Of a stretch of DNA of 35,741 bases, positions 1-35,741 are shown piece by piece. The position numbers and the translations under genes were made by a program. The DNA lies in NCBI GenBank assembly GCA_030045755.1, contig JASIEW010000067.1:1-35741 (forward strand), read 5' to 3'. The stretch's first letter is position 1, and every line of letters begins with the position of its first letter. This DNA is from Nitrososphaerales archaeon. Its GTDB lineage: Archaea; Thermoproteota; Nitrososphaeria; Nitrososphaerales; UBA183. The notes under the pieces were generated by a model. That model was not told where the DNA came from. It searched no databases and saw only the letters and a list, made by a program, of their open reading frames with translations.

Positions 1-1
1 A

Positions 2-556
2 TACTCGAGGAGCGGCATGTCGGCCGGCGTAGCGAGCGTGGTGAAGGGAAGGCTGCCCCATCCTCCAAGGTCGGAGAAGGTCATTCACTTCAAAGTCAAC
101 AAGAAAGAGAAGCGACTGGCGACCGAGTCCGCGATTGCTTTCACAGCCAACCTCGGGGCCGTGAAGGCGAGGGGCCACAGGGTCGAGAAGGTCGAGCTCC
201 CTCTGGTGGTGGCTGACGAGATAGAAGCGGTCGAGAAGACCAAGGAACTCGCGTCCTTTCTCAGCAAACTGGAGCTCGACGCTGAGCTGGCGAGGGTAAG
301 GGACGGGACCAAGAGGAACACAGGTAAGAGCAGGCTCAGGGGAAGGGTATACAGGACCCCTGTCGGGCCGCTCATCGTAGTGACAAACGACCGTGGCGTG
401 GGCAGGGCCGCGGGCGGGATCCCCGGAGTGGACGTGAGGCGGGTCGAGGACCTCAGCGTGCTCGACCTGGCGCCTGGCGGGGAGCCGGGCAGACTGACCA
501 TATGGACAGAGTCGTCACTCGGGGCGCTGGGAATCAATTCGGAGGCGGCCGCGTAA
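2..556 (+). CDS. rpl4: Ribosomal protein uL4 (L4e), 5' truncated by window edge
   Basis: The C-terminal part of archaeal large-subunit protein uL4, which lines the peptide exit tunnel. The frame is open from base 2, before the first Met at 17, so the gene starts outside the window. About 184 residues are present against roughly 260-280 for the family. The segment GRLPHPPRSEKVIHFKVN and the following Lys-rich stretch match the part of L4 after its tunnel loop, and the C-terminal half ends in a typical GVDVRRVEDLSVLDLAPGG stretch. It stops two bases before rpl23, in the usual archaeal order L4-L23-L2-S19. Identification is firm from sequence and order. Confidence 0.93.
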   Translation, partial: YSRSGMSAGVASVVKGRLPHPPRSEKVIHFKVNKKEKRLATESAIAFTANLGAVKARGHRVEKVELPLVVADEIEAVEKTKELASFLSKLELDAELARVRDGTKRNTGKSRLRGRVYRTPVGPLIVVTNDRGVGRAAGGIPGVDVRRVEDLSVLDLAPGGEPGRLTIWTESSLGALGINSEAAA

Positions 557-558
557 AC

Positions 559-825
559 ATGAGGCTTGAGGACGCGCAGAAGATACTCTTCAGACCCTAC
601 GTCACCGAAAGGACGTTCGACCAGATAGAGAAGGAGAACAAGCTCTGCTTCATAGTGGACGACAGGGTGACCAAGACCCAGATAGCGAACGCAGTCGAGG
701 CGCTTTACGAGGTCAAGGTAGACGCAGTGAACACCTCGAGGACGCTTAAGGGGAAGAAAGCGTTCGTCAGGCTGTCGCCCGAGAGCAGGGCTGCTGACCT
801 GGCGACCAAGCTGGGGTTGGTGTAA
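559..825 (+). CDS. rpl23: Ribosomal protein uL23
   Basis: An 88-residue large-subunit protein that sits at the tunnel exit and docks SRP and nascent-chain factors. I start it at ATG 559, two bases after the rpl4 stop, giving MRLEDAQKILFRPYVTERTF. The longer open frame from 502 overlaps rpl4 and adds a non-homologous tail. The motif RPYVTERT and the C-terminal VDAVNTSRTLKGKKAFVRL segment are typical. Length matches archaeal L23 (about 85-90 residues). It lies three bases before rpl2 and is surely co-transcribed. Confidence 0.95.
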   Translation: MRLEDAQKILFRPYVTERTFDQIEKENKLCFIVDDRVTKTQIANAVEALYEVKVDAVNTSRTLKGKKAFVRLSPESRAADLATKLGLV

Positions 826-828
826 CCT

Positions 829-1572
829 TTGGGCAAGAGAATTCTCCAGAGAAGGCGCGGTAAGGCGGGCATCCAGTTCAGGGCTCCGATAAGGGGCAAG
901 ATAGCTCCGGTCAGATACCCGATGGCGAACAGTGAGGCACAGAGCGCCGTCGTCACGGCCATCCTGGATGAAAGAGGTAGGAGCGCGCCTCTGGCCCAGC
1001 TCAGGTTCGGCGATAACACGTACACCTACCTGCCAGCGGTCGCCGGCATGTCGGTCGGCCGTGAGGTCTCGTTGGGGAGGTCGGCGAACCCCAGCGAGGG
1101 AAACGTGATGCCGCTCTCGTCGATACCTGAAGGAACCAGGGTCTGCAACATCGAGCTCAGGCCGGGTGACGGAGGTAAGCTGGTGAGGGCTTCGGGTGGA
1201 TCTGCAGTCCTATTCTCCAAGGCCAATGGCAGGGCGATAATCAAGCTCCCGTCGGGGAAGAACATCATGGTCAACGACACCTGTAGGGCGACGGTCGGAG
1301 AGGTCGCGGGAGGCGGGAGGAGAGAGAAGCCGTTCCTCACTGCCGGCGCGAGGCACCATGCGATGAGAGCGTCGGGAAGGGTCTACCCCAGGATGAGAGG
1401 CATAGCGATGGCGGTCGTCTACCACCCGTTTGGAGGCGGAAGGCACCAGCACCCCGGCAAGTCGACCAGTACTCCCCGAAACGCGCCGCCAGGAAGGAAG
1501 GTAGGATTAATAGCGCCGAGGAAGACGGGACGCAAGAGATTGGCCAGGGCGAGCGCGGAGGTCTCCAAGTAG
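829..1572 (+). CDS. rpl2: Ribosomal protein uL2
   Basis: A 247-residue large-subunit protein near the peptidyl-transferase centre. The start is TTG at 829, three bases after the rpl23 stop, giving MGKRILQRRRGKAG as expected for archaeal L2. The hallmark C-terminal block is present (VYHPFGGGRHQHPGKSTS) with the conserved His-rich loop. The gene ends directly against rps19 (stop TAG 1570-1572, ATG at 1573). The TTG start is unusual for a ribosomal gene but common in this window. Family length and order agree. Confidence 0.96.
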   Translation: MGKRILQRRRGKAGIQFRAPIRGKIAPVRYPMANSEAQSAVVTAILDERGRSAPLAQLRFGDNTYTYLPAVAGMSVGREVSLGRSANPSEGNVMPLSSIPEGTRVCNIELRPGDGGKLVRASGGSAVLFSKANGRAIIKLPSGKNIMVNDTCRATVGEVAGGGRREKPFLTAGARHHAMRASGRVYPRMRGIAMAVVYHPFGGGRHQHPGKSTSTPRNAPPGRKVGLIAPRKTGRKRLARASAEVSK

Positions 1573-1965
1573 ATGCCGAAAGAGTTCAGGTACAGGGGGA
1601 AGTCTCTGGAGGAACTCAACTCGATGTCGACCGAGACCCTGCTGCAGCTTCTCCCTTCCAGGGCGAGGCGCTCTCTGAACAGGGGGGTTTCGGAAGAGAA
1701 GAGGAAGCTTTTGGAGGACGCCCGGGCGGCCAAGGAAGGCAAGAAGGGCGACATCAAGACTCACGCGCGGGACATGGTCATACTCCCGACGATGGTCGGG
1801 CTCAAGATAGCCGTTCACAATGGGAAAGAGTTCGTGGTTCTGGAAGTGAAGCCTGAGATGATTGGCAGATACTTGGGCGAGTATGTCATCACCAACAAGA
1901 AGGTGGTCCACGGCACGCCGGGAATCGGGGCCAGCCGTTCCAGCCTTTACGTGCCGCTAAAGTAG
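1573..1965 (+). CDS. rps19: Ribosomal protein uS19
   Basis: A 130-residue small-subunit protein of the 30S head. It begins [18 protein letters not shown], as in archaeal S19, and carries the core motif [20 protein letters not shown] followed by [20 protein letters not shown]. The ATG abuts the rpl2 stop. In most archaea rpl22 and rps3 come next. Here a small membrane protein follows one base later and the operon ends, so the rest of the S10 cluster must be elsewhere. Confidence 0.96.
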
Positions 1966-1966
1966 G

Positions 1967-2353
1967 ATGTTCGGCCCCGTCTCCTTCGCCAGAGTACTGG
2001 CTTTCGCAGTGGTTTACGCGGGAATCGAATACCGCTACCTGAACAGGTACGAGAAGGAGTTCCCACAGGAGAAGCCCGTGCTGGGGACGATTCTTCCCTA
2101 CCATACGTACTTCCTCCTGCCTGTGTTCGTCATCGTCTCCTACTCCGCTTCGATAACAGCCTGGGCAGGCAATGTGTTCTTCCTGACCGTGGCTGAAGAT
2201 GCAATCTATTTCGCGTGGAGAGGGAGACCGGTGACTCAGGCGGACTGGACGTCCAATATCCTAGGGAACTTCAAGGTCGGACGTGCAGTCATCCCTGTCT
2301 GGTGGATACCCTGCATCGTCGCTGCAGCCGGGCTGTACCTCGTGAGCCTGTGA
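1967..2353 (+). CDS. Small membrane protein, function unknown
   Basis: 128 residues, starting at ATG 1967, one base after rps19. I do not recognise the family. It has hydrophobic segments near residues 5-20, 45-66, 66-86 (separated by a short polar break) and 108-127, suggesting three or four membrane helices. Charged loops such as RYLNRYEKEFPQEK and WRGRPVTQADWTS lie between them, and aromatic residues are frequent. It sits where rpl22 is expected and is probably translated from the ribosomal transcript. It ends exactly against the stop codon of the convergent aldehyde dehydrogenase. It is a plausible gene given the close spacing and good frame, but its function is open. Confidence 0.7.
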   Translation: MFGPVSFARVLAFAVVYAGIEYRYLNRYEKEFPQEKPVLGTILPYHTYFLLPVFVIVSYSASITAWAGNVFFLTVAEDAIYFAWRGRPVTQADWTSNILGNFKVGRAVIPVWWIPCIVAAAGLYLVSL

Positions 2354-3934
2354 CTACGTTACGGTCGTTTGAGACTGGTCTCTCAGGAAGTTCAGCAGGT
2401 AGTGTGGCCCCCCTATTCCCCTTCCCGTCATCCCGCTCGCGTTCCAGCCGGTGAACGACTGTGCGCCGGGCCACGCCCCGGTGGTCGACCCTCCGCTCCG
2501 ATTCGCGTATGTCACTCCGAACCTGATCCCGTCGAAGAACTTCTTCATCTCCGCCTTGTCGCTGGTGAATATCCCGGCGGTCAGGCCGTACTCGGTGGCG
2601 TTCGCCTCGTCGACGGCCTGCTCTACCGTCCTGAACGTTCCTACGACGACGAAAGGCAGGAAGAGTTCGTCCTTGAAGAGCCTGTGGTTCGGCGGAAGGC
2701 CCGTTATCACGGTGGGTGACACGAAGTAGCCCCTCGAAAGGCCTCCCTCCTTCAACACTCTTCCTCCTATCAGGATCCTTCCGCCTGCCTTCCTCGCCTC
2801 GGCGACCGAGGCCTCGAACTTTGTCACTGCCGCGGCGTTGATGACAGGGCCCATGAAGGTGCCCTTCTGAATAGGATCGCCGACTGCCAGCTTCTCAATC
2901 CTCGCTTTCAGTGCGGCCAGGAACTCGTCGCTTACCGAGTCCTGCACGTATACCCTCGATGTGGCGCTGCACTTTTGGCCCCCGTACCCGAAGGCTGCTC
3001 TTACCGTTCCTTCGACGGCTTTGGAGATGTCGGCGTGCTTTGTCACTATCGTAGGGTTCTTGCTCCCCATCTCGAGGAGCATAGGCTTGGGATAGGGCTG
3101 TTCCTCGTGGAAGCGTCTGAAGAGGCGCATTCCCACGTCCTTCGATCCGGTGAACGCGATGCCAGCCACGTCCGGACTGGTGGCGAACTCGTCTTCGAAG
3201 TTGGCACCCGGGCCGGTCACGAAGTTGGCGACTCCGCCCGGAACCCCGGCGTCTGCGTATGCCCTATAGAGCATCAGACCCGTGAGCGGCGCAGCGCTCG
3301 TCGGCTTCAAGACAATCGAGTTACCGGTGATCAGGGCGCCGAGCGCCATTCCGTTTGCCAGCATGAAGGGGAAGTTGAACGGGGAGATTACGGGCCAGAC
3401 TCCGTAGGGCTTGCAGACGACCGTGGTGTGTTCGCCGGGGCCCCCCTCTCCCATCTTGGTCGAGTACCCCTGCTCCTGGCGCATGAGCCTCGCATAGTAC
3501 TCCACTGCGTCTACCGCCTCCCAGCACTCCGCCAGCGACTCGAGCCTGTTCTTTCCCACCTCGTACGCTATCGCCGCCGCGATTTCGAACTTCCTGTCGT
3601 CGACGAGCTTGGCGAACCTCTCCATTGCCAGGACCCTCTTCTGCCACGGCACCAACCTCCATTCTTCAAACCCCGCCTTGGCCGCTTCGATGGCGTTCTT
3701 CGCGTGGGCGCGAGTCCTAACCTGGAACTTGCCTATGACCAATGAGGTGTCTATGGGACTTCTTGACTCGAACTCTCCGGCGTCTGACCATACTTCCTCG
3801 CCTCCGATGTACATCGGGTAACGTTCGCCCATCTCAGCACGGAGCCGCCTCGCCGCCGCCTCGAACTTCGGGTCGAGGCTGGAGTCGGCAGACATGGTGG
3901 TGTAGGTCACCTTCTGCGGAGCCTTCTTGGGCAT
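2354..3934 (-). CDS. Aldehyde dehydrogenase, 1-pyrroline-5-carboxylate dehydrogenase type
   Basis: 526 residues of the NAD(P)-dependent aldehyde dehydrogenase superfamily. The catalytic Cys lies in GGQKCSATSR, the general-base Glu in LLEMGSKNP (the Glu-Met replaces the more usual Glu-Leu-Gly), and the cofactor loop in ISPFNFPFMLANG. The C-terminus, with WPGAQSFTGWNASGMTGRG and then GGPHYLLNFL, resembles the P5C dehydrogenase (RocA/PruA) branch, which oxidises glutamate semialdehyde to glutamate in proline breakdown. Substrate is inferred; a related aldehyde is possible. The start is ATG 3934; Met14 is an alternative. It lies 26 bases after lipB on the same strand, so it may be the last gene of the lipoate/oxoacid dehydrogenase transcript. 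Confidence 0.85.
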   Translation of the reverse strand: MPKKAPQKVTYTTMSADSSLDPKFEAAARRLRAEMGERYPMYIGGEEVWSDAGEFESRSPIDTSLVIGKFQVRTRAHAKNAIEAAKAGFEEWRLVPWQKRVLAMERFAKLVDDRKFEIAAAIAYEVGKNRLESLAECWEAVDAVEYYARLMRQEQGYSTKMGEGGPGEHTTVVCKPYGVWPVISPFNFPFMLANGMALGALITGNSIVLKPTSAAPLTGLMLYRAYADAGVPGGVANFVTGPGANFEDEFATSPDVAGIAFTGSKDVGMRLFRRFHEEQPYPKPMLLEMGSKNPTIVTKHADISKAVEGTVRAAFGYGGQKCSATSRVYVQDSVSDEFLAALKARIEKLAVGDPIQKGTFMGPVINAAAVTKFEASVAEARKAGGRILIGGRVLKEGGLSRGYFVSPTVITGLPPNHRLFKDELFLPFVVVGTFRTVEQAVDEANATEYGLTAGIFTSDKAEMKKFFDGIRFGVTYANRSGGSTTGAWPGAQSFTGWNASGMTGRGIGGPHYLLNFLRDQSQTTVT

Positions 3935-3960
3935 CGGACGGCGCGCGCCGTCTGGTCTAC

Positions 3961-4611
3961 TTACACGTTTCGAGGGTCAGGCTGGACCAGCCTGTGGTGC
4001 ACGAGCCGGATGCCTGCGGCGGCCGAGTACTCCAGAGCGACGCGGGCCTTGACCTCGTCGAATGGAAGAGATGCGCCGCTGAGCTTCTCCATTGACGTCA
4101 TCGTGCTCGGATCCAGGCCGCAGGGGCGTATGAGGTTGAAGTAGGAGAGGTCGGTGTTTACGTTCAGCGCGAAGCCGTGGTAGCTGACCCAGCCCCTTAC
4201 TGCGACGCCGATGGAGGCTAGCTTCTTCCCATCCACCCAAATGCCTGGATGACCTTCGACGACCCCGCCCTCGATCCCGAACTTCGACACAGCCTGGATC
4301 AGAGCGCGCTCGATCGTCTTCACGTGCCGGCGGATGTCGTGATCCTGGAGGAGGATTATCGGATAGCCGACGAGCTGCCCGGGTCCGTGATATGTGGCGT
4401 CGCCGCCTCTCTCCACCTCGAAGACCGGGACGCCCTTCGGCTTCAGGTTGGGCTGGGTCGTCTTGCGCCCGAGAGTGACAACGTGGTCGTGTTCGACGAG
4501 GATCAGGGCGTCCGGGATTTCTCCTGCCGCGCGCTGCTCGACCATTGTCCTCTGGAGTTGCAGGGCTTCGCCGTACTCCATCCTCCCCAGGTCCAGGAGG
4601 ATGCCCGTCAT
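3961..4611 (-). CDS. lipB: Octanoyltransferase LipB
   Basis: 216 residues. LipB transfers an octanoyl group from acyl carrier protein to the lipoyl domain, the first step of de novo lipoylation; LipA then adds sulfur. Visible family motifs are VTLGRKTTQPNL, ERGGDATYHGPGQLVGYP, the catalytic Lys in GKKLASIGVAV and the catalytic Cys in IRPCGLDPSTMTSM. Length is typical (about 210-230). The ATG overlaps the lpd stop as ATGA, so the two are translationally coupled. Many archaea use lipoate ligase systems instead, and the source of octanoyl-ACP in an archaeon is unclear. Identification is strong. Confidence 0.93.
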   Translation of the reverse strand: MTGILLDLGRMEYGEALQLQRTMVEQRAAGEIPDALILVEHDHVVTLGRKTTQPNLKPKGVPVFEVERGGDATYHGPGQLVGYPIILLQDHDIRRHVKTIERALIQAVSKFGIEGGVVEGHPGIWVDGKKLASIGVAVRGWVSYHGFALNVNTDLSYFNLIRPCGLDPSTMTSMEKLSGASLPFDEVKARVALEYSAAAGIRLVHHRLVQPDPRNV

Positions 4612-6005
4612 GCTTTCAGCTGGTGTATCGGCGTGCCTGCCGCCGACTCGGATGCTTCCATTATGGCTTCAGGGAGCGTGGGATGGGGATGGACAGTCAG
4701 GGCGATGTCTTCGACCGTTGCCCCCATCTCGATGGCGAGCGCAACCTCGCTGATCAGGTTCGAAGCCTCAGGTCCCACTATCTGGACCCCCAATACGAGC
4801 CCGTCGTCGGCCTTCGAAACCACCTTGACGAAGCCCTCACCCTCGCCTGCAGTGAGCGCCCTGCCGAGGGCTGCGAACTGGAACCTGGACTTCTTGACCT
4901 GATATCCCGCCTCGATGGCCTTAGCCTCAGTCAAGCCCGCGCTTGCGATTTCGGGGTCGCAGAAGACCGCATCGGGTATGACCTTCCAGTCTGCCGCCGA
5001 AGGTAGTCCAGCGATGCACTCGGCCGCCACCACCCCTTCTTTCGAGGCCTTGTGCGCGAGCATCGGAGGGCCCCTGACGTCGCCTATCGCGTATACTCCG
5101 GGGATGTTCGTCTGCATCCTATCATCGGTCACGATGTAGCCCCTAGAGTCCGTCCTCACCCCGATGGCAGCCAGGTTGAGCTTCTCCGTCCTGGGCCTGC
5201 GCCCCACGCTGACCAGGACCTTGTCTACGTCGATGACTGAAGTCCCCTCTGGGGTCTCGAGCTTGACCTGGGCCTCCGAGCTTCTCCTGTCGACGGAGAC
5301 GACCTTGGACTTCAGATGTATCTTTGCGCCGCGCGCCTCCAGCTTTCGCTGTACTACACGCACCGCTTCTGGGTCGCTGCCCGGCATGAGTTGTTCCATC
5401 ACCTCGACTATTGCCACGTCGCTCCCCAGTCTCTGAAGCAGGCAGGCGAACTCGAGGCCTATCGCCCCTCCGCCGACTATCAGGACCCTCTTTGGGGCGC
5501 TGTTGATTTCAAGCGCCTCCTTTGAGCCGAGCACCAGGCTGCCGTCGATCTCCAGCCCAGGAAGGCTCGAGGGCCTGGTGCCGGTGGCTATGACAAGGTT
5601 CTTCGTCTTGACCTCCTCACGCCCGCTCGCGAGCTCCACTGCCACCTTGTCCTTCTCCCTTAGCTCGGCTTCACCCTTCAGGACTGTGACGTGGTTTCCG
5701 CGCAGCAGCGCCTCGACGCCGCCCACGAGCTTGGACACGACCTCGGTCTTCCACTTCTGCATCTGTGTGAAGTCCACCGAGGCCCCAGAGACGACCAGCC
5801 CCCACTTTTCCGCATCCTTCACTTTGTCCAAGAGCTTGGAGACGGTTATGAGAGACTTGGAAGGGATGCATCCGTAGTTGAGGCACTCGCCCCCCACCCT
5901 GTCAGACTCGACAAGGACCGTCTTCAGGCCGAGCTGACCTGCCCTGATGGCGCAGACGTACCCTCCCGGGCCCGCGCCGATTATTGTTACGTCCGCTTCG
6001 ATCAC
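4608..6005 (-). CDS. lpdA: Dihydrolipoamide dehydrogenase (E3)
   Basis: 465-residue FAD disulfide oxidoreductase that reoxidises the dihydrolipoyl arm of E2 and passes electrons to NAD+. The FAD-binding GAGPGGYVCAIRAGQLG is at the N-terminus. The redox-active pair is in GGECLNYGCIPSKSL. The NAD-binding GGGAIGLEFACLLQRLG and a second FAD motif YAIGDVRGPPMLAHKASKEG follow. The C-terminal active-site His/Glu lie in HPHPTLPEAIMEAS. Start is GTG 6005; an AT-rich TTTAAG about 34 bases upstream could be its own TATA box. It overlaps lipB by four bases and follows E2 by 56 bases, completing the complex. Confidence 0.95.
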   Translation of the reverse strand: MIEADVTIIGAGPGGYVCAIRAGQLGLKTVLVESDRVGGECLNYGCIPSKSLITVSKLLDKVKDAEKWGLVVSGASVDFTQMQKWKTEVVSKLVGGVEALLRGNHVTVLKGEAELREKDKVAVELASGREEVKTKNLVIATGTRPSSLPGLEIDGSLVLGSKEALEINSAPKRVLIVGGGAIGLEFACLLQRLGSDVAIVEVMEQLMPGSDPEAVRVVQRKLEARGAKIHLKSKVVSVDRRSSEAQVKLETPEGTSVIDVDKVLVSVGRRPRTEKLNLAAIGVRTDSRGYIVTDDRMQTNIPGVYAIGDVRGPPMLAHKASKEGVVAAECIAGLPSAADWKVIPDAVFCDPEIASAGLTEAKAIEAGYQVKKSRFQFAALGRALTAGEGEGFVKVVSKADDGLVLGVQIVGPEASNLISEVALAIEMGATVEDIALTVHPHPTLPEAIMEASESAAGTPIHQLKA

Positions 6006-6061
6006 TGTGGCTCTGAAAGTTCTGTCCTCTGAGTCGGCTTAAACATTGCTGAGGCGAAGCG

Positions 6062-7273
6062 TCAGAGGACTTCCGAAAGCAGCTTCTTCGTGTCCTGGAG
6101 CGTCTCGATGACCCTGCTGGTGAACCTGGCTGCGTAGGCGCCGTCGATGACGCGATGGTCGAAGGACAGCGACAGGTAGGTCGTGTCCCTGATCTCGACC
6201 TTGCCGTCACGTACGACGGGGCGCTTTGCGATCTTGTGAAGGCCGAGGATCGCGACCTCGGGAATGTTGATGATCGGCGTGGCGAAGAGCCCTCCGATGG
6301 CCCCGACGTTGGTGATTGTGAACGTCGAGCCGCGCACGTCGTCGAGGGCGAGGGTCCCGCGGCGGGCCTTGTCTGCCAACGACTCGATCTCGCCCGCAAG
6401 TTCGAAGATGTCCTTCCTGTCTGCGTCTTTGACCACGGGGACGACGAGACCCTGGTCCGTGTCGGTCGCTATGCCTATGTTGTAGTACTTCTTCAGGATG
6501 ATGCTGCCTGCCGACTCGTCGAGGCACGAGTTGACGTAGGGGAATTCCTTGAGCGCTGGGATGAGGCCTTTGATTATGAACGGCAGGTAGGTGAGGTGGA
6601 CGTGGCGCTTCTCGGCGCTGCCCTTGAAAGCCTCCCGGAGGAGGACGAGTTCGGTCATGTCAGCTTCGTCAACGTGCGTGACCTGCGCGGTGGTCTGGGT
6701 CGACCTCAGCATCCTCTCTGCGATTGTCTTCCTTATCCCTCGGAGGGGCACGATCTCTTCGTCTTGTCCGCGAGCCGGAGGAGCCGGCCTGGTCGTGGAC
6801 ACTGTGCCCTGCTGGGACCCTGCCGACGCCCGCCGGACGTCCTCCTCAGTCACGCGGCCCTGCGGGCCCGACCCCGTGATCGTCTCGATGCTGACCCCCA
6901 GTTCCCTGGCCAGCCTCCTGGTCGCCGGGGAGGCACTTACTGAGCCGAGCTGCGGCGACGGCTGGCTCGGCTTCGACTGGGCGGCCGCGGGCGTTGAAGC
7001 GGGCGCCGAGGCAACGGCCGGCGAGGAGCCGCCTGTGCCGTCGTCTATCACCATGATCACCTGCCCAACCTTCGCGACCTCGCCTGCCTTCACCATGATC
7101 TTGCTGACCTTGCCAGTGCGAGGCGCGGGTATCTGCACGTTGACCTTGTCCGTCATCACTTCGACCAAAGGCTGGTCCTCCTTCACTTCGTCACCCTCTT
7201 TCGCCATCCACGATATTATCTCACCCTCAGCGACCCCCTCGCCGATGTCCGGGAGCATGAAGTTGAACGTCAT
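6062..7273 (-). CDS. 2-oxoacid dehydrogenase acyltransferase (E2)
   Basis: 403 residues from ATG 7273. The longer frame to TTG 7303 adds ten non-homologous residues and would overlap the likely TATA box (AATATACG at 7302-7309), so I reject it. Domains in order: one lipoyl domain (residues about 1-78) with the modified Lys in EVMTDKVNVQIPAP; an Ala/Pro/Ser-rich linker; an E3-binding domain around SPATRRLARELGVSIETITG and GPQGRVTEEDV; and the acyltransferase core ending in the active-site SFDHRVIDGAYAARF. It forms the core scaffold of the complex. The acyl group (acetyl or branched) cannot be decided from E2 alone. Confidence 0.94.
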   Translation of the reverse strand: MTFNFMLPDIGEGVAEGEIISWMAKEGDEVKEDQPLVEVMTDKVNVQIPAPRTGKVSKIMVKAGEVAKVGQVIMVIDDGTGGSSPAVASAPASTPAAAQSKPSQPSPQLGSVSASPATRRLARELGVSIETITGSGPQGRVTEEDVRRASAGSQQGTVSTTRPAPPARGQDEEIVPLRGIRKTIAERMLRSTQTTAQVTHVDEADMTELVLLREAFKGSAEKRHVHLTYLPFIIKGLIPALKEFPYVNSCLDESAGSIILKKYYNIGIATDTDQGLVVPVVKDADRKDIFELAGEIESLADKARRGTLALDDVRGSTFTITNVGAIGGLFATPIINIPEVAILGLHKIAKRPVVRDGKVEIRDTTYLSLSFDHRVIDGAYAARFTSRVIETLQDTKKLLSEVL

Positions 7274-7336
7274 GGGAACAAAAGCCGGCGCGTCTCCCAG
7301 CAATATACGCGTTTTTCAGAGAGATCCTGAGTCTGT

Positions 7337-9487
7337 CTAGTATTTGGCCAGCTCCGCGGCAGTCCTCACGATCCGCTCTTTGCTGGGGATGTAGGCGTCT
7401 TCAAGCTTCGCGAGAGGCACGACTGTGTCGTAGCCGGTGACGCGCCGTATCGGAGCTTTGAGATAGTCCAGGGCCTTGTCAGCGATTGTCGCAGCTATTT
7501 CGGATCCGAGCCCGAGCGTCCGCGGCGCTTCGTGGACGATGACGACCCTGCCGGTCTTCTTCACTGAAGAAAGGACGGTCGCAAAGTCGAGAGGCGTTAT
7601 CGTTCGAAGATCTACGACTTCGGCCGAGATCGACTGGGCCTGGAGTTCCTCTGCGGCGAGAGAGGTGGGAACCATCATCGCGCCGTACGATATGATCGTC
7701 AGGTCGTTTCCCTCTCTTACGACCCTCGCCTTGCCTATCGGTATCGAGTACTCCTCCTCGGGCACGTCCATCTTGGGCGAGTCGTAGAGCCTCTTCGGTT
7801 CCATGAATATGACCGGGTCGGGCTCCTTGAGCGCCGAGCTCAGAAGGCCCTTCGCGTCGTACGGATTCGACGGGATCACCACTTTGAGGCCCGGCGTGTG
7901 GGCGTAGTAGGCTTCGGGCGAGTCCGAGTGATGCTCCGGTGCCCTTATGCCTGCTCCGTATGGGAACCTGATCACTCCGCGGGGGACGAACCTGCCGCGC
8001 GTTCGGTTTCTCATCCTTGCGACATGCCCGAATATCTGGTCGAAAGCAGGTAGTGTGAATCCCTCGAACTGGAACTCTGCCACGGGCACCATCCCTCCCG
8101 CGGCGAGTCCGACGAACATCCCTGCGATGCACAGCTCGGCTAGCGGTGTGTCGAACACGCGGTCGCGTCCGAACTCGTCCTGGAGCCCTCTCGTGACCTG
8201 GAAGACTCCTCCATTCTTTCCTACGTCTTCCCCAAAGAGGACCACCCGCTCGTCGCGCGCCATCCCTTCTCTCAGAGCCATGTTGACGGCGTTCCTGATG
8301 TTGACGCCCGGCCTCCCGCCGGTCACCACTGCTTCAACGGGCCCCGTTCCTGCCCCCTCCGGGAGCGCGCCGAAGGCTTGGGCCTTCTGGTCTGCGAGCT
8401 CGGCCGTCAGAGACGAATACATGTAGTCGAACATTACCGAAGGGTCGGGCGTGGTTGTGGCTCTGTACGAGGCGACAGCGTCTTCCATCCTCTTTTGTGC
8501 TGCGAGAGCCACGGCCTCCTTCTGCTTGTCGTCCATCAGTCCCTTCGACCGGAGATAATTCTCAAGCCTTGTGATGGGGTTGCGCTTCTCCCACTCCGCG
8601 ACCTCTTCAGGGGCCTTCAACTTGTTCGAGACGAGCTCTGCGGTGGTGTGCGGACCCATCCTGTAGGTGGAGTACTCGATCAGCGTAGGCCCGCCTCCCC
8701 GCCTGGCCTTGTCCGCCGCGTACTTGGTGGCCTCGTACGAGGCTATCACGTCGTTCCCGTCCACCAGTATCCCTTCGAATCCGTATGCAACGGCCTTCTG
8801 CGCCATCGTCTTCGCGGCAGTCTGCTGGTCCCGCTTTACCGAGATGGCCCACTGGTTGTTCTCTACCCCGAAGACCACAGGGAGGTCGTAGACCCCCGCG
8901 AAGTTCAGCGCCTCGTGGAAGTCGCCCTTCGAAGTGCCTCCGTCGCCCGTGGTGACCAGCGTGACGGACTTCTCCCCTCTCAGACGCCTCGCCATCGACA
9001 GCCCGACTGCGTGTGGAAGCTGCGTGGCGACAGGGACAGCCAGTGGGAGCATGTTGAGGTCCTCGGGGATCTGCATACCCCTCTCGTCTCCTCCCCAGTA
9101 CTGCAGGAGCTTGACCGCGGGCATCCCGAAGGCGAGCATTCCTGCCGAATCCCTGTACATCGGGACGTACCAGTCGTTCTTCTCCAGGGCGCTGACGAAA
9201 CCGATCTGGCAGCCCTCTTGCCCTTTTCCAGGAGCGTACGTGCCAATCTCCCTGAGCGTCGAAAGGTTGCTCGCCTTCTCGTCGAAGACCCTGCCGAACA
9301 CGAGCCTTTCGTAGAAGGTCCTAAGCTGTTCAGGAGACAGACTGGGTTCCTTCCCTCTGAGCGTCCCGTCCGGCCTCAGCCGTTGGTAGAGCACTTCGGA
9401 CAGGTCGGTGAATCTGAAGTCTGCTTCACTGAAGATCCGGGGGACAGCGTCAGCTCCCGAGCTCTTTTGGAACTCTGACTCGGTCAA
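7337..9487 (-). CDS. 2-oxoacid dehydrogenase E1, fused alpha and beta subunits
   Basis: 716 residues. E1 decarboxylates a 2-oxoacid with thiamine diphosphate and acylates the E2 lipoyl arm. Residues about 50-370 are E1 alpha: the ThDP/Mg motif starts at TGDGGTSKGDFHEALNFAG (about 180) and ends at VENN (about 211). Residues about 395-716 are E1 beta, with VVLFGEDVGKNGGVF, RVFDTPLAELCIAG and HHSDSPEAYYAHTPGL. Alpha and beta are usually separate genes in archaea and Gram-positive bacteria; here they are one frame with no stop. The alpha part resembles pyruvate-type E1 (YAPGKGQEGCQ, YRMGPHT). Start is TTG 9487, about 27 bases below a TTATAA box, so a leaderless message is likely. Confidence 0.93.
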   Translation of the reverse strand: MTESEFQKSSGADAVPRIFSEADFRFTDLSEVLYQRLRPDGTLRGKEPSLSPEQLRTFYERLVFGRVFDEKASNLSTLREIGTYAPGKGQEGCQIGFVSALEKNDWYVPMYRDSAGMLAFGMPAVKLLQYWGGDERGMQIPEDLNMLPLAVPVATQLPHAVGLSMARRLRGEKSVTLVTTGDGGTSKGDFHEALNFAGVYDLPVVFGVENNQWAISVKRDQQTAAKTMAQKAVAYGFEGILVDGNDVIASYEATKYAADKARRGGGPTLIEYSTYRMGPHTTAELVSNKLKAPEEVAEWEKRNPITRLENYLRSKGLMDDKQKEAVALAAQKRMEDAVASYRATTTPDPSVMFDYMYSSLTAELADQKAQAFGALPEGAGTGPVEAVVTGGRPGVNIRNAVNMALREGMARDERVVLFGEDVGKNGGVFQVTRGLQDEFGRDRVFDTPLAELCIAGMFVGLAAGGMVPVAEFQFEGFTLPAFDQIFGHVARMRNRTRGRFVPRGVIRFPYGAGIRAPEHHSDSPEAYYAHTPGLKVVIPSNPYDAKGLLSSALKEPDPVIFMEPKRLYDSPKMDVPEEEYSIPIGKARVVREGNDLTIISYGAMMVPTSLAAEELQAQSISAEVVDLRTITPLDFATVLSSVKKTGRVVIVHEAPRTLGLGSEIAATIADKALDYLKAPIRRVTGYDTVVPLAKLEDAYIPSKERIVRTAAELAKY

Positions 9488-9511
9488 ACAGCTTTTGCGG
9501 CTCCGGCCGTG

Positions 9512-9517
9512 TTATAA
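9512..9517 (-). promoter_or_regulatory. TATA box for the E1 gene
   Basis: TTATAA on the minus strand, centred about 27 bases before TTG 9487. That is the normal TATA-to-start-site distance in archaea, so transcription would begin at or next to the start codon. It lies within the 32-base gap after lipA, suggesting that E1 can be transcribed independently of lipA. Confidence 0.55.
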
Positions 9518-9519
9518 GA

Positions 9520-10413
9520 CTACCCTGACTTCCGACCACTTTCGACAATCGTCTTCATGAAGACCTCGCCAGCGCGATAGCTGCTCCTGACAAGAGGTCC
9601 TGATGCGACATATCTGAATCCGATGCCCTCTCCCAGCTCCTTGTAGCGCCGGAACTGAGAAGGGTGCACGTACTCCGCGACCGGAAGGTGGCGCGGAGAC
9701 GGCCGGAGATATTGTCCGACAGTGAGGAAGTCCACTCCGACATTCCTCAGGTGGGTCATGGCCTGAAAGACCTCCTCCTCCGTCTCGCCCAGCCCTACCA
9801 TTATGGATGACTTCGTGTAGACGCGGCGGTCGAGCTTCTTGACGTCTCGGAGCACCGAGAGCGACTGCCAGTAGTGCGCCCTGGGGTCCCTCACCCTCGA
9901 AGTGAGGAACATCGTGGTCTCGATGTTGTGCGCCACGACGTCCGGGCCCGACTCGACTATGGCTCGGACCGAGTCCAGGTCGCCTTGGAAGTCCGGTATG
10001 AGCACCTCCACCATCAGTTCGGGGACCCTCTCCTTGATTGTCCGGATCGTCTTCGCGAAGTGCGAAGCGCCGCCGTCGGGAAGGTCGTCCCTGTCGACCG
10101 AGGTCAGCACGATGTATGACAAACCCATCCGAGACAGCGCGAAGGCCACGTGCTCAGGCTCGAACTCGTCGAGAGCCCCGTTTGGCCTTCCAGGAGTGAC
10201 CATGCAGAACCTGCACGCGCGCGAGCACACGTCGCCCATGAGCATGAGCGTTGCCGTCCCGCCGCCCCAGCACTCGTGAACGTTGGGACAGTGGGCCTCC
10301 TCGCAGACCGTGTGCAGGCCCAGATTCCGGAACAGGTCCTTGAGCTCGTGGTAGTTCTCCCCTTCTGAAGGGGAGACAGTCAGCCACTCCGGCTTGGCTT
10401 CGACTGCTGTCAT
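9520..10413 (-). CDS. lipA: Lipoyl synthase LipA
   Basis: 297-residue radical SAM enzyme that inserts two sulfurs into the protein-bound octanoyl chain. Both iron-sulfur clusters are visible: the auxiliary cluster CEEAHCPNVHEC and the radical SAM cluster CSRACRFCMV. The C-terminal RSSY signature is in VRSSYRAGEVF. Length is typical. ATG 10413 shares one base with the stop of the upstream regulator (TGATG), so the two are coupled. With LipB it modifies the E2 lipoyl domain encoded downstream. Confidence 0.96.
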   Translation of the reverse strand: MTAVEAKPEWLTVSPSEGENYHELKDLFRNLGLHTVCEEAHCPNVHECWGGGTATLMLMGDVCSRACRFCMVTPGRPNGALDEFEPEHVAFALSRMGLSYIVLTSVDRDDLPDGGASHFAKTIRTIKERVPELMVEVLIPDFQGDLDSVRAIVESGPDVVAHNIETTMFLTSRVRDPRAHYWQSLSVLRDVKKLDRRVYTKSSIMVGLGETEEEVFQAMTHLRNVGVDFLTVGQYLRPSPRHLPVAEYVHPSQFRRYKELGEGIGFRYVASGPLVRSSYRAGEVFMKTIVESGRKSG

Positions 10414-10838
10414 CAGTTATCAGTCGCGGGCCTCAACTTGTCGAAGTCCTTGATCGAGAGAGCACCATCACAAGCCGAACACCCTTCGACAGGGAAGTCC
10501 GGCTCAATGTCGCCATGAAGCGAGCACATCAGGTGGTTGAACCTGATGTAGTCCAGCACCTCAGTCATGTACTTCAGAGCGTCTGCGTCGTCGTGGTATT
10601 TCGACGCGAGCCCCCGCGCGATGTTGTCAGCCGCGCCCGCGACAACCGGGTCTGTCTCGAGGTTCACCATCATCCCTCTCGTCCTCCTCGCGTAATTGCT
10701 TACGGAAGCCTGTGTGACGCCCAGCCTGTCCGCCGTTTCTTGCTGGGTCAGGTGGTAGTCCTCCTGTAACCTTCTCGCCACCATCGCCCGGAGGGCCGGC
10801 AGCGCCGACTTGTAGACGAGTTCGTAGGGGCTTATCAT
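10413..10838 (-). CDS. HTH transcriptional regulator with C-terminal cysteines
   Basis: 141 residues from ATG 10838; the frame stays open upstream but the extra 50 residues run through the divergent promoter and look non-coding. Residues about 26-50 form an Xre-like helix-turn-helix (LTQQETADRLGVTQASVSNY). A helical middle part follows. The C-terminus has CSLHGD then GCSACDG, a Cys/His set that could bind metal or an Fe-S cluster or sense thiols. It resembles the predicted archaeal regulators of the COG2522 type. Coupling to lipA suggests control of lipoylation or of the dehydrogenase complex, possibly by sensing iron, sulfur or redox state; that is inference. Confidence 0.8.
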   Translation of the reverse strand: MISPYELVYKSALPALRAMVARRLQEDYHLTQQETADRLGVTQASVSNYARRTRGMMVNLETDPVVAGAADNIARGLASKYHDDADALKYMTEVLDYIRFNHLMCSLHGDIEPDFPVEGCSACDGALSIKDFDKLRPATDN

Positions 10839-10867
10839 TTTGATATTACGTATGTTATACTCCCTCC

Positions 10868-10878
10868 GTTTATTAAAC
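10868..10878. promoter_or_regulatory. Near-palindromic TATA element shared by two divergent genes
   Basis: The 11-mer GTTTATTAAAC is nearly its own reverse complement. Its centre is 36 bases before the helicase start (TTG 10909) and 35 bases before the regulator start (ATG 10838). On either strand it could act as a TATA box with a leader of about ten bases. Between it and the regulator lies another near-palindrome around TTACGTAT (10846-10853), a possible operator for autoregulation. Confidence 0.45.
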
Positions 10879-10908
10879 CTAGTCAGGGGGTTTTGTCTGA
10901 TCTCCCCA

Positions 10909-13776
10909 TTGGCCGAGCAGAACGTCTTCCAGAGCCTCTCCCCTCCTCTCGTCAAGGCGCTCAGTGAGAGAGGCTTCACGTCGCCCACCGACCCTCAGGC
11001 CAGGCTGTTCCCGATCGTCCAGTCCGGGCAGAACGCTCTCCTGATGGCGCCGACGGGCACAGGCAAGACCGAGGCGGCGGTGCTCCCCATCTTGGATCGG
11101 ATACTCCGGGAGGATGATCAGAGGGGCAAGGGGACGAAGCTGCTGTACATCACGCCTCTCAGAGCCCTGAACAGGGACATGCTCGAGAGGATGCAGTGGT
11201 GGTGCAAGCGCTTTGACATAAGGCTCGGCGTCAGGCACGGTGACAGCTCGCAGGCGGAAAGGACGAGCCTCAGCTTCGCCCCTCCCGAGATTCTGATCAC
11301 GACGCCGGAAACGCTCCAGATCCTTCTGGTCGGCAGGAGACTCAGACAGAACCTCGCGAAGCTCAGATGGGTCGTGGTCGACGAGGTCCACGAACTGGCG
11401 GAGGACAAGCGTGGAAGCCAGCTCAGCGTAGGCATCGAGAGGCTGCGCGATGTGGCCGAAAAGGAGTTCCAGATCATAGGGCTGTCGGCCACGGTGGGTT
11501 CGCCCGAAAGGGTGGCGCAGTTCCTGGTCGGGAACGGCCGGAAGTGCGTGGTGGTCAGGGTGCCCGTCGAGAAGTCCATGGCGCTCAGCGTGGTCACGCC
11601 AAGGGCCACGGGCGAGGACAAGATACTCGCAGAGGCGATATACTCCTATCCTGAAGTCGCCGCAAGGCTTCGCACGATACGGGAGATAGTCGAGAAGTAC
11701 AGGTCGGTCCTGATTTTCACGAACACCAGGACGGAGGCGGAGGCGCTCTCGAGCAGGTTCAGGGTCTGGGACCCGGAGTTCCCCATCGGCATCCACCACA
11801 GCTCTCTCTCGAAGGCCATGAGGGAGGCGGTGGAGCGGCAGTTGAAGGAGGGGACGCTACTTGGCGTCATATGTACCAGCAGCCTCGAACTGGGCATAGA
11901 CATCGGATTCCTAGAGTACGTCGTCCAGTACAACTCGCCCAGGCAGGTGACGAGGCTCGTCCAGAGGGTGGGCAGGAGCGGGCACAAGGTGGGCGAGGTC
12001 TCGAACGGGCTCGTGATGACCCAGGACTCCGATGACACGCTGGAGGCCGCCGTTCTTTGCAGGAGGACGATGGTCGGAGAGATCGAGCCTCTCGAGCCTG
12101 TGATGGAGCCGTACGACGTAGCGATCCACCAGGTCGCAGGGCTCCTCATAGAGCAGAGCAGCTGGAACCTCTCTGACATCGAGGCGCTACTTCGCAGAAG
12201 CTACGCTTACTCGGACATGCAGAGCGAGAAGCTGAGGAAGGTCCTGACCTACATGCGGGAGAGGTACCCGAGGCTGGCGTTCTTCTCCGAGTCCGACGGA
12301 AAGGTCATCAGGGCTCGCGACGTGAAGCCTCTGTTCCAGTACTATTTCGACAACCTCTCGATGATACCGGACGAGAAGCAGTATCTCGTGATGGAGGGCG
12401 GCAGCTTCGTCGGGACCTTGGACGAAGCGTTCGTCTCGGAGTATGGCGAGGTCGGCGTAAAGTTCGTCGAAGCTGGGAGATGCTGGAAGGTGGAACAGGT
12501 GTACGGGAACAAGGTGTTCGTCAAGTCGGAAGACGACCCCACCGGGGCCGTCCCGAACTGGGTGGGCGACGAGATTCCGGTGCCGAGGGAGGTCGCCACA
12601 GAGGTCGGCTCCCTGAGAAGGAGGTACGGGGAGGCGCTTGCAAAGGGCGAAGAGACGAACTACCTCAGGGAGCTGGCCGCCACATATCCTATCTCTCCGG
12701 AGACAGCGCAGGAGGCGCTGAAGGAGGTGGAAGAGCAGCAGGCCGCGGGCCTGCCCATACCCTCCGAGAAGCTCGTCACCGTGGAACGCTGGGACAAGTA
12801 CGTGGTGGTCCAAGCTTCCTTCGGCCACAAGGTCAACAGGCTTCTAGCGAGAGTCCTAGGCCACCTGATCTCTGAAAGGATCGGCCAGTCGGTGGCCGTC
12901 CATCAGGACCCCTACAGAATGGTCATAGAAGCCGAGGTCGCACCGTCTACCGTCCTTTCGCTGATGCAGGAGCTCCACGCGCTCGACCTCAGGCTGACGA
13001 CGGAGAAGGCCCTGGAGAGAAGCGGGATCTTCAAGCGGCGGCTGATCCACGCGGGAAAGAAGTGTGGGGCGATAGCGAAGGACGCGGACTTCGCGAGCGT
13101 CTCGATCTCAGGGTTGATCGAAGCGCTGCGAGACACGCCGGTCTACGAAGAGGCCATGAACATGATCTTCCACGACGACCTGGACCTGGACGGGACAAAG
13201 GACGTGGTTGACAAGATGAATTCCGGCGCGATCGAGGTCAGGCTCGTGGAATACGACGGGCTGACCCCCATAGCCCGGATAGGGGTCGAAGAGATCAGCA
13301 GGCGCGGGGAGTTGGTCTCCCCGGAGAGGCTCAGGGCCCTTCTAAGGCAGTCCACGGGTGCCAGGATAAACGACACTTTCCTTGTCGCCGTCTGCTCGAG
13401 CTGCTGGAACTTCCTCGAGCTCAAGAGGGTCAGGGACCTGGACGGACTGGACAAGTGCCCGACTTGCGGGAAGGTCGCGATAGGTCTATCCACCGACTCC
13501 TATGAGAACGTCTTCTCGTTGGCGATGAAGGCCCGGAGCAGGACCGACATCAGAGGAAAGTGGCTCAAGCTCGTGGAAGGGGTGAGGAAGTCGGCAGAGC
13601 TGCGGAGGGAGTACGGCCATGCCATCGACATGCTGATCGCAGGGCGAGGAATAAGGCTGGCTGAGGCGGCCGCGCTGGCTTCGAAGAACAGGACGGAAGG
13701 CACAGACCTGGTCGAGCTGATCATCGAAGGCGAGAGGGAGGCGTTGAAGAGGCGCTACTTCTTCGGGGCTTCCTGA
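10909..13776 (+). CDS. lhr: Lhr-family superfamily 2 helicase (copy 1)
   Basis: About 955 residues from TTG 10909; the upstream 23 codons of the open frame cover the promoter and look non-coding. Lhr helicases are ATP-dependent 3'-5' translocases linked to DNA repair, and in some archaea to RNA. Motifs: ATP-binding APTGTGKTEAAVLPILD, DEVH box in VVDEVHELAEDKRGSQL, motif III GLSATVGSPE, motif IV LIFTNTRTEAE, and motif VI VQRVGRSGHKVG. The Lhr-specific C-terminal half follows, ending in a four-Cys zinc site (CSSCWNF with CPTCGK). It converges with the KITE gene, overlapping its end by 22 bases. It is paralogous to the helicase at 17206. Confidence 0.93.
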   Translation: MAEQNVFQSLSPPLVKALSERGFTSPTDPQARLFPIVQSGQNALLMAPTGTGKTEAAVLPILDRILREDDQRGKGTKLLYITPLRALNRDMLERMQWWCKRFDIRLGVRHGDSSQAERTSLSFAPPEILITTPETLQILLVGRRLRQNLAKLRWVVVDEVHELAEDKRGSQLSVGIERLRDVAEKEFQIIGLSATVGSPERVAQFLVGNGRKCVVVRVPVEKSMALSVVTPRATGEDKILAEAIYSYPEVAARLRTIREIVEKYRSVLIFTNTRTEAEALSSRFRVWDPEFPIGIHHSSLSKAMREAVERQLKEGTLLGVICTSSLELGIDIGFLEYVVQYNSPRQVTRLVQRVGRSGHKVGEVSNGLVMTQDSDDTLEAAVLCRRTMVGEIEPLEPVMEPYDVAIHQVAGLLIEQSSWNLSDIEALLRRSYAYSDMQSEKLRKVLTYMRERYPRLAFFSESDGKVIRARDVKPLFQYYFDNLSMIPDEKQYLVMEGGSFVGTLDEAFVSEYGEVGVKFVEAGRCWKVEQVYGNKVFVKSEDDPTGAVPNWVGDEIPVPREVATEVGSLRRRYGEALAKGEETNYLRELAATYPISPETAQEALKEVEEQQAAGLPIPSEKLVTVERWDKYVVVQASFGHKVNRLLARVLGHLISERIGQSVAVHQDPYRMVIEAEVAPSTVLSLMQELHALDLRLTTEKALERSGIFKRRLIHAGKKCGAIAKDADFASVSISGLIEALRDTPVYEEAMNMIFHDDLDLDGTKDVVDKMNSGAIEVRLVEYDGLTPIARIGVEEISRRGELVSPERLRALLRQSTGARINDTFLVAVCSSCWNFLELKRVRDLDGLDKCPTCGKVAIGLSTDSYENVFSLAMKARSRTDIRGKWLKLVEGVRKSAELRREYGHAIDMLIAGRGIRLAEAAALASKNRTEGTDLVELIIEGEREALKRRYFFGAS

Positions 13777-14318
13777 GCCCTTGAGAGTATCATGGTCATG
13801 AGGGTCTTCTCGTCGACCTCGGCCCTCGTTCTCCACCCGATGTGAATCATCGCCTTGTCGTCCTGCTCCAGATAGCCCCTCTTCACGTATCTGTCGAGGG
13901 AGTACTCCACTCTCCACTTCGGGAACTTCTCCCTCAGGAACCGCTCGACCTCTCTTCTCGCCACCCTAGCCTGCTTGGCGTTTACGAAAGCTATCGTGGC
14001 GGCTAGCACGGCCAGGTCGTCGATTCTGATCCCCGAGGTCTCTGCCTCGCTGATGGTAGGCGGTTCCTTGAACCTCAGCAGAAAGCGCGAAGAGTCGTCC
14101 GTGCCCTCCGGGCCCTTTACCTCGAAGACCTCGAGGCCCATCGGCGCGACGTCCTCCGAGAGCACCTCCAGTATCGACCGGAAGTCCTTGCCGAGATGCC
14201 GTTTCATCTCCCACCCCTTGACCCCCGGGTTGCGCCCCCTCTGCAGCACGAGGGTCTGGAACGCCTTCCTCACCTTCCGTTCGAGGAGAGCCCGGTCGGC
14301 CTGATCGACCTCTGTCAT
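13755..14318 (-). CDS. KITE / MAGE-Nse3-like winged-helix subunit of an SMC complex
   Basis: 187 residues, third gene of the SMC operon, starting at ATG 14318 inside the kleisin stop (ATGA). Two winged-helix units are apparent: residues about 10-75 (VRKAFQTLVLQRGRNPGVKG onward) and about 95-165 (DDLAVLAATIAFVNAKQARV onward). The second ends RYVKRGYLEQDD then IHIGWRTRAEVDE, which closely resembles the end of eukaryotic Nse3/MAGE domains (tyrosine-leucine strand, then a WGPRA-E-like segment). ScpB of bacterial condensin has the same tandem winged-helix plan, so plain ScpB is the alternative. KITE dimers bind the kleisin and DNA. The MAGE-like call is by eye and rests on the C-terminal motif plus the Smc5-like partner. 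Confidence 0.75.
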   Translation of the reverse strand: MTEVDQADRALLERKVRKAFQTLVLQRGRNPGVKGWEMKRHLGKDFRSILEVLSEDVAPMGLEVFEVKGPEGTDDSSRFLLRFKEPPTISEAETSGIRIDDLAVLAATIAFVNAKQARVARREVERFLREKFPKWRVEYSLDRYVKRGYLEQDDKAMIHIGWRTRAEVDEKTLMTMILSRAQEAPKK

Positions 14319-15079
14319 GCTTCCACGTTCACAGGTATTGCGACCGACTTCGGAGGCGAGGTCGCCTTTTCGCTGAGCGCGACGACCCATATCTTGCCAG
14401 TGAGAGGCTCGGTCTTCAGCGTCGCCCTGCCCTCGCTGATGAGGAACGCCAGCAGGTAGGACCTTCTCACTCTCTCTTCGTATGTGTCCGCATCGATGAA
14501 CTCCCGGTAGTCGATCCACTCTCCGTTCGACTTCGCCGTCAGCTCGTCGGCGAGGCCCCTGAGAGTCGTTTCGAACTGTTGTTGCGTGAACACGCCCATG
14601 CTCACGAGTTCGGCGTAGTCGACGACTCCAGGCAGGGTCCCGTGGCTTCCGAACTGGTCCTTGAACCTCTCGGACATGGGCCGGAGGTCGCGCCAGTACA
14701 CGAAGGCTCTCTCGAGGCCCTTGGGAGAGATCTGGTCCAGCTGGGCTACGGGGTGCCAGCTCTTGATGAACGCCTCGGAGAGCGCGTCCTTCGATAGGAG
14801 CTTGATCTTGAGCTGCACGAGGAGGGGGTCGATGTAGAGCGAAGAGGCCCTGTGCTTCAGCCATTCGTCCTGCAGCCTCACTATCTGGGCGAGTTCGAGC
14901 ATGGCCTCTGAGTCTACCAGCAGGTCCTCGAGGAGCTTCCACTCGGGGAGCCGCTCCCTTAGGAGCTGTATCTTCTGCTTGATGTCCACGTCGAACGGGT
15001 TGGCTGAGCTCGACTCGACCGAGCGGCACAGCTCGATGACCCTCAGGACTTCCTCCAGTTTCTTATCTTCCAAGTTCAC
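14315..15079 (-). CDS. Kleisin (ScpA/Nse4-like) subunit of an SMC complex
   Basis: 254 residues from GTG 15079, whose bases overlap the ATPase stop (GTGA); the open frame continues upstream only as a shadow of the ATPase gene. Kleisins bridge the two SMC heads and hold the KITE subunits. The N-terminal third is helical (LEDKKLEEVLRVIELCRSVE). The C-terminal winged helix contains RRSYLLAFLISEGRATLKTE, which fits both the ScpA C-terminus and the Nse4 C-terminal 'SFLV-(K/R)-(D/E)-G' block. Position and coupling make the role convincing; similarity alone would be modest. It is shorter than eukaryotic Nse4 and close to bacterial ScpA in size. Confidence 0.75.
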   Translation of the reverse strand: MNLEDKKLEEVLRVIELCRSVESSSANPFDVDIKQKIQLLRERLPEWKLLEDLLVDSEAMLELAQIVRLQDEWLKHRASSLYIDPLLVQLKIKLLSKDALSEAFIKSWHPVAQLDQISPKGLERAFVYWRDLRPMSERFKDQFGSHGTLPGVVDYAELVSMGVFTQQQFETTLRGLADELTAKSNGEWIDYREFIDADTYEERVRRSYLLAFLISEGRATLKTEPLTGKIWVVALSEKATSPPKSVAIPVNVEA

Positions 15080-17112
15080 TTGAGCTCCCTGACTTCGGTC
15101 GCGCCGTGCACCGCCTGGACCGTGATGACATGGGCGCTCTTGTCGAAGACCGTGAGTATCGAGGGCGTGATTACGAGGTACTGCGAGGCCTCGCGCTGCC
15201 TCATCTGGCCGAGAATCATCTTGAACATCGCCTCCCTGTTCTTCGGGTCCATGTGGATGTCGAACTCGTCCATCGCCCGGAGGGGCGAAACTATCCTCGC
15301 CTGGAGAGAGAGTATGAAAGCCATCAGAGCCACGGAGCGTTCCCCCCCGCTCTGTGTGAAAGGGTCGAGGGTCGTGGGAGAGCCTCCCCTGAAGCCTACG
15401 TAGAGGTCGATGCCCGCGTCGTCGACTTCTGCGCCTTCCTCGAACTTCACGAATCCGTTCGCGTCCGCCGCGCCCAGCACCGTCCTGTAAGGCATGTCTA
15501 TGGACTCGACCAGGTCCTCGATCGCGCGCCTCCATACGCCTCTCCTCGCCTCAAGCTCCGAGAGCATGGCCCTCTTGTTCTCCTGCAGCTGCGACAACCT
15601 TAGCTTGAGCTCCTCGATGTTGCCCGAGTAGTCATTGTAGATTTTCTCGGCGTCGTCAGGCACGTCCTGCATCTTCTGGATGTGGGCGGAGACGAGCTTG
15701 AGCTCCTCTGAGACTTCGTAGGGCTGCCTGAGAGTCTCGACTCGGGCCCCGGCCTTTTCCAAGTCTGGTGCCATCTTCTCCAGCTCGGCCCTGTATTCCC
15801 TGGCGCTTCTTTCGAGGTCGTGTAGGTCAGACTCCGTGACCTTCGCCCTGTACGTGAGCACCTCGAATTTCACTCTGAACGAGACATAGCTCTCCATCGT
15901 TCTTGTCACGAGCTCGTCTATCCTTCCAATGTCCTGTTGCAGGGACGAGACCTCCCTGTCCAGTTCTCCTCTCCGTCTTTGGGCGTCGTCCTCCGCCGAA
16001 GAGCTCTTTCGTTCCATGTAGGAGACGACTTCCTTCAATCTGGCCGCGGACTTCTCCGAGCCAGAGGAAGTCAGGTTTTGGACCGCGCTCGACAGGCTTG
16101 CCAAGTCATCCTTCATGCCTTTGTAGACGGACTTGGCGGACTCGTCCTTCGCCTTCTCAGCCTCGGCCCTTACGAGCGCGCCGTACAGCTTTCTGAGCTC
16201 GACCTGCTTGTCGAGCAGGGTCTCGTGTGTCTGACCTGCATCCTTCTCGGCCTCGGCTTGCTGCGACTTCAGGTCGTCGAGGGTTCGGGTCTTTGTCTTG
16301 ACCTTCTCCTCGACGGACTCGAGCGACTTCGTGAGTTTTGCCTCGCTGCTCCAGAGAAGCTCCTTGGCCAGGAGGCCACGGTGCTCAATGAGCCTTCTCT
16401 TCTCTTGATACCTGTCGTAGATTTGCTTCCAGTATTCGAGGGCCTGGTTCGCGTTGTCGATGAGCTGCAGGAGCGAACTCTCCTCGCCCACCAGTCCGCT
16501 AAGCTCCTGCTCGGCCTGGAGGATCCGCTGCCTGTACTCCGAGAATCCGACCGCCTCTTCCACCATCCTCAGGCGCTCCTGGGGAGTTACCGCCCCCAGT
16601 TCCTCTATCATCCCCTGATGCATTATGATGAGGAGGTTGTCCGGGTTGATGCCGAACTCCTTGAGGAGTCTGACCACCTCGCTCTTGTCGATTTCTTTGT
16701 AGTCCGCTTCGAACCAGTAGGAGCCGTCGCGTCTAAGATAACGGCTCAGCATGAACGTGTCGGACTTCGAATACGGGATGGGCCGCCTGCCGCTCTTGGG
16801 AGAGTTGTCGAAGACAAGCGAGACCCTCGCGATGTCTTTCCCCCGCCTTATGAGGTCGGAGAGCTTCCGCGACCGCTCGGTGTAGGCCTGTCCGAAGGCT
16901 ACCGATATGGCCAACAGGACCGAAGACTTCCCGGCGCCGTTGGGACCGACGATGAGGTTGAGCCCCCCTCGGAGTGGGACTCTGGCGTATTCGTAGCTCA
17001 TGAAGTTCTCAAGAATGATTTCTTTCACCGTCGTGAGGTGGACGGGCCTCTCTTTGGAGACCTCTTCGACGCGCTTCGACAAGACTCTGGACGCAAGTTC
17101 GACGACGCGCAT
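15076..17112 (-). CDS. Compact Smc5/6-like ATPase
   Basis: 678 residues from ATG 17112 (an in-frame TAA precedes it). The N-head has KEIILENFMSYEYARVPL and Walker A GPNGAGKSS (about 56-64). The middle (about 190-530) is heptad-like coiled coil. The C-head has signature QSGGERS (about 587-593), Walker B in SPLRAMDEFDIHMDPKNRE, and SQYLVITPSIL near the end. The stretches NFMSYE, GIDLYVGFRGG before the signature, DEFD-MD-NRE and SQYxxITP are typical of Smc5/Smc6 heads rather than Rad50 or condensin Smc. It is about 60 percent of normal SMC length; I see no hinge-like domain in the coil and no Cys residue, so no zinc hook. It probably entraps or tethers DNA with the kleisin and KITE encoded downstream. 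Confidence 0.85.
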   Translation of the reverse strand: MRVVELASRVLSKRVEEVSKERPVHLTTVKEIILENFMSYEYARVPLRGGLNLIVGPNGAGKSSVLLAISVAFGQAYTERSRKLSDLIRRGKDIARVSLVFDNSPKSGRRPIPYSKSDTFMLSRYLRRDGSYWFEADYKEIDKSEVVRLLKEFGINPDNLLIIMHQGMIEELGAVTPQERLRMVEEAVGFSEYRQRILQAEQELSGLVGEESSLLQLIDNANQALEYWKQIYDRYQEKRRLIEHRGLLAKELLWSSEAKLTKSLESVEEKVKTKTRTLDDLKSQQAEAEKDAGQTHETLLDKQVELRKLYGALVRAEAEKAKDESAKSVYKGMKDDLASLSSAVQNLTSSGSEKSAARLKEVVSYMERKSSSAEDDAQRRRGELDREVSSLQQDIGRIDELVTRTMESYVSFRVKFEVLTYRAKVTESDLHDLERSAREYRAELEKMAPDLEKAGARVETLRQPYEVSEELKLVSAHIQKMQDVPDDAEKIYNDYSGNIEELKLRLSQLQENKRAMLSELEARRGVWRRAIEDLVESIDMPYRTVLGAADANGFVKFEEGAEVDDAGIDLYVGFRGGSPTTLDPFTQSGGERSVALMAFILSLQARIVSPLRAMDEFDIHMDPKNREAMFKMILGQMRQREASQYLVITPSILTVFDKSAHVITVQAVHGATEVRELK

Positions 17113-17176
17113 TTAGACATTGCGCGGATTTTCTGTCACTTCCCAGACACTTTCACCTCTCCCTCTCTCCCGAGGC

Positions 17177-17183
17177 CTTAAAT
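17177..17183 (+). promoter_or_regulatory. TATA box for the second helicase
   Basis: CTTAAAT on the plus strand, centred 26 bases before GTG 17206. This spacing puts the transcription start at the start codon, so the message is probably leaderless. The SMC operon starts divergently at 17112, leaving a 93-base shared control region. Confidence 0.5.
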
Positions 17184-17205
17184 CGCGAAGGGCGCCCGCG
17201 GCCAA

Positions 17206-20052
17206 GTGTTGTCGTCGGGCAGCTCCTTTGAGGCGCTCGCTCCGGCCGTCAGAGCGCTACTTGATGAGACAGGCTTCACGAATCCGACTCCGCCTCAGGC
17301 GAAGGCCTGGCCGCTGATTTCGAGGGGCGAGAACGTGCTCGTCGTCGCTCCGACAGGGTCTGGAAAGACGGAGGCCGCCCTCCTCCCGCTACTGAGCAGG
17401 CTCGTGACCGAAGGGCGCGGCGAGGGGATATCCATGCTCTACATCACGCCGATGAGGGCCCTGAACAGGGACATGCTCAGGAGGCTGCAGATATGGTGTG
17501 GGAAACTGGGCCTCAGCGTAGACATCAGGCACGGGGACACGCCCCAGAGCCAGAGGGCGAAGCAGTCGGCCCACCCCCCGGACGTGCTGGTCACTACCCC
17601 CGAGACGTTGCAGGCGATCCTCCCAGGGAGGCGGATGAGAGAGAATCTGTCCCACCTGAAGGCGGTGGTGGTCGACGAACTGCACAACCTAGTGGAGAGC
17701 AAACGTGGGGTCCAGCTTTGCGTCGGCCTCAACAGGCTCGGCAAGGTAGCGCCAGACTTCCAACTGGTCACGCTGTCCGCCACAGTCGGGAGCCCTGAAG
17801 TCGCCGCCAGATTCATCTTCGGAGACAAGAAGTGCACAGTCGTAAAGGCCGAAATTCCGAAGGAGTTCACCTACGCCATCGAGTATCCCGTGCCTGACCC
17901 TTCCAGCAAGTCTGCCGCAAGGGAGACCTACTCGGCTCCTGACCTTGCGGCTAGACTGACGAGGATCAACGACGTGATAGAGTCTCACACGTCGACCCTG
18001 ATCTTCGTGAACAGCAGGACAGTCGCCGAGATGCTTGGAGAGAAGTTGGCGAGGCTGAGGAAGGACGTGGGAGTCCACCATGGGTCGCTGCCCAGGGAGG
18101 AGAGGGAGAGGGTGGAGCAGGCGTTCAAGGACGGTCAGTTGAAGGCACTGGTCTGCACGAGCACTCTGGAACTCGGGATAGACATAGGGTCGGTCGACCT
18201 GGTCGTGCAGTACATGTCTCCAAGACAGGTGACCGGCCTCGTCCAGAGAGTGGGGCGTAGCGGCCACAGACTGGGAAGAGTGTCCAAGGGTGTCCTTCTG
18301 GCTGTGTCGGCAGACGACGTTCTCGAGTCGACGGCGAGCGTGGTGTGCGCATCGCAGGGAAGAATAGAGCCGACCAGGCCCTATTCGAACTCGTTGGACG
18401 TGCTGGCGCACCAGGTAGCGGGATACCTGATGGACTTCGAAACGATGGAAGCCGACGCGCTGTACGAGCAGGTGAGACTCGCCGCGCCATTTCGCGACCT
18501 TCCAAAGGAGAGCTTTCTCAGGACGGTCGGGTACCTCGCGGAGTTGGGGAAGATCAGGTTCGACCAGAAGCGACTGTACAGGACAAGGATGACCAGGGAC
18601 TACTACTATGAGAACCTCTCGATGATACCGGACGAGACCAGGTATCTGGTAGTTGATGTGTCGACCAACCAGACCGTGGGCATACTGGGCGAGGAGTTCG
18701 TCCTTCTTCGGGCAAAGAAGGGAGTGCATTTCATCTGCAAGGGCAAGATATGGCAGATCGAGCAGATAGCCGAAGACAGAAAGATCTACGTGACGCCTGT
18801 CGAGGACCCGCTGGCAGCGCTGCCCGGTTGGGACGGCGAGATGCTCCCCGTACCTTATGGCTTGGCAACCGAGACTGGTCGGCTCAGGCGGATGATATCT
18901 GACGCCCTTGACGCTGGAGAAGGAGCCGTGGAGAGGACACTGGAAGCGCTGCCCGGCGACCCGGCCGCCAAGGCGCTCGCGGTGGACGAGATTGCCGAGC
19001 ACAAGAAGATGGGCGCGGCCGTGCCCTCGGACAATCTGGTCCTTTTCGAAGGCTTCGGCAAGTATCTGATAGTCCACCTGTGCTTCGGGGAGTCGGTGAA
19101 CCGGACATTCGCCTATGTCTTCGAGGAAATCCTGTCCCGAAGGGGCCTTGTCAGAGTCTGGTGGCTCGATGGGTACAGGCTCCTTGTCGAGTTGACTGCG
19201 GACACGGAAGACCTCGACCTGAGAGCGATGGCCAATGAACTCACGGGACTGAAGCCCGAGGAGCTCGAGAGGACATACGCGGTGGCCGCGCAGAGGAACT
19301 TCCCGTTTCCCGCCAGGGTCAAGTACGTGGCCGAAAGGTTCGGCGCCCTGAAGAGGGGGAAGCTGATCGCCCACCCCAACCTGTGCTCTCTTCCGACGCG
19401 CTTCGAAAGGACGCCGATCTTCGAAGAAGCCCTCCAAGAGACAGGAAGGGACCTCATCGACATGGAGGCGAGCAAACGTATCTTGATGGCTGTCCAGAGA
19501 GGAGAGATTGCGGTCGAGACCTACTTGGCCGGCGACAAGCCCACGCCAATCGCGTACGGCCTGCTCTACAAGTACCTCGAAGTCCCCGAGGCCGTGGCCC
19601 CCGACTCGCTCGGCAAGTCGTCATACCAGAGGATGAAGGCGAGCATCTTCTCGACCGATGTCAGCCTGCTCTGTGTCAAGTGCGGGACCGACCAAGGAGT
19701 GGCGACGGTCGGCGAGTTAGCGGAGGAGCCCAAGTGCTCCGCATGTGGCTCGGGGCTTCTCGCGCCCTGCTACTGGGGAACGGAGAAGCTCGCCGACCTC
19801 ATCGTGAAGCGCGACGCCAAAGTGCATCTGGACGAAGAAGAGAGGGCCGAGCTCTCGAAGGCAAGGAGGTCGGCCGACCTCGTCCTGTCCTACGGGAAGA
19901 AGGCCGTAGTGGCTCTCAGCGTCTATGGAATCGGCCCTCAGACCGCTTCGAGGATATTGGCGGAGATGCACGACGACGAAGAGATATTCTACAGGGACCT
20001 GCTCGAGGCGAAGATCAGGTTCGTCACTACGAGGCAATTCTGGGGTAACTAG
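17206..20052 (+). CDS. lhr: Lhr-family superfamily 2 helicase (copy 2)
   Basis: 948 residues from GTG 17206. Motifs: VVAPTGSGKTEAALLPLLS (ATP binding), DELH box in VVDELHNLVESKRGVQL, motif III TLSATVGSPE, LIFVNSRTVAEML, and VQRVGRSGHRLG. The Lhr C-terminal region follows, with a zinc site (CVKCGTD with CSACGSG) and a last segment, SVYGIGPQTASRILAEMHD, that looks like a helix-hairpin-helix. It parallels the helicase at 10909 along its length but diverges clearly in sequence, so it is an old paralogue rather than a recent copy. It is divergent from the SMC operon and followed on the same strand by an unknown protein and a phosphoesterase. A DNA repair role is inferred. Confidence 0.93.
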   Translation: MLSSGSSFEALAPAVRALLDETGFTNPTPPQAKAWPLISRGENVLVVAPTGSGKTEAALLPLLSRLVTEGRGEGISMLYITPMRALNRDMLRRLQIWCGKLGLSVDIRHGDTPQSQRAKQSAHPPDVLVTTPETLQAILPGRRMRENLSHLKAVVVDELHNLVESKRGVQLCVGLNRLGKVAPDFQLVTLSATVGSPEVAARFIFGDKKCTVVKAEIPKEFTYAIEYPVPDPSSKSAARETYSAPDLAARLTRINDVIESHTSTLIFVNSRTVAEMLGEKLARLRKDVGVHHGSLPREERERVEQAFKDGQLKALVCTSTLELGIDIGSVDLVVQYMSPRQVTGLVQRVGRSGHRLGRVSKGVLLAVSADDVLESTASVVCASQGRIEPTRPYSNSLDVLAHQVAGYLMDFETMEADALYEQVRLAAPFRDLPKESFLRTVGYLAELGKIRFDQKRLYRTRMTRDYYYENLSMIPDETRYLVVDVSTNQTVGILGEEFVLLRAKKGVHFICKGKIWQIEQIAEDRKIYVTPVEDPLAALPGWDGEMLPVPYGLATETGRLRRMISDALDAGEGAVERTLEALPGDPAAKALAVDEIAEHKKMGAAVPSDNLVLFEGFGKYLIVHLCFGESVNRTFAYVFEEILSRRGLVRVWWLDGYRLLVELTADTEDLDLRAMANELTGLKPEELERTYAVAAQRNFPFPARVKYVAERFGALKRGKLIAHPNLCSLPTRFERTPIFEEALQETGRDLIDMEASKRILMAVQRGEIAVETYLAGDKPTPIAYGLLYKYLEVPEAVAPDSLGKSSYQRMKASIFSTDVSLLCVKCGTDQGVATVGELAEEPKCSACGSGLLAPCYWGTEKLADLIVKRDAKVHLDEEERAELSKARRSADLVLSYGKKAVVALSVYGIGPQTASRILAEMHDDEEIFYRDLLEAKIRFVTTRQFWGN

Positions 20053-20084
20053 TTGATAAACCTGGTACAAGGAGGCGGGCTGCC

Positions 20085-20768
20085 TTGGTTCTAGCCGGGA
20101 AGGTGTTCCTCGTTCGGGAAAGCTACGACATGGACACTCTCGCGGAGAAGCTGAAGTCGTTCAGAGTCGAGACGGAGACGAGCGTCGAAGAACAGGAGTT
20201 CAAACTCGTTACAGAGATAGACAACCTGAGCATTGGGAAGTCCGCGCTCGAAGGGACCTTCTCCTTTGACATGGTGTTCGTCGTGAGGCACAGGGGGAAA
20301 GCGGTGCCGGTGCCCAGGACGTACGAGGCTCCCTTCTCGTTCAACGTGCACAAGGACAGGCTCTTTCTGACTGTGTATGACAAGAAGACCAGGGCGAACA
20401 GCGCGGCTAACGAGATGAGCAAAGCAGTCTTCATGAGCCTGGGACAGGTCGTGGAGGCGAGAATCGAGCCCGAGACTCTGAGGAAGTTCCACGAAGCGAA
20501 CTTCCAGGACACGAAGGTAGTCTTCTACTCTGACGTCGACCTGCCCAACATCAGCAAACTCTCGCTCTACGGCGCGGAGCTCGGTAACACGGGACTGTAC
20601 GCGGACTACCTGACCCACGGCAAGCTTTGGTACATCGTATTCACGAGCAAGGCCTACGGCTACGTAATCGGCCTCACCAGGAACTGCATAGTCACCGCGT
20701 TCAGCAAGATGGAGTTGCCTGAATTCAAGACCTTCGTGAGCAGCCAGGTATTTCCTCTGATAGCCTAG
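20085..20768 (+). CDS. Unknown soluble protein downstream of Lhr
   Basis: 227 residues from TTG 20085, 32 bases after the helicase stop. Start choice is supported by a GGAGG ribosome-binding site at 20071-20075 with normal spacing, and a TTGATAAA sequence at 20053-20060 could also serve as TATA box. No signal peptide, membrane helix or catalytic motif is recognised. The sequence alternates strands and helices (FSFDMVFVVRHRGKAVPVP, WYIVFTSKAYGYVIGLTRN) and reads as a compact alpha/beta fold. I do not know the family. Position between a helicase and a phosphoesterase suggests, weakly, a nucleic-acid role. Confidence 0.75.
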   Translation: MVLAGKVFLVRESYDMDTLAEKLKSFRVETETSVEEQEFKLVTEIDNLSIGKSALEGTFSFDMVFVVRHRGKAVPVPRTYEAPFSFNVHKDRLFLTVYDKKTRANSAANEMSKAVFMSLGQVVEARIEPETLRKFHEANFQDTKVVFYSDVDLPNISKLSLYGAELGNTGLYADYLTHGKLWYIVFTSKAYGYVIGLTRNCIVTAFSKMELPEFKTFVSSQVFPLIA

Positions 20769-20831
20769 CTCTGCGAGACTCGCGGACCTTCAGAAGGGAT
20801 AAGTCACTCCCGCAACGAATCCGTCCTTCAA

Positions 20832-21590
20832 ATGCTCCTGATAGTGCCAGGTGAAGCCGCGCTCGTCCACTCCGACGGGGGCACTTCCACGCTTCTCATC
20901 TCAGACCTTCATCTCGGGCTCGAAAAGGAGATGGCGAGGAAGGGGTTCAGGCTGCCCGCGTACTCCGTCAAGATGGTTTCGAGAGTGCGAGACCTTGCGG
21001 AGAGGTTCGGGCCGAAGAGGGTGATGGTCCTAGGGGATGTCAAGCACAACGTGGGCAAGGTAGAGGACATAGAGTGGAGCGTCGTCCCTTGGTTCTTCGA
21101 CACGATGTTGGATCTGTTCGAGTCCGTTGGAGTAGTTCCGGGAAACCACGATGGAAACATCAAGTCGGTTCTGCCTCCTCGCGTAGTCCTGTATCCTTCG
21201 CAGGGAACCGTGATCGGGAATGGTGCGGCCAGAATCGGAGTCGCTCACGGACATGCTTGGCCATCAGAGGAGGCGATAAGGAGCAGGAACCTTGTAATCG
21301 GGCACTCCCATTTCACCTATGAAATGAAGGATGCGCTCGGCGCGAGAACCAGGGAATCAGTCTGGGTGAAGGCAGACTACCAGGTAGAAGAACTGTTGGA
21401 AGGAGCCGGCTATGACTCGAAGTCCAAGGGCAAGGGACGCCTTACGGTGATGCCACCGTTCAACAGGATGGTCGGAGGTCAGCCCATCAACCGCAGCAAG
21501 TCGTTCGAGTTTGGACCCGTTCTGTCCTCACGGTCAGTAAGCCTCCAAGACGCAGACATATTCTTGACGGATGGGACGCGTGTGACCTAG
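20832..21590 (+). CDS. Calcineurin-like metallophosphoesterase, COG1407 type
   Basis: 252 residues. The five metal-binding blocks are visible in order: ISDLHLG (about 24), LGDVKHN (about 65), VPGNHDG (about 98), AHGHAWP (about 137) and IGHSHF (about 155). GDVKH in block two is a mark of the COG1407 group, which holds archaeal phosphoesterases and the bacterial ligase-associated PdeM. It likely hydrolyses phosphodiesters, possibly on nucleic acid. Start is ATG 20832; GGATAAGT about 32 bases upstream may be its TATA box. It overlaps the end of the convergent thioredoxin gene by four bases. Bacterial PdeM is genetically linked to an Lhr helicase, as here. Confidence 0.87.
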   Translation: MLLIVPGEAALVHSDGGTSTLLISDLHLGLEKEMARKGFRLPAYSVKMVSRVRDLAERFGPKRVMVLGDVKHNVGKVEDIEWSVVPWFFDTMLDLFESVGVVPGNHDGNIKSVLPPRVVLYPSQGTVIGNGAARIGVAHGHAWPSEEAIRSRNLVIGHSHFTYEMKDALGARTRESVWVKADYQVEELLEGAGYDSKSKGKGRLTVMPPFNRMVGGQPINRSKSFEFGPVLSSRSVSLQDADIFLTDGTRVT

Positions 21591-21946
21591 ATCGTGGTCG
21601 AGTCGCTGTCTATCGCGTTTCGTATCATCCGCTCGAGAGATGCTTCGGGCACAGCCCCTATCGTCGCTTCCAGAGGCTGACCGTTCTTGAAGAGCATGAA
21701 GGTCGGGATGGAGAAGACCTGGTAACGTGACGATATGTTGATTTCATCATCCACGTTGACCTTCCCGAACACGACCCGGTCTGAGTATTTCGAAGCGAGC
21801 CTCTCGATGACAGGCTCCATCGCGATGCATGGGCCGCACCACGGGGCCCAGAAGTCCACGAGCATCAACTTCGAGCTAGAACCTATGCTGTCGAAGTTCG
21901 CTTCGGTCAGTTTGACTATCTCCTGATGACTTGTCTCCAGTGTCAT
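21587..21946 (-). CDS. Thioredoxin
   Basis: 119 residues with the classic fold and active site DFWAPWCGPCIAMEPV, the buried cis-Pro in SIPTFMLFKNG, and normal length. It reduces protein disulfides in the cytoplasm. ATG 21946; the upstream CTTAAATACG near 21981-21989 is a probable TATA box about 39 bases away. The gene is monocistronic and converges on the phosphoesterase. It could also serve as reductant for other enzymes, but no thioredoxin reductase is adjacent. Confidence 0.95.
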   Translation of the reverse strand: MTLETSHQEIVKLTEANFDSIGSSSKLMLVDFWAPWCGPCIAMEPVIERLASKYSDRVVFGKVNVDDEINISSRYQVFSIPTFMLFKNGQPLEATIGAVPEASLERMIRNAIDSDSTTI

Positions 21947-22113
21947 ATTGCAGAGTCACTCGACCAAAGTTCTTGATACGTATTTAAGATGATGTACGAA
22001 GTCGGAGACGCAAGGGTGTCGGAGTGCACCCGGGTCCTGGCGTTTCTGTCCTCTGGGAATTATCAGTCCCTCTTAAGACAACAGCTATCTAACGCATAGG
22101 CGAAACCCGCTCG

Positions 22114-22725
22114 ATGGTTTCCGACGCTGTTCTGACGATCATTGGTGTCTTGGCCACGGTCGTGCTGGCTCTGGCGGGATACTTCGTTACCTACCTCAAC
22201 AATCTGAAGCTGGAGCGTCGCAGGGCGCGGCTAGAGAGGGTCAACCGCCAGCTGAAGGAATTGTACGGACCGCTGCTTGCCTTGGTCAAGGAAGGCGAGG
22301 CTGTCTTACGTGACTTCAGGGCGGAGTTCTACCCTGGTCGTGACATCTATTGGGGAACTGAGAACGAACCAACCGAGAAAGAAGCAGCAGAATGGAGACT
22401 CTGGATATCGGAGGTCTTCATGCCCATCAACCTGCAAATCGAGAAAGTGATCATCCAAAACACCGACCTCGTGGCAGGAGGCGAGATTCCCCGCGTCTTC
22501 CTTGACTTTTGCTCTCATACTTCGGGATACAAGATTCTACTCAAGAGGTGGGACACTGGAGACTTCACCAGACACACGCCGGGCGTCCCTTTCCCGGCTG
22601 AGGAGTTCAACGAGTATGTCACGAGGGTGTATCGGTGGCTCTCAGACGAGCAGACCAGACTGCTCGTGCTTTCCGAAGATGAGAGGAGCCTTTTCGGCGC
22701 AACAAGGCCCAGTCCGAAGCCATGA
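22114..22725 (+). CDS. Membrane-anchored unknown protein
   Basis: 203 residues from ATG 22114, with a CTCTTAAGAC element about 38 bases upstream as likely promoter. Residues about 5-28 (LTIIGVLATVVLALAGYFVTY) are one membrane helix, followed by a basic helical stretch (KLERRRARLERVNRQ) that should be cytoplasmic. The rest is soluble and rich in Trp, Glu and Arg. No enzyme motif is recognised. The pattern of an N-terminal anchor and a helical 'LYGPLLAL' region resembles scattered uncharacterised proteins in bacteria and archaea. Function unknown. Confidence 0.7.
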   Translation: MVSDAVLTIIGVLATVVLALAGYFVTYLNNLKLERRRARLERVNRQLKELYGPLLALVKEGEAVLRDFRAEFYPGRDIYWGTENEPTEKEAAEWRLWISEVFMPINLQIEKVIIQNTDLVAGGEIPRVFLDFCSHTSGYKILLKRWDTGDFTRHTPGVPFPAEEFNEYVTRVYRWLSDEQTRLLVLSEDERSLFGATRPSPKP

Positions 22726-22831
22726 CAGCGGCTCTGCCAGACTGTTGAGGACTCGGTTCTCGCAAAATACGTTATTAAGATTGGACGAACTGTCGGCCAC
22801 CCTCAGATTGGGCGAAGGCGTAGTCGGAGAC

Positions 22832-23365
22832 ATGACAAAGAGGCTCGCTGAACGTGAGCCTCGCCTGAGCGGACTACGCAGTGCGGCCGTCTCTGTAGTC
22901 GTGATAGACAAGAGCGCTCCGAAGCTGCTTCTCATCAGACGGGCGGAGCGTGCGGGCGACCCTTGGTCCGGGCAGATAGCATTCCCCGGCGGCAAGTCTC
23001 AGCCTGAGGACAAGGGCATAAGGGGCACAGCCGTGAGGGAGACGTCAGAGGAGGTGGGAATCGACCTGCTCGGGTCGGCCGAATTCCTCGGGTACGGGGA
23101 GCCTATGAGGACCCACACAGGCGCCATCGAAGTCGTCCCCTGTGTTTTTCTGGCGAAAGCGGAGCTCAATGTGAGAGCCAACGAGGAAGTAGCATCCTAC
23201 AGATGGCTGGATGTCGGAAGCCTGTTGTCTCCTGACGCGAGGGTCGTGCGGAAGATTGAATCCGAAGGAAGGACGGTCGAGATGCCTGCAATCCTTGTTT
23301 CGGATTACATTGTCTGGGGGCTGACCTATAGGATCCTATCCTCTCTGCTTGGGGGCTTCGACTAG
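22832..23365 (+). CDS. Nudix hydrolase, coenzyme A pyrophosphatase-like
   Basis: About 177 residues from ATG 22832. TTG 22808 in the same frame is an alternative: a TTATTAAG box at 22772-22779 would place transcription start near 22801, which suits either. The Nudix box is in GGKSQPEDKGIRGTAVRE followed by TSEEVGI. The preceding LLLIRRAERAGDPWSGQIAF is typical of the CoA diphosphatase branch (SGQIAFPGGK). These enzymes cleave CoA or oxidised CoA to 4'-phosphopantetheine and ADP; substrate is inferred from the motif. It follows the unknown membrane-anchored gene but has its own promoter. Confidence 0.85.
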   Translation: MTKRLAEREPRLSGLRSAAVSVVVIDKSAPKLLLIRRAERAGDPWSGQIAFPGGKSQPEDKGIRGTAVRETSEEVGIDLLGSAEFLGYGEPMRTHTGAIEVVPCVFLAKAELNVRANEEVASYRWLDVGSLLSPDARVVRKIESEGRTVEMPAILVSDYIVWGLTYRILSSLLGGFD

Positions 23366-23389
23366 TAGCGGCCCCCGCGGGGACTGAGA

Positions 23390-23893
23390 CTATCCTTGTT
23401 CCGCCAGCTTCTCTGTTCGTTCCAGCTCTGCCCTCTGTCTGCTCACCTCCCCCAGCTCGAAGGGGAAGACGATCCACTCGGAGACGTTCTCCAGATAGAA
23501 GTCGGGTTCCGTCCTGCTCCAGGGTTTCCTGAAGAGCACAGCGGTTTCCAAGGACTTCGGCCTCTGTTCATTCAGGTGGCGCTTTACGAAGGCCAAGGTG
23601 TCTCCCTGATCTACTAGGTCGTCGACCACCAATACCCTCCTCTGTGCTATGCTCTCGGTCAGCGTTGAGACAATCCTTGGAGGAGTCCTCTTGCCGATGT
23701 CGTTGTAAGACTTCACGTTGATGAAGTCCACTTTTACGCCCAAGTGGTCGGATACCACCATCGACACCGGGATTCCTCCCCTCGCTATGCCGACTACGAT
23801 ATCGAAGCTCTTTCCCTCGGCGCTGACTTTCTCTGCGAGCGCTTCTGTCAGGTTGCCATACTCTGACCAGGTTATGTACCTGAAGTTGGGCAT
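23390..23893 (-). CDS. Purine-type phosphoribosyltransferase
   Basis: 167 residues. The PRPP-binding motif VLVVDDLVDQGDTL is clear, with the upstream GIARGGIPVSMVVSDHLG loop. This matches the small archaeal/bacterial xanthine or hypoxanthine phosphoribosyltransferase group used in purine salvage; the base cannot be fixed from sequence. Start ATG 23893; a GGGTTAACTAAC element around 23916-23926 could be a TATA box about 28 bases upstream. It converges with the Nudix gene across 24 bases that contain a short GC palindrome. Confidence 0.88.
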   Translation of the reverse strand: MPNFRYITWSEYGNLTEALAEKVSAEGKSFDIVVGIARGGIPVSMVVSDHLGVKVDFINVKSYNDIGKRTPPRIVSTLTESIAQRRVLVVDDLVDQGDTLAFVKRHLNEQRPKSLETAVLFRKPWSRTEPDFYLENVSEWIVFPFELGEVSRQRAELERTEKLAEQG

Positions 23894-23999
23894 CGACCTT
23901 CCTCTGAGCTCATGTTAGTTAACCCTTCGAACGGTGTGTCTCCTGTCGTGCTCGGAAAACGGGAGGAGGACCAGGCGGAGTCGATGTCCGCTTGGCCTC

Positions 24000-25010
24000 T
24001 TATGGACCGCTGCTTATCCAGGTGGATGTGAAGGATTCGCCGTTTCTGCTGAGCGCCGACGGTTCGGCTTTCACGTAGAACGACTGATGATAGACCGGAG
24101 CGTATGGGAAGTTGTAGTCCACCATCACCAGCCAGTACACTTGGGAGCCCCATCCGGATATCCCCAGGGTATGGCCGCCGATGGTTGCCTGCGCATTCGT
24201 GAAGGTCAGTGTGTTCACGGACGTGAGCGCCAAGAACCCATCGTAGTAGGCGCTTTCTTGAATCCACTCCGCGGAGTTCAGTAACGCCCCTTGGACGAAT
24301 GTCAGTGGACTTGTGTAAGACTCGTGGTTTGTGTTGTCCGTTATGGTCGTGGTGCAGTTGGCGCCTGAGACACTGTCTACGGTGGCGGCAACGCAGGTGA
24401 CCGAGGCGGTGATGCTGTCACCACCGTTGACGGTGATGGTGACAGGTTCAGAGCCCGCAGGGTAGAACTCGTACCATGCGTAGTAAGACACCTGTCCGTA
24501 GAAGCAGTCTGTACTGGTTCCTGTCTGCTCGACGGTTCCGTCGACGAGTCCGTCGATTCCGACCCAGACTGAGTTGTCATACCATGTGCTATCGGCGTCG
24601 GTGCAGTTGGTGTTCCTGTTGTAGGGAGCGTTCGAAGACGTCATTGTTGGGACATTCCAAGAGCCTGTCACGTACGTTACCTTTCCTTCCGTCGGAGTCG
24701 GAGGAGAGGAGGTAAACGCCGCGGCACAGGCTGATTGGGTTTCATCACAGACTGCATAGCCTCCCCAGTTGAGCGAATACGCACATTCGCCGCTTGGTTC
24801 TGGGCATGACACGGCCGAGTCTGTTGCAGACGATGCTCCACCGGGCAACGTTGCAGGAGTCATGGGGTGGGTCAGGTGGGTGGGCGATGCTGGCGCAGCA
24901 AGTTCGTTCTGGGTTGTGGTCAGCGGCGTAGCTGAATGCGTTGCTGAAAGTAAGAGAATTGCGGCAGCGATCAAAGTCATTGACGCGAGACTTTTGCTTT
25001 TCGTGGTCAA
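24000..25010 (-). CDS. Secreted glutamic peptidase, family G1 (eqolisin)
   Basis: 336 residues. The N-terminus has a basic start (TTKSKS), a hydrophobic core (MTLIAAAILLLSA) and a Thr/Pro/Ala-rich propeptide, so it is exported. The mature part matches G1 peptidases: SLNWGGYAV, VTGSWNVP, VWVGIDG, catalytic Gln162 in VEQTGTS, YYAWYEFYP, and catalytic Glu248 in NSAEWIQES. G1 enzymes are acid-active endopeptidases best known in fungi and found in some bacteria and archaea. Start is TTG 25010, which gives the charged signal region; ATG 24980 is the alternative. A TTTAATA box lies at 25029-25035. The gene looks more AT-rich than its neighbours, which may reflect transfer. Confidence 0.87.
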   Translation of the reverse strand: MTTKSKSLASMTLIAAAILLLSATHSATPLTTTQNELAAPASPTHLTHPMTPATLPGGASSATDSAVSCPEPSGECAYSLNWGGYAVCDETQSACAAAFTSSPPTPTEGKVTYVTGSWNVPTMTSSNAPYNRNTNCTDADSTWYDNSVWVGIDGLVDGTVEQTGTSTDCFYGQVSYYAWYEFYPAGSEPVTITVNGGDSITASVTCVAATVDSVSGANCTTTITDNTNHESYTSPLTFVQGALLNSAEWIQESAYYDGFLALTSVNTLTFTNAQATIGGHTLGISGWGSQVYWLVMVDYNFPYAPVYHQSFYVKAEPSALSRNGESFTSTWISSGP

Positions 25011-25080
25011 CGTAGGGTCAGTTTCGCTATTAAAGCGCTGTTACGATTGTTCTAGTGATGGTCGACCTGCTCCATATGTG

Positions 25081-25186
25081 TGGGCCGGGGCGGATTCGAA
25101 CCGCCGACCCTGGCGCACGTTCGATTCGCCGTGTAAGGGCTTGGCGGGAGTGTCCTGACGTCCTAACCGAGCTAGACGACCGGCCC
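25081..25186 (-). tRNA. tRNA-Val(UAC) with two small introns
   Basis: Acceptor stem GGGCCGG/CCGGCCC, D arm with GG at 18-19, and T arm GGCGG-TTCGAAT-CCGCC are intact; discriminator is A and CCA is not encoded. The region between D and T arms is 31 bases too long. Removing 16 bases (25141-25156, position 28/29) and 15 bases (about 25110-25124, position 44/45) gives a perfect anticodon stem TCGCC/GGCGA, loop CTTACAC with anticodon TAC, variable loop AGGTC, and a 75-base tRNA. No single-intron model gives a good stem. Intron ends are set by restoring the cloverleaf, and I could not draw a clean splicing motif for each. A TATA-like CTTATTAG lies about 29 bases upstream. Confidence 0.82.
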
Positions 25187-25298
25187 GTTTGCCGCGGGAT
25201 TTCAGACCGCTAATAAGCGTTGGATGCCTGCGCTCCAGAAATGGACGACAGGTCAGATTTATCACCGGGAATGAATTCGGCCTTAGTTAGAGGAGAAC

Positions 25299-26570
25299 AA
25301 GTCGACCAACATCGTAAGCGTTAGGGCTAGGCAGATACTAGATTCACGCGGAAACCCAACGGTCGAGGCCGAGGTCGCAACGAAGCTCGCCATAGGACGA
25401 GCGAGCGTGCCTTCTGGTGCCTCAAAGGGAAAGAGAGAGGCGTTGGAGCTACGCGATGGAGACGCCAGGAACTTTCATGGTAAGGGAGTGTCGGAGGCCG
25501 TTTCGAATGTCAACAACGTGATTGCACGAGGGCTCGCCGGCATCGACGTCGCCGACCAACGCCTCGTCGATGAAACGATGATAGCGTTGGACGGAACGGA
25601 GAACAAGGAAAGGCTAGGCGCTAATGCGATACTGGCTGTCTCGATGGCTGCCGCAAGGGCGGCTGCCAACGGTCGCGGCGTGGGACTGTACGAACAACTG
25701 AGGCACTCGAGGACGTATGCGCTTCCAGTCCCGATGATGAACGTCATCAACGGAGGCGAACATGCGGGAAACGAGCTCGCGGTTCAGGAATTCCTGATCG
25801 AGCCGGTGGGGGCAGAGTCATGCACCGAAGCGGTAAGGGCGGGCTCTGAAGTGTACCAGTCGCTGAAGAGCGTGCTGACGTCCAAGTACGGCAGGGGAGC
25901 AATCAACGTCGGAGACGAGGGCGGATTCGCCCCTCCACTGGACTCCACCAGGGCCGCCCTAGATGCCATCCGGCACGCGGTGAAGGACTCGGGTTACTCG
26001 GAGGACGAGGTTAGGATAGGCATCGACGCTGCCTCCTCTACGTTCTATGGCAAGGACGGTAGGTATCGCATAGACGGGAGGAGCTTTGAGCCGCCGGAAC
26101 TCGAGGACTTCTATTCCTCTCTTCGGGACGAATACGGACTGCTGACCATCGAGGATCCATTCGACGAGGACTCCTTTGAGTCCTTTGCATCTATCACCAA
26201 GCGGCTTGGGAAGAAGAGCGTGATAATCGGCGATGATATCTACGTGACTAGCGTTTCAAGGATCAAAGAAGGGATCAGGACCAAGGCGACCAACGCCGTG
26301 CTGGTCAAGCTCAATCAAATCGGGACGGTGACTGAGACCGAGGATGCGATGGGTGTGACTCGGCGTGCAGACTGGACCGTAGTGGTGTCACACCGTTCAG
26401 GAGAGACAGAGGATCCCTTCATCGCGCACTTGGCGAGCGCGTTCGGGGCTCCGTTCATCAAGACTGGGGCGCCAGCGAGGGGGGAGAGGATCGCAAAATA
26501 CAACGAGTTGATACGGATTCAAGAACAGCTTGGCCCCGATGCCAGGTTCGCCGGAAGAAAGTTCGCGTGA
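25299..26570 (+). CDS. eno: Enolase, start codon apparently AAG
   Basis: 423 residues if counted from 25299. Enolase converts 2-phosphoglycerate to phosphoenolpyruvate. Seen: SVRARQILDSRGNPTVEAEV at the N-terminus, DEGGFAPPL, IGDDIYVT, the catalytic Lys in VLVKLNQIGTVTET, VSHRSGETEDPFIAHLA, and a second active Lys in IKTGAPARGERIAKYNEL. The first ATG/GTG/TTG in frame is GTG 25407, which would delete the conserved first strands. The frame is open back to 25287, and the codon where homologues have the initiator (before STNIVSV) is AAG. A GGAG lies just upstream and a TTTAT box at 25257-25261. A sequence error or a non-standard start is likely. Confidence 0.92.
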   Translation, partial: KSTNIVSVRARQILDSRGNPTVEAEVATKLAIGRASVPSGASKGKREALELRDGDARNFHGKGVSEAVSNVNNVIARGLAGIDVADQRLVDETMIALDGTENKERLGANAILAVSMAAARAAANGRGVGLYEQLRHSRTYALPVPMMNVINGGEHAGNELAVQEFLIEPVGAESCTEAVRAGSEVYQSLKSVLTSKYGRGAINVGDEGGFAPPLDSTRAALDAIRHAVKDSGYSEDEVRIGIDAASSTFYGKDGRYRIDGRSFEPPELEDFYSSLRDEYGLLTIEDPFDEDSFESFASITKRLGKKSVIIGDDIYVTSVSRIKEGIRTKATNAVLVKLNQIGTVTETEDAMGVTRRADWTVVVSHRSGETEDPFIAHLASAFGAPFIKTGAPARGERIAKYNELIRIQEQLGPDARFAGRKFA

Positions 26571-26573
26571 AGG

Positions 26574-26730
26574 CGCAGGGGGTGGGACTCCCGAGCGGCC
26601 CCGATCAGCTTTCGCCCGAGGCGCGCTATTCGAACCCACGAGTCCCTTGCGAGACACAGGCTTAGCAAGCTTGCGCCCTTTAGACTGCGCCTTACCAGGC
26701 TTCCCGTCTAGGACTCTAGGCTACCCCTGC
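26574..26730 (-). tRNA. tRNA-Ser(GCU) with three introns
   Basis: The acceptor GCAGGGG (26724-26730) pairs with CCCCTGC (26575-26581); discriminator G73 fits serine and CCA is not encoded. Three insertions interrupt the cloverleaf: 16 bases in the D arm (about 26700-26715), 14 bases in the anticodon stem at 29/30 (26671-26684), and 41 bases after the T loop at about 60/61 (26587-26627). Removing them gives D stem GCCT/AGGC, anticodon stem CAGGC/GCCTG, loop TTGCTAA (anticodon GCT), a 17-base class II variable arm, T stem GTGGG/CCCAC and 86 bases in all. Intron ends could slide by a few bases, mainly in the D arm. Confidence 0.85.
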
Positions 26731-26756
26731 GCGAGTTTCGACCGGTTTCATGGCCG

Positions 26757-26763
26757 ATAAAAA
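26757..26763 (-). promoter_or_regulatory. T-rich element: SRP RNA terminator and likely tRNA-Ser TATA box
   Basis: The minus strand reads TTTTTAT here. It directly follows the closing helix of the SRP RNA, as expected for an archaeal terminator, and is centred about 28-30 bases before the tRNA-Ser 5' end, as expected for a TATA box. Confidence 0.45.
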
Positions 26764-27095
26764 CGAAGTGGCGGCAGTTCCCCCGGAGTTCACCACCACT
26801 CTCCGCTCCCATCTCACCAGATGGGGAATCCCCCACGTAGACGAGGCAGCGTGGTCGCGTCGCCTTAGGGCTGCTCCCTCCCGGATCTCGCCCGATTCGG
26901 CAATTAAGAGTCGGTGCCTCTCCTTCGAGAGGACTGCCCCTCATGACCGCCCACCTCGGCGTGAGTTCGTCTCCCCCGCCCGGTGCGGGTAACGAGGAAG
27001 GTGGCTTTACCCGAAGGTTGCTGGCCGCTGCATAAAGCCGGTTTCAGCATTCTGGTAGACGGCTACCCTACCTGCCCTACCCACCGCCGACTTCG
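26764..27095 (-). ncRNA. Signal recognition particle 7S RNA
   Basis: Structured RNA of about 332 bases with no protein frame. The ends pair: 27084-27095 with 26764-26774 form an 11-base-pair helix with one bulged C (helix 1). A hairpin GGTAG/CTACC at 27053-27066 and the following GAAACC fit the Alu domain. Helix 6 is a perfect CCTCTC-GAAG-GAGAGG hairpin (26917-26932) with the GNAR loop bound by SRP19. Helix 8 has TCC-GGGA-GGG with AGCAGCC (26867-26885), the SRP54-binding signature also seen in bacterial 4.5S RNA. A T run follows. It targets membrane and secreted proteins together with SRP54 and SRP19. Exact ends are inferred from helix 1. Confidence 0.78.
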
Positions 27096-27109
27096 TCAGA
27101 ACCTCCATC

Positions 27110-27119
27110 GCTATAAGCG
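27110..27119 (-). promoter_or_regulatory. TATA box of the SRP RNA gene
   Basis: GCTTATAGCG on the minus strand, about 20-26 bases before the inferred 5' end of the SRP RNA. The element is nearly palindromic, so it could also fire toward the tail of the tRNA thiolation gene. Confidence 0.45.
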
Positions 27120-27185
27120 TGCTTGCTTTTTCGGCCCGTAGCTCGAAGTGGTCAGACCGGTACTAGGTCTGCGTCGGGGTCGTTT

Positions 27186-28160
27186 CTAAATCTCTGCGGA
27201 GGAAGTGAAGCCAGCCGTGTCGATGGGCCTGGGTCTGCCTTTGGCGTGTTCTGTTATGGCGACCTTCATCTTGCACACGTTGCAGAGTCCGCTTGAGGAA
27301 GGCTTCCCGCAGCTGGAGCAAGGGACTGACTGTTTCCCTCCAGGACGGGCGTAGTGGGATATCACATCCAGGCCTGACCTCAGGAGGACATTCTTCATTC
27401 CGGGGTGGTTCGCTTCCATCATGTTCAGGTAGTCGCGGACCTCGCTGCGCAGCCCCTCGTGCATGTAGGGGCAGCTCACGCTCTGGAACGCTATCTTCGA
27501 CTGATACGCGAACAAAGCGACTTCCGCTTCGTAGATCTCCATGAAGGGTTTCACCCTCCTGACCGGGAAGCTTGCGTCGGAGTACGCGGGGTCGAGCCAG
27601 GTCAACCTGGCAACATCGCCGTGCATCAGGTTCATCATGAAGGTCTGGACGAAGTCGTCCAGGTTGTGCGCCGTTGCAACTACTGAGGCGTTCGCCCGCA
27701 CCGCCGCCTCGTCGATGGCGCGGCGCCGGAAGACCCCGCAGAAGCTGCAGGAAGAGACCTCGCGCTCGTCATCCCAGTCCAGGGCTTCGTCTAATGAGAA
27801 GCCGAAGAGTTCCTTGTAGGAGACAGTGACGTGTTCTATGCCCAGCTCAGAGGTCAGCTCTCTTGCGTGCGCGAGAGCTTCGTCCCTGTAGCCGGCCACG
27901 CCCTCGTCCACGGAGACTGCTACAAGGTCGTCTCCCTCGCTACCAGCGAAATCGTGAAGAACTCGCAACAAGGAGAGGCTGTCCTTGCCCCCGGATACTG
28001 CGACCGCAACGCGTTCGCCGCGACGAATCATGTCATACTTCGATACGGTCCTCCTCGTCTTCGAAACGATCGAGTCCCTGAAGCATCGTTTGCAGAGAGT
28101 CTCACCCGAATAGCTTCGCGAATAGAACGGGACTCCACCACAACGCGAACAGGCACTCAT
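27186..28160 (-). CDS. tRNA 2-thiolation enzyme, TtuA/Ncs6 (NcsA) family
   Basis: 324 residues. Domains: N-terminal zinc site (CSRCGG with CKRCF, residues about 4-26), an ATP-pyrophosphatase PP-loop AVAVSGGKDSLSLLRVL (about 52-68), the catalytic CSFCG segment, ATAHNLDDFVQTFMMNLMHG, the second Cys in QSVSCPYMHEGLRS, and a C-terminal zinc site (CSSCG with CNVCK). These enzymes activate a tRNA uridine with ATP and add sulfur, at U34 (NcsA) or U54 (TtuA); I cannot separate the two. ATG 28160; TTAATAG at 28192-28198 is a likely TATA box. It sits beside tRNA and SRP RNA genes. Confidence 0.9.
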   Translation of the reverse strand: MSACSRCGGVPFYSRSYSGETLCKRCFRDSIVSKTRRTVSKYDMIRRGERVAVAVSGGKDSLSLLRVLHDFAGSEGDDLVAVSVDEGVAGYRDEALAHARELTSELGIEHVTVSYKELFGFSLDEALDWDDEREVSSCSFCGVFRRRAIDEAAVRANASVVATAHNLDDFVQTFMMNLMHGDVARLTWLDPAYSDASFPVRRVKPFMEIYEAEVALFAYQSKIAFQSVSCPYMHEGLRSEVRDYLNMMEANHPGMKNVLLRSGLDVISHYARPGGKQSVPCSSCGKPSSSGLCNVCKMKVAITEHAKGRPRPIDTAGFTSSAEI

Positions 28161-28297
28161 GTGGAAGGCGTCACGTTGCCCCAGCCTCCGCTATTAAGCG
28201 TGGTTCCGGTGAAAGTCTTCTGGGCGGCGGCTTCGCCTTGCACTCGGCGTCTACAGCGTGAACCCTTAAAGCGGCTTTCGAGGTCGAACCACGGCAA

Positions 28298-29542
28298 GTG
28301 ACACAAGAGGAGTTCAAGAAAGTCGAGTTCCAATACGGAGTGATTCTGCTCCGGACGAGAAGGTTCCAGTCCTTCATGGACCGACTGGGCCGCAACAGGC
28401 TATCGAGGCCCACAGGATGGGCTTTGCTCTATTTGATGCCGGTGGCCGCGGCGATTGGGGCGTACATCTTCCTCGACGAGCTCTCTGTTCTTCTCTCACC
28501 GCGGGGCGGGGAAGTAGTGAGCTACATACGGACCATCAGTCCTCTAGCCAACATAGGCTTGCCGGGTATCAATCCATACCTCCCGATAGTCGATGGTTGG
28601 GCGGCGCTGGTCATCGCCATGATCGTGCACGAAGGGGCACATGGAATCGTCGCGAGGAGTCTCGGCTTGCCCGTGAAGTCTGCGGGCCTTCTCTTCTTCC
28701 TCTTCGTGCCCATCGGGGCCTTCGTCGATGTCGACGAGCAAGCAATCAGGACGACGCGCGCGTCCTACGCAGGACGAGTCTTGGCCGCAGGTGCAGGGAT
28801 CAACATCGTGCTGGCGCTGATTTGTCTTCTACTGCTTGGCGTCGTCGTGGGGGCCTTCACGCCTGTCGCATCCGGGGCCGGGCTGGTGACCGTGGCCCCG
28901 AACACGCCGGCGTATAGCGCAGGTCTGAGGTCAGGAGATGTAGTGACGCAGGTCAACGGCCAGAGACTGACCGACCTCAGCACCGTGCTCGGGCCCAACA
29001 CCACGCTGAAGGCAGGCCAGACGATTAATATGACGTACTACAGCGACGGCAAGACGACCACGGTCAACGTGACGCTCGCTTGTTGCGACGTTATAGAGAA
29101 CCTTCAGACCCACCAGAACACCACCTATCCGTACATAGGCGTCATCCAAATCCCGGAGGCGGCCCTCACCGCGACGGTCTCAGGATACTCGGCGCCGCTG
29201 AGCAACGTCTATCTGTTCTTCTGCGTCCCGACTCTGCCTGTCTGCCAGACGCGGGTCCCGTACTCCAGCGCCCTGGCCCCGTTCTTCACGTCGCCCCTCG
29301 GGTCTGTGGCGGTCCCGCTCTCGAATTTCCTCTACTGGATATTCTTCCTGAACTTCAACCTGGCCATCTTCAACGCGCTCCCCATCTATCCTCTGGACGG
29401 CGGGCAGGCATTCATGGTGGGGCTGAAGGCCCTGGGCAAAGGCAAGCTGAGCGAGAGGTCGCTGATGACGATCACCGCCGTCGTGACTCTGGCGGTGATA
29501 GCGCTGATATTGGGCGTAGTAGCCGGACCCTATCTGATCTAG
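28298..29542 (+). CDS. Site-2 protease (M50) with PDZ domain
   Basis: 414-residue intramembrane metalloprotease. It starts GTG 28298, about 30 bases below a CCTTAAA box. Hydrophobic segments lie near residues 45-65, 100-125, 128-150, 160-185, 345-365 and 390-412. The zinc motif is IVHEGAHGIVARSLG (HExxH type) and the third ligand is in NALPIYPLDGGQAF. Between them is a PDZ-like domain (GLRSGDVVTQVNGQRLTDLS, residues about 195-260). Such proteases cleave membrane-bound regulators or leftover signal peptides. The substrate is unknown. Confidence 0.92.
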   Translation: MTQEEFKKVEFQYGVILLRTRRFQSFMDRLGRNRLSRPTGWALLYLMPVAAAIGAYIFLDELSVLLSPRGGEVVSYIRTISPLANIGLPGINPYLPIVDGWAALVIAMIVHEGAHGIVARSLGLPVKSAGLLFFLFVPIGAFVDVDEQAIRTTRASYAGRVLAAGAGINIVLALICLLLLGVVVGAFTPVASGAGLVTVAPNTPAYSAGLRSGDVVTQVNGQRLTDLSTVLGPNTTLKAGQTINMTYYSDGKTTTVNVTLACCDVIENLQTHQNTTYPYIGVIQIPEAALTATVSGYSAPLSNVYLFFCVPTLPVCQTRVPYSSALAPFFTSPLGSVAVPLSNFLYWIFFLNFNLAIFNALPIYPLDGGQAFMVGLKALGKGKLSERSLMTITAVVTLAVIALILGVVAGPYLI

Positions 29543-29580
29543 ACCAGGCCGTTAAATATCGAACGCAGGTTCAATGAGGG

Positions 29581-29847
29581 ATGTCAGCCGTTCAACCTCC
29601 ATCCGGTCTGGCGAGCACGGTACAGAGCCTCGCCCAACAATTCACTTCGATCATGACGGTGATACTGACGACTTTGGACAGCACGGTCATCGACGTCGCC
29701 AGGCTTGCATACATCTCAGTGCTGATGGTCGGACTCCTCCTTTACTATACTCACACAGAACGGAGGTTGGGGAAGGACCTGATCAAGGGAGGCATAGTCC
29801 TGGCGATCCTAGCCGAGTTCGTGTTTCCGGAACTGCTCAAGCTCTGA
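29581..29847 (+). CDS. Small membrane protein, function unknown
   Basis: 88 residues from ATG 29581. GTTAAATATC at 29551-29560 is centred about 26 bases upstream, so a leaderless transcript is likely, which supports a real gene. Two membrane helices are apparent, around residues 40-57 (VARLAYISVLMVGLLLYY) and 70-86 (GGIVLAILAEFVFPELL), with a charged THTERRLGKDLIK loop between. It ends 11 bases inside the convergent pelota gene. The family is not recognised. Confidence 0.7.
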   Translation: MSAVQPPSGLASTVQSLAQQFTSIMTVILTTLDSTVIDVARLAYISVLMVGLLLYYTHTERRLGKDLIKGGIVLAILAEFVFPELLKL

Positions 29848-30892
29848 CGGAGTACCGGAGCAGGGCGATGATCCCTCCGAACGACGAGACCTGCTTCCCG
29901 AACTCCATCGATGAGTCTGCCAAGTACACTTTGCCGCCTTTGGTCTCGATCCCGTTCATGACGCCTACGACTTCGTCCTCGTCCGCCCCCGTCGAGAACA
30001 CGTTGTCGGAAACGACGCAGGACTCGACCGCGCCGACGGTCGCGGAGTCACTCACTCTCGGCAGCGTGTATGCTACTTTCGAGTCGCCGGTCGAGATTCT
30101 CCTGATGGCCTCACTTACGATGCGCTGCATTTCCACCACGACGGATCCCCTGGCGAGCTCCTGGAAGCCTTTGTGCTTGGGCACATCCCTGACCCCATCG
30201 GCCCCAGTCTCGTCGAGGCCCTCTAGCACGCGCACGTTCGCATGTCCGATCCTCTCCCTGATCTTGTTGGCCACGGAATTCTTGAAATTGCCGGGACCGC
30301 TGACTATCACTTCGTCCGTCTCGGAAGCTGCTTGCGCGACAACGCCCGCGACCCTTGAGAGATACGCCTGCGGGCTCTGCTCGTCAGACATCTTTCCTCC
30401 GAGGCCTGACTCGATGGTGGTCAGTACTGTAAGGTGCGAGCCGCTGAGCGCTCCGATTCCCGCTTCCCGCCTGTCCGCGGCCACCAGCACATATCTCGTC
30501 GATGAGCTCTGCTGGCTCCGGACGAGATTCGTGTCCAGCGGGCTCCAATTCCTCTTTCGAAGTGTGACAGCGTGCCCAGGAGATAGAGTGATCGCGTGCG
30601 AGCCCGACTTCGTGACGCTGTCGTCGCTCGCTTCGAGTATGGTGCCCCTTACCCTGATCCGCTCTATGCTGCTGTCGAGGTGGACCTCCTCCACCGAGAG
30701 CGCGATTGTGACCTTCACCCTCTCGCCCCTGTCGGGCCTTGAGTACTCGTCTTCTCTTTTGACGACCCTAGAGCTCCGGGTGACGATTACGTCCCCTCTC
30801 TCAATCAATCTCCGGAGGTTCCAGAGGTCCTCGGCAGACTCGAGTGTCAGAGAACAATGGCCGTGCTTTGGGTCTAGCTCGTTGACTATCAT
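29837..30892 (-). CDS. pelA: Pelota (Dom34), ribosome rescue factor
   Basis: 351 residues. Pelota enters the empty A site of stalled ribosomes and, with an ABCE1-type ATPase, splits them. The N-terminal Sm-like domain has TLESAEDLWNLRRLIERGDV and RVKVTIALSVEEVH. The middle domain carries VLVAADRREAGIGAL and IVSGPGNFKNSVANKI, and the C-terminal eRF1-like domain ends FSTGADEDEVVGVMNGIETKG-type. Length is normal for archaea. It begins 11 bases after dnaG and is likely in the same transcript. Confidence 0.95.
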   Translation of the reverse strand: MIVNELDPKHGHCSLTLESAEDLWNLRRLIERGDVIVTRSSRVVKREDEYSRPDRGERVKVTIALSVEEVHLDSSIERIRVRGTILEASDDSVTKSGSHAITLSPGHAVTLRKRNWSPLDTNLVRSQQSSSTRYVLVAADRREAGIGALSGSHLTVLTTIESGLGGKMSDEQSPQAYLSRVAGVVAQAASETDEVIVSGPGNFKNSVANKIRERIGHANVRVLEGLDETGADGVRDVPKHKGFQELARGSVVVEMQRIVSEAIRRISTGDSKVAYTLPRVSDSATVGAVESCVVSDNVFSTGADEDEVVGVMNGIETKGGKVYLADSSMEFGKQVSSFGGIIALLRYSVRA

Positions 30893-30903
30893 CCGACCCG
30901 AAG

Positions 30904-32079
30904 CTACTCGAGTCCCAAGTCCCTAAACGTGCCTATGCGCATCTCGTCGGGAATGTCGTTCAGCTCTCCGGTACGGTGGCCGATGATCCCTTTGATTCCC
31001 ACCCTAGCGGCCGTCTCGACGAGGCGTTGAGTGACTATTCCGTCGAATATGAGGAACTGTGCTCCGCCTGCGCTCTCCATCTTTTGGACGAGTTCGCTGA
31101 TTGGGAACCTGCCGATCTCCTGCAACGACTGGTCGAGGAAGACAGCCTCCAGTGTTCCGTTGAGATTCGGGTAGAGTTCCTTCGTCTTGACCACTACAGG
31201 TTCGTCCGCCTCATCCTGAGCTCTTGGAGCCGAGCGCTCGCTCGACCGGTCCCTGCGGGACATTGATCCGGGTTCGACCCTCTCCGCCTTCAGCATGGTG
31301 ATCACGTCTATCGGTGTGAGGTCTTCCACTTCCTTTCCTGTCGGCGCCCTCAGAACCTTCTCGACTCTGACTACCTGCGCGAGCTCCTTCTCTATCAGGT
31401 CGCCACCCCTGTCGCCGTCGAGCACGGCGATCAGTCTCTTCTTCTTGCCGAGTTCGATTATCGACTCCGGGACGGACGTCCCCTCGAGGGCTACCACGTT
31501 CTCGATTCCGGCTCTAAGGAACAGGACCACGTCTGCCCTGCCCTCGACGAGATAGACCAACTCAGAGGAGTACACGCCAGGCCCCGCAGGTAGGTTCTCC
31601 AAGCCGTAGTTGATCACCCTGGCCCGTTTGGTGGACTCCGTGACGTCCTTGAGGACGTTCTCGCCTTCGCTCGACGTCTTGGAACTCCACTCTCTGACTA
31701 TGACCTTCGCTCTGTCGACTATCTGTTTGCGCTTGACCGCCCTGACGTCCTCGATCTCCCCCACCGTGAACCTCGCGCTGCACGGCCCGACCTTGTCGAC
31801 GCTCTCGACCGCAGCGGCAATCAGGGCCGCGGTCCCGACGTCGGTGGACATCGGTATGATTACCTCGCCCTTCGTCCTGTCGTTCTTGGACTCGAGGTTG
31901 ATCTCTATTCTTCCGACTTTCCAGCTTTTCTGGAGCTCGTTAAGGTTCATCTCAGGACCGAAGAGGCCCTCCGTTTGTCCGAAGATCGCCCCAATCACGT
32001 CGGCCCTTTCGACGACTCCGTCTACCTCAAATCTAAGTTTTACTAGATATTTTACTATACCTGAATCTGGCAATTCCAC
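30904..32079 (-). CDS. dnaG: Archaeal DnaG (Toprim primase / exosome subunit)
   Basis: 391 residues from GTG 32079. The N-terminus KYLVKLRFEVDGVVERADVIGAIFGQTEGL, here seen as KYLVKLRFEVDG and GAIFGQTEGL, is the archaeal DnaG signature. The Toprim domain (about residues 165-255) has VYLVEGRADVVLFLRAG (catalytic Glu) and IAVLDGDRGGDL (metal-binding Asp pair). A charged linker rich in Arg/Ser (about 275-300) leads to a small C-terminal domain. In archaea DnaG is a stable part of the RNA exosome and has weak primase activity. It is followed by pelota, so the pair may serve RNA quality control. A TATA-like TTAAG lies about 35 bases upstream. Confidence 0.94.
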   Translation of the reverse strand: MELPDSGIVKYLVKLRFEVDGVVERADVIGAIFGQTEGLFGPEMNLNELQKSWKVGRIEINLESKNDRTKGEVIIPMSTDVGTAALIAAAVESVDKVGPCSARFTVGEIEDVRAVKRKQIVDRAKVIVREWSSKTSSEGENVLKDVTESTKRARVINYGLENLPAGPGVYSSELVYLVEGRADVVLFLRAGIENVVALEGTSVPESIIELGKKKRLIAVLDGDRGGDLIEKELAQVVRVEKVLRAPTGKEVEDLTPIDVITMLKAERVEPGSMSRRDRSSERSAPRAQDEADEPVVVKTKELYPNLNGTLEAVFLDQSLQEIGRFPISELVQKMESAGGAQFLIFDGIVTQRLVETAARVGIKGIIGHRTGELNDIPDEMRIGTFRDLGLE

Positions 32080-32236
32080 TCACTTCTTGCATTTCGCTTT
32101 CAACTCGTTCTTAACGTGGTAAGCGTTATTCAAAATCTTGCATAAAATCGACTAAATATAAACTTCGTGGTTCGTGCAGCCTGCGAACCCGGAACAAGTA
32201 ATTACGCTGCCTAAAGTGCCAAGGAGCGGGGAACAC

Positions 32237-32641
32237 ATGGACAATCGAATAGAGGACCTCGGCAGGATACCTCTCTTTGCGGGGCTGGACGAGAAGGCTC
32301 TGGAAGTGGTGGCAACCGCATTTCAGAAAGCGACATTCCAGGGTGGAGAGACCATAATCCGGGACAGCGACCGCTCGCCGAGTTTCTACGTCCTGCTGGA
32401 AGGAAGGGCGAGTGTGAAGAGGGGAGGGGACGCCATCGCGACCATCGGACCCTTCGACTTCTTTGGGGAGCTCGTCGCCTTAGGATTTCAGCGGCAGCGG
32501 ACCGCCGAGGTCGTAGCGGTCGAACCTTGCCGATGCCTGATGGCCAGCCAAGACTCGCTTCAGAACCTCGTCTCGCGTAATCCGACCATAGGGAGGAAGA
32601 TTCTGGGAGAGATTCGTTCACGATACAGTGAGAATGGTTGA
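32237..32641 (+). CDS. Stand-alone cyclic-nucleotide-binding domain protein
   Basis: 134 residues from ATG 32237, which has an AAGGAG ribosome-binding site at 32221-32226 with normal spacing. An upstream GTG 32174 in frame lies before the likely transcription start from TAAATATAAAC (32152-32162), so I reject it. The whole protein is one cNMP-binding fold: IPLFAGLDEKALEVVATAF, FYVLLEGRASVKRGG, and the phosphate-binding cassette FDFFGELVALGFQRQRTAEV. There is no DNA-binding helix-turn-helix and no other effector domain, unlike Crp/Fnr regulators. Ligand and output are unknown. Confidence 0.85.
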   Translation: MDNRIEDLGRIPLFAGLDEKALEVVATAFQKATFQGGETIIRDSDRSPSFYVLLEGRASVKRGGDAIATIGPFDFFGELVALGFQRQRTAEVVAVEPCRCLMASQDSLQNLVSRNPTIGRKILGEIRSRYSENG

Positions 32642-32677
32642 CTTAGCCTCAGGACCTGTGAGTTGAATAGGTCCAGG

Positions 32678-33040
32678 TCAGGCGTCTTGCACTCCGAACC
32701 TTGACAGGTTCTCGATGTGGAGGAAGACGCCTCTAGAGATGGCCTTCAGCCTTCTCCGTTCGTTGAGCGAGGTTCTCAGGCCTTCGTGACGCAGTTGCTT
32801 CACGAACCTCGCGGCGAGAACTGCCCCTTCCCTGTCCAGGTCGGTCAGTATCACGACACCTCTGGCAGTTCCAGTCGCCCGCTTCCGGTTCCTCGCGAAC
32901 TGGGAGACTGTGAACATGCCTCCCTCGTACCCGAGCGCCCGCATGGCCCTCTGGTCTCTGGCTCCCTCCACCAGGACGCACCAGCCTTCGTCAGAGAGGC
33001 GGTCGAGGTCGCGGACGAAGTCGGAGATAGACGGCGCCAT
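32678..33040 (-). CDS. Small Toprim-domain protein (UPF0292 / RNase M5-like)
   Basis: 120 residues from ATG 33040; the frame stays open to ATG 33205, but the extra 55 residues are Arg/Pro-rich and non-homologous in look. The Toprim core shows CVLVEGARDQRAMRALG (catalytic Glu) and VVILTDLDREGAVLAARFV (DxD pair). Such small Toprim proteins occur widely in archaea and resemble the nuclease part of RNase M5 and primases. The real substrate is unknown, probably RNA or DNA. It converges with the cNMP-binding gene. Confidence 0.8.
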   Translation of the reverse strand: MAPSISDFVRDLDRLSDEGWCVLVEGARDQRAMRALGYEGGMFTVSQFARNRKRATGTARGVVILTDLDREGAVLAARFVKQLRHEGLRTSLNERRRLKAISRGVFLHIENLSRFGVQDA

Positions 33041-33291
33041 TTCCTGATACGACTTCTCTCTCTTGTCTATCACGCCGACTTTCCTCTTGAGGATGTTGCC
33101 CGCCTCTGACAGGCGCGGATCATGCCCCAGCCTTGAGCGGGGATCGTCACCGTGCCTCTTTGACGGGCAAACGGCCCCCGTCTGTCGCGCGGTTGGGTAA
33201 ACCATCTGCTCATCAAAGCGTCACCGCCTTCGCAGGTGGCCGTTTTTCGCGCATTGGAACGAAGGCCGTCTGGTCCCGAGAAGCCGCGGCT

Positions 33292-34926
33292 CTATTTTAG
33301 CAGTTCGTGCGCGGCCGTCAAGTCAATCTCGAACCCGGATACCGGTACTTTGACGCCACAGGCTTCTATCGACTCTGGCGTCAGCTCTCCGACATAGCCC
33401 AGTATCTTCCCAGAGACTTCGACCGAGGCGCACCTTCCGTTCGAGAACGCCCAGTGCCCCGCCGCCCTCGCCGAAGCTTCCTGTCCAGTGAGTAGCCTGC
33501 AGGCCGACTCCAGGTACATCTTCGCTTCCGAGAAGGCCGCCTGCGAGTGGGCGACCAAGCACCCCAAGTGCCACTCCTCCGAGACCCACCGCTCTTTCCT
33601 GATGTAGACCCTCCCCACCTCGAAGACGCGCTGAGGGTACTCGGACTTGACGTTGCTCGAGAGGGCGGACATCAGCGTTGGGAGAAGTGAGTCCCTTAGC
33701 AAGGAGTGGTCGGAGCTCCGAGGCTCGTGGACCGAAATCTTGGAAGAGGCGGGCCTTCCAAAGTTGGAGTACAGCGTTCTGTCATCGACGAGCTCGAAGG
33801 TCATCAGTTCGGTCATCCCCGACTCCGCCATGACCGTGGCCGCCGAGTCGAGGAACTCCTCGAAAGCGTTGAAGGATCCTGGCCGCGGGCTTGCCGGGTA
33901 GACGGAGCCTATCCTGTCGAAGCCGTATCCTAGCGCGACTTCCTCTGCTATGTCCACTGGATGCATGAGGTCGATCCTGTAACGTGGAGCCACCGCCCTT
34001 CTCCCCCTCGCCTCCATCCTGCTTCTTGCGAGGGCCTGGGAGACCTGCTTCGCAGTGAGCTCGACCCCGAGGAGGGACCTCACGAGGTCCAAGTCCAAGG
34101 GGAGCGAGTTTGGAGCGAGGTCAGGGGTGGTGCGGCTCGCCTTGCCCTCTAGGACCATCACCGTCCCGATTTCACCTCCGATCTCGGCCACGGTCGTGGC
34201 CATGACTGCGAGGACGTCGTCGCCCGTCTTCGCGTCGGTGCTGGTGACGTCTATGAAGACGTGCCTGGTTTTCTGAGTGACCTTGGTCGCGTCCCCGTTG
34301 ATGACAGGCGGGAACGAGAGGACTGTCGAGGCGGAGTCAACGATCACCGGATAGAGCCCGGACTGCGTGAACGATCCTCCGTACGCCCTGCCTTCAGGCA
34401 ACTTGTCTAGGATCTCCTCAATCGACATGTCGCTCACGCCCCCAAGTGGCTTGAATCTGAATCTGGAGTCGACGGCTCTGTAAGACAGGGGCGCTTTCAC
34501 GGAGTCCAGGTCGTGCAGACCTATTGCGGCAGTCCTCCTCCTTCTTCCCAGGCCGTTATGGAGGTCCTCTTGGAGTGAAACCATCTGTCGGACGTCCTCG
34601 TCGTTGAGCTTGAGCCCCTTGATGGTCGCACAAGCTATGAACGGCCTTACCTTTGAGAGGCGCCTGTCGGCCGTCACCCTGATGCCTGACTTTGAAACGT
34701 GGTATCGCGGAATGCCCAGTTCCTTGCCCAACAATCCTCTTAGCGACCGAGCTATCCCGTAGTCTGACCCAAGGTCAGGTCTGTTGGGGCTGTACTCGAC
34801 CCTGACATGCTCTGCGTCGACCCCCTCGATGTCGAGGCCCACGAATGGGAGTCTGTCCAGAATGGTCTCCCTGTCGGCGCCTACCATCTTGGCGAAGCGG
34901 CTGAGGTCGATCCTAACGACCGGCAA
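33292..34926 (-). CDS. pheT: Phenylalanine-tRNA ligase beta subunit
   Basis: 544 residues. The beta subunit of the alpha2-beta2 enzyme that charges tRNA-Phe. Start is TTG 34926, giving MPVVRIDLSRFAKMVG, the expected archaeal N-terminus. The longer frame overlaps pheS and adds unrelated residues. Family motifs include VEYSPNRPDLGSDYGIARSL, the B5-like RIDLMHPVDIAEEVALGYGF, and the C-terminal catalytic-like fold (FEVGRVYIRKERWVSEEWHL). Size is that of archaeal rather than bacterial PheT. It overlaps pheS by 14 bases. Confidence 0.94.
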   Translation of the reverse strand: MPVVRIDLSRFAKMVGADRETILDRLPFVGLDIEGVDAEHVRVEYSPNRPDLGSDYGIARSLRGLLGKELGIPRYHVSKSGIRVTADRRLSKVRPFIACATIKGLKLNDEDVRQMVSLQEDLHNGLGRRRRTAAIGLHDLDSVKAPLSYRAVDSRFRFKPLGGVSDMSIEEILDKLPEGRAYGGSFTQSGLYPVIVDSASTVLSFPPVINGDATKVTQKTRHVFIDVTSTDAKTGDDVLAVMATTVAEIGGEIGTVMVLEGKASRTTPDLAPNSLPLDLDLVRSLLGVELTAKQVSQALARSRMEARGRRAVAPRYRIDLMHPVDIAEEVALGYGFDRIGSVYPASPRPGSFNAFEEFLDSAATVMAESGMTELMTFELVDDRTLYSNFGRPASSKISVHEPRSSDHSLLRDSLLPTLMSALSSNVKSEYPQRVFEVGRVYIRKERWVSEEWHLGCLVAHSQAAFSEAKMYLESACRLLTGQEASARAAGHWAFSNGRCASVEVSGKILGYVGELTPESIEACGVKVPVSGFEIDLTAAHELLK

Positions 34927-35741
34927 GCTCCACCCTGCTCCTGAGCCATGATAGGTCGTTGCCATACAGCTCCCTCATGTCGTCTAGTCCCAGTCTCATC
35001 AGCATCAGCCTCTCGATTCCCGGACCCCACGCCAACACAGGAAGCTTCACTCCCAGCGGTCTGGTGACTTCGGGTCTGAAGACCCCGGACCCGCCGAGTT
35101 CGATCCAGTCCTTCACGACCTCCGAATAGCCCACCACTTCGAGCGAGGGCTCGGTGTAAGGAAAGAAGGTAGGCCAGAGTTTGACGTCTTTCATTCCAAG
35201 CTTCTTGTAGAATTCCTGCAGGAAACCCATCAGGTGTCTCACGTTCAGCCCTTTGCCCACCATTATCCCGTCCATCTGGTGGAACTCGGCGAGATGTTTG
35301 TAGTCCAGGTTTTCATTTCTGTAAACCTTCGACACTGCGAAGACCCTCGTCTCGCTCTCCTTCGACTCAGACAGAGCCCTGATTGTCAGGACTGTGTTGT
35401 GCGTGCGGAGGACCAAGCGCCTTGCCTCTTCGACCCGCCAGCGGTATCCCCAGCCTCGGCTGCCCGTGGTCCACCCGTCTTCGTGGGCTGCGGCGACGTT
35501 CGCAACGATGCCTTTTCTGGCGAGCCCCTCGTCCGACAGGCCTTCAAGATAGAATGTGTCTTGCATTTCTCGGCCAGGATGGTCTTGTGGGATGAACAAA
35601 GCGTCGAAGTTCCAGAACGCCGGCTGGACGCTTCCTCCACTCAGCTCGGTGAAGCCCATCGAGATGTAGGTCTCTTTCACCTCGCGGATGAAGTCTCGGA
35701 CCGGGTGTCACCTGCCAGGGAAGAAGTGCGGCGCTTTGGCT
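34913..35741 (-). CDS. pheS: Phenylalanine-tRNA ligase alpha subunit, partial, with in-frame TGA
   Basis: The C-terminal catalytic part of PheS. Motif 2-like LAEFHQMDGIMVGKGLNV and motif 3 segment VLAWGPGIERLMLMRLGLDD are clear, and DHPGREMQDTFYLEG matches the class II core. The frame from GTG 35680 gives 255 residues. Reading further upstream, homology continues as HPVRDFIREV, then a TGA codon at 35708-35710, then FFPGR before it: an archaeal PheS should read PGR-(R/K)-HP here. So one stop codon interrupts an otherwise conserved frame at what looks like an Arg/Lys codon (CGA to TGA would do). The 5' part is outside the window. Confidence 0.85.

What the first reader, a model, noticed from the sequence alone, without database searches (positions are those of the whole stretch)
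13755..17112. A compact archaeal Smc5/6-like operon: Smc5-type ATPase, kleisin and MAGE/Nse3-like KITE
Three minus-strand genes are coupled by stop-start overlaps (GTGA and ATGA). The ATPase head carries NFMSYE, GIDLYVGFRGG before QSGGERS, SPLRAMDEFDIHMDPKNRE and SQYLVITPSIL, a set typical of eukaryotic Smc5/Smc6. The third gene ends with GYLEQ...IHIGWRTRAEVDE, which looks like the end of the Nse3/MAGE domain, and the kleisin C-terminus resembles Nse4 as well as ScpA. If confirmed, this is a minimal archaeal relative of Smc5/6 with one ATPase in place of two. I cannot tell how much of this has been described before.
Basis: partly seen in the sequence, partly recalled or inferred. Interest (0 to 1): 0.9.

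Follow-up and report, generated by a model that had tools for sequence, protein, structure and literature searches.

The report
Archaeal Smc5/6-type complex lacking a hinge
Three overlapping archaeal genes appear to encode a stripped-down relative of Smc5/6, a eukaryotic machine that protects chromosomes, with one motor protein instead of two and apparently no hinge, so the origin of that machine may become testable in archaea.

Summary
In detail: three minus-strand genes with 4-bp overlaps (13755-17112) encode a 678-aa SMC-type ATPase, a 254-aa and a 187-aa protein. A 28-sequence ATPase profile ranks Smc5 and Smc6 above every other PDB sequence. A Rad50-rooted head tree puts the archaeal ATPases with Smc5/6 at 100/98, outside canonical SMC. 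Of 35 family members, 19 relatives of the second protein match Pfam Nse4_C and none ScpA. Of 36, 9 and 8 relatives of the third match MAGE and Nse1; ScpB is not among the 25 of 26 families shown. Gene order holds in 68 of 73 loci; the KITE occurs in 157 of 398 genomes of one archaeal phylum. Some Asgard genomes carry longer operons of this plan, at least one with a hinge. The ATPase branch is in print as 'SMC5/6-related' SMC. I found no account of its Nse4- and KITE-like partners, its missing hinge, or a recurring Lhr-like neighbour (21 of 72 loci). Likeliest function, inferred: an ATP-driven DNA clamp at damaged forks. New variant of a known kind.

The parts
15076..17112 (-). Smc5/6-type SMC ATPase, 678 aa, no hinge or zinc hook detected (no cysteine at all)
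   Evidence: Pfam SMC_N 119 bits; PDB best = Smc5, for the deep profile Smc5 and Smc6; no CxxC in the arms of 38 of 38 family members, window included
16924..16947 (-). Walker A GPNGAGKS (residues 56-63)
   Evidence: translation; seven of the eight residues invariant
15487..16497 (-). Two short coiled-coil arms without a recognisable hinge between them (about residues 206-542; 247-368 residues in 38 members)
   Evidence: no SMC_hinge match for this protein nor among the families shown for 28 members; boundaries approximate, coiled coil inferred
15334..15354 (-). ABC signature QSGGERS (residues 587-593)
   Evidence: translation; alignment
15259..15285 (-). Walker B and catalytic Glu PLRAMDEFD (residues 610-618)
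   Evidence: translation; D615 and E616 invariant; role of E616 by homology
14315..15079 (-). Nse4-like kleisin, 254 aa, GTG start overlapping the ATPase stop
   Evidence: Pfam Nse4_C in 19 of 35 family members, this protein itself not among them; PDB profile search Nse4 E 5e-5
14375..14584 (-). Kleisin C-terminal winged-helix domain (residues 166-235)
13755..14318 (-). KITE-like winged-helix protein, 187 aa, no cysteine, hence no RING
   Evidence: Pfam MAGE in 9 and SMC_Nse1 in 8 of 36 family members, this protein itself not among them
14049..14300 (-). First winged helix of the KITE (residues 7-90)
13833..14024 (-). Putative second winged helix of the KITE (residues 99-162)
   Evidence: secondary-structure order only (pLDDT under 55); barely tested
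10840..13776 (+). Lhr-type helicase ORF, convergent, overlapping the KITE stop by 22 bp
   Evidence: Pfam DEAD, Helicase_C, WH_Lhr, DEAD_assoc; convergent Lhr-like frame in the fetched flank of 21 of 72 other loci
17206..20052 (+). Second Lhr-type helicase ORF, divergent, upstream of the ATPase
   Evidence: Pfam WH_Lhr, DEAD_assoc; same arrangement in L001

Best explanation
The operon encodes an archaeal SMC-kleisin-KITE complex of the Smc5/6 branch. Probable make-up: two copies of the ATPase, one Nse4-like kleisin and two copies of a single KITE that stands where eukaryotes use Nse1 and Nse3. By homology, ATP joins the two heads, the kleisin bridges the neck of one ATPase and the cap of the other, and the KITE dimer presses DNA onto the joined heads, so the complex is an ATP-driven DNA clamp. 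Because these ATPases have short arms and no detected hinge or zinc hook, I expect dimers held mainly by the heads and kleisin. The likely task is holding or repairing damaged replication forks or recombination intermediates, alongside the neighbouring Lhr fork helicase (this last step about 0.4). Shown by computation: gene order, conservation, family kinship, absence of a recognisable hinge. Inferred: stoichiometry, clamping, fork role.
For: ATPase: the ten best PDB sequences for the 28-sequence profile, constructs of four proteins, are all Smc5 or Smc6 (234-182 bits); next Smc at 165, Rad50 at 48. Tree of 47 heads rooted on two Rad50: {21 archaeal, 6 Asgard, 3 eukaryotic Smc5/6} 100/98; canonical SMC 95/85. 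Kleisin: Nse4_C in 19 of 35 members (best E 3.5e-7); PDB Nse4 5e-5 and EID3 7.7e-5 against ScpA 0.07-0.1. KITE: MAGE 9/36 and Nse1 8/36. Operon kept in 68 of 73 loci. KITE in 157/398 genomes of a phylum and 113/151, 35/150 and 17/81 of three classes. Convergent Lhr-like frame in 21 of 72 loci; archaeal Lhr acts on forks (PMC7437997, abstract).
Against: KITE evidence is weak hit by hit: best Pfam E 1.2e-4; best PDB E 0.044, tied with a designed repeat protein at 0.053; model pLDDT 51. The window's own second and third proteins match no relevant family alone; kinship shows through relatives. With the single ATPase as query, one Smc6 (9lwi_A, 56 bits) ranks below several other Smc proteins. No interaction was tested. 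The Lhr link may be mere synteny: 51 of 72 loci lack it in the fetched flank. Order inside the Smc5/6-type clade is weakly supported (87-91). A hinge too divergent for Pfam is not excluded.
Confidence: 0.85

Rival explanations
1. It is an ordinary archaeal Smc-ScpAB condensin whose subunits have drifted.
For: KITE and kleisin folds are shared with ScpB and ScpA, which are the top fold rows; the best NCBIfam row for the ATPase is SMC_prok_A at 156 bits.
Against: That score is far below its cut-off of 729. The AU test rejects grouping with canonical SMC, p 0.021. A hinge-bearing SMC sits elsewhere in 5 of 21 KITE-bearing genomes of the phylum, one of the five a weak match, so the operon coexists with it there. 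ScpA is not among the 14 families matched by 35 members; ScpB not among the 25 of 26 families shown for 36.
Confidence: 0.06
2. It is a Rad50-, ASRP- or RecN-like repair ATPase with two unrelated winged-helix partners.
For: No hinge detected and short arms; Rad50 profiles give 45-68 bits.
Against: No CxxC hook in 38 of 38 arms; AU rejects grouping with Rad50, p 0.0006; ASRP 40 bits of a 300 cut-off, RecN 20 bits of 408 (neither was put in the tree); kleisin relatives match Nse4_C.
Confidence: 0.04
3. It is an SMC-based anti-plasmid or anti-phage system (Wadjet or Lamassu type).
For: SMC-kleisin-KITE operons such as JetABC look alike; PADLOC lists LmuB (51 bits) and JetC (43 bits) rows for the ATPase.
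Against: The PADLOC rows are 62 mostly generic ATPase families, best mad3 at 98 bits, and none match the second or third protein at E 0.001; no nuclease gene in the operon; broad distribution with one match in 110 of 113 positive genomes of one class.
Confidence: 0.05

Closest known systems
Eukaryotic Smc5/6 complex (Smc5, Smc6, Nse4, Nse1, Nse3)
   Same: ATPase head clade, Nse4_C-type kleisin, KITE with kinship to MAGE/Nse3 and Nse1
   Different: One ATPase gene and one KITE gene in the operon; no hinge detected; short arms; no cysteine and so no RING in the KITE; no Nse2, Nse5 or Nse6 gene in the operon
[quoted passage not shown]
   Same: Probably the same branch of ATPase; their sequences were not compared here
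   Different: PMC9389158 has no occurrence of 'kleisin' or 'operon'; the 2021 paper itself was not held, so its species list and any remark on partners or hinge are unseen
Bacterial and archaeal Smc-ScpA(B)
   Same: SMC-kleisin-KITE plan
   Different: Canonical head clade, hinge, ScpA and ScpB families; archaeal ScpA reported not to bind ScpB (PMC7055376, passages read)
Hinge-less SMC of ocean metagenomes (PMC12153180, passages read)
   Same: SMC-type ATPase without hinge
   Different: Assigned there to Actinomycetes, with a viral origin discussed; 'kleisin' does not occur in that text; no comparison with the present family was made

Membership tests
Smc5/6 complex | ATPase head in the Smc5/6 clade | tested here: met
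Smc5/6 complex | Nse4-type kleisin | tested here: met
   Nse4_C in 19 of 35 members, E up to 0.1, best 3.5e-7; PDB profile E 5e-5
Smc5/6 complex | KITE of Nse1/Nse3 (MAGE) type | tested here: inconclusive
   9 and 8 of 36 members match MAGE and Nse1 at E up to 0.1, best 2.7e-4 and 1.2e-4; fold rows tie with ScpB and others
Smc5/6 complex | Two distinct SMC paralogues, Smc5 and Smc6 | tested here: not met
   One ATPase gene in the operon; a second one elsewhere cannot be excluded for the window, whose genome is not held
Smc5/6 complex | SMC hinge domain | tested here: not met
   No SMC_hinge in P0001 at E up to 1, in L146, L119, L005 at E up to 0.01, nor among the 25 of 68 families shown for 28 members; met in Asgard L167 (E 1.3e-13)
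Smc5/6 complex | Subunits physically associate | not testable with these tools
   Needs co-purification
Smc5/6 complex | Nse2 SUMO ligase, Nse5/6 | not tested
   Only the operon and near neighbours were examined; no such gene there
Canonical Smc-ScpAB | ScpA-family kleisin | tested here: not met
   ScpA not among the 14 families matched by 35 members
Canonical Smc-ScpAB | Canonical SMC head clade | tested here: not met
   AU p 0.021
Rad50 | Zinc hook CxxC and Rad50 head clade | tested here: not met
   0 of 38 arms with CxxC; AU p 0.0006
ASRP (coalescin, Sph) | NCBIfam ASRP equivalog score | tested here: not met
   40 bits against a cut-off of 300
Wadjet (JetABCD) | JetA, JetB and JetD proteins | tested here: not met
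   No PADLOC match for P0002 or P0003 at E 0.001; seven neighbouring window ORFs scanned with Pfam show no Toprim protein

The most novel reading that the evidence does not exclude
The three-gene complex is the surviving pre-duplication form of eukaryotic Smc5/6: a homodimeric ATPase, one Nse4 and one KITE, inherited from the archaeal ancestor, with the hinge kept in some Asgard versions and lost in the Thermoproteota ones. In many Thermoproteota it is the only SMC-kleisin-KITE machine in the cell and works without a hinge as a fork-guarding clamp with Lhr.
Probability: 0.4. Interest if true: 0.95.

Novelty: new variant of a known kind. Interest (0 to 1): 0.85.

Why it matters
The origin of Smc5/6 is an open question: its ATPases were traced to archaea, but not, as far as my ten literature searches show, its kleisin and KITE. 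A three-gene archaeal system with all three core subunits would mean that the whole core, not just the motor, predates eukaryotes. [quoted passage not shown] Crenarchaeota are described as lacking condensin (PMC10769869, passages); in 16 of 21 KITE-bearing genomes tested here no SMC hinge was found, so this may be the only such machine of some archaea.

Tried and rejected
Only the kleisin C-terminal domain is trustworthy, and no complex could be modelled. Foldseek-derived rows outside the SMC field (PurR, MarR, SarX and others) tie with many KITE and kleisin rows.

Shallower profiles gave nothing significant in the PDB: the 9-sequence KITE profile had an unrelated surface antigen first (0.31), then a ubiquitin hydrolase (0.35) and MAGE-G1 at 0.38; the 10-sequence kleisin profile had Nse4 at 0.042 beside troponin C and an ScpA N-terminal piece at 0.045-0.046. 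The kleisin result became significant only with 35 sequences; the KITE result never did.

The Lokiarchaeota CR_4 locus (L007) and its like (L145) looked at first like a full-length version. The L007 ATPase is nearer Smc3/Smc4 and its KITE gives a weak ScpB row (E 0.018), so I set both aside as a separate, canonical-like system.

Pfam Nse4_C searched directly in 227 genomes of the Asgard phylum found 7 weak matches, none over cut-off, and one weak match in the Thermotoga control; I use it only as the way to locus L177. Of the 11 Asgard KITE matches (of 225 genomes), six (L171-L176) are weak (genome E 3.5e-5 to 3e-3). The middle genes at L166 and L171-L176 show no kleisin similarity to my profile, and those of them scanned with Pfam (L166, L171, L172, L174, L175, L176) no kleisin family; I call them kleisins only by position.

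The first tree (51 rows, no Rad50) left the deep split at 61/91. For the second I dropped six long-branch rows (L166, L171, L172, L173, L177, L007) and added two Rad50; only 21 of the 38 archaeal ATPases were used in either. Holding archaeal plus Asgard rows together without eukaryotes was borderline (p 0.0499), so I do not claim which archaeal group is nearest to eukaryotes.

A control search of the KITE profile in 4 other genomes (2 bacterial, Micrarchaeota, Nanoarchaeota) found nothing, and the tool warns that this shows nothing by itself. Profile-profile comparison of kleisin with KITE found no kinship.

Full report
What is there. Three minus-strand genes lie at 13755-17112 with GTGA and ATGA overlaps: a 678-aa ATPase, a 254-aa protein and a 187-aa protein. 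Alone, the ATPase matches SMC_N (119 bits) and the other two match nothing of note. Those listed relatives that bear a name come from Nitrososphaerales and kin, so the window is probably from that archaeal group; this is an inference, as the window's own genome is not held.

The ATPase. Among PDB sequences the single protein hits Smc5 first (112 to 90 bits), then one Smc6 (86), then other Smc proteins at 67 and below, with Rad50 at 34; the other Smc6 in the list (9lwi_A) comes lower, at 56. A profile of 28 diverse family members sharpens this: the ten best distinct sequences, constructs of four proteins, are all Smc5 or Smc6 at 234-182 bits, then prokaryotic Smc at 165, Smc2 at 142 and Rad50 at 48. 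A tree of 47 ATPase heads rooted on two Rad50 rows has a clade of 21 archaeal, 6 Asgard and 3 eukaryotic Smc5/6 rows at 100/98, next to a canonical SMC clade at 95/85. Inside it, archaeal plus eukaryotic rows join at 88/91 and the Asgard six at 87/89, which is weak. Holding the archaeal rows with canonical SMC is rejected at p 0.021 and with Rad50 at p 0.0006. A first tree without Rad50 and with six long-branch rows resolved the deep split poorly (61/91).

No hinge found. The Smc5 alignment to the profile stops at residue 448 and resumes at 622 (8i4v), which from general knowledge is where the hinge lies. SMC_hinge was absent from P0001, from L146, L119 and L005 and from the 25 of 68 families shown for 28 members. 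The stretch between the head halves holds 247-368 residues in 38 ATPases, none with a CxxC hook, so each arm helix is at most about half that. Neither of the two usual SMC/Rad50 dimerisation modules was found.

The third protein. In 36 members (A6), MAGE matches 9 and SMC_Nse1 8, best E 2.7e-4 and 1.2e-4. The best PDB row of the profile is a MAGE chain of an Nse1-Nse3-Nse4 complex at E 0.044, tied with a designed repeat protein at 0.053. The low-confidence model's first half best matches ScpB, with MAGE, ScpB and Nse1/3/4 chains among ties that also include PurR and MarR. Similar likeness to Nse1 and Nse3 fits a single KITE from before their split; this is an inference. The protein has no cysteine, so it cannot carry the RING of Nse1.

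Spread. The KITE profile A4 hits 157 of 398 genomes of the phylum of a Bathyarchaeota genome; profile A6 hits 113 of 151 of that class, 35 of 150 of the class of G345 and 17 of 81 of the class of G287. In 73 loci with a KITE, 68 keep ATPase-kleisin-KITE on one strand in this order within 400 bp; the exceptions are L114 (a longer gap), L115 and L117 (KITE alone), L121 and L140 (no ATPase found). Those loci are the 30 best matches, 39 that I chose from the other 127, three named loci (L001, L002, L005) and the window; L078 is the same operon as L005, and in the 30 only the C-terminal part of the ATPase was in view. Of 21 KITE-bearing genomes of this phylum, 5 show an SMC hinge anywhere, one of them weak, so 16 may have no canonical SMC; genome completeness was not given, and one of the 21 (G254) showed the KITE alone.

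Asgard archaea. Eleven of 225 genomes of the phylum of Lokiarchaeota CR_4 match the KITE profile, six of them weakly, and all eleven fetched regions have an SMC ATPase, a middle gene and the KITE in line (L166-L176, with a 750-bp gap in L166 and the L169 ATPase cut by the contig end). The middle gene matches the kleisin profile in L167-L170 only. L177, reached through a weak Nse4_C match, has an SMC-like gene, a 322-aa gene and an Nse4_C-like gene (E 1.3e-3). The L167 ATPase (831 aa) has an SMC_hinge (E 1.3e-13), and a hinge match lies at the same operon in G483; the other Asgard ATPases scanned (L166, L171, L174, L175, L177) showed none. G482 and G483 also have a second, longer frame with a hinge, presumably canonical SMC.

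Neighbours. Two Lhr-type helicase ORFs flank the window operon, one convergent and overlapping the KITE stop by 22 bp. A convergent Lhr-like frame lies downstream in the fetched flank in 21 of 72 other loci; in L096 and L100 it is over 1 kb away, and in L142 the match is weak. Lhr-like sequence also lies beside two Asgard operons (L174, L175). Archaeal Lhr prefers forked DNA and gives a phenotype like Hel308 and RecQ in a genetic assay (PMC7437997, abstract read).

Mechanism. By homology with Smc5/6, two ATPase heads joined by ATP, bridged by the kleisin, would clamp DNA under the KITE dimer. [quoted passage not shown] Without a hinge the complex may be better at holding DNA than at reeling it in. 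The fork role rests on the Lhr neighbour and on Smc5/6 biology, and is the least certain part (about 0.4).

What is known. PMC9389158 (passages and one section read) tells of archaeal 'SMC5/6-related' SMC grouped with SMC5 and SMC6, citing Yoshinaga and Inagaki 2021, which is not held. PMC10003631 repeats it (passages). Ten literature searches listed no paper whose title or abstract start tells of an archaeal Nse4 or Nse1/Nse3 partner; only open-licence papers were searched and ten were opened, none whole. A hinge-less SMC group of ocean metagenomes exists (PMC12153180, passages), with no kleisin mentioned. So the motor branch is known and the rest appears new as far as I could look.

Noticed in passing
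window 20085-20768 (+): A 227-aa ORF without a Pfam match at E 0.01 lies beyond the operon's upstream helicase; relatives lie upstream and divergent in 12 of 72 loci and in L003. A conserved neighbour of unknown function.
   Followed up: partly
window 13755-14318 (-): Some relatives of the KITE are named 'SEC61-beta family protein' in public records, perhaps from a sub-threshold Pfam match like that of the window protein (E 0.059); probably a misannotation.
   Followed up: partly
L007:5992-10628; L145:2954-7327: Lokiarchaeota carry a second full-length SMC followed by two short genes; in L007 the SMC is closer to Smc3/Smc4 and the last gene weakly to ScpB: possibly a separate Asgard SMC-kleisin-KITE operon.
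   Followed up: partly
L174, L175, L176: Asgard SMC ATPases with an SSGEK signature lacking the usual SGG; L174 and L175 also have an NFMC motif as in yeast Smc6.
   Followed up: no
window 9520-10413 (-) and 7337-9487 (-): Lipoyl-synthase-like radical SAM protein and a fused dehydrogenase E1 (E1_dh plus transketolase domains) beyond the convergent helicase.
   Followed up: no
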